Origin: Capsulimonas corticalis
GTDB taxonomy: Bacteria; Armatimonadota; Armatimonadia; Armatimonadales; Capsulimonadaceae
Reading direction: 5' to 3'
Length of the DNA stretch: 64,000 nucleotides
Assembly: GCF_003574315.2 (NCBI RefSeq)
Contig: NZ_AP025739.1
Span: 5,208,001 to 5,272,000 of the forward strand
Position numbers and translations under genes: made by a program. The notes beneath the pieces are model-generated. The model made no database searches. It worked only from the letters and a program-made list of their open reading frames with translations, and was not told where the DNA came from. Positions 1-64,000 of the stretch are shown here, piece by piece. How positions within the stretch are numbered: the stretch's first letter is position 1; each line of letters opens with the position of its first letter.

Positions 1-189
1 GTAGTCGGGGCGATGGTCGCGGAAGCCGCACGCCTGGGTGGTGCAGCCGGGCGTGTCGTCCTTGGGATAGAAGTAAACGACGACGTTCTTACCGAGATAC
101 TCAGACAGCGAGACGGTAACTTCGCCCTCACGAGTGACGGCGGGAGCGGTAAATAGGGGCGCGGCGGCTCCCACGACGATTTCGGACAT
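1..189 (-). CDS. bcp: Peroxiredoxin (Bcp/AhpC-TSA type), truncated by window edge
   Basis: The gene runs leftward off the window, so only the first 63 codons are visible. The start is the ATG whose complement lies at 187-189. The protein begins [13 protein letters not shown] and continues with [17 protein letters not shown], the thioredoxin-fold strand and peroxidatic-cysteine region (TPGCT) typical of Bcp/PrxQ thiol peroxidases. These reduce hydrogen peroxide and organic peroxides in the cytoplasm using thioredoxin. The later cysteine in CGFRDH fits the PrxQ resolving-cysteine spacing. The C-terminal part cannot be seen. The peroxiredoxin call is safe. The Bcp subfamily is likely. Confidence 0.85.
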
Positions 190-225
190 GGTGTGTCTCC
201 TTCGATGAGTGCGTGCGATGCTGGC

Positions 226-777
226 TTATGGGCGCGCGGGGCGCTCCCAGATTGGCTCGGCGACGCCGGCGCGATGGTTTGCGAGGCGAGCAAGAACAAA
301 GAGGTGATCGCTGAGGCGGTTGAGATAGCGCTGGAGTTCATCACTGATCGACTCCTGCGCCGCCAGTGTCGTGACCAGCCGCTCCGCGCGGCGGCTGACG
401 GCGCGGGCGACATGCAGCTGCGCGCCGCCGGGCGAGCCGCCCGGCAGGATGAAGTTCCGCAGCGGCTCCAGCTCCGTTTCAAACGCATCGATCTCCGCCT
501 CCAGCCGCTCCGTGGCGTCGTTCTGAATGCGCGGAACCGTGTCGCCGCGTTCTTGCGGCGTTGCGAGGTCGGCGCCGACCTCGAACAGCTCGCCCTGGAT
601 CCGCAGAATTACGGCCCGGATTTGCGCGTCGTCGATCAGCGGCAGCGCGGCGCCGAGAAACGCATTGCACTCGTCCACCGTGCCATACGCCGACACGCGC
701 AGCGCATCCTTGGACACGCGCTGGCCGCCATACAAACTCGTCTCCCCGGCGTCGCCGGTTTTTGTGTAGATTTTCAT
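226..777 (-). CDS. pduO: Cob(I)alamin adenosyltransferase, PduO type
   Basis: Transfers the adenosyl group of ATP to cob(I)alamin to make adenosylcobalamin. The 183 residues match the usual length of the PduO/MMAB family. The N-terminus carries the ATP-binding motif YTKTGDAGETSLYGG (residues 4-18), followed by SAYGTVDECNAFLG. The C-terminal half holds the family's RAVSRRAERLV helix. The start gives MKIYTKTGD, exactly where family members begin. It lies 24 bp downstream of the helicase gene on the same strand and may share its transcript. No B12 riboswitch is visible upstream. The symbol could equally be cobO-like or MMAB-like. Confidence 0.9.
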   Translation of the reverse strand: MKIYTKTGDAGETSLYGGQRVSKDALRVSAYGTVDECNAFLGAALPLIDDAQIRAVILRIQGELFEVGADLATPQERGDTVPRIQNDATERLEAEIDAFETELEPLRNFILPGGSPGGAQLHVARAVSRRAERLVTTLAAQESISDELQRYLNRLSDHLFVLARLANHRAGVAEPIWERPARP

Positions 778-801
778 AAATTTCTGTTTGGCCCCATCCC
801 C

Positions 802-2805
802 TCAGCGAGGCGGGGGGATGGGGCTCGCCGCTTCCTCTTCCGGCGCAAAAAACTTCGTCACGTCCTCGATATACCGCGTTACGGGTGAGCGCGGCAGGAA
901 CTTCATAATGTCCGAACCGTAGCGCTTGGTGACCAAACGCGTGTCGAGCAGGGCGACGACGCCCCGGTCTTCGACGCCGCGCATTAGCCGGCCGAAGCCT
1001 TGTTTGAGGCGAAGCTGGGCTTGCGGGAGCGCGTAGTCGTTGAACCAGTCGCCGCCGCCGGCGGTGATCTGGTCGACGCGCGCTTTGTGCAGAGGACTGT
1101 CCGGCATGGCGAATGGGATCCGGTCGATGATCACGAGGCGCAGGCCGTGGCCGGGGACATCCACTCCTTCCCAGAAAGACTGCGCGCCGAGCAGCACGGC
1201 GTTTTCCTGCGATTTGAACGCCTCCACCAGACGGGCGTTCGGCATCTCGCCTTGCCGCAGCAGCGGGTAGGGCAGGTTGGCGAGCATGAGCTGCTCGTGG
1301 ACGACATTCAGCGCGCGATGCGAGGTGAACAGCAGGAACGCGCCGCCTTTGGCGGCGTCGAGCAGGCGAATGATCTCCTCGACGACTTCGTACGTGTAAC
1401 TCGGCGATTCACTCGGCGGCGGAAGACGGCGCGGAATATAGATCAGCGTGTTGGCGGCGTAATCGAACGTGGAGTCGACCAGGGTTTCGGTGACTTTCGT
1501 GTCCTCGGTGGGAATGCCGAGCCGTTCGCGCAGGTAGTCGAAGCTGCCATTTGTGGACAGAGTCGCCGAAATCAGTGTGGCTCCGACTCGGCGGTTGTGC
1601 GCCCAGAGGGTCGGGCCGAGCAGGGGCGCCACGGAGATCGGCGTGTAGTGCAGAGTCGTGATCGGCCCGCGCCGGCCGCCCCGGTTCTGCGATCCCCAGC
1701 GCAGATAGTTTTCGTCATCGCCCTGAAAGATCATCGCCAGTTCTTCCTTGGCGCGAGTGCACTGGCGTCGTAGGCCGTCGATGCGGTCCTTGGCGATGGG
1801 GTCGCCGCTGGTGTCTTGTTTCAGCAGCTCCACCGCGAGGCGGTCCAGCAGAGCGCCGACACCCGCCACCTGGGTCTGCGCGTTCTTCAGGGCGTGCGGG
1901 CCCTCCAGGGCTTCGCCGACGTTAAAATCGGGTTTGTTGATGCCGGCGAACGGGCTGAACAGCTCCAGGCTGGACTGCTCCAGCGCCTTCAGCCGCTCCT
2001 GATCCAGGTCCAGACGCCGCGAGGCGCGTTTGACTTTGTCCAGCAGCGAGGGCAGGCGCGACGACGAGAAGGCGACGCCGAACGCGCCGGCGGCGGCGGT
2101 CTCCAGGTGGTGCGCCTCATCGAAGATGACGTAATGGTAATCCGGAAGCAGGTTCGCGTTCTGTTCGCCGCGCCCGCGCACGGCGAGATCGCTGAAGAAC
2201 AGCGCGTGATTGACCACGAGAATGCTGGCGTCCTGCGCCTCGCGCTTCATGTTGTAGTAGAAACAGCGGTCGAAAAAGCGGCACTCCTGACCTTTGCAGG
2301 TATCGATATTGGCGCGAATATCCATCCAGCCGGGATAGGAGAAATCGAGCTCGGAGACGTCGCCGGTTTCGGTCGTCCCGCTCCATTTGCCGATCTGGAT
2401 AAACTGGGGATCACCAGCGGTCCACAGCTCGCCCCGGCAGACATCGTAGTCCTGAAGGCACAGATAGTTGCCGCGTCCTTTGAGGACGGCGGCTTCAAAG
2501 GGCGTCGGCCAGATCGACTGCAGAAACGGGATATCCTTTTCCAGCAGTTGGTTCTGGAGCGCCAGAGTCTGGGTGGAGATGACGACTTTGCGCTCCGGAG
2601 TCGCCATCGACACGGCGGGGATAAGATAGGAAAGCGTCTTGCCGACTCCGGTGGCGGCCTCCACCAGGGAGACGCCGCCGCGCTTGCGCATGGATTGGAG
2701 GACGGCGGTCGCCACCTCCTGCTGCTGGGGTCGCACCGAGAAGCCCGGCAGAGCTTTGGCGAGGAGGCCGTTCTTCGCGAAAAACGAATCGATCTTACTG
2801 CTCAT
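802..2805 (-). CDS. dinG: ATP-dependent DNA helicase, DinG/XPD (Rad3) family
   Basis: A superfamily 2 helicase expected to unwind DNA 5' to 3', with an iron-sulfur cluster. Walker A is EAATGVGKT (residues 49-57) and the DEAH box is DEAHH (229-233). Four cysteines between them (116, 170, 175 and 181) are placed as in the XPD-type 4Fe-4S domain. The C-terminal lobe has the motif GFGRLMRG. The 667 residues lack the N-terminal exonuclease domain found in Firmicutes DinG. A TACAAT-like hexamer (complement of 2816-2821) sits only about ten bases before the ATG at 2805, and no Shine-Dalgarno is obvious, so the mRNA may be nearly leaderless. Confidence 0.9.
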   Translation of the reverse strand: MSSKIDSFFAKNGLLAKALPGFSVRPQQQEVATAVLQSMRKRGGVSLVEAATGVGKTLSYLIPAVSMATPERKVVISTQTLALQNQLLEKDIPFLQSIWPTPFEAAVLKGRGNYLCLQDYDVCRGELWTAGDPQFIQIGKWSGTTETGDVSELDFSYPGWMDIRANIDTCKGQECRFFDRCFYYNMKREAQDASILVVNHALFFSDLAVRGRGEQNANLLPDYHYVIFDEAHHLETAAAGAFGVAFSSSRLPSLLDKVKRASRRLDLDQERLKALEQSSLELFSPFAGINKPDFNVGEALEGPHALKNAQTQVAGVGALLDRLAVELLKQDTSGDPIAKDRIDGLRRQCTRAKEELAMIFQGDDENYLRWGSQNRGGRRGPITTLHYTPISVAPLLGPTLWAHNRRVGATLISATLSTNGSFDYLRERLGIPTEDTKVTETLVDSTFDYAANTLIYIPRRLPPPSESPSYTYEVVEEIIRLLDAAKGGAFLLFTSHRALNVVHEQLMLANLPYPLLRQGEMPNARLVEAFKSQENAVLLGAQSFWEGVDVPGHGLRLVIIDRIPFAMPDSPLHKARVDQITAGGGDWFNDYALPQAQLRLKQGFGRLMRGVEDRGVVALLDTRLVTKRYGSDIMKFLPRSPVTRYIEDVTKFFAPEEEAASPIPPPR

Positions 2806-2975
2806 TCTGTCCTTTATTGTACCTATCCACGGCGTCTGCGGCGACGCGCAGGTTTAGTTCTTCCCCATTCCGGATAAAACTCCAGCGAGGGGAACGGCGT
2901 TCTGATGGAGATGTTCTCAAGATCCCGAACTCCAACACTGTTACCCAAAAACCAGATCGAATGAGGAGAATGATA

Positions 2976-3386
2976 ATGAAAGTCCGAAACCTGTGCGTCG
3001 TGGGCGCCCTCGCGGCCGCCGTCCTGTCCTTCTCCGCGCCGGCCACCCGCGCCGACGACATGTCCAGCTCCAGCAGCATCGACTATAAGACCCTGATCAA
3101 TCCGAAATGGGACTATACTGACCTTCAGCACGCGAAGGCTTATGGCTTGACCGACAGCCAAACGGCCACCGTGGCGAAGATCGCCTGGAAGACCGGCTGG
3201 AGTTTCACCGATGTGCTGGCCATGGTGCAGCGCGGCGAGAGCTTTGGATTCATCGCGCAGAAGGCGAACCTTCGCCTTTCCGACGTGATGGATTCCAGCG
3301 ATGTCTGGGACAAGATCGCGGCCTACAAGATGGCCTACGAGCACACCGGCAAAAAGGCCATGATGGATAGTTCGTCCAGCATGTAA
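2976..3386 (+). CDS. Small secreted protein of unknown function
   Basis: The start was chosen at 2976 because a GAGGAG ribosome binding site (2963-2968) lies seven bases upstream. Earlier in-frame ATGs would be inside that site. The 136-residue product has a signal peptide (MKVRN then a hydrophobic stretch to about residue 24, cleavage near ATRA-DD) followed by a serine run. The mature part is rich in short motifs such as YGLTDSQTATVAKIAWKTGW and FTDVLAMVQRGESFGFIAQK, and ends in another serine-rich tail (DSSSSM). The helical middle resembles small periplasmic proteins, but I cannot name a family. It stands alone between a helicase and a membrane protein on the other strand. Confidence 0.75.
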   Translation: MKVRNLCVVGALAAAVLSFSAPATRADDMSSSSSIDYKTLINPKWDYTDLQHAKAYGLTDSQTATVAKIAWKTGWSFTDVLAMVQRGESFGFIAQKANLRLSDVMDSSDVWDKIAAYKMAYEHTGKKAMMDSSSSM

Positions 3387-3400
3387 CCCATCGCGAGTCA

Positions 3401-5400
3401 TCACGCGGACACGGGCTCGAAGGCGGATCGCGGATCCGCCTTCGAGCCCGTCGTCACGAGCGATAGATACGACCAGAGCAGCATGGCGCAGAGCGCGCCC
3501 GCGACGGCCCCGGCGTCGTTGAACGCGATCGACAGCAGCACCCCCGCAATCCCCGCATTGAACAAGGCGATCGTTCGGACATTGTTCAGACGCTGGACAG
3601 CCGAGCGCGACATGAAAATCCCCGCAAGCGCGCTCCATAAGGGAACCGCCCAGGCGCTATGCCAGAGAAGATGGCCTTCAACGGCGAGCTTGCGCGTGAT
3701 AATATCCCATCCATCTCCAAGCCCCGATGTCCCGATCTCCGCCATGGCTTGTCCCAGATGCGACTGTCGCCCCGGATTGAGATGGGAATCCAGAAACGCG
3801 ACGGCGAGCACCGCGAGCAGCGAAGCCGCCACCACCAGAGCCGCCCGGCCCGCGCTCCACCGAACGCCGCGTAACGAGCCAAAGTAAACCAGCAGCGTCC
3901 CGACGGAAACGATCACGCCGCCCGCCTTGGCGCCAATCTGCGGCCATCCGATCATGCCGATTGTCGCGAGCGCGAGCGCGAGCATCAGCCGCCGCGACCA
4001 GGTCGCCGCCGCGCCAGCGGCCGCCACGAGCATCGCGCCGGCGAGCGCGCCCATCATCTCATTCCCGATCCCATAGTAACGGGCGCCTTCCACGATCGAG
4101 TAGCCCAGCAGCGAGAACTTCAGCAGTCCGTGCGGCGCAAGCATATGGATGACTCCGGCAAGCCAGATCAACCCGCACAGCCCGCGCAGGGTGTTTGCCG
4201 GCCCAATACGGCGCCGCAGCAGCAACGCCGCCGTCAGCAGGATCGCCGAGGCGACGCCAAACTGCGCCGCCGACGTGCTGAGGGCAAACGCGGCGATGGC
4301 GACGCCGGGCAGCAGAGTCAGATCCCAAGGAGCATCGCCGCCGCGCCGGCGAAGCGCCAGCGCCAGCACGACGATCAGGCCGCCGGCGACGGCGAAATAC
4401 GGCAGGAGCTTCATTCCTTGCCGCTGCGCCGTGGCGCGGCGCTGAATGCCGAGCAGCGCCGTTGTGGGGCGCGCCGTCGGGCGGACAGTGAAGTCCGCCG
4501 TTCGCTGTCCGCTCAATAGGGATGCGCCAAAATAAGCGGCCAGCGCCGGCGCGAAGTCCGTGTTAGCGACAAGTCCCGGCGTCCGCGTGGATCGGCTTGT
4601 CAGCAGTCCTGGGCCTCTGCCCGTTTCGTACTGAACCATGGGAGCCAGGCGTTCGCCGCGCGCATACTCGGCGTCGTTCACCGCCGGCGAAATGACGATC
4701 AGACGCGCGCCAAACTCGTCCGCGGAATGGATGGCGGCGGCCAGCAGGCGGTCCGCATCTTGCCAGTTAGCCGGCGCGTCGATGATAACGGAGCACTTGC
4801 CCAGCGTCAGCAGCGGCGTTGCGAAGTCGTCCGCTCGAATGACGTTCGTGGTCCCGATGTCGTCACACGCGACAAATGGCGCAATGGGGCCTTGAGTGGC
4901 TAGGACCGTCACCCCCGATCGATGGAGGCTGGCGCAGAGATTCCCCAGGGAAATGCGATATCCGAGGTTTTGATTGGCGGCTACGATGCGCGGCCAGTTC
5001 AGCGCAACAAACAATCCGCCTCGGCGTACGAGGGTTCGACGCTCAAATAAATCCTCCGCGCTGACGCCAGGCAAGGCCGGAGCGGAGAGAAAAGACCATT
5101 GAACATCACGCGCATTGCAGGCGGCGCGCGCGCCGCTGCCCAGCGTCAGCGCGGCGCTCGCAATGCTTTCCCGTCCGCGATTGTCCGGGATGCGCGCCGC
5201 GCGCGTGTTGACGAGCGCGCACTGGCCGGTCTCCAGCAGTCGGTGGAGGGTGGGGGATGGCGACGCCATCCAGTCGCTCAGCGTCGCGGGCGGCGTCAGA
5301 ACGATGATCGCGCGGCGCGGCGCGGCCATAACGGGATACGCGGCGCCAAAGAGCACAAGAAGGGCGAGCGCGAGCAGCGCGGTCAATCGAATCCGCGCCC

Positions 5401-5404
<4 letters not shown>
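3401..5404 (-). CDS. AlkP-like extracytoplasmic domain fused to polytopic membrane domain
   Basis: A 667-residue envelope protein. Residues 1-27 form a signal peptide or anchor (ending PVMAAPRR). Residues 28 to about 320 look like an alkaline-phosphatase-superfamily fold: an opening strand AIIVLTP, then late motifs LLTSRSTRTPGLVANTDFAPALAAYFG that recall the substrate-side loop of sulfatase-like proteins. From about residue 335 to 645 there are roughly ten hydrophobic segments, including a polar motif YGIGNEMMGALAG between two of them. The classic phosphatase metal residues are not evident, so catalysis is uncertain. Its start overlaps the radA stop by four bases (ATGA), implying translational coupling. 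It may work in envelope polysaccharide or lipid modification, but that is a guess. Confidence 0.8.
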
Positions 5405-6798
<1,394 letters not shown>

Positions 6799-6893
6799 AA
6801 GTTCTATTGTACCTGATAACTCAAATTGCCAGTGGACAGAAGATGCGAATCCGCGTGGAAACGTCGAACACATGCACGGTCTCCGAGATTCAT

Positions 6894-6922
6894 TTGACAG
6901 CGCATATCCCGTATGCTAGAAT
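6894..6922 (+). promoter_or_regulatory. Sigma-70-type promoter for the zinc-ribbon gene
   Basis: TTGACA at 6894-6899 and TAGAAT at 6917-6922 are separated by 17 bases. The start codon of the downstream gene is at 6960. Confidence 0.85.
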
Positions 6923-6959
6923 CACTCGAATAGCGCCGCGTGGCGCACGGAGAACCCTT

Positions 6960-7673
6960 ATGCCCCTATTGCGTGAGACGCTCGACGCGCTGCTGGCACT
7001 GCAGCAGATCGATACGCAACTTCAGCGAACTCGGAAGACACAGGCTGGTCTCGATACCGGAGCGGACGCCAAGACGAAGGCGGCCGCCGCCCGCGCCCAC
7101 GCGCAGACTCTGAGTCAGGATTACCATAAAACCGCCGCCGACCTCAAAGACACCGAGCTAAAGCTCTCCACTCTGGAGAACAAACTCAAAACCAACCACC
7201 AGCGCATGTATCAGGGAACGATCACCAACGCCAAAGAACTGGCGAATCTGGAGAAAGAGATCGATTCGCTGGGGCGGCAGCGCTCGGACCTGGACGGCCG
7301 CATTCTCGAACTGATGGATGAGGTTGAATCGAAAAAGACCGCCTCTGCCCTGGCCGACGCGGAAGCGGCGCAGGCGGAAGGGCATCACCAATCCACCGTC
7401 GCGCAGTACCATGCGCGTTTTGAATCCCTGGCCGGGGATTTGACGACTCTGACCGCCCAGCGCACGGAGGCCGCGAACCAGGTCGAGGACAAGGCGATGC
7501 TCAAGCGATACGACGATATCCGGGCGCGCGCCGCCGGCGTTGGGATTGCCCGCGTGGTCGATCGCACCTGCGGCGGCTGTCATATGCAGCTCGGATCTCA
7601 GGCGATCAACATGGCGCTGGGCGGCGACGAGCTAGCTATCTGCGAAAACTGCGGACGTCTGCTCACGAAATAA
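6960..7673 (+). CDS. Coiled-coil protein with C-terminal C4 zinc ribbon
   Basis: The 237-residue protein starts at the ATG at 6960, downstream of a good promoter. Almost all of it is predicted to be a long antiparallel coiled coil (heptad-rich from residue 3 to about 190, including the motif QGTITNAKELANLEKEI). It ends in a zinc ribbon with the pairs CGGC and CENC. This matches the widespread zf-RING_7 family (COG1579), thought to bind nucleic acid; no firm function is established. The motif RMYQGTITNAKEL is strongly conserved in that family. The next gene begins three bases after its stop, so it is probably co-transcribed with the histidine kinase. Confidence 0.88.
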   Translation: MPLLRETLDALLALQQIDTQLQRTRKTQAGLDTGADAKTKAAAARAHAQTLSQDYHKTAADLKDTELKLSTLENKLKTNHQRMYQGTITNAKELANLEKEIDSLGRQRSDLDGRILELMDEVESKKTASALADAEAAQAEGHHQSTVAQYHARFESLAGDLTTLTAQRTEAANQVEDKAMLKRYDDIRARAAGVGIARVVDRTCGGCHMQLGSQAINMALGGDELAICENCGRLLTK

Positions 7674-7676
7674 ACT

Positions 7677-9338
7677 ATGGCGATCGAACCTATCACTCCG
7701 AGCCTGCCCACGGAACCGTCGCCCGCCGCCAGCGCGGCGGCGACGCCCCCCGTCGCCGACTTTGAAGAAACGCTGAAGCGGCTGGTCGACCGGATCGCCA
7801 AGGTGATTCAAGCGGAAAAGTGCGTCTTTCTGCTGCATGACGCCGTGGCCGGCACGCTTTATCCCACGCGCCCCGCCCTTGGATTGACCGAGGAAGATCT
7901 CGCGCGCATGGAGCGGTCGATCTCGGAGGAGGGAATCTCCAGCGAAGTTTTTCGCACCAATGTCCCGCTGATCCTTTACGACGCGCTGCGCGATCCGCGC
8001 GCCGTGGTGGAGAACCTGGCGCGCTACGGTGTCCGAAACGCCGTCTCGGTGCCGCTGGTCGTCGAAAAGCGCGATGACGACAACCGCGTGCTGGATCGCA
8101 CCGTCGTCGGCGTGCTGCACGTTTTCAATAAGCGCGGCGGCGGCAAGTTCACCGATGAAGACGTCCGGCTTCTCCAGCGAATGGCGATGAACGCCGCCGC
8201 CGTGATCTCGTCGGCGCAGGTTTACCGCGAGGTCGTTCAGGAGAAACAAGAGTTTATCCAGACGATCGACAGCCTCGTCGCGGGGCTCTTGATGGTCGGC
8301 ATAAACGGCCGTCTGCTGCAAATCAATCCTTCGGCGCGCGCCATTCTCAATATCAAGCCCGACGTGCCGCTGATCGGCGTCTTTTACTACCGGGCGATCC
8401 ATAACGATAAGATCCGCATTCTGCTCGGCCGCGCGCTGTCCTCGCAGAACCCGGAACTCGCGGACGAAATCTCCATCCCGGCGACCGAAGACCAGGGCGA
8501 GCGCATCTACCAGGCCCAGTGCGCCCCGGTGCGGGACAGCCAGGGCGCGACAGTGGGGATTGTCGCGATCTTCAACGACATCACGGAGATTCGCGGCGTC
8601 GAACGGATGAAGACGGCGTTTATCTCGACGGTCTCGCATGAACTGAGAACGCCGCTGACCAGCATCAAGGGATTTATCTCGACGCTGCTCGCCGACAACG
8701 AAGGGTTTTACGACGAGCCGACTCGCCGGGAGTTCTATGAGATCATCGACACCGAATGCGACCGTCTGACGCGTCTTATCAAAGATTTGCTGGATATCTC
8801 ACGCATCGAGCAGGGCCGTTCGATGCAGATGTACTGGGAGCCGGTGGATATCGTCACGCTGACGCAAAAAGTCCTGTCCGCGCAGCGCGCCTATACGAAG
8901 AACCATACCCTCAGTCTGGATTTCCCCGAGAACTTCCCGACGATTGAAGCCGACCCGGATAAAATCGATCAAATATTGACGAATCTGGTCAACAACGCCA
9001 TCAAATATTCGCCGCGCGGCGGCGAGGTGCGCGTGATCGGTCGTCATGTCGATGGAACCGAAGGGTATGTCTCCATCCGTATTACAGATGAGGGCATGGG
9101 CATTCCGCGCGAACATCTGCCGCGCCTGTTCGAGCGCTTCTACCGCGTGGACAACCGCGATAACCGCGAGATCGGCGGCACGGGGATCGGCCTGGCGCTC
9201 GTGAAGGCGCTCACGGAGGCGCATCACGGGCATGTCACGGTGGAGAGCGATCCTGGAGTGGGGACGACGTTTACGCTGATCCTGCCGATTTCGCAGGAAA
9301 AGCTGCTGGAGGCGCCGCATGGCTCAGGCGTCAAGTAA
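7677..9338 (+). CDS. GAF-PAS sensor histidine kinase
   Basis: Soluble two-component sensor of 553 residues with no membrane segment. A GAF domain spans about residues 30-180, a PAS domain about 195-305, HisKA about 311-380 with the H-box SHELRTPL (phospho-acceptor His321), and HATPase about 420-540 with N-box NLVNNAIKYSPRGG, DEGMGIP and GTGIGLALVK. The signal is likely cytoplasmic (redox, ligand or light via GAF/PAS) but is not known. No response regulator gene is adjacent; orphan receivers occur at 26.1 and 28.4 kb. Its 3' end overlaps dut by 20 bases, so the two are translated in close coupling. Confidence 0.93.
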   Translation: MAIEPITPSLPTEPSPAASAAATPPVADFEETLKRLVDRIAKVIQAEKCVFLLHDAVAGTLYPTRPALGLTEEDLARMERSISEEGISSEVFRTNVPLILYDALRDPRAVVENLARYGVRNAVSVPLVVEKRDDDNRVLDRTVVGVLHVFNKRGGGKFTDEDVRLLQRMAMNAAAVISSAQVYREVVQEKQEFIQTIDSLVAGLLMVGINGRLLQINPSARAILNIKPDVPLIGVFYYRAIHNDKIRILLGRALSSQNPELADEISIPATEDQGERIYQAQCAPVRDSQGATVGIVAIFNDITEIRGVERMKTAFISTVSHELRTPLTSIKGFISTLLADNEGFYDEPTRREFYEIIDTECDRLTRLIKDLLDISRIEQGRSMQMYWEPVDIVTLTQKVLSAQRAYTKNHTLSLDFPENFPTIEADPDKIDQILTNLVNNAIKYSPRGGEVRVIGRHVDGTEGYVSIRITDEGMGIPREHLPRLFERFYRVDNRDNREIGGTGIGLALVKALTEAHHGHVTVESDPGVGTTFTLILPISQEKLLEAPHGSGVK

Positions 9339-9825
9339 CGGCGATCTCGTTGTTTCCATCCGCCGTGAGCCGGATGCCCTGGATTTGCCGCTGCCGGCCT
9401 ATGCGACCGCGGAAGCCGCCGGCATGGATCTGTGCGCGGCCTTGACGCACGACGCGGTGCTCAAACCCGGCGCGCGGCTGCTCGTGGACACCGGAATACG
9501 GATCGCCCTGCCGTTCGGCTACGAAGCGCAGGTGCGTCCGCGCAGCGGACTGGCGGTGCGCGCGGGTCTGACGGTGCTGAACTCGCCGGGAACCGTGGAC
9601 AGCGATTACCGGGGCGTAATCAAGGTCCCGCTGATCAACTTGGGACAGGAAGATGTCGTATTGAAGCGAGGGGACCGCATCGCGCAGATGGTGGTCGCGC
9701 CGGTCACGCGCGTGCAGTGGGCGGTGGCGGAAGAATTGACGGAAACCGAGCGCCAGGAAGGCGGCTTCGGCCACACCGGGCTTGGAAGAACGGGAGATTC
9801 GATTGACGCAGGCGATGGATTTTGA
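9319..9825 (+). CDS. dut: dUTP diphosphatase (dUTPase)
   Basis: Hydrolyses dUTP to dUMP and pyrophosphate, keeping uracil out of DNA and supplying dTMP synthesis. All five trimeric-dUTPase motifs can be read: AAGMDLCA, PRSGLAVRAG, GTVDSDYRG, KRGDRIAQMV and the C-terminal P-loop-like arm RQEGGFGHTGLG. The 168 residues are slightly longer than usual, with an N-terminal extension of about 15 and a short tail after the arm. The gene starts inside the end of the histidine kinase gene. Confidence 0.95.
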   Translation: MAQASSNGDLVVSIRREPDALDLPLPAYATAEAAGMDLCAALTHDAVLKPGARLLVDTGIRIALPFGYEAQVRPRSGLAVRAGLTVLNSPGTVDSDYRGVIKVPLINLGQEDVVLKRGDRIAQMVVAPVTRVQWAVAEELTETERQEGGFGHTGLGRTGDSIDAGDGF

Positions 9826-10846
9826 CGGCCAGACGTCCTGTGCGACGGCGGACGGGGTGACGCAGGAGGTCTATGCGCTTCTGGCGCAGGCGAACCTGTG
9901 CCGCATCCGGGGCAACTGGCCGGACGCCATCGAAAAGTGCATGGCGGCCATGCGCATGGATCCGCAGAGCGTCGCCGCGCATGGGCTGCTTGGCGATATC
10001 TACGAAAACAAAGGCTGCCTGGACGACGCCATTCAGTGGTACCGGATGGCGCTGGATATTAATCCTGACAGCCCCGCCGATCATCAAAAACTGGAGCGGC
10101 TGCTGATCCAAAAGAGCCGCATTCTGGATCGGACGAAACCCGCCGCTGCGCCCCCGTCGCCCGTGGCGGCCGTCGCGCCTCCCGCCGAGCAAAAGAGCGG
10201 ATGGGTTCGCGATCCCTTCAAGACGCTTCGGGTCACGGCGTTTTCCTCCGCCGCCCTCGTTCTCGCGATCGTGATCGTCGCCATGCTTGTCTCGCACTCG
10301 CACGGGGCGGGAAACGCCGCGCAGTCCCAGATCGCCACGCCGCCGGTCGTGCTGACGTCGGATGGCCTGACGCCGAGCAACGACGACGCCCATGGCGGCC
10401 TTTCCGATGTCCGTGAAACCGTGGACGAACGGCTGCTCACCGGCATGCGGGGCGACTCCGACCTGACGGGGCATGATGTCTCGGTGACCGATGTCCAGTC
10501 GGACCCGCGCTCCGGCCGCGCCACGGTCACCATTCTGATCGCCGCTAAAGACAGCGCCTCCCTCAACCGCGACACCGTCGCGGAGGCCATTTTGCGCGCC
10601 GCGCACTCCGCCATGCGCCTCACCGACCCGGCCTCGTACACCGACTTTACCGTCCGGGTCCTGATTCCTTCCTCCTCCGACGCCTCCACCGCAAGCGGCG
10701 CCGCCCTGGCCGCGCTGGCCGATATCAGCCGCGCCAATCAAGCGGTGCTCGACGCCGATATCGCCCAGCTCACCCCCGCGCAGCGCCAGCAGATGCTCAC
10801 GCATACCTGGTGGGCCGGCTCCGTGCTCGATACTCCCATTTCCTGA
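9803..10846 (+). CDS. TPR protein with one transmembrane segment
   Basis: The start is uncertain. TTG at 9803 has GGGAG six bases upstream (9792-9796); ATG at 9815 has no spaced site; TTG at 9782 would give a longer overlap with dut. The product is about 347 residues. Residues 15-105 form two to three tetratricopeptide repeats (ANLCRIRGNWPDAIEKC, LGDIYENKGCLDDAIQWY). A proline/alanine linker and a single membrane helix (VTAFSSAALVLAIVIVAM) follow. The C-terminal 170 residues are probably extracytoplasmic and have no family I recognise. TPR inside and a sensor-like domain outside suggests an assembly or stress role; function unknown. Confidence 0.8.
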   Translation: MTQAMDFDGQTSCATADGVTQEVYALLAQANLCRIRGNWPDAIEKCMAAMRMDPQSVAAHGLLGDIYENKGCLDDAIQWYRMALDINPDSPADHQKLERLLIQKSRILDRTKPAAAPPSPVAAVAPPAEQKSGWVRDPFKTLRVTAFSSAALVLAIVIVAMLVSHSHGAGNAAQSQIATPPVVLTSDGLTPSNDDAHGGLSDVRETVDERLLTGMRGDSDLTGHDVSVTDVQSDPRSGRATVTILIAAKDSASLNRDTVAEAILRAAHSAMRLTDPASYTDFTVRVLIPSSSDASTASGAALAALADISRANQAVLDADIAQLTPAQRQQMLTHTWWAGSVLDTPIS

Positions 10847-10871
10847 GGACCCCCTAGGAGGCGGGCGGGGG

Positions 10872-10900
10872 TTGACGAGGCATGCGGCGCCTTGTATAAT
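10872..10900 (+). promoter_or_regulatory. Promoter of rex
   Basis: TTGACG at 10872-10877 and a perfect TATAAT at 10895-10900 are 17 bases apart. Transcription should begin near 10907, inside the Rex operator. Confidence 0.9.
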
Positions 10901-10902
10901 GG

Positions 10903-10920
10903 TTGTGCGATAATTCACAA
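10903..10920 (+). promoter_or_regulatory. Rex operator (autoregulation)
   Basis: TTGTGCGATAATTCACAA matches the Rex consensus TTGTGAAnnnnTTCACAA at all but two positions of the conserved arms. It begins two bases after the -10 element and covers the predicted transcription start, so Rex bound in NAD+-rich cells would block its own promoter. Confidence 0.88.
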
Positions 10921-10970
10921 ACGATAGCGGAGCCGGTCCGGCAAGCTCGATCATCAGAGGGAAGAATACG

Positions 10971-11612
10971 TTGAATAGCAGCCCGAAAGTGCCGATGCCG
11001 ACGTTGGAGCGGTTGGCAACGTATCTCCGTTACCTGATCGACCTGGACGCCTCCCATGTGGAGACGATCTCTTCGACGGACGTAGAGCGGCAAACCGGCA
11101 TCAACGCCGCACAGTTCCGCAAAGACCTTTCCTATTTCGGCGAATTCGGCAAACCGGGCGTCGGTTATAACGTCTCGGAATTGCAGGCGCGCATCGCCCG
11201 CATTCTCAAGATCGACCAGATGCAGCCGGTCATTGTTGTCGGCGCCGGAAACCTTGGAAGCGCCTTGATCGGCTATCCTGGCCTCCAGGAGCACAAATTC
11301 CATATTGCGGCGGCGTTTGACCGCGATCCCGCCAAGATCGGGCGTCTTCAAAACGACCTGGTGGTTCTCGACGAATCATCCCTGGGCGAAGTGAACGCCA
11401 AGATCGGGGCGCGCATCGCCATTCTGTGCGTTCCGGCGAACGCCGCGCAGCATGTGGCGAACGACGCGATCGCCGCCGGAGTGCGGGTTATTCTCAACTT
11501 CGCTCCCATCATTTTGAAGGTGCCGGAGCGGGTCGTCGTGCGAAACGTCTCGTTTTTGCAGGAGCTCGCCGTGCTTTCCTATCACCTTTCCAGCGAAGCG
11601 CCGGCCACATAA
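10971..11612 (+). CDS. rex: Redox-sensing transcriptional repressor Rex
   Basis: Senses the NADH/NAD+ ratio and releases DNA when NADH is high. The 213 residues match the family. The N-terminal winged helix includes TGINAAQFRKDLSYFGEFGKPGVGY, whose core is diagnostic of Rex. The Rossmann domain carries VVGAGNLGSAL (dinucleotide-binding loop) and AAFDRDPAKIG. Translation begins at TTG 10971, preceded by AGAGGGAAG (10956-10964). Its own promoter and operator lie just upstream. fumC follows after 39 bases, so Rex probably shares its transcript with a TCA-cycle enzyme. Confidence 0.95.
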   Translation: MNSSPKVPMPTLERLATYLRYLIDLDASHVETISSTDVERQTGINAAQFRKDLSYFGEFGKPGVGYNVSELQARIARILKIDQMQPVIVVGAGNLGSALIGYPGLQEHKFHIAAAFDRDPAKIGRLQNDLVVLDESSLGEVNAKIGARIAILCVPANAAQHVANDAIAAGVRVILNFAPIILKVPERVVVRNVSFLQELAVLSYHLSSEAPAT

Positions 11613-11651
11613 GCGCTTCACTCGACATTCTCCAATCAAAGGTATTTCCCA

Positions 11652-13061
11652 ATGACGCAAACTCGTATCGAAAAGGACTCCATGGGAGAGTTCGCCGTCC
11701 CGGTGACGGCCTACTACGGAGCACAGACGGCGCGCGCCGTCGACAACTTCCCCGTTTCCGGCGTGCGCTTCCCGCGCCCGTTCATCCTGGCGCTCGGCGC
11801 GATCAAGCGCGCCTGCGCCGAAGCGAACGTCGCCGAGGGACTGTTGGATGAGACGATCGCCAAAGCGATCTATCAGGCCGCCGACGAAGTGATTGAAGGA
11901 CGCTGGGACAGCCAGTTCGTAGTCGATATCTACCAGACCGGGTCCGGCACCTCGACGAACATGAACGTCAACGAAGTGCTGTCGAACCGCTCCATTGAGA
12001 TCATGGGCGGCGTGATCGGCTCCAAAACTCCCGTTCATCCCAACGATCATGTCAACAAGAGCCAGTCGTCCAACGATGTCATCCCCACGGCCATCCATGT
12101 GGCGGCGGCCCTGGAGCTGGAGAACAACCTGCTGCCGGCCCTGCGCGGCCTGCACGCGGCGCTGAAGCAGAAGGCGGCGGACTGGGACGACATCGTCAAG
12201 ATCGGCCGCACGCACTTGATGGACGCGACGCCCGTGCGGCTCGGCCAGGAAGCTTCGGGCTGGGCGCGGCAGGTGGAGCTTTCCATCGCGCGTTTGGAAT
12301 CGGTGAAGCCGCGACTGCTGGAGCTCGCCATCGGCGGTACGGCGGTCGGCACGGGGATCAACTCTCCCGTCGGCTTCGGCGCGCGTGTTTCGGAGCGGCT
12401 GGCGGAGCGCTTCGGACTGCCGTTTGTCGAGGCGGAAAACCACTTTGAAGCGCAGGGCAGCCAGGACGGCGCCGTGGAGCTCGCGAACCAGCTTTCGACG
12501 GTGGCGACGTCGCTGCTGAAGATCGCGAACGATGTGCGCTGGCTGTCGTCCGGCCCGCGCTGCGGCCTCGGCGAGCTTTCGCTGCCACCCGTGCAGCCCG
12601 GCTCCTCGATCATGCCCGGCAAGGTCAATCCTGTCATCTGCGAGCAGCTAATGATGGTGGCCGCCCAGGTGATCGGCAACGCGACCACCGTGACCGTTGC
12701 GAACACCCACGGAAATCTGGACCTGAACGTGATGCTGCCCGTGATGGCGCGCAACGTTCTGGAATCGCTGACCTTCCTGTCGAATTCCGTCAATGTCTTC
12801 ACCACGAAGGCGGTGAACGGCTTGACGGCGAACAAAGAGCGCGCCGAATCGCTCGTCGAGTGGTCCATGAGCATGGTGACGTCGCTCGCGCCGGTCATCG
12901 GCTACGACAACGCCGCGAAGCTCGCGAAGCGCGCCGTGGACGAGCATAAGACCGTGCGCGACCTGGTGACATCGGAGAATATCCTGCCGGCCGATCAGGC
13001 GGCGGAGCTGCTGGACGCGCGAAAGATGACCGAACCCGGCGTCGGCGCCGGCGGGGAATAG
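11652..13061 (+). CDS. fumC: Fumarate hydratase, class II
   Basis: Reversibly hydrates fumarate to L-malate in the TCA cycle without an iron-sulfur cluster. At 469 residues it has the normal length. The superfamily signature GSSIMPGKVNP lies at 317-327, the GSGTSTNMNVNEV motif at 97-109 and the catalytic-histidine loop GRTHLMDATPV at 185-195. The substrate-site SSNDVIPTA motif is also present. Within this superfamily the length and motifs favour FumC over aspartase, although the two are close and cannot be separated with certainty by eye. It follows rex by 39 bases. Confidence 0.92.
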   Translation: MTQTRIEKDSMGEFAVPVTAYYGAQTARAVDNFPVSGVRFPRPFILALGAIKRACAEANVAEGLLDETIAKAIYQAADEVIEGRWDSQFVVDIYQTGSGTSTNMNVNEVLSNRSIEIMGGVIGSKTPVHPNDHVNKSQSSNDVIPTAIHVAAALELENNLLPALRGLHAALKQKAADWDDIVKIGRTHLMDATPVRLGQEASGWARQVELSIARLESVKPRLLELAIGGTAVGTGINSPVGFGARVSERLAERFGLPFVEAENHFEAQGSQDGAVELANQLSTVATSLLKIANDVRWLSSGPRCGLGELSLPPVQPGSSIMPGKVNPVICEQLMMVAAQVIGNATTVTVANTHGNLDLNVMLPVMARNVLESLTFLSNSVNVFTTKAVNGLTANKERAESLVEWSMSMVTSLAPVIGYDNAAKLAKRAVDEHKTVRDLVTSENILPADQAAELLDARKMTEPGVGAGGE

Positions 13062-13078
13062 ATCTCGGAGGAGACATT

Positions 13079-13837
13079 GTGATGAGTGAACAGACTCCCG
13101 TAAAGGTGCTCGTTTGGGACGAAGCGCCGACGCACGCGCCGCGCGAGGTGTATCCGCAGAGCATCAACGGCGCCATCGCGGCGTTTCTGAATGAAGACGG
13201 CGCCGGACAGATCGTGGCGACGACCGCGAATATCGACGATCCGGAGCAGGGGCTCTCGGAGCAGGCGATCGCGGACGCCGATGTGATCATCTGGTGGGGC
13301 CACGCGCGTCATGACGAAGTGCAGGACGAGCTTGCCCAGCGGGTTGTCCAAGCCGTTCACGCCGGCACAGGGTTCATCCCGCTGCACTCGGCGCACTACT
13401 CCAAAACGTTTCGCGGCGTGCTCAGCGCCACCGGCCACCTGAAAGGCGGCTGGCGCGAGCAGGACGAAAACCCCGACACGGAAGAAATCACCGTTTGCGC
13501 GCCCAAGCATCCGATCGCCGAGGGCGTGGAGGACTTCACGCTGCCGCGCGAAGAGATGTACGGCGCTCCGTTCGACGTGCCTCCGTTCAAGACGGTTGTC
13601 TTCCAGTCTTATTTCCCCGTGGGCGGGGAATACTTCCCGAGCTTCGCGACATCGGTCGGCGAGGGGATCACTCCCGACTTCCATAGCGGCGGCGGCAAGG
13701 GAGAGAACCAGGGCGAAGGGGCGGGGCGGGTTTTCTACTTCCGGCCCGGTCATGAAACGTTCCCGACTTACTTCGACCCCAGCGTGCGCCGGATTCTGCG
13801 CAACGCGGTTCTGTGGACAGCAAGGCGGACCGGATAA
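13079..13837 (+). CDS. ThuA-like protein (class I glutamine-amidotransferase-like fold)
   Basis: About 252 residues. The start is GTG 13079 or ATG 13082, behind a strong GGAGGAG site. The ThuA hallmarks are visible: DADVIIWWGHARHDEV, GTGFIPLHSAHYSKTF, and a C-terminal GRVFYFRPGHETFPTYFDP in which a buried histidine is placed as in ThuA. ThuA was found in rhizobial trehalose utilisation, where it is linked to 3-keto-sugar handling; other members sit with sugar oxidoreductases. Its stop overlaps the next start as TAATG, tying it to the SDR/FAD-oxidase pair, which suggests shared keto-sugar chemistry. That link is inference. Confidence 0.88.
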   Translation: MMSEQTPVKVLVWDEAPTHAPREVYPQSINGAIAAFLNEDGAGQIVATTANIDDPEQGLSEQAIADADVIIWWGHARHDEVQDELAQRVVQAVHAGTGFIPLHSAHYSKTFRGVLSATGHLKGGWREQDENPDTEEITVCAPKHPIAEGVEDFTLPREEMYGAPFDVPPFKTVVFQSYFPVGGEYFPSFATSVGEGITPDFHSGGGKGENQGEGAGRVFYFRPGHETFPTYFDPSVRRILRNAVLWTARRTG

Positions 13838-14592
13838 TGCCGACGCTTCCCTGGAAACGCGCGATTGTCGTCGGCGCCTCGTCGGGCATGGGTGAAGTGA
13901 TCGCGCGCCGTCTGGCGGCCTCCGGCTGCAAGACGGCGCTCATCGCGCGCCGCGAATCGGAGCTGAACGCGCTCCGCGACGCCCTGAACGCCGAAAACGA
14001 GGCGCCCATCGCCTTTGCTTATCCCCACGATGTCGCCCATACCCACGAAGTGAACGCGCTCTTCGCGCGGATCACGCAGGATCTGGGCGGCCTGGACTTG
14101 ATCGTCTACGCTTCGGGCGTGATGCCGCCAGTCGGCCCCCAGGAGTACGACATCGAAAAAGACGCGCTCATGATCGAAGTCAATGTCACCGGCGCGGTGG
14201 CGTGGCTCAATGAGGCGGCGGCCCGGTTCGGCAAGGCGAAGTCCGGCACAATCGTTGGGATCTCCAGCGTCGCCGGGGATCGGGGACGGACCACGGGGCC
14301 GGTCTACGGCGCCAGCAAGGCGTTCCTCAATACTTACCTGGAAGCGCTGCGCAACCGCGTGGCGCGGCATGGCGTCAAGGTCGTGACGGTCAAGCCCGGA
14401 CCGGTCAAGACGCCGATGACGCAAGGGCTGGGCAAGCTGCCCTTTATCATCTCCGCGGATGAAGCGGCGGATACCATTCTGGCGGCGGCCGCGCTGGGTG
14501 TCCACACCGTCTACGTGCCGCAGAAGTGGCGCACGATCATGGCGGTGATCCGCGCCATTCCCTCGCCGATTTTTCGCTATTTGAACATATGA
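13837..14592 (+). CDS. SDR oxidoreductase resembling DprE2
   Basis: A 251-residue short-chain dehydrogenase. The start ATG at 13837 overlaps the ThuA stop (TAATG). The NAD(P) loop is VVGASSGMGEVIA near the N-terminus, and the catalytic Ser and YxxxK are in GISSVAG and YGASKAF. The C-terminus VPQKWRTIMAVIRAIPSPIF resembles the end of mycobacterial DprE2 ([21 protein letters not shown], from memory). DprE2 reduces the 2-keto intermediate made by DprE1 during decaprenyl-phospho-arabinose synthesis. The next gene is DprE1-like and overlaps by four bases, which strengthens the analogy. A generic SDR remains possible. Confidence 0.85.
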   Translation: MPTLPWKRAIVVGASSGMGEVIARRLAASGCKTALIARRESELNALRDALNAENEAPIAFAYPHDVAHTHEVNALFARITQDLGGLDLIVYASGVMPPVGPQEYDIEKDALMIEVNVTGAVAWLNEAAARFGKAKSGTIVGISSVAGDRGRTTGPVYGASKAFLNTYLEALRNRVARHGVKVVTVKPGPVKTPMTQGLGKLPFIISADEAADTILAAAALGVHTVYVPQKWRTIMAVIRAIPSPIFRYLNI

Positions 14593-16037
14593 TGGACTTC
14601 AAAGAAATGGTTCTGCCGGCGGAAGTTCTGCCCGCCGAGCGGCTGGAGCGTATGGAGGGGTGGGGCATGTCCTGCGCGGGCATGAGCTACGTCTACCGGC
14701 CGGTCAATACGCGCGGAGTGCGGGAGATCCTGGAGATCGCGCGCGGTTCAGGCCGTCCGATCGGCATGCGCGGGGCGGGCCGTTCCTACGGGGACGCCTC
14801 GCTAAACAGCGAAGGCATGCTGCTGGACCTGACGCGCATGAATCGGATTCTCGAATGGGACCCGATCTCCGGCTTGATCACCGTGGAGCCCGGCGTGACG
14901 ATTCAGCAGCTCTGGCAATATATCATCGAAGACGGCTGGTGGCCGCCCGTGGTCTCCGGAACGATGTTCCCAACCCTCGGCGGCGCTGCGTCCATGAACA
15001 TCCACGGCAAGAATAACTTCAAAGTGGGTCCCATCGGCGATCATATTCTGAGCTTTCAAATTCTGCTGCCCGATGGACAAGAATTGACGTGTTCGCGTCA
15101 GGACAACGCAGATCTCTTCCATGGCGCCATCAGCGGCTTCGGTATGCTCGGCGTGTTCACGCAGCTGACGATCCAAATGAAGCGAATTTACAGCGGCCTG
15201 CTGGACGTGACCGCGATCGCCGTCGGCTCGTTCGCCGAAATGTTCGCGCAGTTCGAGCAGCGCCTTCCCGAATCCGACTATCTGGTCGGCTGGGTGGACT
15301 GCTTTGCGTCCGGGGCCAGCCTCGGGCGCGGCCAGATTCACCAGGCAAACTATCTGGACCCCGGCGTCGATCCCGAGCCGGCGCAGACCCTGCGCGTGAC
15401 CAATCAAGAACTTCCGGATACGTTTGTGGGAACCGTCCCCAAATCGCTGATGTGGCGTATCATGAAGCCATTCGCGAACGATCCCGGCATGCGTGCGATC
15501 AACTTCGCCAAATACCTCTCCAGTGAGAAACTGGGCCATGAGGCAAAGCACCGTCAAACCCACGCAGGTTTTGCCTTCTTGCTGGACTATGTGCCAAATT
15601 GGAAACTGACCTACATGCCGCATGGGCTGATCCAATACCAGAGCTTCGTGCCGGCCGAAAACGCGCTCGCCGTCTTCACCGAACAGCTCCGTCTGTCGCA
15701 GCGCTACGGCCTGACCCCATACCTCGGCGTCTTCAAGCGCCACCGCCCCGACGATTTCCTGATGACGCACGCCGTCGAGGGCTACTCCTTCGCGCTCGAC
15801 TTCGCGCTGACCGCGACCAACCGGGGCGCCCTGACCAGCCTCGCCGCCGAAATGGACGCGCTGGTCGTGGGGGGAGGGGGCCGATTCTACTTCGCCAAAG
15901 ACAGCCTCCTGCACCCGTCCACCGTGGCGCGCTTCACGGGCGAAGAGCGCATTGCGAAGTTTCAGGCGCTCAAGACGCAGTGCGACCCCGAAGATCTACT
16001 GCAAACAAACTTGTATCGGCGATTGTTTCCGAAGTAG
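14589..16037 (+). CDS. FAD-linked oxidase resembling DprE1
   Basis: A 482-residue FAD-binding (PCMH/VAO-type) oxidase. The ATG at 14589 sits in an ATGA overlap with the upstream SDR stop. The FAD segment GAGRSYGDASLNSEGMLLD, then GVTIQQLWQYI, SGTMFPTLGGAASMNIHGKNN and the C-terminal KDSLLHP match the plan of DprE1, which oxidises decaprenyl-phospho-ribose at C2. In DprE1 the drug-target Cys387 lies late in the protein; I do not see a clear equivalent here. With the SDR it would form an epimerase pair acting on a lipid-linked or free sugar. The substrate is unknown. A hairpin terminator follows. Confidence 0.88.
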   Translation: MMDFKEMVLPAEVLPAERLERMEGWGMSCAGMSYVYRPVNTRGVREILEIARGSGRPIGMRGAGRSYGDASLNSEGMLLDLTRMNRILEWDPISGLITVEPGVTIQQLWQYIIEDGWWPPVVSGTMFPTLGGAASMNIHGKNNFKVGPIGDHILSFQILLPDGQELTCSRQDNADLFHGAISGFGMLGVFTQLTIQMKRIYSGLLDVTAIAVGSFAEMFAQFEQRLPESDYLVGWVDCFASGASLGRGQIHQANYLDPGVDPEPAQTLRVTNQELPDTFVGTVPKSLMWRIMKPFANDPGMRAINFAKYLSSEKLGHEAKHRQTHAGFAFLLDYVPNWKLTYMPHGLIQYQSFVPAENALAVFTEQLRLSQRYGLTPYLGVFKRHRPDDFLMTHAVEGYSFALDFALTATNRGALTSLAAEMDALVVGGGGRFYFAKDSLLHPSTVARFTGEERIAKFQALKTQCDPEDLLQTNLYRRLFPK

Positions 16038-16051
16038 AATTTTCTCTCAAA

Positions 16052-16081
16052 AGCCGTTGGTGAAAGCCAACGGCTTTTTTG
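16052..16081. terminator. Rho-independent terminator between convergent genes
   Basis: AGCCGTTGG (16052-16060) pairs with CCAACGGCT (16067-16075) around a six-base loop, followed by a T run on the plus strand. The opposite strand also ends in four Ts, so it can serve both converging genes. Confidence 0.9.
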
Positions 16082-16085
16082 ACTT

Positions 16086-16868
16086 TCATGGTTTGTGTGC
16101 GAGGAGCGCAAATGTATGCGGTAATCGGCGTAGAGTGTCATGCGGAATATGCGGGAATTGATCCCAGAATGGCTCCGGGTATTCGTGGAGCTGATCGAGA
16201 ACGAGGCCCGCATTGATGACGCTGTTGACGACTTCACCGAGTGTCCACTGGCGATAACGAGGGGTTGCCTGGGTCACCCGCGAAAACAGACGTTCGCGAA
16301 GTTCCGTTGAGAAGTAATTGCCATGTTCCTGGTCCAGAAGATATCCAGGCGCATTTTTGTCCCAAATCCAATCCAATGGGTGTCCTTCCAGGATAAACAC
16401 CCGTCCGCCCGGCGCTAACACGCGCGCGACCACATCCGCCCAGGCGGCGAGATCCATCATCCAGCACAAAGCGCCCTTGCCGGTGTAGACCAAGTCGGCG
16501 GTCCCGTTGAGAACTGTGGGCGTTTGCAATAGATCAGAGCAATACCAGGCTGCCGGCGCGTCGATTGCCGCAGCTTTGCGCCGAGCCGAAGCCAATAACC
16601 CCTCGCTAATGTCCACGCCGACGACCTCAGCAGCCCCTTGCCGGAGCAGAGAAAGAGCATCCAGGCCCCCCGAGCATTGCAAGTGAATTGCTCGCCTGCA
16701 CCACGGCGCGAGGTCTCCGAGTAATTGCTGTTCCGATTCCAACAGATAGTTGCCTCCAGATCTGAGGAATTCGATCACCTCAGCCTCGCAGCCCTCCCCA
16801 TGGGAATACGTGTCGGCAATCTCGTCCCAGAACGCCCCTGTTTCTCTATGGATCGCGGGAATATCCAT
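16086..16868 (-). CDS. Class I SAM-dependent methyltransferase
   Basis: A 260-residue protein with a Rossmann methyltransferase core. A strand-turn motif (AIHLQCSGGLDALSL, about residues 60-74) replaces the usual GxGxG; VVGVDISEGLLASAR supplies the acidic residue that binds the ribose; DLVYTGKGALCWM and LAPGGRVFILEGHPL are motifs IV and VI. The substrate is not evident. The family resembles UbiE/Methyltransf_11 proteins of soil bacteria. The gene stands alone; an upstream site GGAGTGACGAG precedes the ATG. It converges with the FAD oxidase. Confidence 0.88.
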   Translation of the reverse strand: MDIPAIHRETGAFWDEIADTYSHGEGCEAEVIEFLRSGGNYLLESEQQLLGDLAPWCRRAIHLQCSGGLDALSLLRQGAAEVVGVDISEGLLASARRKAAAIDAPAAWYCSDLLQTPTVLNGTADLVYTGKGALCWMMDLAAWADVVARVLAPGGRVFILEGHPLDWIWDKNAPGYLLDQEHGNYFSTELRERLFSRVTQATPRYRQWTLGEVVNSVINAGLVLDQLHEYPEPFWDQFPHIPHDTLRRLPHTFALLAHKP

Positions 16869-16987
16869 CTCGTCACTCCTTCGCGCCTGCGGTGATTTCC
16901 CGTAGGATCCGACAAATTGAGAATATCTTCTCCTCTTCCTATCGAATTGACACAGCCGAATTGTCAGGAGATCACGACAAAAAACAA

Positions 16988-17020
16988 AAACGCCCAGCGA
17001 TCGTACATCGCCGGGCGTTT
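16988..17020 (-). terminator. Terminator of the GHL10-type gene
   Basis: AAACGCCC (16988-16995) pairs with GGGCGTTT (17013-17020), with an inner GCGA/TCGC stem. On the minus strand it is followed by TTTTTGTTTT. Confidence 0.85.
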
Positions 17021-17036
17021 TCTCAGCAGTCGATCA

Positions 17037-18284
17037 TTAGTATCTGTTCGCCGTCTGCGTAGCGTCTTTCGCCGGCAGCCACGGCATTGTTGGAAGAGTC
17101 GCGGGCGCTGCGAAGCAGCGTTTGTCCAGGGCGTCAAGATAGAGGTCGTTGGCTCCATCTTTTGTGACGCCTCCGTAGCTGAAGAGGATCGCGCCTTGGG
17201 CGCCGAGGGCGCGGGCGGCGTTGATCTTGGCGGCGGCCGATTCGGCGGAGATGTGCCAGGCGCCGATCCCCGCATAGGCGAACTTGTCGGCGTCATGCGC
17301 GGCTTTGACGGCGTCCGCGATCTGCTGCGCCACTTTGGGCGTGCTTGCGCCGTAGGCCATGGGCGCGACGGCGTCCAGGTAGCCCAGCTTCAGCCATGTT
17401 TTCCAATCCTGGCCGCGCACGACGCGCGCGTCCTTCCAATCCGCGAAAACCGCCGCCGACATTACGATCCATGGCTTGGCCGCCTTGACGTCCTGGGAGA
17501 TGCTCCGGACGAGCTCCGTGACCTGGCGCCGGCGGAAGTCCGCAAACTGCGCTGGGAAGGCGTGTACGTACGCCAGACGGTCATGGCGGGCCTTGATGGT
17601 GAGATTGCGGTTCTGCTGCGGCGTCAGCGTGGGCGTGAGGTCCTGCTGGAAGCGCTGCATCGCGGCGCTGGAGTAATCGTAGGCGGCGCTGGGGTAGCGG
17701 ATATAGTCGAGGTGGACCCCGTCGATATCGTAGTGCGTCGCCAGATCCATCACGACGTCATGGATGTGCTTACGCGCCGCCGGATTGGCGGGGCTCAGAA
17801 ACGCCCCTTCGCACTCTTTGCCCTGCGACATCAAGAAGCTGCCGGCGGCGTCCCGGCAGAGCCAGTCGCGGTGGGCGTTCATGATATGATTTTTGGCGCG
17901 CGGCGGCTTGGGCGAACCCCAGACGTAACAAGAGTTCACCCAGGCGTGAACTTGCAGACCAGCCTGGTGGGCGAGGGGAAGCAGTGTTCCCAGCGGGTCG
18001 AAATCTGCGGGCGTTCCGTCCAATTCCTCGGATCGGGGCTCCAGGGCGGATTGGTAGAAGGCGTCTCCGCGCCCCCGGACCTGGACGAAGAGCGCGTTAT
18101 AGTGATGGGCTCGGGCGACGTCCACGACATGCTTGATGCTCTGCGGCGATGTGAGGTTCGTTCGCACCACCCACATGCCGCGCAGTTCCTGGACGGCGGG
18201 TTTGTCCGGCGTCTGCGCGGCGGCGGGATGGACACAGCAAATCATGGAGGCGGCCAGAGCGGCCACGGGTCGGTAATTTCGCAT
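17037..18284 (-). CDS. Secreted family-10-like glycoside hydrolase (GHL10/YngK type)
   Basis: A 415-residue secreted protein with a signal peptide (about residues 1-24, HPAAAQ cleavage). The mature part begins VQELRGMWVVRTNLTSPQSI and goes on to YNALFVQVRGRGDAFYQS and YDIDGVHLDYIRYP, the signature of the GHL10 (DUF187) family. The acidic residue in GVHLDYIRYP is the likely catalytic or binding site. Members act on extracellular or cell-wall carbohydrates, though few are characterised. No neighbour clarifies the substrate. A terminator follows. Confidence 0.9.
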   Translation of the reverse strand: MRNYRPVAALAASMICCVHPAAAQTPDKPAVQELRGMWVVRTNLTSPQSIKHVVDVARAHHYNALFVQVRGRGDAFYQSALEPRSEELDGTPADFDPLGTLLPLAHQAGLQVHAWVNSCYVWGSPKPPRAKNHIMNAHRDWLCRDAAGSFLMSQGKECEGAFLSPANPAARKHIHDVVMDLATHYDIDGVHLDYIRYPSAAYDYSSAAMQRFQQDLTPTLTPQQNRNLTIKARHDRLAYVHAFPAQFADFRRRQVTELVRSISQDVKAAKPWIVMSAAVFADWKDARVVRGQDWKTWLKLGYLDAVAPMAYGASTPKVAQQIADAVKAAHDADKFAYAGIGAWHISAESAAAKINAARALGAQGAILFSYGGVTKDGANDLYLDALDKRCFAAPATLPTMPWLPAKDATQTANRY

Positions 18285-18409
18285 AGGGGATAGTACTCGT
18301 TCCCTGAGAAAAGATTAGTATTTGTGCTGGGTTTGACGCAGCGACAGGGCTATTGTTCCATATATTGGTACGGAACCACAGCCCTGTGTGCGTGCGAATG
18401 CGAGAGTAA

Positions 18410-19153
18410 TTATGATTTCTTCTGAAAAAGGAGTTCGATCGGGCTCAGCGAAGAGCCATTTGCCTCACCGTTTTGCGAGATCTGATGCGGAATATGCAGG
18501 GCGGTCGGGTCGCTCTGCGCCAGCATCATCTTCTCGATCATGACATCTTCCATTTTGCGGTAGCGCTCAAGCTCCACTTCGTCGCTGGCGATCGTGGCGT
18601 CCCGCTCCTCGATCTGCGCCGACAGAAAGTCGATATAACGCTCCATTTGCGAGAGCGCCTGACGCACTTGCGCCGGGTCGTAGCCGCCGGAGGCCACACG
18701 CGCGAATGAGAGCGTTCGCAGGTAGGCCTTGACGCCTTCGGGCGTCTCGCCCAGCACGGATCCGACCAGGGGCTGGTCGTCCGGGCTGTTCTCAAGGCGC
18801 TGAAGCATCATCCGAGCTTCGACATGCCCGGGGGCGGCGCGCAGCGCCTGCTGGAGCGCGCGCTTGGCGTCGTCCCGCCGGCCGACGGCGAGGTATGAGT
18901 TTGCAAGGTTGACGCTCAGGTCCGCCGGGGGACCAGGAGCGAATGAAAGCCGGCAAGCGTCCTCGAACGCGGTCACCGCTTCGGCGGCGTGTCCGAGGGC
19001 GTACAGCGAAGCGCCGAGGAATGCGAGCGTTTGGAACCGGACGCCTTGCGTCACGGTCCGTTCGCGGTCCCCGGCCGCATTGCGCAGCCGATCCGTCGCT
19101 TCACGCATCCGGCCTTCTCGGAAAGCGCGCAGCCCTAACTGCCAATCGGTCAT
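18410..19153 (-). CDS. TPR protein with C-terminal coiled coil
   Basis: A 247-residue soluble protein. Residues 1-110 contain tetratricopeptide-like repeats (WQLGLRAFREGRMREATDRL, LANSYLAVGRRDDAKRALQQAL). Residues 135-210 hold a short motif FARVASGGYDPAQVRQAL, which recalls the GYDPxEVD motif of DivIVA-type proteins, followed by a coiled coil (FLSAQIEERDATIASDEVEL). It lies 57 bp downstream of the VWA gene on the same strand and is probably its partner. The precise role is unknown. Confidence 0.8.
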   Translation of the reverse strand: MTDWQLGLRAFREGRMREATDRLRNAAGDRERTVTQGVRFQTLAFLGASLYALGHAAEAVTAFEDACRLSFAPGPPADLSVNLANSYLAVGRRDDAKRALQQALRAAPGHVEARMMLQRLENSPDDQPLVGSVLGETPEGVKAYLRTLSFARVASGGYDPAQVRQALSQMERYIDFLSAQIEERDATIASDEVELERYRKMEDVMIEKMMLAQSDPTALHIPHQISQNGEANGSSLSPIELLFQKKS

Positions 19154-19210
19154 AGTGCTTTACGTTGATCCTTTCCCGCTCCCGCAGCCCATCCGATCCC
19201 AAAAAGACGA

Positions 19211-20659
19211 TCAGAAGAGCCGATCGGGGTCCGTATTCGTGTTGGTGTTCGCCAGGCGCCGCGTGGTCGACTTGATCCGCTTGAGCCGAACGGTGTCGCC
19301 GCCGCCGCTCTTGCCGATCGTCGCCATCTGCTGCTCCATATCCTGCGCCAGGTCTTTTTCGCCGAGCTTATGCAGCTGCTTGGTCGCGGCGCCGAGCTTA
19401 TCCTTGGCCAGCTCGAAATCGCCGCGCTCCTGAGCGCGCTGCGCCTCGCGCTCGTACTTGTAAACCGTGAAGCGATCGACAAGATCCATCACGGGCGCAT
19501 TGACCAGGGCGACTTTATCTCGGTCGCTGGTGAACTCCGCCGTCACAACGGTCTTCTCATTGCCCTTGCCGCTGCCGGTCACGGCGCTGGCGTAGGACCA
19601 GGTCAATTGGATCTCGGCCACCATATGCTGGCCCGGAGAGCTGTACGCCGGAATGAACTGCACCAGGACGCCCACGGGGGCGGCGCTGGAGACGTCGCCG
19701 ATCCGCGCGCGAATCCAGTCATCTTCGGTGTAGATCTCATCGAACAAGCTCATGGACGGGCGAACCAGGAAGGCTTCCTTGACCATGGCGCCTTCGAGGC
19801 CGCGCACCGCCATGTACATATCGGTGACGGCGACCGCCTGAAGCGAGGTGACTTCGCGCTTGAGACACTCGACCAGCTCGGTCGTGTCGGCGGCGTAGTG
19901 ATATTCACCGCGCGAGTTGTCGGCGATCCGGATTAAAAACTCTTCGTCAAACTCCTCGCCGATCCCGATCGTGGTGATCGCGTATCCGCGCTCCTGAACG
20001 TCGGTGACGCGCTGGAGTGTGACGGCGGGGTCCTGAACGATGCCGTCCGTAATCACGATCAGACGGTTAATGCTATACGGCGACGTGTTGCGCGCGAGCG
20101 TCTCGCCGGCCTGCGTGATGGCGTCGGCCATAAACGTTCCGGTCCCAATGTCCACGCCGAGACGCTGCTCGCGCAGGGCGTCCAGGTTTTCGAGACATCG
20201 GTTCGGAAAGGCGCTCCAGTCCTGATCGCCGAACAGCGTGTGCAGCCGGTCCGCGAAGATGACCACGGAAACGCGGTCCGACGGCGTCAGCGTATTCAGC
20301 AGCTGTTTGATGGCCTGGGTGGCGAGCGCCATGGGGGTGACGGCGGCGGCGCGCATCTCCTTAAGCGTCTGACCTTTCCAGTAGACCGCGTTGCGATTGT
20401 CGGCTGAGCCGCGCTCGATCTCATCCCGGGAGATGGCGAGCCCCATCCAGTATTCCTTTTCTTCGTCCGTGAACTGGAAGTGGTGCATCGTGGCGGAATC
20501 GTCGAGCACGATCACCAGATTCAGCGGCGGGCGATTGGCGCCTCCACTGTCTTCCACCGGCTGAATATCCAGCAGGGCGTAGTAAGGCTCTTCCAGATGC
20601 GTGGCGCTCGGAATGAATGGGTGACTAAGAGACAAGCGGACATTTAAATTACTGCTCAC
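19211..20659 (-). CDS. von Willebrand factor A domain protein
   Basis: A 482-residue protein without signal peptide or membrane helix, so probably cytoplasmic. The VWA domain spans about residues 45-260, with a MIDAS metal site DDSAT (53-57) where DxSxS/T is expected, GTGTF supplying the threonine, and ITDGIVQDP supplying the later aspartate. The C-terminal third is beta-rich, then helical with EAQRAQERGDFELAKDKL, a TPR-like hairpin. Such proteins often act with MoxR ATPases or TerD-type stress systems; neither is nearby. A GGAGA site precedes the ATG. The TPR gene follows in the same direction. Confidence 0.88.
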   Translation of the reverse strand: MSSNLNVRLSLSHPFIPSATHLEEPYYALLDIQPVEDSGGANRPPLNLVIVLDDSATMHHFQFTDEEKEYWMGLAISRDEIERGSADNRNAVYWKGQTLKEMRAAAVTPMALATQAIKQLLNTLTPSDRVSVVIFADRLHTLFGDQDWSAFPNRCLENLDALREQRLGVDIGTGTFMADAITQAGETLARNTSPYSINRLIVITDGIVQDPAVTLQRVTDVQERGYAITTIGIGEEFDEEFLIRIADNSRGEYHYAADTTELVECLKREVTSLQAVAVTDMYMAVRGLEGAMVKEAFLVRPSMSLFDEIYTEDDWIRARIGDVSSAAPVGVLVQFIPAYSSPGQHMVAEIQLTWSYASAVTGSGKGNEKTVVTAEFTSDRDKVALVNAPVMDLVDRFTVYKYEREAQRAQERGDFELAKDKLGAATKQLHKLGEKDLAQDMEQQMATIGKSGGGDTVRLKRIKSTTRRLANTNTNTDPDRLF

Positions 20660-20788
20660 GAAAGCGCGTCTCCTTCGGACATTTTACAATACACTATATT
20701 TCGCCCAGATTCACGCTTTGTCGGCAAATTTCCTGCTTATTCTGCGAAAAAGTATGCCTGGACGGTAAATTCGGGCGCCATCGGCGCG

Positions 20789-20818
20789 TTGACTTCGTCT
20801 CCAGCCAGATGCTACAAT
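20789..20818 (+). promoter_or_regulatory. Promoter of the riboswitch-purH transcript
   Basis: TTGACT at 20789-20794 and TACAAT at 20813-20818 are separated by 18 bases. The riboswitch begins about 40 bases downstream. Confidence 0.8.
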
Positions 20819-20857
20819 ACACTCGCAGCTCTTGGCGATCATGCCGGAGCGTCCATT

Positions 20858-20937
20858 GGAGGTCGGCGCGACTGGCGCTGGCGGGGAGCTAACCCCGATG
20901 AAACGCCGACCTGAGAATTCCGCCGTACGCCTGGGCA
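20858..20937 (+). ncRNA. ZTP (pfl) riboswitch
   Basis: The aptamer binds ZTP/ZMP, the signal that accumulates when 10-formyl-tetrahydrofolate is short. An outer stem AGGTCGGCG (20860-20868) pairs with CGCCGACCT (20904-20912). Inside it are the conserved GACTGGCG (starting 20870) and GGGGAGC (20883-20889). After a linker comes the 3' conserved element CGCCTGGGCA (20928-20937). These three conserved blocks in this order define the pfl motif. It lies in front of purH, whose AICAR transformylase uses that cofactor. The 3' block is also one arm of the terminator, so ligand binding should prevent termination. Confidence 0.9.
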
Positions 20938-20981
20938 ACCTGTCAACAAAAACTGTTGCGCGGTATGCCCAGGCGTTTTTT
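20927..20981 (+). terminator. Riboswitch-controlled terminator before purH
   Basis: ACGCCTGGGCA (20927-20937) and TGCCCAGGCGT (20966-20976) form a perfect 11-bp stem with an inner CAACA/TGTTG hairpin, followed by six Ts. The left arm is the conserved 3' element of the ZTP aptamer, so the two structures exclude one another. Confidence 0.92.
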
Positions 20982-21032
20982 GCTGTGAGCCGCGCTATCT
21001 GTGGGACCTAATCTACGAGGAGTGATCAATCC

Positions 21033-22616
21033 ATGCGTCGTGTAGAACGAGCGTTATTAAGTGTATCGGATAAAACCGGGTTAATCGATTTTGCCCGGGG
21101 GCTGTCGGAATTGGGCGTTGAGCTGATTTCCACCGGCGGAACGGCGAAGGCGCTGGCGGACGCCGGTTTGCCCGTCAAGAACGTCTCCGACGTCACCGGC
21201 TTTCCGGAGATGCTGGAGGGACGGGTGAAGACTCTGCACCCGATGATCCACGGCGGCCTGCTCGCCGACCGCTCCAAGCCGGAGCACATGAGCAAGATCG
21301 CCGAGCACGGCATTTTGCCGATCGACATCGTGGTCGTAAATCTTTATCCCTTCGCGGCGACCGTGGCCAAGCCCGGCGTCACCTGGGAGGAAGCGATCGA
21401 GAATATCGATATCGGCGGCCCGTCGATGGTTCGCTCTGCGGCGAAGAACCACGCGGCCGTCGCCGTCGTGGTCTCGCCGTCGTCTTATGATGGCGTTCTG
21501 AACGAGCTGCTGCGCAATGACGGCAAGCTGGAAGCCGAGACCCTCAAGCGCCTTGCCGGCGAAGCGTTCGCGCACACGGCGGCCTACGACGCGACCATCG
21601 CGGCGTATTTCGCCAAGAAGCTGGGCGAGGAGACCGAGAGCATTCTTCCCGCCAAGCTGACTCTGAGCTTCGAGAAGGCGCAGGATCTTCGCTACGGCGA
21701 GAACCCGCACCAGAAGGCAGCCTTCTACCGCGAAGCGCAGGGCGGGCAGGGCGTCGCCTCCGCGCGCAAGCTGCATGGTAAGGAGCTCTCGTTCAATAAT
21801 ATTTACGACCTGAACGCCGCCTATAACCTGGTGCAGGAGTTCGCCGGCGAGAAGGATCCGACGGCGGCGATCATCAAGCACACCAACCCATGCGGCATCG
21901 CGGTCTCGACCACGCTGGCCGACGCCTTCACGAAAGCCCGCGCCGGCGACCCAATCTCCGCGTTCGGCGGCATCCTCGCCACGTCCCGCCCGATCGACGC
22001 CGCCACGGCGGAACTGATCACCGGCAAGAACACGTTCTTCGAAGCGATCATCGCGCCGGGCTACGACGAAGACGCCTTCAAGATCCTGACCGAAAAGAAG
22101 CAATGGGGCGCGAACCTGATTCTTCTGGAAGCGGAGTTCGGCGCGGAGGCGGCGGGCGAGAATATAGACATCAAGCGCGTCTCCGGCGGCATTCTGGTCC
22201 AGACCGAGGACAAGCACGCCGTTGGCCGCGCGGATCTCACGACGGTTACCCGGCGTGGACCGAGCGACGCCGAGATCGCGGACTTGCTGTTCGCCTGGAA
22301 AGTCGTCAAGCACGTCAAATCGAACGCCATTGTGATCGCAAAGGATCGCCAGATCGTCGGCGTCGGCGCGGGACAGATGAACCGTGTCCAGAGCGTGCGC
22401 CTCGCGGTTGAGCAGGCCGGAGACAAGGCCAAGGGCGCCGCGCTCGCGTCCGACGCGTTCTTCCCGTTCGCGGACGGCCCTGAAGCGGCGGGCATCGCCG
22501 GCGTCACCTCGATCATCCAGCCCGGCGGCTCCAAGAAGGACGGCGAAACGACCGAAATGGCGGACAACTACAATATCGCCATGGTCTTCACCGGCCACCG
22601 CCATTTCCGCCACTAA
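21033..22616 (+). CDS. purH: Bifunctional AICAR formyltransferase / IMP cyclohydrolase
   Basis: Performs the last two steps of purine synthesis: it formylates AICAR with 10-formyl-THF, then closes the ring to IMP. The 527 residues are standard. The N-terminal MGS-like cyclohydrolase domain shows ALLSVSDKTGLIDFA, ISTGGTAKAL and GRVKTLHP. The transformylase domain shows DLRYGENPHQKAAFY, KHTNPCGIA and SDAFFPFADG. A GAGGAG site lies ten bases before the ATG. Expression should be controlled by the ZTP riboswitch upstream. A terminator follows the stop, making purH a single-gene unit. Confidence 0.97.
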   Translation: MRRVERALLSVSDKTGLIDFARGLSELGVELISTGGTAKALADAGLPVKNVSDVTGFPEMLEGRVKTLHPMIHGGLLADRSKPEHMSKIAEHGILPIDIVVVNLYPFAATVAKPGVTWEEAIENIDIGGPSMVRSAAKNHAAVAVVVSPSSYDGVLNELLRNDGKLEAETLKRLAGEAFAHTAAYDATIAAYFAKKLGEETESILPAKLTLSFEKAQDLRYGENPHQKAAFYREAQGGQGVASARKLHGKELSFNNIYDLNAAYNLVQEFAGEKDPTAAIIKHTNPCGIAVSTTLADAFTKARAGDPISAFGGILATSRPIDAATAELITGKNTFFEAIIAPGYDEDAFKILTEKKQWGANLILLEAEFGAEAAGENIDIKRVSGGILVQTEDKHAVGRADLTTVTRRGPSDAEIADLLFAWKVVKHVKSNAIVIAKDRQIVGVGAGQMNRVQSVRLAVEQAGDKAKGAALASDAFFPFADGPEAAGIAGVTSIIQPGGSKKDGETTEMADNYNIAMVFTGHRHFRH

Positions 22617-22633
22617 ATCTCATTCTCGAGATC

Positions 22634-22661
22634 GGCTGCGTGAGTAATCGCGCAGCCTTTT
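22634..22661 (+). terminator. Terminator after purH
   Basis: GGCTGCG (22634-22640) pairs with CGCAGCC (22651-22657), followed by TTTTC. It lies over an in-frame GTG that could otherwise be taken as the start of the next gene. Confidence 0.75.
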
Positions 22662-22699
22662 CTTTGCACTCATTCATCGCTCTGATTAACCGTCTTCCC

Positions 22700-23200
22700 A
22701 TGACTACAAACGACGAACAGCTCATCACCATCACCGAAGCATGCAGCCGCCTGGGCCTGTCCGAGCGCACCATCCGCCGATACCTCAAGACAGATCTGTC
22801 CTCTGAGCAAACGGTGGCAAAACAGAGGCGTACGCTGACGGGCCTTCGAACGACTACATATCTGACACCTGAGACATTTGGTAAGCTCGCGGAGAAAGCC
22901 CATCTGAGGGATCAACTCATTCGAGGCGAATCCACGCCGGCAGAGAACACAGGCGCAACACAGGCGAATGACCGGCAAGTCTCGGCGACGGCTTCGCCAA
23001 ACCTGGAACGCTATGAGGCGCTGCTGGCTACCCAGGAACAGCATATCGCCGACCTGCAAGCCGCTCTGGAGTACGAACGCGAGCGGTCACGCGCCTATGC
23101 GGAAGACGCCGCCGACGCCGAGCGGGAACTGGCGCGCCTGCGCCGCCGGCTCAACATGCCGCTGTGGCGGCGCATTCTGCACGCAATTTTTCGCCAATAA
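22700..23200 (+). CDS. HTH protein with coiled coil and basic tail
   Basis: The ATG at 22700 is preferred; the upstream GTG is inside the purH terminator. The 166-residue product begins with a helix-turn-helix (ITITEACSRLGLSERTIRRYL, about residues 9-30) like those of excisionase/MerR-type proteins. A polar linker and a coiled coil (LATQEQHIADLQAALEYERE, about 110-150) follow, and the end is a basic amphipathic helix (RRRLNMPLWRRILHAIFRQ). The tail could touch the membrane. It may be a DNA-binding dimer tethered to a partner. No partner gene or ribosome binding site is obvious. Confidence 0.75.
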   Translation: MTTNDEQLITITEACSRLGLSERTIRRYLKTDLSSEQTVAKQRRTLTGLRTTTYLTPETFGKLAEKAHLRDQLIRGESTPAENTGATQANDRQVSATASPNLERYEALLATQEQHIADLQAALEYERERSRAYAEDAADAERELARLRRRLNMPLWRRILHAIFRQ

Positions 23201-23322
23201 CGCCGTCGCAACAAGAATCGAAAACGACTCGATTCCAGGCCCATCCCATACCTGCATCTAACATAATATATATTATCGGAACCAAAATATTCGTGTTTTC
23301 ATAGCCCTGAATACGCCGCTCA

Positions 23323-23586
23323 TTACGAACGCTTACGATGTTTCCAGCGCTGCGCGAGGATCAAGGCTGTCCCCACAACAACAACGAGGACCAGCGCGGG
23401 AACGCCTGCTCCCAGGAAGCAAGCCGCCGCCAGTGACGCGAATATCAGCGGCGCGGCCATCCGGATCCGTACGTTCGGCGATGACGGATAAAAGTTCCGC
23501 GCGAACCGTGGCGACAGTCCTAAAGCAAAGATCGCCGCAATCGCGGCAAAGAGCCAGCTAAATTGTATGGGAAGTATGTTCATCAT
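23323..23586 (-). CDS. Small membrane protein, three predicted helices
   Basis: An 87-residue ORF with about three hydrophobic segments (FSWLFAAIAAIFALGL, AAPLIFASLAAACFLGAG, PALVLVVVVGTALILA) and a basic C-terminus RWKHRKRS, consistent with the positive-inside rule. No family is recognised. There is no clear ribosome binding site, and codon use is not decisive for so short a gene, but the segments are too regular for a shadow reading frame. It is isolated from its neighbours. Confidence 0.55.
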   Translation of the reverse strand: MMNILPIQFSWLFAAIAAIFALGLSPRFARNFYPSSPNVRIRMAAPLIFASLAAACFLGAGVPALVLVVVVGTALILAQRWKHRKRS

Positions 23587-23626
23587 AATGGCGTAACGCG
23601 ATTTCGCAAAGATGGTTTCGTCTCGC

Positions 23627-23646
23627 CTAATATTCCAGAATATTAG
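23627..23646. promoter_or_regulatory. Perfect 20-bp palindrome, possible operator
   Basis: CTAATATTC and GAATATTAG flank a two-base centre. It lies about 80 bases upstream of the oxidoreductase start, in an AT-rich stretch that stands out from the GC-rich genes. Confidence 0.45.
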
Positions 23647-23728
23647 TTGAAATATTTAAAGTCAATCGGTAGGAATATTGACGTCGCCGCGCGAATATAG
23701 CGAGCAGTAAAACATCGAGGTGCTTACA

Positions 23729-24844
23729 GTGTCATTGGAAAACCCAGTTCGGATCGGTATCATTGGCTGCGGCAATATCAGCGCGGCTTATTTGAAGACC
23801 TTTCAAAATTATGCGGCTGTCACCACGGTCGCGGTCGCGGATATCGACATTGCCCGCGCCGAAGCGCGCGCCGCTGAGTTCGGCGTGCCCAAAGCGACGA
23901 GCGTCGACGGATTGCTCAGCGACCCGGACGTCGAAATCGTCGTCAACCTGACGACCCCGCAGGCGCACTACGCCATCACGCTCGCCGCGATCAAGGCCGG
24001 CAAGCATGTTTACAACGAAAAGCCGCTGACGGTCACCATCGCCGAGGCCCGTGAGGCGCTGGACGCCGCGGAAGCCGCCGGCGTTCGCGTTGGCTGCGCT
24101 CCCGGCACGTTCCTGGGCGGCGGCCTGCAAACCTGCCGCCAGCTGATCGACGAAGGCGCGATCGGCCGCCCGGTGGCCGCCACGGCCTTCATGCTCTGTC
24201 ATGGACATGAGAGCTGGCATCCGGATCCCGAATTCTATTACAAAATCGGCGGCGGCCCGATGATGGACATGGGTCCCTACTATCTGACCGCTCTGATCTC
24301 TCTGCTGGGCGGCATCAAGACCGTATCGGGCGCGGCGGCGATCACCGAACCCGAGCGCACGATTACCAGCCAGCCGAAGAACGGGACAAAGATCGATGTT
24401 GAGACGCCCGACCACGTCGCCGGAACGATCCAGTTCCAGAACGGCGCGATCGGAACGATCATCACATCGTTCGCCATCTGGCACGCCGGTTACCCGAATA
24501 TCCAGATCTTCGGCACGGAAGGCACGCTGACGGTTCCGGACCCGAACAGCCTGCGCGGCCCGATCTACGTGCAGCGCGTCGGCGAGTCCGAGCGCCGCGA
24601 AGTCCCGCTGACCCACAACAACAGCGAAGGCGATCGCTGGGGCATCGGCGTCGTCGATCTCGCCTACGCGATCCGCAGCGGACGCCCGCACCGCGCCTCC
24701 GGCGCCCTCGCCTTCCAGGTCCTCTCCGCCATGCACGGCTTCCTGGACTCGGCCAAGGACGGACAGGCCCGCCAGATCAACGGCGCCCCCGAGCGCCCCG
24801 CTCCCCTGCCCTCCAGCCTTCCGGACGGCGAGCTGGACGCGTAA
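23729..24844 (+). CDS. Gfo/Idh/MocA family oxidoreductase
   Basis: GTG 23729 is preferred because GAGG lies eight bases upstream; GTG 23720 overlaps that site. The 371-residue product has an N-terminal Rossmann domain (VRIGIIGCGNISAAYL) with the NAD(P) loop and the family motif YNEKPLTVTIAEA, whose lysine is catalytic. The C-terminal alpha/beta domain includes GGGPMMDMGPYYLTALISLLG, the usual substrate-site segment. Members oxidise or epimerise sugars and inositols with tightly bound NAD. The substrate is not known. A strong terminator follows. Confidence 0.93.
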   Translation: MSLENPVRIGIIGCGNISAAYLKTFQNYAAVTTVAVADIDIARAEARAAEFGVPKATSVDGLLSDPDVEIVVNLTTPQAHYAITLAAIKAGKHVYNEKPLTVTIAEAREALDAAEAAGVRVGCAPGTFLGGGLQTCRQLIDEGAIGRPVAATAFMLCHGHESWHPDPEFYYKIGGGPMMDMGPYYLTALISLLGGIKTVSGAAAITEPERTITSQPKNGTKIDVETPDHVAGTIQFQNGAIGTIITSFAIWHAGYPNIQIFGTEGTLTVPDPNSLRGPIYVQRVGESERREVPLTHNNSEGDRWGIGVVDLAYAIRSGRPHRASGALAFQVLSAMHGFLDSAKDGQARQINGAPERPAPLPSSLPDGELDA

Positions 24845-24871
24845 CCCGGTCAATTCAGCGATCGATCCAGC

Positions 24872-24906
24872 AAAGTCCGGTATGGGCTTCCATACCGGAC
24901 TTTTTC
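24872..24906 (+). terminator. Strong terminator after the oxidoreductase gene
   Basis: AAAGTCCGGTATGG (24872-24885) pairs perfectly with CCATACCGGACTTT (24890-24903) around GCTT, followed by more Ts. Confidence 0.93.
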
Positions 24907-25164
24907 TGTCATATGGGGGCCGAAACCGCAGTGGGTCCAAAATTCGAAACACGGAACGAAGGAATGACGTTCGTTACTCTGAAAACCTCTTAAAAATGGC
25001 TCCAAATATTTCAACCCGTGGCTCCACGCATTCGAGAATAGATCACAAATAGCAACAATGGAGCCATTACATCTCCTGTATTTGAGAGAAAAACCACATC
25101 TTTTCATAGAATAATGGCGGCTTGAATATCTCACAAAATGACACTCAAGGGCACATTTTTCAGA
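24907..25164. other. AT-rich intergenic stretch
   Basis: No convincing gene, RNA or repeat is seen here. A minus-strand reading frame crosses it but also crosses the terminator hairpin and is not supported. The composition is clearly lower in GC than the flanking genes. Confidence 0.5.
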
Positions 25165-25193
25165 TTGACATCACATATTTGATATGCTAATCT
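25165..25193 (+). promoter_or_regulatory. Promoter of the prepilin gene
   Basis: TTGACA (25165-25170), 17 bases, TAATCT (25188-25193). A long leader and an AAGGAG site precede the ATG at 25240. Confidence 0.82.
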
Positions 25194-25239
25194 TGTTTCT
25201 AGTATTCAGATACTCTGATACCAATAAGGAGAACCTGTA

Positions 25240-26055
25240 ATGTCTCAAAACGTCCGCGCCTCAAAGCTCCGAGGCTTTACACTCATTGAATTGCTCGTTG
25301 TGATCGCTATTATCGCCATTCTTGCCGCCATCCTCTTCCCCGTCTTTGCCAAAGCCCGCGAAAAGGCGCGTCAGACGTCCTGCGCCTCCAATATGAAGCA
25401 GCTTGGCCTAGCCTTTATCCAGTACACCCAGGATTACGACGAAACCATGGTTCCGCGCAACAATGGCCCCAGCGGGGAATTTTCATACCTGGATATTCTC
25501 CAGCCGTACGTTAAGAGCGGCGTCGTTACGCAATGTCCCTCGAACCCGGAACACAACTATAAGACCTGCTGTCAGCCCAACGATTCCAACAGTAAATCCT
25601 ACGTTTCTTATGGCGCCAATGCAGCTAAGCGCTATCCAAAGGACGCAAATGGGAACTATTCGGGGCCTTTGGGCGGGGCAACGGGACCGTTCCTTGATAC
25701 TCCTGTCGCAATTGCTAGCTTTCAATCGCCAGCCCAACTGATTGCTCTGCTCGAATCGACCTCAATGTTCACGGACTTCGATCCGAATGTGACAGGAGGA
25801 TTCAACGCATGGGATCAGCCGACGCCAAATCGCCCCGATGTTGGTAATCTGTTCGCCGGTCACACCGGCATGGCGAATTTCCTGTTTATCGATGGTCATG
25901 TCAAGGCCATGAAACCCCTGGCGACGCTCGATCAGGTCAGCGGCGGCTCCGGTCAAACGAATCTCTGGCTCTCTGACGGCAGTAATTACGGCACTGCGCC
26001 CGGCCAGCCGGCGAAGACGCTGAGCGATTCTCAGAACGTGTTTTGGAAGTCTTAA
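25240..26055 (+). CDS. Prepilin-type secreted protein (DUF1559-like, H-x9-DG)
   Basis: A type II secretion pseudopilin-like protein of 271 residues. The type III signal [11 protein letters not shown] places cleavage after Gly12, with Phe13 at +1 and Glu17 at +5. A hydrophobic helix follows, then [29 protein letters not shown], whose parts are typical of the large families in Planctomycetes and Armatimonadota. The C-terminal H-x9-DG motif has His208 and Asp218-Gly219 (FIDGHVKAM). Such genes are often present in dozens of copies. Function is unknown, but a surface or secretion role is likely. It has its own promoter and terminator. Confidence 0.93.
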
Positions 26056-26071
26056 GTATCCAATCGCTAAA

Positions 26072-26108
26072 AAGGCGGCCGGGCGGATGCCTCGGCCGCC
26101 TTCTTATT
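26072..26108 (+). terminator. Terminator of the prepilin gene
   Basis: AAGGCGGCCG (26072-26081) pairs with CGGCCGCCTT (26093-26102), followed by a broken T run. Confidence 0.85.
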
Positions 26109-26126
26109 CTGTCGAGAGAGTTCAAA

Positions 26127-27812
26127 TCACCTTCGCTTCGTGATGAGCAGGCAGATATCGTCGTGCTGCATTCCATCCGCCCAGGCGAGAGCGCGCGATA
26201 CGATGGCGCTTTCGACATCCGCAATGGAGCGGTTGGGATCGGTGGTTTCTTCGCGCAGTGCGTCCCCAAACCCTTCGATACCGAAGAATTCACCGCTTTG
26301 CGCTTTGCGCGCCTCGGTAATACCATCAGTGGTCAGCGCAATTAAGTCGCCCATTCCCAGATGATGGCGCGTCGCTGTGTATTCCGCGGATTCGGAAGCG
26401 CCTAAGAGCGGTCCATAGGCGCTTGCCTCAATGATCTCTCGCGTTTCGGCCCACAGGATCAGGGGCGACTCGGCTCCCGCGCAGCAGCATGTCGCCTCAC
26501 CCGTCTGGGTGTCGATCAAAACTACGGCGAGCGCCACGTACGACCCGAGAGTATGGGCGGCGTCCAGGCGTTCATTATCTATGATGAAATTATTCAATAG
26601 CCGCAGTGAAATCGGCAGATCACCATGATGTTCGCGCAGGTAAGCGCGCAGCGCGAACTTGACCTCGGCAGTATAGGTGGCGGCCTCGACGCCTTTACCC
26701 GTTGCATCTCCAACCACCAGAGCGACGACGTTTTCGGACACCGCAAACACATCGAAGAAGTCGCCCCCGATCAGAGCGTCGTCCCAGGCTGACTGGTAAA
26801 AGGATTCGACGAGGACACCCGGGTATGCGTCTGGAGCCGGAGCCAGCAATAGCGAGCGCTGTACCGCTTCGGCGATATGGGCGGTCTTCAACGCAATGAC
26901 GACAAGCTCCGCCTCAATCCGCTTCTGATCCCGAATCAGCCGTTCCTCGCCCTCTTTTAACAATTCCTCCGCCTGCTTCTGGGCGGTGATATTGCGCCAG
27001 GCGACTGCGAAGCCATCTCCCATCTTCCATGCCCGGATACTGAACGCCGCCTCAAGATATGTTGCTCCGCCGTCTGAAACTGTATCTCCATAGATGTAAT
27101 CAATCTTCTCCAGAGGCTCACCGGTTTCGACCACTTGAACATAGTCTTCATAGCGACCATACGCTTGATGGGTCGGCAGCAGATCTTCATCAAGCAGACG
27201 CCCTGTGAGATCATCGCTGGCGACCTGGTTTTCGCGGCATGCGGCTTCATTGACATACTCACATCGAAAGTCAAGAATAGTCCCATTCCCTGGATCGCGC
27301 ACGGCTGTATAAATGCTGTAGCAGTCGAGCATGTTCTCCAGTGAGGAGCGGAACCTGGCTTCCGCCTTGCGTAATTCTTGTCGCAGGCTTACTTTTTCCA
27401 CGGCGTTCTCGATCGCCAGGGTAATTCCGGCGGAGGTAAGGCGCTCCTTGACCAGATAATCTTGCGCTCCGTTTTTCAAGGCGAGCACTGCTGTCTCCGT
27501 GACCGCGCCAGAACCCGTCAGAATAACCACGGGACAGATCGGGTCATCGTAAGGATTGCGTCCTTCGTTCAGAGCCGCCAACAGATCGAGACCATCCATA
27601 TCACCCAAATGGTAATCCAGCAGAATACAGTCAGGCAGACGTTCCCGGCATAGCGCAAGTCCATGCGCGCCGTTCTCAGCCTCACGGACTTCGAACGCAA
27701 CTTGCGACTGGCTTCGGTGTAACAGGCGCTGAAGGACGAAGCGATCCTCCAGACTGTCATCAATGATGAGTATAGAAAAAGTGAGCGGCGGAGAGTTGGG
27801 GGCTAGTTCCAT
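26127..27812 (-). CDS. Response regulator with PAS and SpoIIE/PP2C phosphatase domain
   Basis: A 561-residue output protein. The receiver domain (about residues 12-135) has acidic residues IIDDS, phospho-acceptor Asp66 in LLDYHLGDMDG and the lysine of YLVKERL. A PAS-like domain spans about 160-285 and leads into a coiled coil. The PP2C-type serine phosphatase (about 330-560) shows GGDFFDVF, GDATGKGVEA and TTDGITEARK, which carry the metal-binding aspartates. This design is the RsbU/RssB-like class that controls anti-sigma-factor antagonists. No RsbV/RsbW pair is in the window, so its target is elsewhere. GGGAGAC precedes the ATG. Confidence 0.93.
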   Translation of the reverse strand: MELAPNSPPLTFSILIIDDSLEDRFVLQRLLHRSQSQVAFEVREAENGAHGLALCRERLPDCILLDYHLGDMDGLDLLAALNEGRNPYDDPICPVVILTGSGAVTETAVLALKNGAQDYLVKERLTSAGITLAIENAVEKVSLRQELRKAEARFRSSLENMLDCYSIYTAVRDPGNGTILDFRCEYVNEAACRENQVASDDLTGRLLDEDLLPTHQAYGRYEDYVQVVETGEPLEKIDYIYGDTVSDGGATYLEAAFSIRAWKMGDGFAVAWRNITAQKQAEELLKEGEERLIRDQKRIEAELVVIALKTAHIAEAVQRSLLLAPAPDAYPGVLVESFYQSAWDDALIGGDFFDVFAVSENVVALVVGDATGKGVEAATYTAEVKFALRAYLREHHGDLPISLRLLNNFIIDNERLDAAHTLGSYVALAVVLIDTQTGEATCCCAGAESPLILWAETREIIEASAYGPLLGASESAEYTATRHHLGMGDLIALTTDGITEARKAQSGEFFGIEGFGDALREETTDPNRSIADVESAIVSRALAWADGMQHDDICLLITKRR

Positions 27813-27946
27813 GGGCGTCTCCCTGATACGTTCGATCAGTTCGTGCTGTTACCCCTTACTTATTCAGGGGGAGGAACAGTAAAATCTAGATTACGCGCCT
27901 ACGGACTATACCCTATCCTACGATTGCGCGCTTATTCGCGCACACG

Positions 27947-27987
27947 AAAAAGAGCCGCTGGGAAGCAATGTCCCAGCGGCTCTTTTT
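27947..27987. terminator. Bidirectional terminator
   Basis: AAAAAGAGCCGCTGGGA (27947-27963) pairs perfectly with TCCCAGCGGCTCTTTTT (27971-27987) around a seven-base loop. The A and T runs let it act in both directions; the genuine user is the minus-strand operon ending at 28020. Confidence 0.93.
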
Positions 27988-28019
27988 GCAATCGTAAATT
28001 TACAATTCTTTACAAACAA

Positions 28020-28382
28020 CTACGCGGTCGACTGCGAGTGCCGCTGCGTGATGTTGTTCAGATCCTGCTCCATCTGCGACATGCGGTCCTGGCACGTCTC
28101 CAGCAGGTCCTGCACGTTCGTCAGGGCTTCCTGAGCGACTTTGCGGCGCGAAAGCCAGACGGCGTAGCTGCCGGCGGCGACGGCGGCCGTGGCGCAGGCG
28201 ACGCTGACGACCACGAACAGCACTTTGTTGTTCAGGACATTATTCACCGAGGAATCATGCTTCGATTCGGATTCGCCGGGGATATACTCCACGCTGAGAT
28301 CGTCCACGGAAGCCTTCACGGGAATCTCCTCGCCGTTTTTGTCCACGAGAGTCAACTTGTTAGATTGTGTACCGTTTTTCAT
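28020..28382 (-). CDS. Single-TM protein with C-terminal coiled coil
   Basis: A 120-residue protein of unknown family. A polar N-terminal region of about 50 residues (LTLVDKNGEEIPVKASVDDL) precedes one membrane helix (KVLFVVVSVACATAAVAAGSYAVWL) flanked by SRRK. A coiled coil (LTNVQDLLETCQDRMSQMEQDL) ends the protein. By the positive-inside rule the coiled coil is probably cytoplasmic. It overlaps the 3' end of the response regulator gene by 23 bases and is the last gene of the livG-gcv-lipM operon. Confidence 0.8.
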   Translation of the reverse strand: MKNGTQSNKLTLVDKNGEEIPVKASVDDLSVEYIPGESESKHDSSVNNVLNNKVLFVVVSVACATAAVAAGSYAVWLSRRKVAQEALTNVQDLLETCQDRMSQMEQDLNNITQRHSQSTA

Positions 28383-28764
28383 CGTTTTGGCTGTCTTCCA
28401 TTGAAAAGATGCGCTTGACGAAAGCGATCAGCTCCATGGGGTTAAACGGTTTCGTCAGGTAACATTCGACACCGGATTGCCAGCCCCGCAAAACGTCGGC
28501 GTCCTGCGCGCGGGCGGTCAGCATAATGACGGGGATCTTTTCGGTCTCCGGATTGGTCTTGAGCTTTTCCAGGACCTCAAATCCGGTCATTTCCGGCATC
28601 ATGACGTCCAGAACGATCAGGTCGGGTTTCTCGGTCTCGACCATCGCCAGGCACTCGGCGCCGTTGTAGGCCGTGAGCACCTCATATCCCTGACGCTCCA
28701 GATTGACTTGAATCAAACGGACGATGTGTTTCTCATCGTCACATGTGAGAATTTTACGCGCCAT
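28360..28764 (-). CDS. Receiver-only response regulator
   Basis: A CheY/PilH-like protein of 134 residues. Conserved residues include the acid pair in TCDDEKH (Asp9, Asp10), the phospho-acceptor Asp53 in LIVLDVMMPEMTGFEV, the threonine in MLTARAQ and Lys105 in YLTKPF. The tail after residue 120 is short (EDSQNDEKRYTI). There is no output domain, so it acts by binding a partner. It overlaps lipM by 11 bases upstream and the coiled-coil membrane protein by 23 downstream. The membrane protein is a plausible partner, but that is inference. Confidence 0.93.
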   Translation of the reverse strand: MARKILTCDDEKHIVRLIQVNLERQGYEVLTAYNGAECLAMVETEKPDLIVLDVMMPEMTGFEVLEKLKTNPETEKIPVIMLTARAQDADVLRGWQSGVECYLTKPFNPMELIAFVKRIFSMEDSQNDEKRYTI

Positions 28765-29464
28765 GGGCCACGTGTCTCCTTAACAGTCCTTGTGGACCCT
28801 CTTCTTCAGTATAGCATAGCACGGATTCGCTGTCAACGAAGTCCGCCCAACTGTCAATGCCCAGCGGCTCCATTAATCTGGCCTTCAGCGACCGTACAAA
28901 AACATTATGGTCAATTACCAGGTCGGACGCGAGGGTCATTTGCTGTAAAATTGCGCCATGCTCCCGGCGCTGCGCGCTGCCGAGTACTTTGCGGCCCGTA
29001 CCGCGCTCCGCGACGTCGCAGGACGCCGTGGAGGCGAAACAATCGATACTACGAGCACTTGGCGCACGTTCGTTCCCCTGCCCCAGATCCGTTTCCAGAC
29101 CAGCGCTGTCCAGCGCGGCGATCACCCCGGACAAAATCTGTCGGTAAGAGGACATCACGGAGCGCTTTTCCTGCGCGGGCAGCCATTCATCACGGGTGAT
29201 CACGGAGAGCGTCAGATCGTCGCCGTGGACGACCGCGCGGCCGCCCGTCGGGCGGCGAACGATGGGGAGATCGGGATATCGGACGCGCACATCATCTTCC
29301 TGCTGCAATCGACCGATCGTCACGCTCGGCCGGTCCCAGCGGTAGACCCTGACAATCGAAAGCGGACGCCGTCCGTCGCGGATATCCGCGAACAGGACGG
29401 CGTCCGTCTCCATGTTGTCCCAGGGCGATGCGGGCTGCGCTTGCTCCCACCAGAGCCACTGCAT
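28754..29464 (-). CDS. lipM: Octanoyltransferase / lipoate-protein ligase family (LipM-like)
   Basis: A 236-residue BPL/LplA-fold protein. RRPTGGRAVVHGDDLTLSV (from residue 70) is the acyl-binding loop. DCFASTAS provides Cys142 at the position of the acyl-enzyme cysteine of Bacillus LipM, and GRKVLGSAQRR provides the invariant Lys159. LipM moves octanoate from acyl carrier protein to GcvH, the first step of lipoyl assembly. It sits 82 bp downstream of gcvPB, in the operon that encodes GcvH, which fits this job. A lipoate ligase role is the alternative; no separate lipA is present here. Confidence 0.85.
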   Translation of the reverse strand: MQWLWWEQAQPASPWDNMETDAVLFADIRDGRRPLSIVRVYRWDRPSVTIGRLQQEDDVRVRYPDLPIVRRPTGGRAVVHGDDLTLSVITRDEWLPAQEKRSVMSSYRQILSGVIAALDSAGLETDLGQGNERAPSARSIDCFASTASCDVAERGTGRKVLGSAQRREHGAILQQMTLASDLVIDHNVFVRSLKARLMEPLGIDSWADFVDSESVLCYTEEEGPQGLLRRHVAHGA

Positions 29465-29501
29465 TAAATTTTTCCTTTACAGAGGCCACGCCTAGGGCAA
29501 A

Positions 29502-29530
29502 CCCACCCCCGCGCTTCGCGCGGGGGTGGG
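29502..29530. terminator. GC-rich hairpin between gcvPB and lipM
   Basis: CCCACCCCCGCG (29502-29513) pairs perfectly with CGCGGGGGTGGG (29519-29530) around a five-base loop. There is no strong T run on the minus strand, so it may attenuate or stabilise the transcript rather than end it. Confidence 0.6.
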
Positions 29531-29546
29531 TAGGACGCGGGTGGGC

Positions 29547-31028
29547 CTATACCGCCACGGGCGGGGGCGACCAGCACACGCAAGGCTGGCGCGCGGCCAG
29601 CGCTTCGTCGAGTTTGCGCACGGGGGTGAAGTGCGGCGCGGACTTGACGATCTCGGGATCGCTGACGATATCCTCGGCGATCTGCTTCATCGCGTCGATG
29701 AACGAATCCAGCGTCTGACGGCTCTCCGTCTCCGTCGGCTCGATCATCAGAGCCTCGGGTACGATCAATGGGAAGTAGATCGTCGGCGGATGGTAGCCGA
29801 AGTCCATGAGGCGCTTGGCGACATCCAGGGCGCGGACGCCGTGCTCGCGCTGCTGGCGCTTCGCCGAGAAGATGACCTCGTGCATGCAGATCTCGTCGAA
29901 CGCGACGTCGAAGTGATCCTTCAGTTCGGTCCGGATATAGTTCGCGTTCAGGACGGCGTTATCGGCGACGTCTTTCAAACGCTCCTTGCCGTAATACAGA
30001 ATGAACAGGTACGAGCGCAGGATGCACAGGAACGATCCGTAGAAACCGTGGATCTTGCCGACGGTCTTCGGGATGTTGTGCTCCAGAACGAAACCGTTCT
30101 CCGTCTTCACAACCTGCGGGGTCGGCAGATACGGCTCCAGGATCGCCTTGACCGCCACCGGGCCGGAGCCGGGGCCGCCGCCGCCGTGCGGGGACGAGAA
30201 CGTCTTATGCAGGTTGAAGTGCATGACGTCAAAGCCCATATCGCCGGGGCGCGCGCGGCCGACCAGCGCGTTCATATTGGCTCCGTCGCAGTAGACCAGA
30301 CCGCCGCAGCCATGGATCAGATCGCAGATCTCCGCGATATCGTCCTCAAAGAGACCAAGCGTGTTCGGGTTCGTCAGCATCAGGCCGGCGATCTTGTCCG
30401 ACAGCTCGGACTTGAGATGCGCCAGGTCGACGCGGCCGCGCGCGTCCGATTTCACGGTCAGCGTTTTGTAGCCGCAGCGCGCCGCCGAGGCCGGATTGGT
30501 GCCGTGCGCGGCTTCGGGGACGATGATGGTGTCGCGCTGCCCCTGGCCGTGGTCTTCATGATAGGCTTTGATGAGCATCAGGCCCAGCAGCTCGCCGTGC
30601 GCGCCGGCGGCCGGCTGGAGCGAGGTCGCGTCCATGCCTGCGATCTCGGTGATGATGTTCTGCATGTCATACAGAACTTCAAGCGCGCCTTGAGTCTGCG
30701 CGTCGGGCAGATACGGGTGCAGGCGCGCGAAGCCGGGGTGCCGCGCGGCTTCCTCGTTAACCTTCGGGTTGTACTTCATGGTGCACGAGCCCAAAGGATA
30801 GAAGCCGCTGTCCACCGAGTAGTTCTTCTGCGACAGATGAGTGAAGTGACGGATCACCTCAGGCTCGGATAGCTCCGGCAGCGGCAAGTCCTTGCGGATC
30901 TGCGCGGACGGGATCAGCGATTCCAGGGACATCACGGGGACGTCGCACTCCGGAAGCTCCACGCCCAGCCGTCCGGGCTGGCTGATCTCGAACAAGAGCC
31001 GCTCATGGGTCAAAGATGGGTCTTGCAT
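29547..31028 (-). CDS. gcvPB: Glycine dehydrogenase (decarboxylating) subunit 2
   Basis: The PLP-binding half of the P-protein of the glycine cleavage system. It decarboxylates glycine and passes the aminomethyl group to the lipoyl arm of GcvH. The PLP lysine is Lys275 in FNLHKTFSSPHGGGGPG. Other family motifs are FYPLGSCTMKYNPKVNE and EAAHGTNPASAA. At 493 residues it has the normal length for the split two-subunit form. Its start codon overlaps the gcvPA stop by one base (TAATG). An acidic/proline-rich tail ends the protein (WSPPPVAV). Confidence 0.96.
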   Translation of the reverse strand: MQDPSLTHERLLFEISQPGRLGVELPECDVPVMSLESLIPSAQIRKDLPLPELSEPEVIRHFTHLSQKNYSVDSGFYPLGSCTMKYNPKVNEEAARHPGFARLHPYLPDAQTQGALEVLYDMQNIITEIAGMDATSLQPAAGAHGELLGLMLIKAYHEDHGQGQRDTIIVPEAAHGTNPASAARCGYKTLTVKSDARGRVDLAHLKSELSDKIAGLMLTNPNTLGLFEDDIAEICDLIHGCGGLVYCDGANMNALVGRARPGDMGFDVMHFNLHKTFSSPHGGGGPGSGPVAVKAILEPYLPTPQVVKTENGFVLEHNIPKTVGKIHGFYGSFLCILRSYLFILYYGKERLKDVADNAVLNANYIRTELKDHFDVAFDEICMHEVIFSAKRQQREHGVRALDVAKRLMDFGYHPPTIYFPLIVPEALMIEPTETESRQTLDSFIDAMKQIAEDIVSDPEIVKSAPHFTPVRKLDEALAARQPCVCWSPPPVAV

Positions 31029-32380
31029 TAACTGTTACCTTCGAATTCACGCAGCGCCGCAACCAGCGCGTCAATCTCGTCCTTGGTCCGCTGCTCGGTC
31101 ACGCACAGCAGCAGGGCGTTGTTCAGGTTCGGGTAGTATCCGCCGAGCGTATAGCCGCCGATGATCCCCTTCGCCATCAAATGCTCGTTGAGCTTGGCCG
31201 TATCGCCAGGCGTCTGCACCACGAACTCCTTGAAGTACGGCGCGTCCGGGAACGCGAGCGAGTAGCCGGGGATCTTCGCGATCTCCGTGGCGGCGTAGTG
31301 CGCCTTCTGGAGGCTCAGCTCGGCGACTTGCTTCAAGCCTTGCCTGCCCATCGTGGCGAGATAAACAGCGCCGGCGAGGGCGTAGAGCGCGACGTTGGTG
31401 CAGATATTGCTCGTGGCGCGCTCGCGCCGGATATCCTGTTCGCGGGTGCGCAGGGTCATGACGAAGGCGCGCTTGCCATCACCGTCCACGGTTTCGCCAA
31501 CGATGCGGCCGGGAATGCGCCGCAGATACTTCGTCTTGCAGGCGAAGAGGCCAAGCAGAGGACCGCCGTAGCCCATCGGGCATCCGAGCGACTGCCCTTC
31601 GGCGACGACGATATCCGCGTCGTACTCTCCGGGAGGCGTCAGCAGTCCTAATGAGATGGGATCGACACAGGTGACGAACAGCGCCCCACCCTCGTGCGCG
31701 ACCGCCGAGATCCCCTGCGCGTCTTCGATCGAGCCAAAGAAGTTCGGCTGCTGGAGCAGGACGGCGGCGGTCTCGGAGGTCATGGCCGCCTTGACGCTCT
31801 CGACGGTTGTCAGGCCATTTTCCGTCACGAGCGTATCGACCGTCAGGTTCATGTGCCGTACGTACGTTTCGAGGACATCCCGGTAGATAGGATTGATCGT
31901 ATCGGGGACCAGCAGATGCTTGCGGCCGGCCAGCTCGCACGCCATGATGGCGGCTTCGGCCAGCGCGGTCGCGCCGTCGTACATCGAGGCGTTCGCCACA
32001 TCCATGCCCATCAGCTCGCAGGTCAGCGTCTGGAACTCAAAGATGCTTTGCAGCACGCCCTGACTCACTTCCGGCTGATACGGCGTATACGACGTATAGA
32101 ACTCGGAGCGGCCGGTGATCGCGCCGACGGTCGGCGGGACATAGTGGTCGTAGATGCCGGCGCCGAGAAAACATGGGTATTCTTCGGCGCTGGCGTTCTT
32201 TTTGCCAAGCGTTTTGTAGTGCTTTTCCAGCGCCAGCTGATTGTAGCGGGACGGGATATTGAGCTCCCCCTTAAAGCGCAGCGGCTCCGGGATGGGGGTA
32301 TAGAGGTCGTCCAGGGAGCTCAGGCCAATCGCTTCCAGCATGGCCTGGCGGTCCTGGTCGGTATTGGGAATATACGCCAT
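31028..32380 (-). CDS. gcvPA: Glycine dehydrogenase (decarboxylating) subunit 1
   Basis: The N-terminal-type subunit of the split P-protein; it has a PLP-fold without the lysine and forms the heterodimer with GcvPB. The 450 residues open with MAYIPNTDQDRQAML, the standard start. Motifs include FLGAGIYDHYVPPTV, TPYQPEVSQGVLQSIFEFQT and YGGPLLGLFA, all family hallmarks. It lies 8 bp after gcvH and overlaps gcvPB by one base, so all three are probably translated at matched levels. Confidence 0.96.
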   Translation of the reverse strand: MAYIPNTDQDRQAMLEAIGLSSLDDLYTPIPEPLRFKGELNIPSRYNQLALEKHYKTLGKKNASAEEYPCFLGAGIYDHYVPPTVGAITGRSEFYTSYTPYQPEVSQGVLQSIFEFQTLTCELMGMDVANASMYDGATALAEAAIMACELAGRKHLLVPDTINPIYRDVLETYVRHMNLTVDTLVTENGLTTVESVKAAMTSETAAVLLQQPNFFGSIEDAQGISAVAHEGGALFVTCVDPISLGLLTPPGEYDADIVVAEGQSLGCPMGYGGPLLGLFACKTKYLRRIPGRIVGETVDGDGKRAFVMTLRTREQDIRRERATSNICTNVALYALAGAVYLATMGRQGLKQVAELSLQKAHYAATEIAKIPGYSLAFPDAPYFKEFVVQTPGDTAKLNEHLMAKGIIGGYTLGGYYPNLNNALLLCVTEQRTKDEIDALVAALREFEGNS

Positions 32381-32388
32381 CGATCGTC

Positions 32389-32763
32389 CTATTCTATTTC
32401 CGCGTATTGGTCGGCGGTCAGCAGCGAATCGAGCTCGCCCAGGTTCGTCATGCTGATCCGCACCATCCAGCCCTCGCCATAAGCGTCGTCGTTCACGAGC
32501 TCGGGCGCATTCATCAGGGCGTCATTGACGGCGATGACCGTGCCGGAGACGGGAGCGTACAGGTCGGAGACGGCCTTGATGCTCTCGATCTCTCCGAATT
32601 TCTCTTCGACTTGGAGCACGCGGCCAACTTCGGGGAACAGCACCATGGCGACGTCTCCGAGTTCTTCCTGCGCGTGATCTGTGATCCCGACGGTGACGAT
32701 ATCGCCATCGACGCTGACCCATTCATGTGACTTCGTATACTTCAATTCTTGTGGCATGGACAT
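32389..32763 (-). CDS. gcvH: Glycine cleavage system H protein
   Basis: The lipoyl carrier of the glycine cleavage system. The start giving MSMPQELKYTKSHEW (124 residues) was chosen because GGGAGAAAGGG lies about nine bases upstream; a start seven codons earlier would fall in that site. Lys63 in EIESIKAVSDLYAP is the lipoylated lysine. KSHEWVSVDGDIVTVGITDHAQEELGD-like segments are the family signature. It also serves as the likely acceptor for the LipM-like enzyme later in the operon. Confidence 0.96.
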   Translation of the reverse strand: MSMPQELKYTKSHEWVSVDGDIVTVGITDHAQEELGDVAMVLFPEVGRVLQVEEKFGEIESIKAVSDLYAPVSGTVIAVNDALMNAPELVNDDAYGEGWMVRISMTNLGELDSLLTADQYAEIE

Positions 32764-32791
32764 AGTGTGAACCCTTTCTCCCAAAAAACTC

Positions 32792-33874
32792 TCAAACGCC
32801 GTTGCGGTAAAATGGCAGAGTGACGACTTGGGCGGCGACCTTACGCCCGCGGATATCCACCAGCACGGATGTCCCCACCTCGGCGTCCTCGTTGTTCAGA
32901 TGCGCCATGGCGATCCCGGCCTTGACGGTGGGCGAAAACGTGCCGCTCGTGACAATGCCGAGCGGGCGCTCCCCGTCCGCCGCGAACACCGGGCAATTCT
33001 CGCGCGGGATGCCCCGCTCCGTCAGCTGCAGCCCGACCAGTTTCGACGAATTCGCCGGTTTCGCCTCCACAATCGCGTCGCGTCCAACAAAATCGCCCTT
33101 CTTTGTCTTCACGGCCCAGCCGACGCCCGATTCCCACGGCGTCCATTTGTCATTGAGCTCGTGGCCGTAGAGCGGATACGCCGCCTCCAGGCGCAGCACA
33201 TCGCGCGCGCCGAGGCCGGCCGGGACCGCGCCGGCGTTCACCAGCGTCTCCCAGACCTGAGGGGCGTCGTCCCAGGCGCAGAAGATCTCGAAGCCGTCTT
33301 CCCCCGTGTATCCCGTTCGGGACAGAACGCACGCGACGCCATCCAGCGTCGCTTCGGCGAAATGAAAGCGCTCCAGGTTCGCGGCGTCCTCGCCGACCAG
33401 CCCCGCGACCAGTGCGACCGCCGTGGGGCCCTGCGCCGCGATCAAAGCCGTTTGATCGCTCTCATCCGTCAGCGTTACGCTCTCGTCGCCGGCGCTTTTT
33501 TCCACGAGCCAGGCCCAGTCTTTATCCTTGCAGCCGGCGTTCAGCACGATCAAGAACTCTTCGTCGGCGACGCGATAGACAATGATATCGTCGATGATCC
33601 CGCCTTCGGGATTGAGCAGCAGCGAGTACTGGGCCGCGCCGGGCGCGAGCTTGGAGGCGTTATTGGCCGTGACGCGCTGCACGAACGCCAGCGCCCCCGC
33701 GCCGCGCACGCGCGCTTCGCCCATGTGGGAGACATCGAACAGGCCGGTCCCGCCACGCACGGCGGCGATCTCGCCGACCGTGCCGGCGTAGGACACGGGC
33801 ATATCCCAGCCCGCGAAATCGACCATCGTGGCGCCGGCGGCTTTGTGCGCGGCGTGCAGGGAAGTTTGCTTCAT
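32792..33874 (-). CDS. gcvT: Aminomethyltransferase (T protein)
   Basis: Releases ammonia from the aminomethyl-lipoyl arm of GcvH and transfers the methylene group to tetrahydrofolate. The 360 residues are standard, beginning MKQTSLHAAHKAAGATMVDFAGW. Conserved features include LFDVSHMGEARVRG, SRTGYTGEDGFEIF and GIVTSGTFSPTVKAGIAMA. The start overlaps the livF stop by four bases (ATGA), so the glycine cleavage genes are locked to the ABC ATPases. No glycine riboswitch is present. Confidence 0.96.
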   Translation of the reverse strand: MKQTSLHAAHKAAGATMVDFAGWDMPVSYAGTVGEIAAVRGGTGLFDVSHMGEARVRGAGALAFVQRVTANNASKLAPGAAQYSLLLNPEGGIIDDIIVYRVADEEFLIVLNAGCKDKDWAWLVEKSAGDESVTLTDESDQTALIAAQGPTAVALVAGLVGEDAANLERFHFAEATLDGVACVLSRTGYTGEDGFEIFCAWDDAPQVWETLVNAGAVPAGLGARDVLRLEAAYPLYGHELNDKWTPWESGVGWAVKTKKGDFVGRDAIVEAKPANSSKLVGLQLTERGIPRENCPVFAADGERPLGIVTSGTFSPTVKAGIAMAHLNNEDAEVGTSVLVDIRGRKVAAQVVTLPFYRNGV

Positions 33875-34575
33875 TCTCCGAGGTACGCTTTCTTAATGTC
33901 GTCGTTGGCGAGCAGCTGCTGCGCGCTGTCCGAAAGGATGATATGGCCGGTTTCCAGGACGTAGCCCTTGTGGGCGACGCCCAGCGCCATGTGGGCGTTC
34001 TGCTCGACGAGCAGAACCGTCGTGCCCTGTTTATTGATGTCGGTGATGATCGAGAAGATATCTCGGATCAGAAATGGAGCAAGGCCGAGCGAAGGTTCAT
34101 CGAGCAGCAGCAGCTTTGGGCGGCCCATCAAGGCGCGTCCCATCGCGAGCATCTGCTGTTCGCCGCCGGACAAGGTGCCGGCGTTCTGCCCGATACGTTC
34201 TTTCAAGCGCGGAAACAGCGTGATCGCCCGGTCGAAATCTTCCCGGATCCCGGCGCGATCCTTGCGGCAATATGCGCCGAGCTCCAAATTCTCACGCACC
34301 GTCATATTCGCGAACACACGCCGGCCTTCCGGCGAATGCCCGATGCCGAGACGCACGATCTCCGCCGAAGACATCTGCGTGATGTCTTTGTCTTCAAATA
34401 GAATGCGCCCGCTACTTGCGTGGACCAACCCGGAGATGGCGCGCAGAGTCGTGCTCTTCCCGGCGCCGTTCGCGCCGATCAAGGTGACGACTTCGCCCGC
34501 GCCGATGGTCATGGAGACGCCATGGAGCGCGCGTATCGGTCCATAGGAGACGTGAACGTTTTCAAGTGTGAGCAT
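33871..34575 (-). CDS. livF: Branched-chain amino-acid-type ABC transporter ATPase (LivF)
   Basis: A 234-residue nucleotide-binding subunit of the HAAT/Liv importer family. Walker A is GANGAGKST, the signature TLSGGEQQMLAMGRAL, Walker B LLLLDEPSLGL and the H-loop region VLLVEQNA. ARIGHSPEGRRVF-type segments (here LGIGHSPEGRRVFANMTV) separate LivF from LivG. The substrate is an amino acid or urea-like solute; the link with gcvT suggests glycine or a related amino acid, which is inference. No permease or binding-protein genes are next to it. The gcvT start overlaps its stop. Confidence 0.93.
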   Translation of the reverse strand: MLTLENVHVSYGPIRALHGVSMTIGAGEVVTLIGANGAGKSTTLRAISGLVHASSGRILFEDKDITQMSSAEIVRLGIGHSPEGRRVFANMTVRENLELGAYCRKDRAGIREDFDRAITLFPRLKERIGQNAGTLSGGEQQMLAMGRALMGRPKLLLLDEPSLGLAPFLIRDIFSIITDINKQGTTVLLVEQNAHMALGVAHKGYVLETGHIILSDSAQQLLANDDIKKAYLGE

Positions 34576-34710
34576 AGTTGGGAATGTATTTTCGTCAAGA
34601 AGAGCCCGGCGAATCCGTTCGCCGAACTCTTCATGTGCTGCGGCTCGCCATCGTTATACTGCGGGCGAATCAAAAAACGATCAAGCAGCCTTGGACGAAC
34701 TCTGAAATGA

Positions 34711-35493
34711 TCAGGCGACTTGCTGCGCCGCGCCGGCGTCGCCCAGGTAGGCTTCGATGACTTTGGGGTCGGAGCGGATCTCCTGCGGCGTTCCCTCGGC
34801 GATGACCTGGCCGTAATCGAGCACTAAAATCCGTTCGCAGACGCCCATGACGACCTTCATGTCGTGCTCGATCAGCAGGATCGTTACCTGGAAGTCCTTG
34901 CGCAGTGAGTTGATCTGATCCATGAGATCGATCTTTTCCTGTGGGTTCATTCCGGCGGCGGGCTCGTCGAGCAGCAGCAGCTTGGGATCGGTGGCGAGGG
35001 CGCGGGCGATCTCCAGACGGCGCTGTTCGCCGTAGGCGAGGCTGCCGGCCAGATAGTTCTCGAACTTGCTCAGTCCGAAACGCTCGAGCAGTTCGCGCGC
35101 CTTGCGCTCGGTTTCCAGTTCGGCTTGGTGGAAGCCTCCGCCGCGCAGGACGGTCTGCAGCAGTGAGGGTTTGTAGTGGAGGTGCGTAGCCGTGCGGACA
35201 TTGTCCAGCACGGTGAGGCTTTTGAACAGGCGAATATTCTGAAAGGTTCGGGAAATCCCGCATTGGGCGATCTGATAGGGCCGCCGCCCCGCGATCGACT
35301 GCCCGTGAAACTCGATCGTTCCCGAGGTCGGCGCATAAACCCCCGTCAGCAGATTGAAGGCGGTTGTCTTGCCGGCGCCGTTCGGGCCGATCAAGCCGAC
35401 GAGTTCGCCGGGGCTGATGGTGAGGTTGAATTTGTTGACAGCGGTCAGGCCACCAAATTGCTTGGTGCAGTCCCGCACTTGCAGCAGCGTCAT
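34711..35493 (-). CDS. livG: Branched-chain amino-acid-type ABC transporter ATPase (LivG)
   Basis: The partner ATPase, 260 residues. Walker A is GPNGAGKTT. The LivG-type insert is visible in ISRTFQNIRLFKSLTVLDNV and the long HLHYKPSLLQTVLRGGGF segment. The signature is SLAYGEQRRLEIARAL and Walker B LLLLDEPAAGMNPQE. It heads the operon, 135 bp before livF. A promoter overlaps its 5' end with no room for a leader, and no Shine-Dalgarno is visible, so translation is probably leaderless. The membrane subunits must be encoded elsewhere. Confidence 0.93.
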   Translation of the reverse strand: MTLLQVRDCTKQFGGLTAVNKFNLTISPGELVGLIGPNGAGKTTAFNLLTGVYAPTSGTIEFHGQSIAGRRPYQIAQCGISRTFQNIRLFKSLTVLDNVRTATHLHYKPSLLQTVLRGGGFHQAELETERKARELLERFGLSKFENYLAGSLAYGEQRRLEIARALATDPKLLLLDEPAAGMNPQEKIDLMDQINSLRKDFQVTILLIEHDMKVVMGVCERILVLDYGQVIAEGTPQEIRSDPKVIEAYLGDAGAAQQVA

Positions 35494-35499
35494 GCGCTC

Positions 35500-35528
35500 A
35501 TATTACCCCATTTCCATCGCCCTGACAA
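35500..35528 (-). promoter_or_regulatory. Promoter of the livGF-gcv operon
   Basis: On the minus strand, TTGTCA (complement of 35523-35528), 17 bases and TAATAT (complement of 35500-35505). The predicted start of transcription is at or next to the livG ATG at 35493. Confidence 0.8.
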
Positions 35529-35581
35529 GCGAACGCCAGGTCCGCCGCTTGCCCGCCAATCGGCGTATTCGAATGGTTTCC

Positions 35582-35611
35582 TTGACAAAGCCCGGGCGCC
35601 GTCGCTATAAT
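35582..35611 (+). promoter_or_regulatory. Promoter of the unnamed membrane operon
   Basis: TTGACA (35582-35587), 18 bases, perfect TATAAT (35606-35611). It is divergent from the livG promoter, about 55 bases away. Confidence 0.9.
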
Positions 35612-35644
35612 GGGGCAACTTTACCCTATCGCCAATAAACGTCT

Positions 35645-36136
35645 ATGGACAAAGGCGCCCCTCAGGCCGCTTCTGAAACAACCGCGCTCCCGGATATCTC
35701 TCCTCGCAACGACGCCGTGGCGCTGGAGTGGAGCGTCCACCTGCTGAAGCGACGCCCAAAGGCCGCCCTCGCCGCAGGCGTTAGTCTGGCGGCCGTTTGG
35801 ATCGTGGGAACACTGCTGTTCCGCAACGCCCTCTTGGCGCTGATCCCTACCCTTGCTCTTTTTGGATCTCTGACGGAATACTATCTGCCCACGCGCTACA
35901 CGCTCACAAAGATGGGGGCGCGCAGCAAGTGCGGCTGGATGGTTTTAGAGATGCCCTGGACGGATGTCCGTCATGCGTATCTCGCATCCGACGGCGTCAA
36001 GCTCAGTCCGCTGCGCCTCAAGAACTCGCGGTTCGAGCGCATGCGCGGCGTGATGCTGCGTTTTGACGGCAATTCCGAGCAAGTGATCGACACCGTACGC
36101 GCCCTGCGCGCTGCCGCGTCCGAAGAGCCATTATGA
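35645..36136 (+). CDS. Membrane protein with PH-like C-terminal domain (operon gene 1)
   Basis: A 163-residue protein. After a polar N-terminus comes one hydrophobic stretch, probably two tight helices (ALAAGVSLAAVWIVGTLLFRNALLALIPTLALFG in parts, residues 39-75). A C-terminal segment follows, with TRYTLTKMGARSKCGWMVLEMPWTDVRHAYLASDGVKLSP-type strands. That pattern resembles the bPH domains found behind membrane helices. No name can be given. Its stop overlaps the next start as ATGA. Confidence 0.82.
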   Translation: MDKGAPQAASETTALPDISPRNDAVALEWSVHLLKRRPKAALAAGVSLAAVWIVGTLLFRNALLALIPTLALFGSLTEYYLPTRYTLTKMGARSKCGWMVLEMPWTDVRHAYLASDGVKLSPLRLKNSRFERMRGVMLRFDGNSEQVIDTVRALRAAASEEPL

Positions 36137-36456
36137 ACAATCCCGCCAATATCTTTACGTTTGATTGGGACGCGGAAATCTCGACGGAGACGCGCGACCG
36201 CATCTTCGACAAAATCGTCGGCGCCGCGGATAAGTGGCGCCTGCACATGCCGGCGGTCCTGTTCTTCGAGAGCATCGGCCCGATGAGCTACTTAGGATCG
36301 CAGGCGATGATCCACTTTTCCCCGTTTCTGGCGATGCTCTTCCCCGGCGGCTTGGCGGACGTTCAAAAGTGTTCGAAACTCATGCAGGACCCCAAGAATT
36401 TGAAAATGCTCGTCGATCGAATCGTGGAGGCCGAAGATGCAGCACGCAAGCGATAA
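36133..36456 (+). CDS. Unknown protein (operon gene 2)
   Basis: A 107-residue protein, ATGA-overlapping gene 1. It has a polar N-terminus (ANIFTFDWDAEISTETRDRIFDKIV), then a moderately hydrophobic middle (MPAVLFFESIGPMSYLGSQAMIHFSPFLAMLFPGG), and a charged helical end. The middle could be an amphipathic or re-entrant segment. No family recognised. It overlaps gene 3 by 20 bases, which supports it as a real coding sequence. Confidence 0.8.
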   Translation: MNNPANIFTFDWDAEISTETRDRIFDKIVGAADKWRLHMPAVLFFESIGPMSYLGSQAMIHFSPFLAMLFPGGLADVQKCSKLMQDPKNLKMLVDRIVEAEDAARKR

Positions 36457-37228
36457 CTGGCATACCGGCATACTGACGATCGTGCTGTCGCTGATCATCA
36501 TCGTGCGAATCATGATGGCGCAGCGCGGCATGGTCCCCACGATTCGCCGCATCGCCGGCTTGAACGCCATAGACGAAGCCGTCGGCCGCGCGACGGAAAT
36601 GGGACGTCCCGTCGTCATGATCCCGGGCGTGGCGCCGCTGGGCGTGGAAACGCTGCAAGCCCTGTCGATCTTCGGCTATATCGCGCGCTCGGTGGCGAAG
36701 TTCGGCAACCGCACGATCTATCCGACGGCGGACCCGATGCTGACGGGGATCGCCGATGAGACCATTCGGGACGCTTATGCGGAAATGGGCAGGCCCGAGC
36801 TTGTGGAGCCTGACGATATCCACTACCTGACTTCCTCGCAATTCGCCTACGCCTCGGGCGTGGCGGGCATTCTGACGCGCGAACGCGCGGCCGCCGCGTT
36901 TCTCTTTGGCCTCTTTTACGCGGAATCGCTGATCTTCGCCGAAGTCGGGCAGCAAGTGGGCGCGGTGCAGGTGGCGGGAACGCCCTCCACGACGCAAATC
37001 CCGTTCTTTATCGCCGCCTGCGATTACGTCATCATCGGCGACGAGTTTTACGCGGCGAGCGCCTATTTGTCCCGCAACGCCACGCTGCTCGGCAGCATCG
37101 CCGGCCAGGACTATGGAAAGCTTATCCTGCTGATCATCGTTTTTATCGGGATTATCTGCGCGTCGCTGACGGCGGGATTGGGCGCGCACGCGCCGGTGTT
37201 CGCCGCGAAATTTCTCAAGTTCTTCTGA
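36437..37228 (+). CDS. Conserved membrane protein, possibly DUF6754 type (operon gene 3)
   Basis: A 263-residue protein with an N-terminal membrane helix (ILTIVLSLIIIVRIMM) and one or two C-terminal helices (LILLIIVFIGIICASLTAG). The central soluble part has a well-conserved look: AIDEAVGRATEMGRPVVMIPG, TSSQFAYASGVAGI, FYAESLIFAEVGQQVGAVQVAGT and CDYVIIGDEFYAASAYLS. From memory, and not verified, this is the uncharacterised family DUF6754 found in Chloroflexota and related phyla. The motifs GDEFYAASAYLS and FYAESL are the most striking. Function unknown. Confidence 0.87.
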   Translation: MQHASDNWHTGILTIVLSLIIIVRIMMAQRGMVPTIRRIAGLNAIDEAVGRATEMGRPVVMIPGVAPLGVETLQALSIFGYIARSVAKFGNRTIYPTADPMLTGIADETIRDAYAEMGRPELVEPDDIHYLTSSQFAYASGVAGILTRERAAAAFLFGLFYAESLIFAEVGQQVGAVQVAGTPSTTQIPFFIAACDYVIIGDEFYAASAYLSRNATLLGSIAGQDYGKLILLIIVFIGIICASLTAGLGAHAPVFAAKFLKFF

Positions 37229-37243
37229 TAGTACACACGACCT

Positions 37244-38086
37244 ATGCTAAACTTCTTCGCTCCGATCGGCGTCCATCAAAACCCGGTGGGGTTCTATACG
37301 CACTGCGTATTGGGCATCCTGGGGGTCCTGCTTTTCCTGGGCCTTTTGCACGCCGCTCCCAAGCAGTACCGCAAGACGATCATCGCCTTTTTCACCTTTG
37401 TCGGCGGCTTATACTATGTCGTCGAGTTCTTCTGGCCGGCGCAAACCTCCGGACCGCACGCCGGTGAAAATTTCCTCACGCCTTATCAGGACTTCGTCGC
37501 CAACCTTTCATCCGTCGTTCAGGTGTTCGCCGTAGGGCTTGGAGTGATTTCGCTGCTCCAACTGCATTTCAAGACGCTTGGTCGAATGAAGACCGGCTGG
37601 CACAACAGCCTGGCGCTGATCGTGTCATTCTTCGCCATGACGATCTTTGGGATCGCGAACGAATACTATCCCAAGCATCCGGTAGCCTTCGGCCAGACAG
37701 TGCATGGGATATTCCAGTTTTTGTTCATCGGCGGGCTGAACAATCTGGACTCGGCGACATTCTCCATGATCGCCTTCTTTATTGCGTCGGCGTCGTACCG
37801 GGCGTTTCGGCTCAGATCCGTGGAGTCGTCGATGATGATGACCGCCGCGCTGATCGTCATGCTGGCGTCCACGGGCTTCGGCACCGCGATTACATCGCAC
37901 ATTCCGGACGGAGACAGCGCCTGGGCGAATTTCCGGATCGAGCATATCTCCGAGTGGCTGCTCACGCGCGTGAACGCTCCGGCGCAGCGGGGAATTCTTT
38001 TCGGCCTGACGGTCGGCGGCCTCGCCGTTTCGCTTCGGCTGTGGCTGAGCCTGGAGCGCGGCGCCTATTTCGACACGGAGGTCTGA
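37244..38086 (+). CDS. Polytopic membrane protein (operon gene 4)
   Basis: A 280-residue protein with about eight hydrophobic helices, for example THCVLGILGVLLFLGLLHA, TIIAFFTFVGGLYYVVEFFW and SMIAFFIASASYRAF. Conserved-looking residues near helix ends include NEYYPKHPVAFGQTVHGIFQF, SYRAFRLRSVESSMMM and APAQRGILFGLTVGGLAVSLRLWLSLERG. The last run, with an arginine and glutamate near the final helix, appears in other members I remember, but I cannot name the family. It follows gene 3 by 15 bases and precedes gene 5 by 6. Confidence 0.87.
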   Translation: MLNFFAPIGVHQNPVGFYTHCVLGILGVLLFLGLLHAAPKQYRKTIIAFFTFVGGLYYVVEFFWPAQTSGPHAGENFLTPYQDFVANLSSVVQVFAVGLGVISLLQLHFKTLGRMKTGWHNSLALIVSFFAMTIFGIANEYYPKHPVAFGQTVHGIFQFLFIGGLNNLDSATFSMIAFFIASASYRAFRLRSVESSMMMTAALIVMLASTGFGTAITSHIPDGDSAWANFRIEHISEWLLTRVNAPAQRGILFGLTVGGLAVSLRLWLSLERGAYFDTEV

Positions 38087-38092
38087 TCTGTC

Positions 38093-38953
38093 ATGAGCGA
38101 AAACACCATCTGGCATAAGCTGCAAAATATCGACCGCCGCATCATCTACGCCCTGCTCATTCTCAGCATCGTCATTCCGCTGTTCGTCCCCAGCATCAGC
38201 ATTCCGGGCGTGCCGAGTCAGCAGTCGAAGGACTTCTACAACACGATCGAGACGATCGCTAAGACCGATCCGGACAAGATCGTCATCGTTTCGGGCATGT
38301 GGTCCTCTGGAACGCGCGGCGAGAACAAATGGCAGACCCAGGCGATCCTGACGCACTTGATGATGCGCCATATCCATTTCGCGATCATCTCCTTTGACGC
38401 GCAGAACAACGAGCTGACGCAGCAGATCGCGGACAAAGTCTCTCTCAAGTATCACTATCAGTATGGAGTGGATTACATCAACTGGGGCTACCGTCCAAAC
38501 AGCGTGTTTCCGCAAGTGCTGAAGGGCCTTGTGACGAATATTCCGGGCACGATCAAAAAGGATATGCATGACCGGGATGTGACCAAGTTCCCCGTGATGA
38601 AGGACATCAAATCGATCAAGGATGTTAAGGCGATTATCGACATCACGCCTGTTTCCAGTCTGGAAACATGGCTCGGTCTCGTACAGGGAGCCAATAATAC
38701 GCCGATGCTCTATGCGCCCACGGCGGTCATGGCGCCCGACTCCTATCCCTACCTCGACTCCCACCAGGTCTCGGGCCTGCTGACGGGGGTGAAGGGGGCT
38801 GGCGACTATGAGGGGCTGACAGGCGTGAAGGCGTTCGCGACGCGCGGCGCGGGAGCGCTGTCGCTGGTGTACGCGCTGATTATCTTCCTGGTGATCCTGG
38901 GGAATATCGGCTATCAGCAAGGCCGGATCCATGCGCGGAGGACGCAAGAATAA
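38093..38953 (+). CDS. Membrane-anchored extracytoplasmic protein (operon gene 5)
   Basis: A 286-residue protein with a helix at each end (IIYALLILSIVIPLFV and LSLVYALIIFLVILGNIGY) and a soluble domain of about 215 residues between. The domain opens QSKDFYNTIETIAKTDPDKIVIVSG and contains VDYINWGYRPNSVF and DSHQVSGLLTGVKGAGDYEGL. Similar proteins with YVNLGYKPG and GLLGGLKGAAEYE-type motifs are known to me as conserved hypotheticals in several phyla; this is memory, not a search. The fold looks alpha/beta, like a periplasmic solute-binding lobe. Its last base is shared with gene 6. Confidence 0.87.
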   Translation: MSENTIWHKLQNIDRRIIYALLILSIVIPLFVPSISIPGVPSQQSKDFYNTIETIAKTDPDKIVIVSGMWSSGTRGENKWQTQAILTHLMMRHIHFAIISFDAQNNELTQQIADKVSLKYHYQYGVDYINWGYRPNSVFPQVLKGLVTNIPGTIKKDMHDRDVTKFPVMKDIKSIKDVKAIIDITPVSSLETWLGLVQGANNTPMLYAPTAVMAPDSYPYLDSHQVSGLLTGVKGAGDYEGLTGVKAFATRGAGALSLVYALIIFLVILGNIGYQQGRIHARRTQE

Positions 38954-39630
38954 TGTCCCCGACACTGCACCACATTCTCAGCCCGATCGTGCTCTTCGGA
39001 GCGCTGGGCACGATCGCCATTCTCTCTTTGGTGTTCAAAGAGAACAAATTCTATCGCCTCTTCGAGCACATCTTTCTGGGGCTGGCGCTCGGTTACGAAG
39101 TCGAGCAGGACTGGACCAAGATTTTGCGTCCTCAGTTCTGGGATCCGATGATGCACGACGGACAGTGGGCGTGGGTCCTCACTATTCCCGTCGGTTTGAT
39201 GTTTTACGGCATCTACACCCAGCGTTTCGCCTGGATGAGCCGCCTGTTGTTCGGCGTCTTCTTCGGCCTCACCGCCGGAACGGTCTTTCAGGACTTCGGC
39301 CAGCGCTTCATGCCGCAGGTAACGAAGTCGTTCAAGCCTCTCGTTCCGCCGCCGCCCAAGATTGGCGATCATCACGCGCTGCTGCACCAGATCTCCTTCG
39401 TCGTGAACAATGCGCTGTTCATGGTGATCCTGGTGTCGGTCATCGTGTACTTCTTCTTTGCGTTCGAGCAAAAAAATAAGGCTGTCCTGGGGACAGCCCG
39501 TTTTGGCCGATTCGTACTGATGTTCGCGTTCGGAGCGATCTTCGGTTCGACGATCATGACGCGCATGGCGCTGCTGATCGACCGAATGTATTTCCTCTTC
39601 GTCGAGTGGCTGCGCATCGCTCCGCAGTAA
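38953..39630 (+). CDS. Polytopic membrane protein (operon gene 6)
   Basis: A 225-residue protein with about six helices (HILSPIVLFGALGTIAILSL, WVLTIPVGLMFYGIYTQR, ALFMVILVSVIVYFFFAF, FVLMFAFGAIFGSTIMTRMALL). A tyrosine-rich segment FKENKFYRLFEHIFLGLALGYEVEQDW sits after helix 1, and the last helix ends near a short YFLFVEWLRIAPQ. It starts on the last base of gene 5 (TAATG) and closes the operon. No terminator is evident between its stop and the converging zinc-ribbon gene. Family unknown. Confidence 0.87.
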   Translation: MSPTLHHILSPIVLFGALGTIAILSLVFKENKFYRLFEHIFLGLALGYEVEQDWTKILRPQFWDPMMHDGQWAWVLTIPVGLMFYGIYTQRFAWMSRLLFGVFFGLTAGTVFQDFGQRFMPQVTKSFKPLVPPPPKIGDHHALLHQISFVVNNALFMVILVSVIVYFFFAFEQKNKAVLGTARFGRFVLMFAFGAIFGSTIMTRMALLIDRMYFLFVEWLRIAPQ

Positions 39631-39662
39631 GGCGAAATATGGAGATCCGTCGCCTGCGTAGT

Positions 39663-40061
39663 TTAGACGCCCAGTTCGTTCGGTGGGAAGTGCTGGGCGC
39701 GCAGCTTGGCTTCCCGCTGCGCGGCGCGCTCATCGCGCTCCGCCATGATCCGTCGCCACCAATTGCTGATCCGCGCCGCAAACGCGGGCATCGGGCGGCG
39801 CGGCGAGACTACGCCGAAGTCCCCCATCGGAGCGGGACGGTGCATACCGATGTGGCGAGGCTCCACACGCTCGAACTGATCGTAAAGTCTTTGCCAGGCG
39901 AGGTGGATCATCGCCGGGTCTCTTTCGAAGACCCCTTGCCATCCGCAGGTGAAGCAGTCGCTGTTCTTCATATGGTTCAGCGCGCCGCAAAGAGAACAGA
40001 TTTTGACGTCCTTTTCAGTCAATTGACGGGCCGGACCGCCCGTGTTCCAAAGCATGCTCAT
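39663..40061 (-). CDS. Zinc-ribbon protein
   Basis: A 132-residue soluble protein with a clear C4 zinc ribbon at residues 22-40 (ICSLCGALNHMKNSDCFTCGWQG, pairs CSLC and CFTC). The rest is charged and helical (MIHLAWQRLYDQFERVEPRHI, RISNWWRRIMAERDERAAQREAK). It may be a double-zinc-ribbon-like adaptor. It converges with operon gene 6 and ends only 32 bases from it, so it might belong functionally with that operon. Start: AGAGAGGT lies just upstream of the ATG. Confidence 0.8.
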   Translation of the reverse strand: MSMLWNTGGPARQLTEKDVKICSLCGALNHMKNSDCFTCGWQGVFERDPAMIHLAWQRLYDQFERVEPRHIGMHRPAPMGDFGVVSPRRPMPAFAARISNWWRRIMAERDERAAQREAKLRAQHFPPNELGV

Positions 40062-40301
40062 CGTTCGACCTCTCTAGACTCAGAACGCGCCCGCCTTTGG
40101 ACAAGTTCCATGATTTCGATATACCCGCATTGAGTCCGAAACTACCGGAAGAAGCGGGGGACTTACAAAAAAAATTATTGCCAGGCTGTCTGGTTCTCTC
40201 TAGGGGTGTTTTCCAAGTTTTCGCCGCAATTTCACATATTTTTTTCGCAAAGTCCCGCGTATTCTCCCCAGGATCTTCATTTCACCGCGCAAATAATTGC
40301 C

Positions 40302-40331
40302 TTGACACGGCGTCATCTTTTCAAGTATACT
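40302..40331 (+). promoter_or_regulatory. Promoter of ffh
   Basis: TTGACA (40302-40307), 18 bases, TATACT (40326-40331), 45 bases before the ffh ATG. The rest of the 316-base gap (40062-40376) has no further gene or RNA that I can see. Confidence 0.87.
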
Positions 40332-40376
40332 GTTGCGAGTTTCTTCCGCCCATCAGACCTTCAGAAGCTCGCTCTC

Positions 40377-41798
40377 ATGTTTGAAAGTTTGACCGACAAA
40401 TTGCAGGGCGTTTTTAAGCGCCTCCGTGGGAAATCATCGCTCAGCGAGCAAGACGTCAATGACGCCATGCGTGAAGTCCGCCTGGTTCTTTTGGAAGCAG
40501 ACGTCAACTTTAAGGTCGTCAAGGATTTCACGGCCCGCGTGCGAGAACGAGCCGTGGGCGAACAGATCCTGGAAGGACTGAACGCGCCGCAGCAAGTCGT
40601 AAAAATTGTCAGTGAAGAGTTGACGGCGCTGCTCGGTGGAGAGCAAGCGCCTTTAACCTTCTCTCACCAGTCTCCGACGGTGATTATGTTATGCGGCCTT
40701 CAGGGGGCCGGTAAGACAACACACGCCGGAAAGCTCGCCGCGATGCTGCGCAAGCAGGGACGCAATCCCATGCTTGTCGCGGGCGATATCTATCGGCCCG
40801 CCGCGATCAAGCAGCTGGAAGTCGTCGGCGAACAGGTGAAGACGCCCGTCTTCACCATGGGCGACCAGACCGACCCGGCGGAGATCGCGAAAGCCGCCGT
40901 CGATAAGGCGCAGCGGTATGGCAACGACGTGGTGATCGTGGACACCGCCGGCCGCTTGCAGATCGACGAAGCGCTGATGGATGAGCTTCGCCGCGTCAAG
41001 GCGGCGGTCCGGCCGCATGAGATTTTGCTCGTCGTGGACGCAATGACCGGCCAGGAGGCCGTCAACGTCGCGAAGGGCTTCAATGACGCCCTGGAGATCG
41101 ACGGCGTCATCCTGACGAAGCTGGACGGCGACGCGCGCGGCGGCGCCGCCCTCTCGGTGAAAACGGTTGTCGGAAAGCCGATCAAGTTCGTGGGCGTCGG
41201 CGAGAAGATGGACGCGCTCGAAATCTTCTACCCGGACCGCATGGTTTCGCGCATCCTGGGGATGGGCGATGTCATGACGCTGATCGAGCGAGCGGAAGCC
41301 GCGATCGATCAGAAGCAAGCCGCGGAGTTTGAGAAGAAGCTTCGCGCCAACAAATTCGATTTTGAAGATTACCTGGAGCAGATGCAGCAGGTGCGCAAGC
41401 TGGGTCCGCTCGATCAGATCCTCGATATGATCCCGGGGCTTAGCGGAAAAGTCCCGAAGATGCCGGGTGCGTCCGAGGAGAGTGAGAAGCAGATGAAGCG
41501 CGTGGAGGCGATCATCTGCTCCATGACCGTGCAGGAGCGGCGCGAGCCGACCATCATCAATGGAAGCCGGAGACGGCGCATCGCGGCGGGGAGCGGCGCG
41601 TCCATCCAGGATGTCAACCGCGTTCTGACGCAGTTTGAACAGATGAAAACGATGATGCGCGGCTTCTCCGGAAAAGGTCTCGGCGCAATGCCGGGGATGC
41701 CTGGAATGCCGGGTCAAAGCGGCAAGCACGCAGGCAGCAATAAAAAGAGCAAGCGAAAGTCCAATTCGCCCTTTAAGTTTCCGTTTGGACGCAGCTAG
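40377..41798 (+). CDS. ffh: Signal recognition particle protein Ffh
   Basis: The SRP GTPase that binds signal sequences on nascent chains and delivers ribosomes to the membrane. The ATG at 40377 (473 residues) is chosen because the product begins MFESLTDKLQGVFKRLRGKSSL-like, the standard start; the longer frame includes the promoter. The N domain is followed by the G domain with GLQGAGKTTHAGKLA, DTAGRLQIDE and TKLDGDARGG. The M domain contains RRRRIAAGSGASIQDVNRVL and ends in a methionine-glycine-rich run and a lysine tail (KKSKRKS). It begins the ribosomal block. Confidence 0.97.
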   Translation: MFESLTDKLQGVFKRLRGKSSLSEQDVNDAMREVRLVLLEADVNFKVVKDFTARVRERAVGEQILEGLNAPQQVVKIVSEELTALLGGEQAPLTFSHQSPTVIMLCGLQGAGKTTHAGKLAAMLRKQGRNPMLVAGDIYRPAAIKQLEVVGEQVKTPVFTMGDQTDPAEIAKAAVDKAQRYGNDVVIVDTAGRLQIDEALMDELRRVKAAVRPHEILLVVDAMTGQEAVNVAKGFNDALEIDGVILTKLDGDARGGAALSVKTVVGKPIKFVGVGEKMDALEIFYPDRMVSRILGMGDVMTLIERAEAAIDQKQAAEFEKKLRANKFDFEDYLEQMQQVRKLGPLDQILDMIPGLSGKVPKMPGASEESEKQMKRVEAIICSMTVQERREPTIINGSRRRRIAAGSGASIQDVNRVLTQFEQMKTMMRGFSGKGLGAMPGMPGMPGQSGKHAGSNKKSKRKSNSPFKFPFGRS

Positions 41799-41861
41799 TT
41801 TCCGATGGAAACAGCGTCGGCCATGAAGAATAACAATCTGACGAAAGGAGAATGATCATCT

Positions 41862-42140
41862 ATGGCGGTAAAGATTCGGCTTCGCAGAATGGGCGCGAAG
41901 AAGCGGCCTTTTTATCGAGTGGTAGTCGCGGATAGCCGCGCAGCTCGTGACGGCCGGTTCATCGAGACCCTTGGCTATTTCAACCCGTGCGTCGAGCCTT
42001 CCGAAGTGAAGATCGATGGGGAGCGTGCAGTTTACTGGCTGAAGTGTGGCGCTCAGCCCACCGATACGGCGCAGGCCCTGCTCAAGAAGCAAGGCGTGTA
42101 TGACCTGATCGCGGGCGCGGCGACTGCGGCGGCGGAGTAA
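41862..42140 (+). CDS. rpsP: 30S ribosomal protein S16
   Basis: Structural protein of the small subunit, 92 residues. It opens [22 protein letters not shown], and [19 protein letters not shown] follows; both are invariant features. A short alanine-rich tail ends the protein. It follows ffh by 63 bases with AAAGGAG before the ATG, and precedes khpA, the usual order ffh-rpsP-khpA-rimM-trmD-rplS. Confidence 0.97.
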
Positions 42141-42231
42141 GGGGCGCTTGTCCCCTCCCACTCCTCACCGTCATTGTTGACCGAGAAGCGCGACCTCGAG
42201 ACGGTGATGGCGCGTCAGGAGTTAACAGTAA

Positions 42232-42462
42232 GTGAAATCAATGATCGAGTACCTCGTCAAAGAGCTAGTCGACGAGCCGGATCAGGTCGTCATTAACGAG
42301 TTACCTGGCGAGGAATCGACGACGTATGAAGTACGCGTCGCTCCCGGCGATCTTGGCAAGGTGATCGGCAAACAGGGACGGATTGCGAATGCGCTCCGGA
42401 CTGTTGCGAAAGCCGTCGCGATGAAAGACAAGAAAAAAGTCTACGTCGAGATCATTGCTTAG
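42232..42462 (+). CDS. khpA: KH-domain RNA-binding protein KhpA
   Basis: A 76-residue KH domain that forms a complex with KhpB and affects cell elongation and RNA metabolism in Firmicutes. GTG 42232 is taken as the start: AGGAG lies nine bases upstream (42218-42222), and the product MKSMIEYLVKELVDEPDQVVI aligns from its first residue with the family. The KH loop is GDLGKVIGKQGRIANALR. The internal ATG at 42241 is too far from the site. Confidence 0.93.
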   Translation: MKSMIEYLVKELVDEPDQVVINELPGEESTTYEVRVAPGDLGKVIGKQGRIANALRTVAKAVAMKDKKKVYVEIIA

Positions 42463-42480
42463 ATAGCTCCCGAAGGTGCA

Positions 42481-42509
42481 TGCCCGCTCCGGTTTCGGCC
42501 GGGCGGGCA
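42481..42509 (+). terminator. Hairpin between khpA and rimM
   Basis: TGCCCGC (42481-42487) pairs with GCGGGCA (42503-42509), with an inner CCGG/CCGG stem. The following sequence is only moderately T-rich, so read-through into rimM is likely. Confidence 0.5.
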
Positions 42510-42581
42510 TTTCCCGTGTTTACCGGGTCATTCCCGATTCTTTTCGGCGCATGCCCGACTTTTTTGTTGAAACGATATTTT

Positions 42582-43142
42582 ATGACGCTCGACCAGACCG
42601 AGAATACGAAGACCGCCGAAGATTTTTCCGTGATGGCCGCGCAGATCGCCGGCGCGCACGGCGTCAGCGGCAACCTGCGGCTGCGTCTCATCGGGGCCAA
42701 CCCCGAGGTCACGGCGCGCACGTTCCAGCCCGGCCAGATCGTTGTGCTGCGCAAGGAAGGCGATGACGCCGGCCGGCAACTGACGGTGCAGTCGGTGCGA
42801 AAGCAATCGCAGCCCAAGGGCGCATGGATCGCGCGCTTCAAGGAAGTGAACGACCGCAATGAGGCCGAAGCGCTCTTTGGACACGCGATCTTCATTCGGG
42901 AGACCGAGCGCCCCAGCCTGCCCGAAGGCGAGTTCTATGTCGATCAGCTGATCGGCCTGAGCATTGTCACCGACGCCGGACGCGCGCTCGGTAAGCTGAC
43001 GGACGTATTGAACACGCCGGCGAACGATGTTTATGTCACGGACAAGAATGCGCTGATCCCGGCGGTGTCCGAGTTCGTCCTGAGCGTGGATGTGCCCGGC
43101 GGCGTGATCACGGTGCGCGATGTGCCGGGACTGCTGGATTAA
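42582..43142 (+). CDS. rimM: Ribosome maturation factor RimM
   Basis: A 186-residue assembly factor that binds S19 during 30S head maturation. The ATG at 42582 removes 34 leading residues with no family match that would cover the hairpin. AAQIAGAHGVSGNLRLRLI is the family start motif (usually GxxGLKGEV). The C-terminal PRC-barrel begins FYVDQLIGLSIVTDAGRALGKLTDVLNTPANDVYV, with the NDVY motif typical of RimM. It lies 29 bases before trmD. Confidence 0.93.
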   Translation: MTLDQTENTKTAEDFSVMAAQIAGAHGVSGNLRLRLIGANPEVTARTFQPGQIVVLRKEGDDAGRQLTVQSVRKQSQPKGAWIARFKEVNDRNEAEALFGHAIFIRETERPSLPEGEFYVDQLIGLSIVTDAGRALGKLTDVLNTPANDVYVTDKNALIPAVSEFVLSVDVPGGVITVRDVPGLLD

Positions 43143-43171
43143 CATCGCGTGAAAATCGATATCCAACCGCA

Positions 43172-43936
43172 ATGAAGATCGATGTCGTCACGATTTTCCC
43201 GGAGATGATCCGGTCGGGACTTTCGCACAGTATAATAAAACGGGCTCAGGAAGCCGGCCGCGTGCAGGTGGCCGCGCACGATCCGCGCGATCACACCACG
43301 GACCGTCACCGCAGCACCGACGATACGCCGTACGGCGGCGGCGCCGGGATGGTGATGCGGCCCGGACCGATCTTCGCCGCCGTGGAAAGCCTGGAGCCGC
43401 CGCCGGACGCCCGGATCGTCATGCTGACCCCGCAGGGGAAGACGCTGACGCAGGCCATGGCGCACGAATTCGCGCAGGCGTCGCACTTGATCTTGCTGTG
43501 CGGCCACTACGAAGGATTTGACGAGCGGGTGCGCGAGCATCTGGCGACCGATGAGATCTCCATCGGCGATTATGTTTTGACGGGCGGCGAGCTGCCCGCG
43601 CTGGTGCTGATCGACGCCGTAGTGCGCCTCCTGCCGGGAGTTCTAGGCAGCGAGGAATCGGCGGCGGGCGACACATTCAGCGACGGCCTGCTCGAATATC
43701 CGCAATATACGCGTCCCCCCGACTTTCGGGGCTGGACGATCCCTGAAGTTCTGCTCTCCGGCAACCATGCCGCGATCGCCAACTGGCGACGCAAGGAGCA
43801 GTTCCGCCGCACGCAATCGCGTCGGCCCGACCTCTGGTCGGCATTCCAGCCGTCTAAGTCAGACCTGAAGCTGCTCAAACAGCTTTCAGAGGAAACCCCT
43901 TCCCCGCCTGCGGGGGAGAGTTCTGAGGAGAACTAG
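43172..43936 (+). CDS. trmD: tRNA (guanine-37-N1)-methyltransferase TrmD
   Basis: A SPOUT-fold enzyme that methylates G37 of tRNAs using SAM and prevents frameshifting. The 254 residues start MKIDVVTIFPEMIRSGLSHSI. The knot motifs are LILLCGHYEGFDERV and ISIGDYVLTGGELPALVLID. The C-terminal domain shows LLEYPQYTRPPDFRGWTIPEVL and LLSGNHAAIANWRRKEQF. A short proline/serine-rich tail extends beyond the usual end (ETPSPPAGESSEEN). rplS follows by three bases. Confidence 0.97.
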   Translation: MKIDVVTIFPEMIRSGLSHSIIKRAQEAGRVQVAAHDPRDHTTDRHRSTDDTPYGGGAGMVMRPGPIFAAVESLEPPPDARIVMLTPQGKTLTQAMAHEFAQASHLILLCGHYEGFDERVREHLATDEISIGDYVLTGGELPALVLIDAVVRLLPGVLGSEESAAGDTFSDGLLEYPQYTRPPDFRGWTIPEVLLSGNHAAIANWRRKEQFRRTQSRRPDLWSAFQPSKSDLKLLKQLSEETPSPPAGESSEEN

Positions 43937-43939
43937 ACC

Positions 43940-44290
43940 ATGCATCCGTTGATTCAAGAAATCGAGAACGCTCAGAAAAAAGAGTCCGTTCCGCAGTTCG
44001 GCCCCGGAGACACCGTTCGCGTCCACGTGAAGGTTGTCGAGGGCGGCAAAGAGCGCACCCAGATTTTCGAAGGCGTCGTTATCGGCAACAAGGAAGGCTC
44101 CTCGCGCGCCTCATTCCTCGTGCGCAAGATCAGCAACGGCTTCGGCGTCGAGCGCTCGTTCCTGCTGCATTCGCCGCGTGTCGAGAAAATCGAAGTCACT
44201 CGCCGCGGTCTGGTGCGCCGCGCCAAGCTTTACTACCTGCGTGGTAAGGTCGGCAAGGCGGCCCGCATCAAGGAGAAGCGAAACTTCTAG
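43940..44290 (+). CDS. rplS: 50S ribosomal protein L19
   Basis: Large-subunit protein near the 30S interface, 116 residues. Motifs: [45 protein letters not shown] and a basic end [12 protein letters not shown]. The start is three bases after the trmD stop. A terminator follows, so the ribosomal part of the operon ends here. Confidence 0.97.
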
Positions 44291-44302
44291 CTCGGATCGA
44301 AG

Positions 44303-44330
44303 GCCGCCGGCGACGTCGGCGGCTTTCTTT
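44303..44330 (+). terminator. Terminator after rplS
   Basis: GCCGCCG (44303-44309) pairs with CGGCGGC (44317-44323), followed by TTTCTTT. Confidence 0.85.
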
Positions 44331-44385
44331 CATTCCCCGGAGCGCATGAACGCTCCGCCCATTTTTCGTTACGGAAAGTCCCGCA

Positions 44386-45399
44386 TTGCCGACATCGAAT
44401 ATCACCGAGACGCTGGCCAATCTCAGCATTACCTGGATCCTGGGAATGATCGCGATCGCGACGTTTCTTCGCGTGACGCTCGTTCGCAATTCGAGCCCCC
44501 TCGCGCGGTCCAGCGCTGAGTTCCTGGAGTCCGGGATCATCGCCATCGCTCTGGTGTTTCTGATCCTGCGCCCCTTTGTCGTTCAAGCGTACTTCATCCC
44601 CTCCCCCTCCATGGAGCCGACCCTGCTGGGCGAAAACGGCTCCGGCGACCGGATCCTCGTCAACAAGCTGGACTACCGTCTCCGCAGCCCGCAGCGCGAC
44701 AATGTCGTCGTCTTTATCCCGCCGGCCGCCGCCACGGAAGGCTCGCCGGATGAGCCGTCCGGAGCGCCCATCAATTACATCAAACGCCTGATCGGGGCGC
44801 CGGGCGATGTGATCCAAACGACGGCGGGACGGGTCTATATCAACGGCGCGCCTTACACGCATTCGGACATCCGGGAGAAGTTCGCCCAGGCCGGCCTCTT
44901 TGGCGACGAAGCGAAGCAGGAATCCCAGATGGATCCGCAGTACGATTCCCAGGCGAATTACCATGTGCGCTTCCGTCCCGACGCGGTTTTGATCAACGAC
45001 CAGCCGGTTCCCAAGTCGCGCGTGGCCGAGATCATCACGGGCTTCTCCGGCGCCTCCGTTCGTATCGAGCCGGGAGTTACCCGGCGAAACGGCGTTCGGC
45101 TGGACGAGCCATTCACGGCCGAAGATCCGGATTACGACCTGCAATTACTCAATGGGCAATCCCTCAAGCGCGACGGCGCCAACTGCCGCTTGAACGGCGT
45201 CAGCATCTCCAACGACGATTACAACCGCATGGCGGCGACTCCTCCCGGCCGAGTCCCTCCCGGCTGCTTCTTTATGATGGGCGACAACCGCAACGACAGC
45301 AAAGACAGCACGGAATGGGGGCCGCTGGACGGCAATCGGGTCGTCGGCAAGGCGCAGTTTATCTTCTGGCCGCTGAGCCGTCTCCGCGCGATTCAATAA
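44386..45399 (+). CDS. lepB: Signal peptidase I
   Basis: Membrane protease that cleaves signal peptides from exported proteins. TTG 44386 follows ACGGAAAG by about seven bases. The 337 residues carry two N-terminal helices (about 12-30 and 50-68). The catalytic Ser75 is in FIPSPSMEPTL and the general-base Lys133 in YIKRLIGAPGD. The C-terminal box E is GDNRNDSKDSTEWGP. Between Lys133 and box E lies an extended region of about 165 residues (THSDIREKFAQAGLF, DPDYDLQLLNGQSL), longer than in Bacillus SipS. rnhB follows closely. Confidence 0.95.
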   Translation: MPTSNITETLANLSITWILGMIAIATFLRVTLVRNSSPLARSSAEFLESGIIAIALVFLILRPFVVQAYFIPSPSMEPTLLGENGSGDRILVNKLDYRLRSPQRDNVVVFIPPAAATEGSPDEPSGAPINYIKRLIGAPGDVIQTTAGRVYINGAPYTHSDIREKFAQAGLFGDEAKQESQMDPQYDSQANYHVRFRPDAVLINDQPVPKSRVAEIITGFSGASVRIEPGVTRRNGVRLDEPFTAEDPDYDLQLLNGQSLKRDGANCRLNGVSISNDDYNRMAATPPGRVPPGCFFMMGDNRNDSKDSTEWGPLDGNRVVGKAQFIFWPLSRLRAIQ

Positions 45400-45416
45400 A
45401 CGCCGATTTTTCAACT

Positions 45417-46070
45417 ATGAGTGTCGAACCAATCAATCTGTGGAGCTTTGAAATGGCCGCGCGTGAAGCGGGCCACGCGATCATTGCCGGTGTGGATGAA
45501 GTGGGGCGCGGACCGCTCGCCGGCCCCGTGGTGGCCGCCTGCGTGGTCCTTCCGGAGACGTTCTCCACGGATGGGATCAACGATTCCAAGAAGCTGACCG
45601 AGAAGCGGCGGGAAAAGGCGTATGACCGCATCCTCGCCGAGGCGCTCGCCGTGGGCGTGGGAATCGTGCCGCGCGAGATGATCGATCAGATCAATATCCT
45701 GCACGCCACACATCTGGCGATGAGCAAAGCCGTCCGTAACCTGCCCCAGGAGTGGGCGCCGGATATTGTCTTGATCGACGGCCTGCCCGTGCACGGCATT
45801 CCCTGCGCGCACCAGAAGGCGATTGTCGGCGGGGACGGCCTGAGCGTCAGCATCGCCGCCGCCTCGATCCTCGCGAAGGTCACGCGGGATCGCATGATGG
45901 CGGCGTACGACAAGAAGTATCCGGAGTACGGATTCGCCAAGCATAAAGGCTACGGCTCCGCCGTGCATATGGCCGCGCTGCGCGAGCACGGCGCGTGCCC
46001 GATTCACCGCCGCTCCTTCGCCCCCGTGGCCGCCGCGCCGAGATCCAACCGTTATGGAGATCAATCGTAA
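45417..46070 (+). CDS. rnhB: Ribonuclease HII
   Basis: Removes RNA from RNA-DNA hybrids and single ribonucleotides from DNA. The start at 45417 gives 217 residues, beginning MSVEPINLWSFEMAAREAGH; a longer frame begins inside lepB and was rejected. Catalytic motif: GVDEVGRGPLAGPV (Asp27, Glu28). VLIDGLPV and IAAASILAKVTRDRMM supply the other acidic and helical hallmarks. It overlaps the next gene by 17 bases. Confidence 0.96.
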   Translation: MSVEPINLWSFEMAAREAGHAIIAGVDEVGRGPLAGPVVAACVVLPETFSTDGINDSKKLTEKRREKAYDRILAEALAVGVGIVPREMIDQINILHATHLAMSKAVRNLPQEWAPDIVLIDGLPVHGIPCAHQKAIVGGDGLSVSIAAASILAKVTRDRMMAAYDKKYPEYGFAKHKGYGSAVHMAALREHGACPIHRRSFAPVAAAPRSNRYGDQS

Positions 46071-46449
46071 GGCGGTCGGCGACGCCGGTGAGGCGGACAC
46101 GATCGCCTATCTCGAATCGCATGGATACCGGATGGTGGACGCCAACGTCCGCCCTTTCCACGACATGCGGCGCGGCGAGATCGATCTCATCGGCTGGCAC
46201 GGCGAATATCTCGTATTCATCGAAGTCAAAACCCGCCGGGCGCGCAGCGCCTCGTCGTCTCTGACGCCCGCCGAAGCCGTGAACGCTCCCAAACGCCGCC
46301 AGCTCCTCGCGCTCGCCGAAGCCTATCTCTCACTCCACCAATTGGACGACATCCCCTGCCGCTTCGATGTCGTCGAAGTGATCCGCCGGCGCGACGGCTC
46401 CGCGCAAATCACGATCATTCCCAACGCGTTTACTGGAGATGACGCTTAG
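46054..46449 (+). CDS. yraN: YraN family (UPF0102) endonuclease-fold protein
   Basis: A 131-residue PD-(D/E)XK-fold protein conserved next to rnhB in many bacteria. Visible motifs are GDAGEADTIAYLESHGY, RGEIDLIGWHGEYLVFIEVKTRR (the E-x-D-x(n)-E-x-K active-site array) and FDVVEV. It probably acts on branched DNA or DNA-RNA; the true function is uncertain. It overlaps rnhB and converges with the O-methyltransferase, sharing the last four bases. Confidence 0.93.
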   Translation: MEINRKAVGDAGEADTIAYLESHGYRMVDANVRPFHDMRRGEIDLIGWHGEYLVFIEVKTRRARSASSSLTPAEAVNAPKRRQLLALAEAYLSLHQLDDIPCRFDVVEVIRRRDGSAQITIIPNAFTGDDA

Positions 46450-47099
46450 CCGGGAGATCGTTTGAACGAAACCGTCAGGCCATCCATGCCGTGCTGGCGC
46501 AGGATCGGGATGATGATCGTCGTCAGGTCCGATCGCCGCGCGACGGCGGCGTTATAAAATTTTGTCCCGCTCTCCTCGCCCGTCAGCACGGCGTCGGGCA
46601 GCGTGTTATCGCCGAGCAGCAGGCCGCCCCTGCGCAGCAGCGGCAGGGCGAGATTCAGATACTCCGTATAACTGTCTTTGTCGGCGTCGATAAACACGAG
46701 ATCGAACAGCGGCTCGCCCGTGGCGGCCAGCCGTCGGAGCGTTTCCGACGCCGGGCCGACACGCACTTCGGTCTTCTGCACGACGCCGGCGCGCTCGAAA
46801 TTTCGGCGCGCGACTTCGGCGTGATGAGCATCGATTTCCAGTGTGATTAGCTTGCCGTCTTCTGGAAGGGCGCGGGCGAAATGGATGCCGCTGTATCCTC
46901 CCAGCGTTCCAATCTCCAGAATCCGCGTCGCGCCGACAGTGAGCGCGAGGACTTCCAGCAGTTTCCCCTCCACCGCCGAGACATTGATCCCCGGCACGTT
47001 CTCCCGCTCCATCTCCGCGAGCGCTCCCGTGAGAGCGTCGTCTTGCGGGGCAAACAAAGCGGAGATGTAGTCGTTATAAGCGCGTGTGCTCAGTTCCAT
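46446..47099 (-). CDS. O-methyltransferase (caffeoyl-CoA/catechol type)
   Basis: A 217-residue class I methyltransferase. ILEIGTLGGYSGIHFARALP is the SAM loop, ITLEIDAHHAEVARRNF the second motif, and FDLVFIDADKDSYTEYLNLALPLLRRGGLLLGDN the metal-binding region. These define the OMT_3 family, which methylates hydroxyl groups of small aromatic or catechol substrates with Mg2+. The substrate is unknown. The gene is isolated from its neighbours, converging with yraN. Confidence 0.93.
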   Translation of the reverse strand: MELSTRAYNDYISALFAPQDDALTGALAEMERENVPGINVSAVEGKLLEVLALTVGATRILEIGTLGGYSGIHFARALPEDGKLITLEIDAHHAEVARRNFERAGVVQKTEVRVGPASETLRRLAATGEPLFDLVFIDADKDSYTEYLNLALPLLRRGGLLLGDNTLPDAVLTGEESGTKFYNAAVARRSDLTTIIIPILRQHGMDGLTVSFKRSPG

Positions 47100-47155
47100 G
47101 TCGGTTTTTCACTTTCCCTTCGCCAAGCCGGGAGGTTCCGCGAAGAATTCGACGG

Positions 47156-47554
47156 TCAATCCCAATTGTTTTCGTCCCGCGAGCGTCCGGCCGTCGGCAG
47201 GATCATGTATCCCTGTACGGCCAGGTTAACCCGCGCCATAAATTCTATCATGGAAGAGATGTTTTCCATGAGCGAAGCCGACTTGACGCCGACCTCATCT
47301 CGCAACTGGATAATCTTCGGGCCGTGTTCGGGGCTGCCCGGAAGCTGGCGCTTCGATTCTTCCCGGGGCGTGCGGTCGATGCGGCCTGGCCGCAACCCGT
47401 CGGCGCCCCAGACGTCTTTCGAAGACAGCGGCGGAGCCCGGCGAGGTTTCCGCTCCAGACTTCTTTCTCTTTCTGCGGAGCCGTCTCGGAACAGCATCGG
47501 GGCCAGGGTTAGCAGGGCGATCATGATCGGAGCAACCACATAAAGCATGTTCAT
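47156..47554 (-). CDS. Unknown protein with N-terminal membrane anchor
   Basis: A 132-residue protein: one N-terminal helix (MLYVVAPIMIALLTLAPMLF), a polar, arginine-rich linker (ERKPRRAPPLSSKDVWGADGLRPG), and a helical C-terminal domain (IIQLRDEVGVKSASLMENISSMIEFM). No known family. It is probably a small anchored protein with the bulk in the cytoplasm or the periplasm. It is divergent from the LacI-like gene, which might regulate it. Confidence 0.7.
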   Translation of the reverse strand: MNMLYVVAPIMIALLTLAPMLFRDGSAERERSLERKPRRAPPLSSKDVWGADGLRPGRIDRTPREESKRQLPGSPEHGPKIIQLRDEVGVKSASLMENISSMIEFMARVNLAVQGYMILPTAGRSRDENNWD

Positions 47555-47593
47555 AGTACGTCTTTCTTTCGTAGCAGCGTCAGAAACACCACT

Positions 47594-47622
47594 TGATGTA
47601 ACAGGTACATCAGATATATCTG
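47594..47622. promoter_or_regulatory. Overlapping palindromes, candidate operator
   Basis: TGATGTA-ACAGG-TACATCA (47594-47612) is a perfect 7-bp inverted repeat. It is abutted by the 12-bp palindrome CAGATATATCTG (47611-47622). Both lie between a minus-strand gene and the LacI-like regulator, in a GC-poor stretch. Confidence 0.55.
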
Positions 47623-47746
47623 TTTTACCTCAATCTTACGCTAAACTAACACGATTAGACGATATCAAGTTCCATAATTTGTAAAAACTGCTGATAATTA
47701 TGGCTTGTATTAGTATTTTGTCTATTTTAAAGGTTTTATTGCAACT

Positions 47747-47777
47747 TTGTCTAGCCTGTGGCGCTGCCGGGTATAAT
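47747..47777 (+). promoter_or_regulatory. Promoter of the LacI-like gene
   Basis: TTGTCT (47747-47752), 19 bases, TATAAT (47772-47777); the ATG is at 47796 after TGGAGG. Confidence 0.72.
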
Positions 47778-47795
47778 ACGTTATGGAGGCTTCCC

Positions 47796-49172
47796 ATGAC
47801 GATATCTGTTCATCCCGTCGCCACCGTCTGCCCCTCTTGCGGGGGAATCGAACATCAGACCAAGGCGGGGAGCAATCATGGCTGCCAGCGCTACAAATGC
47901 GGTCTCTGCCAGCATCGTTACACTCCGGCTGCCGGTGAGCGCGGCTACCCAACCGAGATCCGGGCGCAGGCCGCTCTCCTGCGTTCTCAAGGAGTGACGA
48001 TCCGGGAGATCGCCCACCGGCTCGGCGTGAACCATCAGAGCGTCGCCAACTGGCTCCGGTCGTCCGGGGGCGAGGACGACGTCCCGCCGAAATTCGACCG
48101 TGAGACCGGGCTAACGACGCCGGCACAGATCGCGTCGCCCAAGCGCCGGCCGACCATCCACGACGTGGCGGCGCGCGCCGGCGTCTCCGTATCCTCCATC
48201 TCCAATTATATCAACCAGCGGGGCCGCATGACGGAGGCGACCCGGCAGCGTATCCACGCGGCGGTCGAGGAGCTCAACTTCACCCCGAGCGCGTTGACCC
48301 AGGCGATCCGGAAGCGGCGCACCAATATCCTCGGCGTCTTGGCCTTCGGCATGCACGGGTTGGACGAGACCGACGGATCCTCACTGGCGCCCGCGCTGCT
48401 GCGAGGCTTCTACGATGGCGCCGACGACGCGGGAAACGATCTGCTCCTCTATACACAAGGGCCGGATTGCGAACGCGGAGAGCGAGGGCTGCGATTTCTG
48501 GACGGCCATATCGATGGCCTGCTCTGGGTAAGCCCCAACCTGCATGAGCCCAGTTTGGAGCGAGTCGTAGCGGCCGGCCTGCCGGTCGTGGCCCTGCTGG
48601 CGCGCCGGGTCGCGGAGGGAGCCGGTTATGTGGACGGCGACAATCGAGGGGCGATGCGAATGCTCGTCGCGCACCTCGCCGAGCGGGGGCATCGGCGCAT
48701 CGCCTATACCGGTCCGGAACGCTACTCCGACCTGGTGGACCGGCACGAAGGCTATCAAACGGCCCTCGCCGAACACGGTCTGCCCTGGGATGCGGCTTTG
48801 CAGGTGCGCATCGGCAAGAAGGAACTCGAAGAGACGTACGGGCAGATCCTCGACGGCTGGCTGGCGCTGCCGGATCCGCCGACCGCCATAATGTGCTGGG
48901 ACGATCAGCCCGCCGCCCTGTTCGCCGACGCCCTCCAGGCGCGCGGACTGCGCGTGCCGGAGGATATGGCCCTGACAGGCTTCGACGATACGCCCATCGC
49001 CTCACGGGTAGCCGGCGGCCTGACAACAGTGCGCCAGCCATTTCGACAGATGGGCAGGCAAGCCGTGGAAAGCCTGCTGGCCCTGGTCCGAGGGGATTCG
49101 ATGGAGATCCCTCGACAAATCCTCCCCATGGAGCTGGTGGTGCGCGCCTCCACGGGAGGCCGACGGAGCTAG
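47796..49172 (+). CDS. LacI-family regulator with N-terminal zinc ribbon and extra HTH
   Basis: The ATG at 47796 follows TGGAGG by six bases. The 458-residue product begins with a C4 zinc ribbon (Cys12, Cys15, Cys35, Cys38) and an HTH (GVTIREIAHRLGVNHQSVANW, from 67), both like the InsA/IS1 transposase DNA-binding unit. A linker leads to a standard LacI HTH (TIHDVAARAGVSVSSISNYI, from 120), hinge (SALTQAIRKRR) and periplasmic-binding-like effector domain from about 178. Sugar or nucleoside effectors are usual. Two tandem DNA-binding units are unusual for LacI proteins. Palindromes upstream could be its operators. Confidence 0.92.
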   Translation: MTISVHPVATVCPSCGGIEHQTKAGSNHGCQRYKCGLCQHRYTPAAGERGYPTEIRAQAALLRSQGVTIREIAHRLGVNHQSVANWLRSSGGEDDVPPKFDRETGLTTPAQIASPKRRPTIHDVAARAGVSVSSISNYINQRGRMTEATRQRIHAAVEELNFTPSALTQAIRKRRTNILGVLAFGMHGLDETDGSSLAPALLRGFYDGADDAGNDLLLYTQGPDCERGERGLRFLDGHIDGLLWVSPNLHEPSLERVVAAGLPVVALLARRVAEGAGYVDGDNRGAMRMLVAHLAERGHRRIAYTGPERYSDLVDRHEGYQTALAEHGLPWDAALQVRIGKKELEETYGQILDGWLALPDPPTAIMCWDDQPAALFADALQARGLRVPEDMALTGFDDTPIASRVAGGLTTVRQPFRQMGRQAVESLLALVRGDSMEIPRQILPMELVVRASTGGRRS

Positions 49173-49312
49173 AAAACCAAGTCCAGATTCGGCCGAAGGC
49201 CGGGCATAGATCACTCAGGGGCGGCCAAAGCGCGGGGGCGGATCACCAACGCCACGGACAGCGCCGCAAGCCCCGCGTGAGGGAGGCGCCGCAAACCCGC
49301 AGCGGCGGTCGG

Positions 49313-50257
49313 TTACGCGGTCAGTATCTCCCGCGAAACTTGCCAGAGGCGCGCGGCCGCCTCAGGATCGAGTGCGTGAGCGGCGACTCCGCGAACGCTT
49401 CCGGGCTGGTGCGGCTCGGCTTCATTGCAGTCCTCGAAGTAACGGCCTCCAACGCCCTCCACCAAGGGCGATGCGGCCAGGAGCACGGAAGTGGCGGCGC
49501 CCTGCTCGGGCGTCTTCCAATGCAGCTCCGTCGATTCACGGATCCGTGTTTCCATCATGTCGGTCTCTTCCGCGCTGAGATGACGCTGAAGATTCGAGCG
49601 GATGGCGCCGGGCATCAGCGCATTGACGAACACGCCGTCGCCGGCCCATTGCTTGCTCGCCTCCACCGCGAAGAGAACGTTGGCCGTTTTGGATTGCCCA
49701 TACGCCAGCCACGGATCGTAGGGACGATTATGGAAATGGATGTCGTCTAATACGACCGGAGAGCGCAGATGGGCGCCGGAGCTGACCGAGACCACGCGCG
49801 CTCCGCCGGCGGCGGCGAGTGCTCGGCGCAGTCCATAAGCAAGCGCGAAGTGCCCGATATGGTTGGTGGCGAACTGCATCTCCCACTCCTCCGGCGTGCG
49901 CATCTCCGGAGACGCCATGACGCCGGCGTTATTCACCAGAATATGCAGCGGGCCTTCCCAAGCGGCGACGAATGCCGCCACCGACGCGCGGTCGGCCAGG
50001 TCCAGCAGGGCAACGCGAACCTTCTCCGAGCCGGTAGTGGCGGCAATATCCTCGGCGGCGCGCGCGCCCGCCTCGGCGTTACGCACAGCAATGGTGACTT
50101 CCGCGCCCGCGCCGGCGAGAGCCCGTGCGGTTTCGACGCCGATGCCGGACGCTCCGCCCGTGACGATGGCGCGGCGGCCATTGAGATCGACGCCCGCCAG
50201 GACATCGGCGGCGGTGGAATCGGCGGTGAAGGGTGTGACAATACGAGTCGTCGTCAT
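49313..50257 (-). CDS. Short-chain dehydrogenase (retinol-dehydrogenase-like)
   Basis: A 314-residue SDR. The cofactor loop is TGGASGIGVETARAL (from residue 34), the structural motif NNAGVMASPE, the catalytic serine in VVSVSSGAH and the YxxxK in YGQSKTANVLFA. The extended C-terminus (HALDPEAAARLWQVSREI) is typical of the WWOX/retinol-dehydrogenase-like branch, which is long and annotated loosely. Substrate unknown. It is divergent from aroA; no ribosome binding site is obvious beyond AGGAGAA just upstream of the ATG. Confidence 0.92.
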   Translation of the reverse strand: MTTTRIVTPFTADSTAADVLAGVDLNGRRAIVTGGASGIGVETARALAGAGAEVTIAVRNAEAGARAAEDIAATTGSEKVRVALLDLADRASVAAFVAAWEGPLHILVNNAGVMASPEMRTPEEWEMQFATNHIGHFALAYGLRRALAAAGGARVVSVSSGAHLRSPVVLDDIHFHNRPYDPWLAYGQSKTANVLFAVEASKQWAGDGVFVNALMPGAIRSNLQRHLSAEETDMMETRIRESTELHWKTPEQGAATSVLLAASPLVEGVGGRYFEDCNEAEPHQPGSVRGVAAHALDPEAAARLWQVSREILTA

Positions 50258-50380
50258 AGTCTCTTGTTCTCCTGTGCGCCGCGCCTGGGTGAGCGGCGAC
50301 GCGTGTCGTCTTCCATTCTCAATTCTGCGCGTGGGCGGCGAGTTTCTCGGAAAACATCGCCAGGGCCTATCATACCCATA

Positions 50381-50408
50381 TCGACTTTTCCGAGAAAAGT
50401 GCTAAAAT
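50381..50408 (+). promoter_or_regulatory. Putative promoter of aroA
   Basis: TCGACT (50381-50386), 16 bases and TAAAAT (50403-50408). The aroA ATG is at 50414, leaving no room for a ribosome binding site. Confidence 0.5.
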
Positions 50409-50413
50409 TGCCC

Positions 50414-51736
50414 ATGCCGTCTTTTGAATATCCTGAGAAACTTCCCTTGACGCCCGTTGATGGGCCCGTCCATTCCGCCGTCCGATTGCCCGGCTCCAAG
50501 AGCATCACGAACCGGGCGCTGCTGCTCGCGGCTCTGGCCGACGGCAAGAGCGTTCTGCGCGATCCGCTTCAGTCTGATGACACCCTTTATATGTTCGAAG
50601 CCCTGCGCAGCCTGGGCGTCGATGTGACGCTGACGGACGCTGGCGACTTTGAGGTCATCGGCGTCGGCGGCGCCTTCTCCGCGCCCGCCAAATCGCCCAT
50701 CTTTATCGGCAACTCCGGCACGACCGTGCGGTTCCTGACAGCGGCGGCGTGCCTTGCGCCCGCCGGATCGGACGTGGTGCTGGACGGCGTCGCCCGCATG
50801 CGTGAGCGCCCGATCCGCGATCTGCTCGGCGCGCTGATCTCTCTGGGCGTCGATGCGGAGAGCGTGAACGGGCACGGCTGCCCACCCGTGCGCGTGCGCG
50901 GCGGCGGACTCCCGGGCGGCAAATGCCTGCTGCGCGGCGATGTCAGCAGCCAGTTCCTGACCGCGCTGCTCCAGGCTGCGCCGTACGCCAAACAAAACGT
51001 CGAGATCGAGATCGTCGGGGATCTGATTTCCAAACCGTACGTCGATATGACGCAAAATGTGATGCACGCGTTCGGCGTCGAAATGGTCAACAGCAATTAC
51101 CGGCATTTGACTGTCGCCGCCGGCCAGCGCTATGAAGGCCGCGAGTACGATGTCGAAGCCGACGCCTCCAACGCGACTTACTTCCTGGCCGCCGCCGCCG
51201 TGACCGGCGGCAGCGTCATTCTGGAAAACCTGGGCGCCGGGTCCATTCAAGGCGACGCCAAATTTGCCCGCGTTCTGGAGCAGATGGGCTGCGATGTCGA
51301 CTTCGGTGTCCACATCGCCGTGCGCGGCCCGCAAACCCTGAAAGCGATCGATGTCGATCTGGAAGCCATTCCCGACACCGCGCAGACCCTCGCCGTCATC
51401 GCCGCCTTCGCCGACGGTCCCAGCACCCTGCGCGGCCTCGCCAGCCTGCGCGTCAAAGAAACGGACCGGATCGCCGCCATCACCAACGAACTCACCAAAC
51501 TCGGCGTCGGCGTCGAAGAAGGCCGTGATTTCTGGACCATCACCCCACCCGCCGCCGGCCAGTACCAGCCCGCCGAGATCAAAACCTACGACGACCACCG
51601 CATGGCCATGTCCTTCGCCGTCGCCGGTCTGCGCCTCCCCGGCGTCACCATCCTCGATCCTGGCTGCGTGGCGAAGACCTTTCCTGACTTCTGGGAGCGA
51701 TGGGAGAAATTTTTCTACACAGCAAAACAGCAGTAA
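50414..51736 (+). CDS. aroA: 3-phosphoshikimate 1-carboxyvinyltransferase (EPSP synthase)
   Basis: Transfers enolpyruvate from PEP to shikimate-3-phosphate in aromatic amino acid synthesis. The ATG at 50414 gives 440 residues starting MPSFEYPEKLPLTPV; a much longer open frame upstream runs antisense through the SDR gene and is rejected. The substrate loops are LPGSKSITNRALLLAAL, GNSGTTVRFLTA and RPIRDLLGAL. DASNATYFLAAAAVTGG, KETDRIAAITNELTKLG and DDHRMAMSFAVAGL are the C-lobe hallmarks. A -10-like hexamer just before the ATG suggests a leaderless message. A strong terminator follows. Confidence 0.96.
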   Translation: MPSFEYPEKLPLTPVDGPVHSAVRLPGSKSITNRALLLAALADGKSVLRDPLQSDDTLYMFEALRSLGVDVTLTDAGDFEVIGVGGAFSAPAKSPIFIGNSGTTVRFLTAAACLAPAGSDVVLDGVARMRERPIRDLLGALISLGVDAESVNGHGCPPVRVRGGGLPGGKCLLRGDVSSQFLTALLQAAPYAKQNVEIEIVGDLISKPYVDMTQNVMHAFGVEMVNSNYRHLTVAAGQRYEGREYDVEADASNATYFLAAAAVTGGSVILENLGAGSIQGDAKFARVLEQMGCDVDFGVHIAVRGPQTLKAIDVDLEAIPDTAQTLAVIAAFADGPSTLRGLASLRVKETDRIAAITNELTKLGVGVEEGRDFWTITPPAAGQYQPAEIKTYDDHRMAMSFAVAGLRLPGVTILDPGCVAKTFPDFWERWEKFFYTAKQQ

Positions 51737-51767
51737 ACAGCCATAAAGATTTTGTTTCTCCTTTTCT

Positions 51768-51805
51768 AGGCGCTTCCTGTACACCTGTACAGGAAGCGCC
51801 TTTTT
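51768..51805 (+). terminator. Strong terminator after aroA
   Basis: AGGCGCTTCCTGTACA (51768-51783) and TGTACAGGAAGCGCCT (51786-51801) form a nearly uninterrupted stem, followed by Ts. Confidence 0.93.
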
Positions 51806-51875
51806 GCGCGGGTTCAACCAATGCCTCCCGAGACAAGGCGACCATGCGATGCTGTGGCGCAATGAGGAGGAAACT

Positions 51876-53384
51876 TTGAATTCGTTTCGAAATTATAAGA
51901 TCGAGAACCCAGGCAAAGTTGCTTCGGAGGCAGATGTGTGTAAAAACAAACGTTCCGGCGCTTTAATGCTGATACTGACGCTCGCGCTCGTGTCGAATCT
52001 CATCGCCGCAGGCGCCACTCAAGACACTCGTCCGACATCTTGGAAGCTGGCCCAATGGATCAGTTGGCGCGATCAGCAGATAGCCCATATTCTGGAACCG
52101 ACTTTTACGGATGCGTCCGGCGTGAAAATCGTCAAGCAGAAAGACGTCATCTCGCGCAGTCAAGATGCGTATCTGATTATTCAAGAGTGTCGGGAGGCGG
52201 ATCCCAATTATTTTAGCGACGACGCCGGCCGTGCGCGAGAACTCAAGAACTTCGTCCGTTTTGTCACCGCACAGCAATGGATGGGCGTCATGGAGACAGT
52301 GGACGGCGCCGCGAAAAACACCCACGCCCTCGGCATGCCTGTCACCGATAGTGACTATTTTCACATTGCGGAGCCTTATGTTCGGTTCCCGGATCTCTTA
52401 AAAAGCCAGGACTTCCTCACAAAAATGGCAAATCCGGCAACATACCGTGATGCGCTGGCCATGATCCAGCAGCACAACAAAACACTCCCGGATAACCAAA
52501 AATGGAAATCCTTTTTCTTTAAGGCGCAGTTCATTACCACGGTCGATCCCGCAAAGACATATGGGCGGTTGTTGGTCGTCGCGCCCAATCAGCCCATGGG
52601 AGCATCTGGGGTCGCGGATCAGTGGATTGTCTTCGGCGTGGCCGCGCCGGATGCGCCCGCCGATGTTGAGATGAAAAGCGTATCCATGTTCACTGTCTAT
52701 CGTCGAGCGTCGGATGCCAAACATACGGAGACGTATTTCAGCGACTTCATGCGCATGAAAGACGCGGCGTCGGATCAATATTCCGTCGTGTCTAACTTCA
52801 CGATGCCAAACAACCCAAGTCACAACTGCTATAGCTGTCATAAGTCGAGTGTATTGCCAATTCACCCAGCATGTGAATACGATTTTGATACGAACGGTAA
52901 ATTAGTTCCGAAAACCACTGGGGTCGGCTTGGCTCCCGCGGAAGTAAATGGCCTCATCGCGGGATATGGTCAGCCCAACTTTAGTCCACAGGACACCGGC
53001 GCCTACGGTCCCGGTCTTGGACCAGAAACGAATCCGAAGCGCACAGACGAATTTATCAAGGCCGCCACGAGCGGTTTAGACCTGCCGGCGTCATCCTACC
53101 GTGTGATTCGCGATGCGATGAAGTGCAGCAAGTGCCACAATGATTTCGCCGCGATTAACTATCCGCAGGCCGTACGGACAGACCTTGACCCTGGCGCAAT
53201 TCTGGACAAGAATGGTATCGTGCATTCGTATATCGAGCAGGGCCTCATGCCGCGCGACCAGCATCTCTCCGCCGTGGAGCGCGAGGCCCTATGGAAGTGT
53301 TTGATGAAAGAATACTATGACGGGGAAGCTCAACAGGGTATTCTGTATGAATGGCTCAAAGGCGCGTCCGAACCTCGCAAGTGA
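51876..53384 (+). CDS. Secreted protein with two CXXCH heme motifs
   Basis: TTG 51876 follows AGGAGG by five bases; in-frame ATGs further up lack a site. The product is about 502 residues. After about 30 polar residues comes a hydrophobic stretch (ALMLILTLALVSNLIAAGAT) that acts as signal or anchor. The rest is polar, with NCYSCHKSS (Cys318, Cys321, His322) and KCSKCHNDF (Cys417, Cys420, His421). Each is a c-type heme attachment motif, so this is a probable diheme cytochrome-like protein of the periplasm. The first 280 residues match no family I know. It overlaps the next gene's GTG start by four bases. Confidence 0.85.
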   Translation: MNSFRNYKIENPGKVASEADVCKNKRSGALMLILTLALVSNLIAAGATQDTRPTSWKLAQWISWRDQQIAHILEPTFTDASGVKIVKQKDVISRSQDAYLIIQECREADPNYFSDDAGRARELKNFVRFVTAQQWMGVMETVDGAAKNTHALGMPVTDSDYFHIAEPYVRFPDLLKSQDFLTKMANPATYRDALAMIQQHNKTLPDNQKWKSFFFKAQFITTVDPAKTYGRLLVVAPNQPMGASGVADQWIVFGVAAPDAPADVEMKSVSMFTVYRRASDAKHTETYFSDFMRMKDAASDQYSVVSNFTMPNNPSHNCYSCHKSSVLPIHPACEYDFDTNGKLVPKTTGVGLAPAEVNGLIAGYGQPNFSPQDTGAYGPGLGPETNPKRTDEFIKAATSGLDLPASSYRVIRDAMKCSKCHNDFAAINYPQAVRTDLDPGAILDKNGIVHSYIEQGLMPRDQHLSAVEREALWKCLMKEYYDGEAQQGILYEWLKGASEPRK

Positions 53385-54549
53385 CCCGGAAACTTCCCGT
53401 CGATGTTTGGCAAGCGGTTGAAAATGCGCTGTCCGCACGGTTCGGCGGACGCGTACACATTGCCGCAGAGCCGCAAAACTTCTGGCCCGCGTTCGTCTTT
53501 CGGTGTTCACTGGAATCGTCGTCATCCGTCAAGATACCCGAGACCGCGATCGTGCGTATTCCGCGAGAGGACTCCGCGCGATCGGGACGAACCGGGCTGG
53601 ATCGCGAATGCGCGGCGCTGCAATATCTGACGAAAATCGACGGCTCACTTGCGCCTTGTCTCCTGGCGGGCGGCGGTGATGCGGGTTTTCTTGTCACCGA
53701 AGATCTTGGAAACCGCCCTTCCCTGCTGGATCTGCTGCTCGGGACGGATGCAGAAGCGGCACGGCTTGGCTCTATTGCCTTCGCGCGTGGACTGGGGATA
53801 CTGCCATGCGGACAGCGAGGCGTCTGGAAACTCTTTCACCCGCGCTGCCTATTGTCGGAGTCCCGGTCGCGGAGCACTGGCGGCAGGTGTGGGCCGCCGT
53901 CGCGCAGCTTGGCCTCCCCACCCCAAACGGCGTGGACGGCGATATCGAAGCGATTGCCCAGATCCTCGCGGATTCGGACGGCAGCCTGGCATTGTCCAGT
54001 GGCGATCCTTCCGCCGTTAACTGCAAGATCTTTCCTGGAGCAGTCCGGTTCTTCGACTTTGAGGAGGCGTGTTTTCGGCACGCGCTGGCTGACGCCACCG
54101 TCCTGCGCTTCCTCTCTCCGACGGGCGCTCCGCCCTGGCGCCTGCCGCAAGAGATCGCGCTTTCGATGGAGATGACGTACCGTACGGAACTCGCGCTGGC
54201 TTGCGCGTTGGCGCAGGACGATCGCCGCTATGAACAAGGCATGGCGGCGGCGGTAGCTGCGTGGACGATCGTCCGGCTGGCGCGGCTGCCAAAGATGGAC
54301 GTCGGCCCGGACAGGAATATCTGGCTTGCGCTGCCGCCAGACTGGTCGCAACCGGCCCCTGCGCGCTCCCGCAAGCGGCAATTGGTCGCCATCCTCGAAG
54401 TATGCGTAGCCACGACCCGCCGCGCCGCTGCTTTCGACGCGTTCGCCGCGTGGTGTGAACGCCTGGCCGACGCGCTGCGCAAACGCTGGCCGGAAGGCGC
54501 AGGCGAACTTCCGCTCTATCCAGCATTCCTGAACGAAAAGTCCGTCTGA
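53381..54549 (+). pseudogene. APH/choline-kinase-like gene, disrupted by frameshifts
   Basis: The likely start is GTG 53381, overlapping the cytochrome stop (GTGA). The first frame reads a kinase N-lobe (VTRKLPVDVWQAVENALSAR, TGLDRECAALQYL, GGDAGFLVTEDLG) up to ARGLGI near 53800. The next base gives an ILHADSEAS reading in another frame, where ARGLGxLH is expected. From about 53850 a third frame carries VPVAEHWRQVWAAV and the C-lobe motif SSGDPSAVNCKIF with VRFFDFEEACF, the catalytic-loop and metal region of the family (HGDxxxxN, FIDxE). Two single-base shifts are needed to join the halves. Either the gene is decaying or the sequence has errors. It might act on a sugar or small-molecule alcohol. 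Confidence 0.72.
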
Positions 54550-54583
54550 CGAGACGAAATCCGTAGGAAGATCACGACGATCC

Positions 54584-57274
54584 ATGCGACCACTTTTTCC
54601 CCTGACGGTTTTCACGATTGCCGCCCTATTGGGCATGTCCCCGGCGGCGAGATGCGCTCCAGACGCCACGACGCATCCACCGACGCTCCTGACGGCGCTT
54701 TCTCAAGCGGAAGCCGACTCTCACGCGACTCTCATCGTGGACGGCGAAAAGATCGAGCCGCCGAAGGGAAGTCCGCCGGCGGACGCCCACGACACGGTTG
54801 GCCAGGTCGCGAGTGCTTATGGGATGGCCGACGATCTCTTCGACGACGTGCGCGCCATCGGACCTGCCGGCATCTTTCGCTACAACGAGAATCCGGCGGA
54901 TCCGAACCCGTTTGAGGACATGGACCCGCAGACAATCCTGCCGTTTCTTCTTGGAAACATCACCGACGACCAATGGCGCTTGCTGACCGGAGCCGCCGGC
55001 CTTGGCCTGACCGACCTGACGACGGACGCCCAGCGTTCACTCTTTATGGCGCTGTTCCCAAAGGGCAAAGTGCGGATCGCCCCAGGCTACGATTTTTCGG
55101 ACAGCCCGCCGGGGATGCTGGACTTCACCGATCGCGTTCCTGCGGCAAAACTGCATTTGGGGCTGAAATCCGATCTCATCGCGCCGGTGAACGGACAGCA
55201 ATATGGGTTTGGGGGTGATTTCGCCGCCGCCGGCGCTCCTCCCATCTACCACTTTGTGCAGCCATCTTCGGACGCAAGCTCCAAAGAGACGCTTTATGGC
55301 ATTCCTGTTCGCGAGCGCCGGACGAACACGCTGAAAGAATCCGATCTGGATTGGTCGTTGGGGGCGTTGAAAACGCAGGTTTTGGTGGACGGCGTCCAAA
55401 CCGTGGGCGAACTGGTCATCAGAATTGGCTGGGCGACCGGTTTGGAGCTTTACGCCGACCGATTGCTGGAGAAGAAGAGCGTCGCTCTGATAGGGAGCCG
55501 CCGAACCGCATCCGCCGAGGGGCTGCTGAAGGCGCTGGCGTACGCCACTGCTGGGACCTATCGAAAAGTCGGCGCCGCTTATGTACTGACCGACAACCGA
55601 TTGGGACGCGTCGTGCTGTGGCGGCGTTGGTATGAAGTGGAAACGCTTGTCGGCCGGCAGCGTGACGAAATGAAAGACGCGCTGTCCAAGCGCGATCCGG
55701 AAACGCGGTTTGTGGACGATTTGAAAGTCGTCACCGACGACGTCGGCGTTCCCGCCGACCAGCTCCACAATCTCCTGCATCCCAAACAAGGCTACCCCAG
55801 CGAAATCACCGTCAAATACAAGGAGCTTTCGCCCGCTCAAAAGCGAGATGTTCTCCGCCAGAGAGATCTGATCGCCAAATATGTGAAACCCACGCCGCCG
55901 GCTTCTCCGCCGGTCAATCAGGATGACATCACCGTGCGCGTCAATCCCGTCGTCTACCTCACCGCGCCCGGGTTAGACGGCAGCGTCCCGATCAACGCCA
56001 TTCTGTTTCTGAACGCGCTGTTTCCCGCATCCTCCACCCCCGCTTCGCCGGACAACGCCGAGCCTGCTCCGCCCGCTCCGGCGCGGCGCGCGCCAGAGTC
56101 GCCCAGAGCGCCGCTTGCAGCGGTCATCGCCGGTATCGGGCGCCGGGCGGTGCTGGCGCAGCCCAGGACGCCGGCGGAAGTGGACGATCTGATTGCGTCC
56201 ATGCATACGATCGGACTGAATGAGTTGTGGCTGGACGTTTTTTCCGAGGGCAAATCCCATCTAGGCGCCTCAAAAAATTCGAAAGAGCCGGATATTCTTA
56301 CGGAAGCGCTGCGAGTTGGGCCGAAAGCCGGCGTTCGTGTCGTCCCCGCACTCGATCTCTATCTGTGGGGTAAAGACGCTCCCGAGGCGGCGAGGGACCG
56401 CAACCTCCACGGCGACGATTCGCAGGAAGCCGATGCGCGCCAGATGCGCATTTATAACGATCGCACGGAAGAAACCGACGACGGAACACGGGTGGCGCCG
56501 CCATTTCCAGACCGGCTCTTCGTGCAGCCAAGCAGCCCCGAGGTCCAGTCGACTGTGACCGCGCTGCTGGCGCATTTGGCCGCTGTGAAAGGCGTTTCCG
56601 ATTTGGTATGGAGGCAGACGGATACGCCGGGCTATCGCGTCTCGGACACGCAAAACACGCCCGAAATCCCCGATCTTGGCTATACGGAAGATCTGCGCCT
56701 CGGTTTTCTGCGTTCGGCGCACGAGGATCCGCTCGATATCTGGCCGAATGCGTTTGTCGGTATTGACCGCTACCTGCGCAAGGATGACACAATGCAGGTC
56801 TCAGAATTTCAGGATACGCGCTGGCGCACTTTTCGTAATCGCGCAAAACACGACATCCTTGCGCTCCTGCTTCAGTCCACTCGCGCGGCGGCCGGCGTGA
56901 AAGCGTTGACGATCTTTTTGCAGCAGGACGGCTATAACGGCGGCGGAACGGGCTGGTACGGAAGCTGGGACAGTCCGCAAAGCGCGCTCCCGGTTTACCA
57001 CAGCGACGCCTATTTGGCCGTATCTCCGGATTACCGCAGGCTGGGCGACCGTCTCGCTCAGGCCAAGGCTCAGTCCCGGATCGCCCTCTACGTGATCCCG
57101 CCAGGCCGTGATGACAGCGCGCAGTTCCTGGCGGACGAAATCACCGCGAATGTCAAAGGCAAGCCCTGGGACGGCTTTGTGCTCGACGCCCGCCGCGACT
57201 CGATCGAACAGCGCGATCTCGCCTCCCCACCCGCCAATCCGCTCGCCGCCCTTGCGGACGGCATGGCGAAATAA
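54584..57274 (+). CDS. Large secreted protein of unknown function
   Basis: An 896-residue protein with a signal peptide (LFPLTVFTIAALLGMSPAARCAPD). The N-terminal half (about 25-480) has few recognisable motifs. A proline/alanine linker follows at about 485-515. The C-terminal region (about 520-890) begins TPAEVDDLIASMHTIGLNELWLDVFSEGKSHL and continues with ALRVGPKAGVRVVPALDLYLW and LWLDVFSEG-like strands. This recalls GHL10/TIM-barrel glycosidase-like proteins, but no catalytic pair is certain. Late motifs NGGGTGWYGSWDSPQSALPVYH stand out. It has no recognised family. The gene follows the disrupted kinase by 34 bases in the same direction; a terminator follows. Confidence 0.85.
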   Translation: MRPLFPLTVFTIAALLGMSPAARCAPDATTHPPTLLTALSQAEADSHATLIVDGEKIEPPKGSPPADAHDTVGQVASAYGMADDLFDDVRAIGPAGIFRYNENPADPNPFEDMDPQTILPFLLGNITDDQWRLLTGAAGLGLTDLTTDAQRSLFMALFPKGKVRIAPGYDFSDSPPGMLDFTDRVPAAKLHLGLKSDLIAPVNGQQYGFGGDFAAAGAPPIYHFVQPSSDASSKETLYGIPVRERRTNTLKESDLDWSLGALKTQVLVDGVQTVGELVIRIGWATGLELYADRLLEKKSVALIGSRRTASAEGLLKALAYATAGTYRKVGAAYVLTDNRLGRVVLWRRWYEVETLVGRQRDEMKDALSKRDPETRFVDDLKVVTDDVGVPADQLHNLLHPKQGYPSEITVKYKELSPAQKRDVLRQRDLIAKYVKPTPPASPPVNQDDITVRVNPVVYLTAPGLDGSVPINAILFLNALFPASSTPASPDNAEPAPPAPARRAPESPRAPLAAVIAGIGRRAVLAQPRTPAEVDDLIASMHTIGLNELWLDVFSEGKSHLGASKNSKEPDILTEALRVGPKAGVRVVPALDLYLWGKDAPEAARDRNLHGDDSQEADARQMRIYNDRTEETDDGTRVAPPFPDRLFVQPSSPEVQSTVTALLAHLAAVKGVSDLVWRQTDTPGYRVSDTQNTPEIPDLGYTEDLRLGFLRSAHEDPLDIWPNAFVGIDRYLRKDDTMQVSEFQDTRWRTFRNRAKHDILALLLQSTRAAAGVKALTIFLQQDGYNGGGTGWYGSWDSPQSALPVYHSDAYLAVSPDYRRLGDRLAQAKAQSRIALYVIPPGRDDSAQFLADEITANVKGKPWDGFVLDARRDSIEQRDLASPPANPLAALADGMAK

Positions 57275-57365
57275 ACAAGCAGCGCCAATCCTTTCGCGAA
57301 CGCCCTAAAGTTTTATCGTCCCCCGCCGATAATAGAGTTGGGAGTTTCTCCGTTTCTCCTTTTTG

Positions 57366-57395
57366 GCGCTCCCTTCACCGGGAGCGCTCTTTTTT
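57366..57395 (+). terminator. Terminator of the large secreted protein gene
   Basis: GCGCTCCC (57366-57373) pairs with GGGAGCGC (57380-57387) around a six-base loop, followed by TCTTTTTT. It overlaps the stop of the converging beta-helix gene. Confidence 0.88.
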
Positions 57396-59432
57396 ATGCA
57401 ATGGCTTTGCCGCACCGACTCCGACGAGATCGATCGGCTGGATTCCCAGCGAGATCGCGGGAGAGCTCGGCGAAAGTCGAAAGTCCTCCTTTTGTGGGTT
57501 GGCGAAGAGCGGGTCGGCGAGCAGGGAATGGGTGTCATGCTCGCTCTTTTGCCAATCTGCGAATGAGGCGCCCGCAAATTTCGCGGCGCCGCTGCGGCGC
57601 CAATACAAGTTATCGTCCATAACAAACTGCTGTCCCGTCCAGTTGCCGTTTAAAAAATCTCCCTGCTCGCAGTACACGATGTTTTTGCGGAACGTAAACG
57701 ACAGATGATCCTCGGCGCGGGTCCGGGCCAACTGCGCCTCCTGGTTGCAAGCGAAAATGTTGTTTTCGATAACATTGTCTTTGCCGTAATGCTGATGAAA
57801 GCCCTCCGCTTTGCATCCGTAGACGATGTTGTCCATCACGCGAAGGCCCGTCGAGCCTTCGTCCAGATAGATCCCCCACCCGCCATAAGAAAACGATTGC
57901 ACGTCATGGACCAGATTATGAGAGACTACGCTCCCCTGCTGATTGCCGAGCGTGTAGATCCCGCCCATGTCGCTCAGAACGCCGCGTCCAATATCGTGGA
58001 TCGCATTGTATGACACTTGCGTATTCTGCGCCGCCGCCGGTCCATACCCCCAGGTCCAGCCGACGGAGACGCCGGTATAGCCCAGGTTATAGATGTCGTT
58101 GTGCAGGATTTTGTTACCCGGACTTTGCCCAATCCAGACCCCAATCGCTGCAGGGTGCACCATGCCCCCATCGTAAATACGGCAGTTTTCCACGCGGTTA
58201 TCGCGCGTGACACCATCTCCGTCGGGACGAATTTCCCCTTCTCCGATCTTCACTCCGCCCGCGCCCAGATCGTGCAGCCGGCAGCCGATCAGAGAGTTGT
58301 TGCGGCAGGCCCTGCCCCATTCGACGGCGTAAGTTCCCACGTGCGCGATCTCGCAGTTTTCCAGCTGGCAGTCACGCGTCCCAACAGCAGTGACGACGGC
58401 AGGCTGCTGCATTTCGGCCTGACTGCACGAGTAGCCCTCCGCCGCGAGTGTCCAGTCGGCGTCTTCGAAGGTGATACCGCGCAGCGTGACGCCGCTCACC
58501 CACTGCTTTTTGTCCGTGTCTCCCGCAAACCGCACAAGCTCGGTAAGACGCGGGACGATCGGCGCAAATGCGCGGAGGTTTTCTCCTGGCAGCGGATGGT
58601 AGGTCACGGTCCCCGCAGCCTTGTCCAGATACCAGCTTCCGGGCTCTTTGGGCAACGCCTCAAAAACATTCTCCACGCGAAATCGATTGCCCTTTTGCAG
58701 CCCAGCCCAATAATCCGTACTGCATGTCGGCCCCGTGAAACGCACCCTATTCGTCAGTTCGTCCATCGACGCGATTCGCATCCGAGACATGCTCCAGATG
58801 TGGTAACACAGCACATCGACATCGGAAAGATTGCGCCAGTGCGCGTTGAGATCCCCGGCTTGAGAGACAAAACCATCAAATCCTTGCTTGGGACGCGTGG
58901 ACGGCGCATCCGCGGCGATCAGATAATATCCTCCGCCGGAAGGCAAGCTTGGTCGAGGACGCCGCGCGCCGTTGACGAAGAACTGCCGGAAATCCCACGG
59001 AGCGTTCGCTTTCGGAAGAGAGGTCGTCCAAAAACCGTCAACGCCTTTGCGCCAGCCCGTAACGCGTCGACCGCCGCTCAGGACCGGTTTCTCGCCAGGA
59101 AAGGCTTCAAAGACCACGGGGGCGTCACGCGTCCCCGAATCCTCCGGCGTCAAAGTCAGCGGCGACGTGAGGAAGTACACGCCTCCCCGCACCTGCACCG
59201 TCGCCGCTTTCCCCGCCAGCGCGCCCTGCTTCCGCAAAAGCCTCAGATGATTTCGCGCGCTCTCAATCGTCCCCAACGGCCCATCCGTCGCCCCTTTGTT
59301 CGGCTCCGCCAACCTCCCCGTCCAAGCGTCATTGCCATGAGGGCTGACATACAATGTCACCCCGGGAATTGCTCCCTGCGCGCAGCCACACGCGAACGGA
59401 CTCACGGCCAGCAAAACAGCAAATTTATTCAT
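57375..59432 (-). CDS. Secreted right-handed parallel beta-helix protein
   Basis: A 685-residue exported protein; signal peptide MNKFAVLLAVSPFACGCAQG, with a possible lipobox (ACGC). The start of the mature part VTLYVSPHGNDAWTG and GPLGTIESARNHLRLLRK is typical of the DUF1565/NosD-type beta-helix family. The middle contains many parallel turns (NCEIAHVGTYAVEWG, IYDGGMVHPAAIGVWIGQS, ILHNDIYNLGYTGVSVGW). Such proteins are pectate-lyase-like or glycosidase-like and act on extracellular polysaccharides. No catalytic residues are assigned. Stand-alone. Confidence 0.93.
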   Translation of the reverse strand: MNKFAVLLAVSPFACGCAQGAIPGVTLYVSPHGNDAWTGRLAEPNKGATDGPLGTIESARNHLRLLRKQGALAGKAATVQVRGGVYFLTSPLTLTPEDSGTRDAPVVFEAFPGEKPVLSGGRRVTGWRKGVDGFWTTSLPKANAPWDFRQFFVNGARRPRPSLPSGGGYYLIAADAPSTRPKQGFDGFVSQAGDLNAHWRNLSDVDVLCYHIWSMSRMRIASMDELTNRVRFTGPTCSTDYWAGLQKGNRFRVENVFEALPKEPGSWYLDKAAGTVTYHPLPGENLRAFAPIVPRLTELVRFAGDTDKKQWVSGVTLRGITFEDADWTLAAEGYSCSQAEMQQPAVVTAVGTRDCQLENCEIAHVGTYAVEWGRACRNNSLIGCRLHDLGAGGVKIGEGEIRPDGDGVTRDNRVENCRIYDGGMVHPAAIGVWIGQSPGNKILHNDIYNLGYTGVSVGWTWGYGPAAAQNTQVSYNAIHDIGRGVLSDMGGIYTLGNQQGSVVSHNLVHDVQSFSYGGWGIYLDEGSTGLRVMDNIVYGCKAEGFHQHYGKDNVIENNIFACNQEAQLARTRAEDHLSFTFRKNIVYCEQGDFLNGNWTGQQFVMDDNLYWRRSGAAKFAGASFADWQKSEHDTHSLLADPLFANPQKEDFRLSPSSPAISLGIQPIDLVGVGAAKPLHKKERSR

Positions 59433-59592
59433 GACCGCCTATTGGCGCTTTACCGACTCTTTCCCTCCACTCAGCCGATCCAAAAATCCGCCGACCACAT
59501 TTCCCCTTCCCGCGCGTAGGTACGATGGCCCATGCGAAGTAAAGTGAGGTTATGCTAGAGTCTATGTGAGGCGCGGAGAGGGGGAACGGGAC

Positions 59593-59985
59593 ATGTCCGT
59601 AATCAAGTTCGGGCTGATTGTGATCGGCGTTATCATCGTCGTTGTTGGCGTTTGTAATCGACAGCAACAATCCGGGGCGACGCTTGGGATGAATAGCGCT
59701 GTGGGACAAGTCGTTGGTCAGAACCAAGTGAGCACCTATTTCGGCGCTTACAAAGTCGCCGTGATTCAATTCCCCACGACCGACTCGACACAGGTAACCA
59801 TCACCTTGGAGCAGCCCAGCTCCTATCGAATCGGGGACAAGGTAACGATCTACTATGACCCCGCAAATCCAGAACGAGACTGGGCCATCCCATCCGGTCT
59901 GACGCCTTGGCAATTAGCCTTCACCATCATCGTTGGCGTATGCATAGTAATTGTCGGTCTGGTGATGAAGAGCGGAAATCGATAA
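59593..59985 (+). CDS. DUF3592-like small membrane protein
   Basis: ATG 59593 follows a GGAGAGGGGG stretch; an upstream in-frame ATG covers that site. The 130-residue protein has an N-terminal helix (FGLIVIGVIIVVVGV), a beta-rich middle (VAVIQFPTTDSTQVTITLEQPSSYRIGDKVTIYYDPANPERD) and a C-terminal helix (LAFTIIVGVCIVIVGLVM). IGDKVTIYYDPANP is the hallmark of DUF3592. The function of this family is unknown; it is common in bacteria. Stand-alone, with comM about 220 bases downstream. Confidence 0.85.
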   Translation: MSVIKFGLIVIGVIIVVVGVCNRQQQSGATLGMNSAVGQVVGQNQVSTYFGAYKVAVIQFPTTDSTQVTITLEQPSSYRIGDKVTIYYDPANPERDWAIPSGLTPWQLAFTIIVGVCIVIVGLVMKSGNR

Positions 59986-60158
59986 TTATTGGATTGGATG
60001 GAAATATAGTAAAATGACTTGCCTGGTGACGACGCTTTGAGTAAGGTCTTCACCAAGAGCTTTTTTCGACACGTTCCGGATTCGTCACAACTCTGAGAGT
60101 GCTCATCCAAGATGACAGCAGGAAAGTATTCGCTGCCTACCGAACAAGCAGGCAATTG

Positions 60159-60179
60159 ACTGACGTGACGAACGTCAGT
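60159..60179. other. Hairpin ahead of comM
   Basis: ACTGACGT (60159-60166) and ACGTCAGT (60172-60179) form an 8-bp stem with a five-base loop, 10 bases before the AAAAGGG ribosome binding site of comM. Another weaker hairpin followed by Ts lies around 60025-60066. Role unknown. Confidence 0.4.
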
Positions 60180-60201
60180 TTCGTTGTCAAAAGGGACGCC
60201 C

Positions 60202-61737
60202 ATGCTCGCTCAAGTCGACTCCGCCGCCACTCTTGGTATAGACGCCTACGTTGTTCGTGTCGAAGTGGATATTTCCTCGACGATACCCATGTTCGCCATC
60301 GTTGGCCTGCCGGACGCCGCCGTGCAGGAATCGCGCGAGCGGGTTCGCAGCGCTATCCGTAATACGGGATATGAATTTCCCCTGCGGCGGATCACGATCA
60401 ATCTCGCCCCAGCCGATATTAAGAAGCAAGGCCCGTCTTTCGATCTTCCCATTGCGATTGGCCTGCTTGCCGCAACCGGACAAGTCTCCACGGATCATCT
60501 GGATAAGGGTTTATTCATCGGCGAACTTGCGCTCGATGGCGGCGTCAGCCCCGTCGCAGGTATCCTCCCCATCGCCATTCGCGCCAAGGCGGAGAAGAAG
60601 AAGTTTCTCGTCGTTCCCGAGGCCAATGCGCGCGAGGCCGCCGTCGTCGGCGATGTCGATATCTATCCTGTCAAAACACTCGCCGAAGTCGTCGCGCTGC
60701 TCAACGATTTCGAAAAAACCGCGCCCTTGCCCGCCGATCCCGTCGGTCTCCTGAACGCCGACCAGCACTACGATATCGACTTCGCCGATGTCAAGGGTCA
60801 GGAGCACGTCAAGCGCGCCTTGGAAGTTGCTGCGGCAGGCGGCCATAATATTCTCCTAGTCGGTCCACCAGGATCGGGCAAGACGATGCTCGCACGCCGC
60901 CTGCCGACCATTCTGCCGCCGCTCAATCTCGATGAAGCGCTTGATATCACCAAAATTTATAGCGTCTCCGGCCTGCTCGGCACGCACACAGCTTTGGTGA
61001 CCAAGCGCCCCTTCCGCAGTCCGCACCACTCGATCTCCACCGCCGCCCTCGCCGGCGGCGGCAGCAACCCGCGTCCCGGCGAAGTCTCCCTCTCCCACCA
61101 CGGAGTCTTATTCTTAGATGAGTTGCCCGAATTCCGAAGAGATGTCCTCGAAGTCCTGAGACAGCCGCTCGAAGACGGCCACGTCACCATTGCCCGTATC
61201 GCCGGCACCATGACCTACCCGGCACGCCTGATGCTCGTGGCGGCGATGAACCCCTGCCCATGCGGCTACTTCGGCGACACCATCAAAAGCTGCACCTGCT
61301 CCCCGCAAATGATCGCCAAGTACCTCCAGCGCATTTCCGGCCCTCTGCTCGACCGCATCGACATCCACATCGAAGTCCCGCGCCTGCCTCAGGACGAAAT
61401 GCTGCAAAGCTCCGGAACCGGCGAAACCAGCGCAACGATCCGCAGCCGCATCATCGCCGCCCGCGATCTGCAAAAGCAGCGCTTCACCGGCACCGACCTG
61501 CAAAACAACGCCAGTATGGCCAGCAAACAACTCAAGGAGTACTGCGCCGTCGATAAAGAAGTCAAAGATCTGCTCAGAGCGGCCATTTCCCAGCTTGGTC
61601 TGAGCGCCCGCGCCTACGACCGTATCTTGAAACTAGCGCGAACGGTGGCGGACTTGGATGGGGCCAAGGATATTGGGCTGGGACATGTGGCGGAGGCGAT
61701 CCAGTACCGGGCGCTGGATCGGAAGTTGTGGGGATAA
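60202..61737 (+). CDS. comM: YifB/ComM-type Mg-chelatase-like AAA ATPase
   Basis: A 511-residue protein; ATG 60202 follows AAAAGGG. In naturally competent bacteria ComM is a helicase aiding branch migration during transformation; otherwise the role is unclear. The N-terminal Lon-protease-like domain begins VDSAATLGIDAYVVRVEVDIS. The AAA domain shows GPPGSGKTMLARRLPTILPPL (Walker A), LFLDELPEF (Walker B), PFRSPHHSIS and MNPCPCGYFGD. The C-terminal helical part ends with LSARAYDRILKLARTVADLDG and LWG. A diverged copy of this 3' end is found about 830 bases downstream. Confidence 0.95.
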   Translation: MLAQVDSAATLGIDAYVVRVEVDISSTIPMFAIVGLPDAAVQESRERVRSAIRNTGYEFPLRRITINLAPADIKKQGPSFDLPIAIGLLAATGQVSTDHLDKGLFIGELALDGGVSPVAGILPIAIRAKAEKKKFLVVPEANAREAAVVGDVDIYPVKTLAEVVALLNDFEKTAPLPADPVGLLNADQHYDIDFADVKGQEHVKRALEVAAAGGHNILLVGPPGSGKTMLARRLPTILPPLNLDEALDITKIYSVSGLLGTHTALVTKRPFRSPHHSISTAALAGGGSNPRPGEVSLSHHGVLFLDELPEFRRDVLEVLRQPLEDGHVTIARIAGTMTYPARLMLVAAMNPCPCGYFGDTIKSCTCSPQMIAKYLQRISGPLLDRIDIHIEVPRLPQDEMLQSSGTGETSATIRSRIIAARDLQKQRFTGTDLQNNASMASKQLKEYCAVDKEVKDLLRAAISQLGLSARAYDRILKLARTVADLDGAKDIGLGHVAEAIQYRALDRKLWG

Positions 61738-61767
61738 TTAGAGTAAAATGCGGTATGGAGGGCAATT

Positions 61768-61998
61768 ATGACTCGAACATTGAATGCGACCTTTGATGGC
61801 GCGTCGTCCCTGAAACTGGACGAGCAGCTTGACTTGGCTCCCAACACGATCGTTCGTGTGACGATTGAAACGGTTGACGTCCCAGCAGCCAATGATTTCT
61901 TGGCGGTTTGCCTTGCTGCAAACTTAGATGGTCCCGAGGATTGGTCGGAAAATTTGGAGCACTATCTTTATGGCGACAAGCGCGACTCTTCAGAATAA
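61768..61998 (+). CDS. Putative antitoxin of PIN toxin
   Basis: A 76-residue acidic protein. The N-terminus reads TLNATFDGASSLKLDEQLDLAPNTIVRVTIE, resembling the short beta-rich DUF104/AF2212 antitoxin-like proteins. The C-terminus (FLAVCLAANLDGPEDWSENLEHYL) is acidic, as expected for an antitoxin that inserts into a PIN toxin. The ATG follows GGAGGG. The toxin gene overlaps its end by 29 bases. It lies 30 bases after the comM stop. Confidence 0.75.
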   Translation: MTRTLNATFDGASSLKLDEQLDLAPNTIVRVTIETVDVPAANDFLAVCLAANLDGPEDWSENLEHYLYGDKRDSSE

Positions 61999-62401
61999 AG
62001 TCTTTCTTGACACGTCTTATATTATCGCTCTCTCCACGCCTAAGGATAATCATCATCACATTGCCTTAGATCTACGCACAATGATTGTAGATGCCAATCC
62101 AAGCCTCATTACATCGCAAGGTGTCCTTCTTGAGATTGGCAATTCGCTCTCGAAAATTCAACATCGCAAAATTGCCGCCGTGATTCTCTCCGCGTTATCA
62201 AACGATCCACGTATAGAAATTGTCGATTTGACCATTGATCTTTACGAAGCCGCACTTCTCCTTTATGCAACGCGCCCAGACAAGGAGTGGGGCTTGACGG
62301 ATTGTTTATCGTTCACGATAATGGAACAGCGTGGAATTCATCAAGCGTTAACGGCGGATGAGCACATCACACAAGCTGGCTATCAAGCTTTAATGCGATA
62401 G
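61970..62401 (+). CDS. PIN-domain toxin (VapC-like)
   Basis: A 143-residue PIN nuclease. ATG 61970 is preferred; a longer frame lies inside the antitoxin gene. VFLDTSYIIAL gives the first metal-binding aspartate (Asp14); EIGNSLSK an acidic residue in the middle; GLTDCLSFTIMEQRGI and LTADEHITQAGYQAL give the last two. Such toxins cut RNA, often tRNA or rRNA, unless bound by the antitoxin. The start overlaps the antitoxin by 29 bases. The module is followed by a fragment of comM. Confidence 0.88.
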   Translation: MATSATLQNKVFLDTSYIIALSTPKDNHHHIALDLRTMIVDANPSLITSQGVLLEIGNSLSKIQHRKIAAVILSALSNDPRIEIVDLTIDLYEAALLLYATRPDKEWGLTDCLSFTIMEQRGIHQALTADEHITQAGYQALMR

Positions 62402-62423
62402 AACGATCCCATTTGCTATGGTT

Positions 62424-62567
62424 CCAGATTGAGCGTCCGTGCCTACGACAGCATCCTCAAGTTCGCGCGGACTGTGGCGGATCTCGACGCGGCGACGGAT
62501 ATTGGGGTTGGGACATGTGGCGGAGGCGATCCAGTATCGCGCGCGGGATCGGAAGGTGTGGGGGTAA
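62424..62567 (+). pseudogene. Degenerate second copy of the comM 3' end
   Basis: The translated segment LSVRAYDSILKFARTVADLDA repeats the comM C-terminus LSARAYDRILKLARTVADLDG, and the nucleotide match runs over about 140 bases to the stop. About four in five bases agree by eye. One extra base (GGGGTTGGG against GGGCTGGG) breaks the frame after DIG. It lacks any start or upstream part of the gene. Comparison with 61597-61737 shows homologous ends with the toxin-antitoxin pair between them, suggesting an insertion by recombination with a foreign or duplicated comM. Confidence 0.88.
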
Positions 62568-62622
62568 GATAAATCGTCTCTGTATCTTCGTGAATGGACT
62601 TCAGACATAGGAGGATATCCCA

Positions 62623-63480
62623 ATGGCGGATGTGATTGAAGTGGAAGACGCTTTGGAGGAATTCCAAAAAGGGCGGTATGAGGATCCGGACACCGGTTCG
62701 GAAGCAAAAGGCAAAGAGGATTACCGCGATTATGACGCTGAGGCGCGGGCTACGGTCAAGGAATTCTACCGGCTAAACCATACCTACCAAACATACGATT
62801 TTGTGCAGCGAAAAAAAGAGCAATATCTGTCCTTGAGCCGAAGGAAGATGGGGATTTGGGAAGCGATGGAGTTTCTCAACAATCTCGTCGATGACAGCGA
62901 TCCGGACACGGACCTCACGCAGATCGAACATCTTATGCAGACTGCGGAGGCGATCCGCGCCGACGGACATCCGCGCTGGTTCATTCTCACCGGGCTTATT
63001 CACGACCTTGGCAAGATCCTCTGCCTGTGGGACGAACCACAGTGGGCCGTCGTCGGCGATACATTCCCCGTGGGCTGCGCTTACAGCGATAAGGTCGTCT
63101 TCCCCGAATTTTTTGCGCTCAACCCAGACTCTCAGGTTTCCGAATATCAAACGCCTCGCGGAATTTATGAGCCTGCCTGCGGTCTTGACAACGTGCATCT
63201 CTCCTGGGGGCACGACGAATATCTCTATCAGGTAGTCAAGGACCATATGCCGGAAGAAAGTCTGTACATGATCCGGTATCACTCCTTTTACGCCGCCCAT
63301 CGCGAAGGGGCATACATGTACCTGATGAACGATCGAGATCAGGAGATGTTTGCATGGGTGCGAAAGTTCAATCCCTACGATCTCTACTCAAAAACGCCTG
63401 TCCGGCCGGATGTCGCCGCCCTGCGTCCTTACTACGAGGAGCTGATCGCCGAATACTTCCCGGCGACGCTGCGCTGGTAA
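62623..63480 (+). CDS. myo-inositol oxygenase (MIOX)
   Basis: Oxidises myo-inositol to D-glucuronate with O2 at a diiron site. The 285-residue protein has all six iron ligands of animal MIOX: His103 (IEHLMQTAE), His127 and Asp128 (GLIHDLGK), His197 ([10 protein letters not shown]), His220 ([10 protein letters not shown]) and Asp253 (NPYDLYSK). The last two have the same numbers as in human [19 protein letters not shown] is also shared. AGGAGG precedes the ATG. Bacterial MIOX is uncommon. A cupin gene follows in the same direction; other inositol-pathway genes are not in view. Confidence 0.93.
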
Positions 63481-63547
63481 TCGCATTTCGGTTTCGCGTG
63501 AGGAATCGCATCCTCGCTGAGGAACATTCTATAAGGAAGGCAGCACA

Positions 63548-63988
63548 ATGCCCGCGGAACACAACAAGCATTTTCAGCTCGGCCAGCTGGAAATCCGATT
63601 CCTGCTCGACGGCGACGACACCGACGGCCGCCAGTGCGCGTTTGAGTTTACTGTGCCGCCGGGCGCGCGCGTGCCGGCGGCCCACTACCACGAGCACGTT
63701 GACGAGATCATTTACGGTTTGGAGGGAACGCTGACGTTCACCGTCGATGGCGTTCCCCACCCGCTCGGCCCCGGCGACAGCGTCTTCGTCCCGCGCGGCG
63801 CGGCGCACCACTTTGTCAACAGAAGCGCCGCGACAACGCGCACCCTGGCGGTGCTCACTCCCGCCAGCATTGGTCCCGCGTATTTCCGCGACATTGCCGC
63901 TCTCCTCGCGGCGGGAGGGCCGCCCGATCCCGTAAAAGTGGCGGCAGTCATGCGCCAGCATGGACTGATCGTCGCGCCGACCGAGTAA
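63548..63988 (+). CDS. Cupin-domain protein
   Basis: A 146-residue single-cupin protein. Metal-binding motifs are HYHEHVDEIIYGLEGTLTF (first cupin motif, HxH with Glu) and GDSVFVPRGAAHHFVNRS (second motif with the last His). Single cupins of this type include sugar-binding, isomerase and dioxygenase-like proteins. It follows MIOX by 67 bases and could be co-transcribed, consistent with, but not proof of, a role in inositol or uronate metabolism. AAGGAAGG precedes the ATG. Confidence 0.9.
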   Translation: MPAEHNKHFQLGQLEIRFLLDGDDTDGRQCAFEFTVPPGARVPAAHYHEHVDEIIYGLEGTLTFTVDGVPHPLGPGDSVFVPRGAAHHFVNRSAATTRTLAVLTPASIGPAYFRDIAALLAAGGPPDPVKVAAVMRQHGLIVAPTE

Positions 63989-64000
63989 GGCATCGTCACC

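Follow-up and report, generated by a model that had tools for sequence, protein, structure and literature searches.

Within the 64,000-nucleotide stretch of the Capsulimonas corticalis genome analyzed here (the window), purH lies downstream of an intergenic gap at 20660-21032. Because the upstream neighbor, which encodes a VWA-domain protein (19211-20659, minus strand), is divergent, this gap carries the leaders of two genes. The features on the purH side are as follows.

20789..20818, plus strand: sigma-70-like promoter, TTGACT-18-TACAAT, its -10 element preceded by TG (consensus scan, 10/12 matches)
20858..20943, plus strand: ZMP/ZTP riboswitch aptamer (RF01750; covariance-model match)
20860-20869 with 20903-20912, plus strand: P1, top pair C.A (pairs mapped from the cmscan alignment)
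Within 20860..20912, plus strand: J1/2, carrying GGCG at 20874-20877 (cmscan alignment)
20883-20886 with 20893-20896, plus strand: P2 (cmscan alignment)
20920..20938, plus strand: P3 including the loop, its core formed by 20922-20924 paired with 20934-20936 (cmscan alignment)
20927..20981, plus strand: intrinsic terminator (-31.1 kcal/mol; 0/2000 shuffles; also present in relatives including G002 and G001)
21018..21022, plus strand: ribosome-binding site AGGAG, 10 nt 5' of the ATG at 21033 (sequence reading)
21033..22616, plus strand: purH, AICAR transformylase/IMP cyclohydrolase, 527 aa (TIGR00355, Pfam)

The product of the open reading frame at 21033-22616 scored 694.7 bits against TIGR00355 (cut-off of 528) and contains the Pfam domains AICARFT_IMPCHas (PF01808, 1.1e-119) and MGS (PF02142, 2.5e-27), identifying it as a full-length bifunctional PurH. 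Two libraries therefore agree on the gene named by the initial annotation of this DNA. The start codon lies 90 nt past the end of the aptamer, which places the RNA in the purine and one-carbon gene context of its family. The consensus scan for promoters found one candidate, where 0.3 were expected from shuffled sequences, and we infer that 20789-20818 acts as a promoter. In the genus-mate G002, the equivalent position reads TTGACT...TACAAA.

The aptamer was assigned by cmscan against Rfam release 15. RF01750 (ZMP/ZTP riboswitch, pfl motif) matched 20858-20943 on the plus strand over its full length (model positions 1-86 of 86) with 58.5 bits against a gathering score of 39, and the E value was 6.2e-7 for a search space of both strands of 64 kb and 4227 families. 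No other Rfam match in the window reached its gathering score, and the whole 7,645,051-base genome contains no second RF01750 match. At an E threshold of 0.5, the only further Rfam matches in the window were STnc310 (16960) and ncS54 (57342), both below gathering and read as chance. The predicted fold of 20858-20986 was more stable than that of shuffled sequences (z of -3.52), with 2 of 200 shuffles equally or more stable. The initial annotation had called a ZTP riboswitch here and named a covariance-model search as the check; the result, 19.5 bits above the gathering score, bears it out.

The three conserved blocks of the pfl motif that it had reported were all recovered: GACTGGCG at 20870-20877, the P2 hairpin together with a purine-rich strand 3' of it, and CGCCTGGGC at 20928-20936. 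The arrangement is that of the family, a P1-J1/2-P2 helix-junction-helix with GGCG and a P3 with a CGCC loop. The loop bases CGCC at 20928-20931 are complementary to GGCG at 20874-20877 and are predicted to form a pseudoknot with them, a pairing that we take to be the one used throughout the ZTP riboswitch family. Four aptamer pairs are nonstandard: P1 ends at its top in C20869.A20903, U20873 faces U20899, and both outermost positions of P3 have C.A. The C.A and U.U mismatches depart from the RF01750 consensus and are specific to this lineage.

These departures raise the question of whether the aptamer has decayed, keeping a recognizable fold with weak ligand binding, so that the terminator would only attenuate purH constitutively. 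The top-of-P1 C.A and U20873.U20899 are both present in G002 as well, which is compatible with such a loss. However, the match exceeds the gathering score by 19.5 bits, GGCG and CGCCTGGGC are both intact, and the U at the place of the U.U pair and the AA of the post-P2 strand also occur in other aptamers of the phylum. Moreover, 78/86 aptamer columns are identical between the window and G002, compared with 147/202 for upstream DNA. Decay is therefore very improbable, and we conclude that, judged by its sequence, the ZTP riboswitch at purH is genuine, intact, and ordinary.

Downstream, the outer arms of the terminator form 11 perfect pairs, ACGCCTGGGCA (20927-20937) with TGCCCAGGCGT (20966-20976), and TTTTT (20977-20981) follows directly. 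An inner bulged hairpin (20938-20965) fills the 28-nt stretch between the arms, and the terminator hairpin alone has a predicted energy of -31.1 kcal/mol. A simple terminator scan of 20600-21100 listed none; it overlooked this hairpin because its rule demands a loop of 3 to 8 bases and there are bulges here. When the 89 bases downstream were dinucleotide-shuffled 2,000 times, no shuffle gave a stem of at least 11 pairs with a T run, and 47 gave such a stem when the T run was not required. The last conserved aptamer block, CGCCTGGGC, doubles as part of the left terminator arm, so the mapped stem upholds the earlier claim that the 3' block serves as one arm of a perfect 11-bp terminator. Terminator pairing excludes P3 and the pseudoknot. 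When the RNA was folded stepwise without the pseudoknot, P1-P2-P3 persisted to approximately 20967 and the terminator appeared from 20970-20973 onward.

We therefore consider it very likely that the purH leader contains a ZMP/ZTP-sensing transcriptional ON riboswitch. Computed support comes from the match to the aptamer model, from pairings that exclude each other, and from gene identity and conservation; the ligand, the direction of control, and the physiological trigger are what we infer. RNA polymerase would start just 5' of the aptamer. A shortage of 10-formyl-tetrahydrofolate would cause the AICAR nucleotides ZMP and ZTP to accumulate, and their binding to the aptamer would stabilize P3 as well as the pseudoknot between GGCG and CGCC. 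Displacement of both by the invading strand at 20966-20976 would then be blocked, no terminator would form, and purH would be transcribed. Without ligand, the 11-bp terminator would capture the CGCCTGGGC block and transcription would end in the T run.

Comparison with relatives showed that G002, whose PurH is 96% identical across the 470 residues compared, retains the aptamer, the terminator, and purH; its terminator 3' arm is TGTCCAGGCGT, with pairing maintained via G-U. RF01750 RNAs were found in 4 of the 7 family genomes searched, the source genome included. Another member of the family, G006, has two ZTP aptamers (L136:1585-1668 and L132:1517-1631), one of them preceding glyA and the other, which has an inserted arm, preceding purH. 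Across the phylum (Armatimonadota), 52 of 291 genomes contained 54 RF01750 copies, a count made with the stricter filters used for more than 40 genomes, so that weak copies may be missed. Full-length PurH is encoded downstream of 37 copies, a transformylase-only PurH relative of 6, GlyA of 5, a Pfl-like protein of 2, and a DUF1559 prepilin-like protein of 2, with the non-PurH classes resting on Pfam searches of one to two examples each and otherwise on sequence similarity. One further copy is at a contig end (G037) and one is a duplicate 0.9 kb upstream of another copy. Thus, purH, a transformylase-only relative, glyA, or pfl follows 50/54 aptamers.

The transformylase-only relatives (386 to 392 aa) follow the RNA in G195, G194, G223, G224, G241, and G222 (L006-L008, L010, L012, L024). 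The N-terminal MGS domain is absent in the two examples scanned, and these proteins are presumably stand-alone AICAR transformylases. The duplicate is in G021, where near-identical aptamers at L121:1464-1556 and 2392-2488, with 835 nt between them, lie upstream of purH. In the first of them, the pseudoknot block has changed to CGCTTTGGC. Small open reading frames come after this copy, one of which (123 aa) had no Pfam match; from its sequence, the copy looks like a decaying duplicate.

A uniform rule (at least 6 pairs, an arm beginning close to either the CGCC block or the end of the aptamer, and a T-rich tail) identified a terminator after 25/54 phylum aptamers, compared with a mean of 7% in shuffled controls (20 shuffles per locus at 53 loci, G037 at a contig end being omitted for too little downstream DNA). 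For 24 of these 25 aptamers, the arm begins between -4 and +3 relative to the CGCC block. Because 29/54 aptamers fail this rule, termination is probably not the sole expression platform in the phylum. Some purH leaders extend just ∼28 to 35 nt beyond the aptamer (G017-G021, G177), and the phylum probably has versions that act on translation as well. The same two observations could suggest that the window RNA acts chiefly on translation, by masking the ribosome-binding site, and that its hairpin is incidental. Against this, the AGGAG at 21018 sits 37 nt past the T run, outside both structures, and the stem with its T run was never attained by chance in the 2,000 shuffles. We regard a chiefly translational action at this locus as scarcely credible, less so even than decay of the aptamer, and retain the transcriptional ON switch for the window purH.

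The two prepilin-like cases belong to one genus in the same order as the window genome. In G014 (L149:8030-8151, minus strand) and G015 (L150:8093-8215, minus strand), a ZTP riboswitch with an inserted arm lies directly before a DUF1559 prepilin-like gene. Each genome has one RF01750 match, also at E values up to 1, and these matches score just 3 to 5 bits above the cut-off. The aptamers, which carry an extra arm of ∼30 nt, share 106/123 columns (86%); the DUF1559 coding sequences share 685/843 (81%), and the 150 nt of upstream DNA share 41/209. One compensatory change separates their outer P3 stems (TGCCCTG/CGGGGCA versus TGTCCTG/CGGGACA). TATAAT is found immediately 5' of both aptamers, and the distance to the DUF1559-gene ATG is 26 nt in G014 and 36 nt in G015; neither aptamer has a terminator by the rule. 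The DUF1559 gene encodes a prepilin N-terminal motif and is followed in both genomes by an M14 carboxypeptidase gene, Pfam having been run on the G014 pair.

The purH genes of G014 and G015 are elsewhere, with no RF01750 match within 1.5 kb (L140, L141). Among G025 genes, the one most closely related to the prepilin-like gene (68% identity) has no RF01750 RNA nearby (L153), and G025 has such an RNA at purH. Because purH lacks the RNA in G014 and G015, and the G025 RNA is at purH and not at the prepilin-like gene, the riboswitch seems, from these arrangements, to have moved from purH to the DUF1559 gene in this genus. It is possible, though we hold this tentatively, that the sole ZTP riboswitch left purH and, with its own promoter before the DUF1559 and M14 genes, places a cell-surface or secretion protein under control of the Z nucleotide. 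Prepilin-like matches number 68 in G014. DUF1559 genes are common in Planctomycetota, and a search of six genomes from that phylum gave no RF01750 match, a sample too small to yield a base rate for riboswitches next to prepilin genes. The window also encodes a DUF1559 protein (25240-26055, plus strand) whose N terminus carries a prepilin methylation motif, of the same kind as the riboswitch neighbor in G014 and G015; the Rfam scan of the window gave no RF01750 match near it. If true, the prepilin case would matter more than the purH case because the regulon, as described in the available portions of the literature, suggests no such target, and our literature search did not find the ZTP riboswitch linked to pilin or DUF1559.

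The window element follows what has been described for its family. The available text of PMC2864571 gives purH, glyA, and pfl among the partner genes of the pfl-motif family, and PMC7266159 credits the proof of the ligand to Kim et al. 2015. Unusual partners such as moeA also exist (PMC9481103). ON-switch logic has been published for the family (PMC2864571, PMC10085676, PMC7337938), in which P3 and the pseudoknot give way to an invading terminator strand and the Z nucleotide blocks this displacement (PMC10085676, PMC7337938). The ON-switch reading of the initial annotation, in which low folate turns on purH, gains support by analogy, since the terminator here overlaps the pseudoknot/P3 block as that logic predicts. 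Terminator blocking as an ON mechanism is thus already published, and the purH-leader element agrees with it in every feature testable from sequence.

Our literature search found no paper on the ZTP riboswitch together with Armatimonadetes. The textbook folate-stress circuit would extend to another lineage with its expression platform intact, and the purH leader offers an additional natural sequence for strand-displacement studies; the view of how this riboswitch class works is unchanged. Like the Clostridium beijerinckii pfl and Thermosinus carboxydivorans switches, as described in the available text of PMC10085676 and PMC7337938, the element appears to be of the transcriptional ON form with a terminator strand that displaces P3 and the pseudoknot. 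It differs from both in the inner bulged hairpin of its terminator and from the C. beijerinckii switch, which is named for pfl, in that the gene here is purH.
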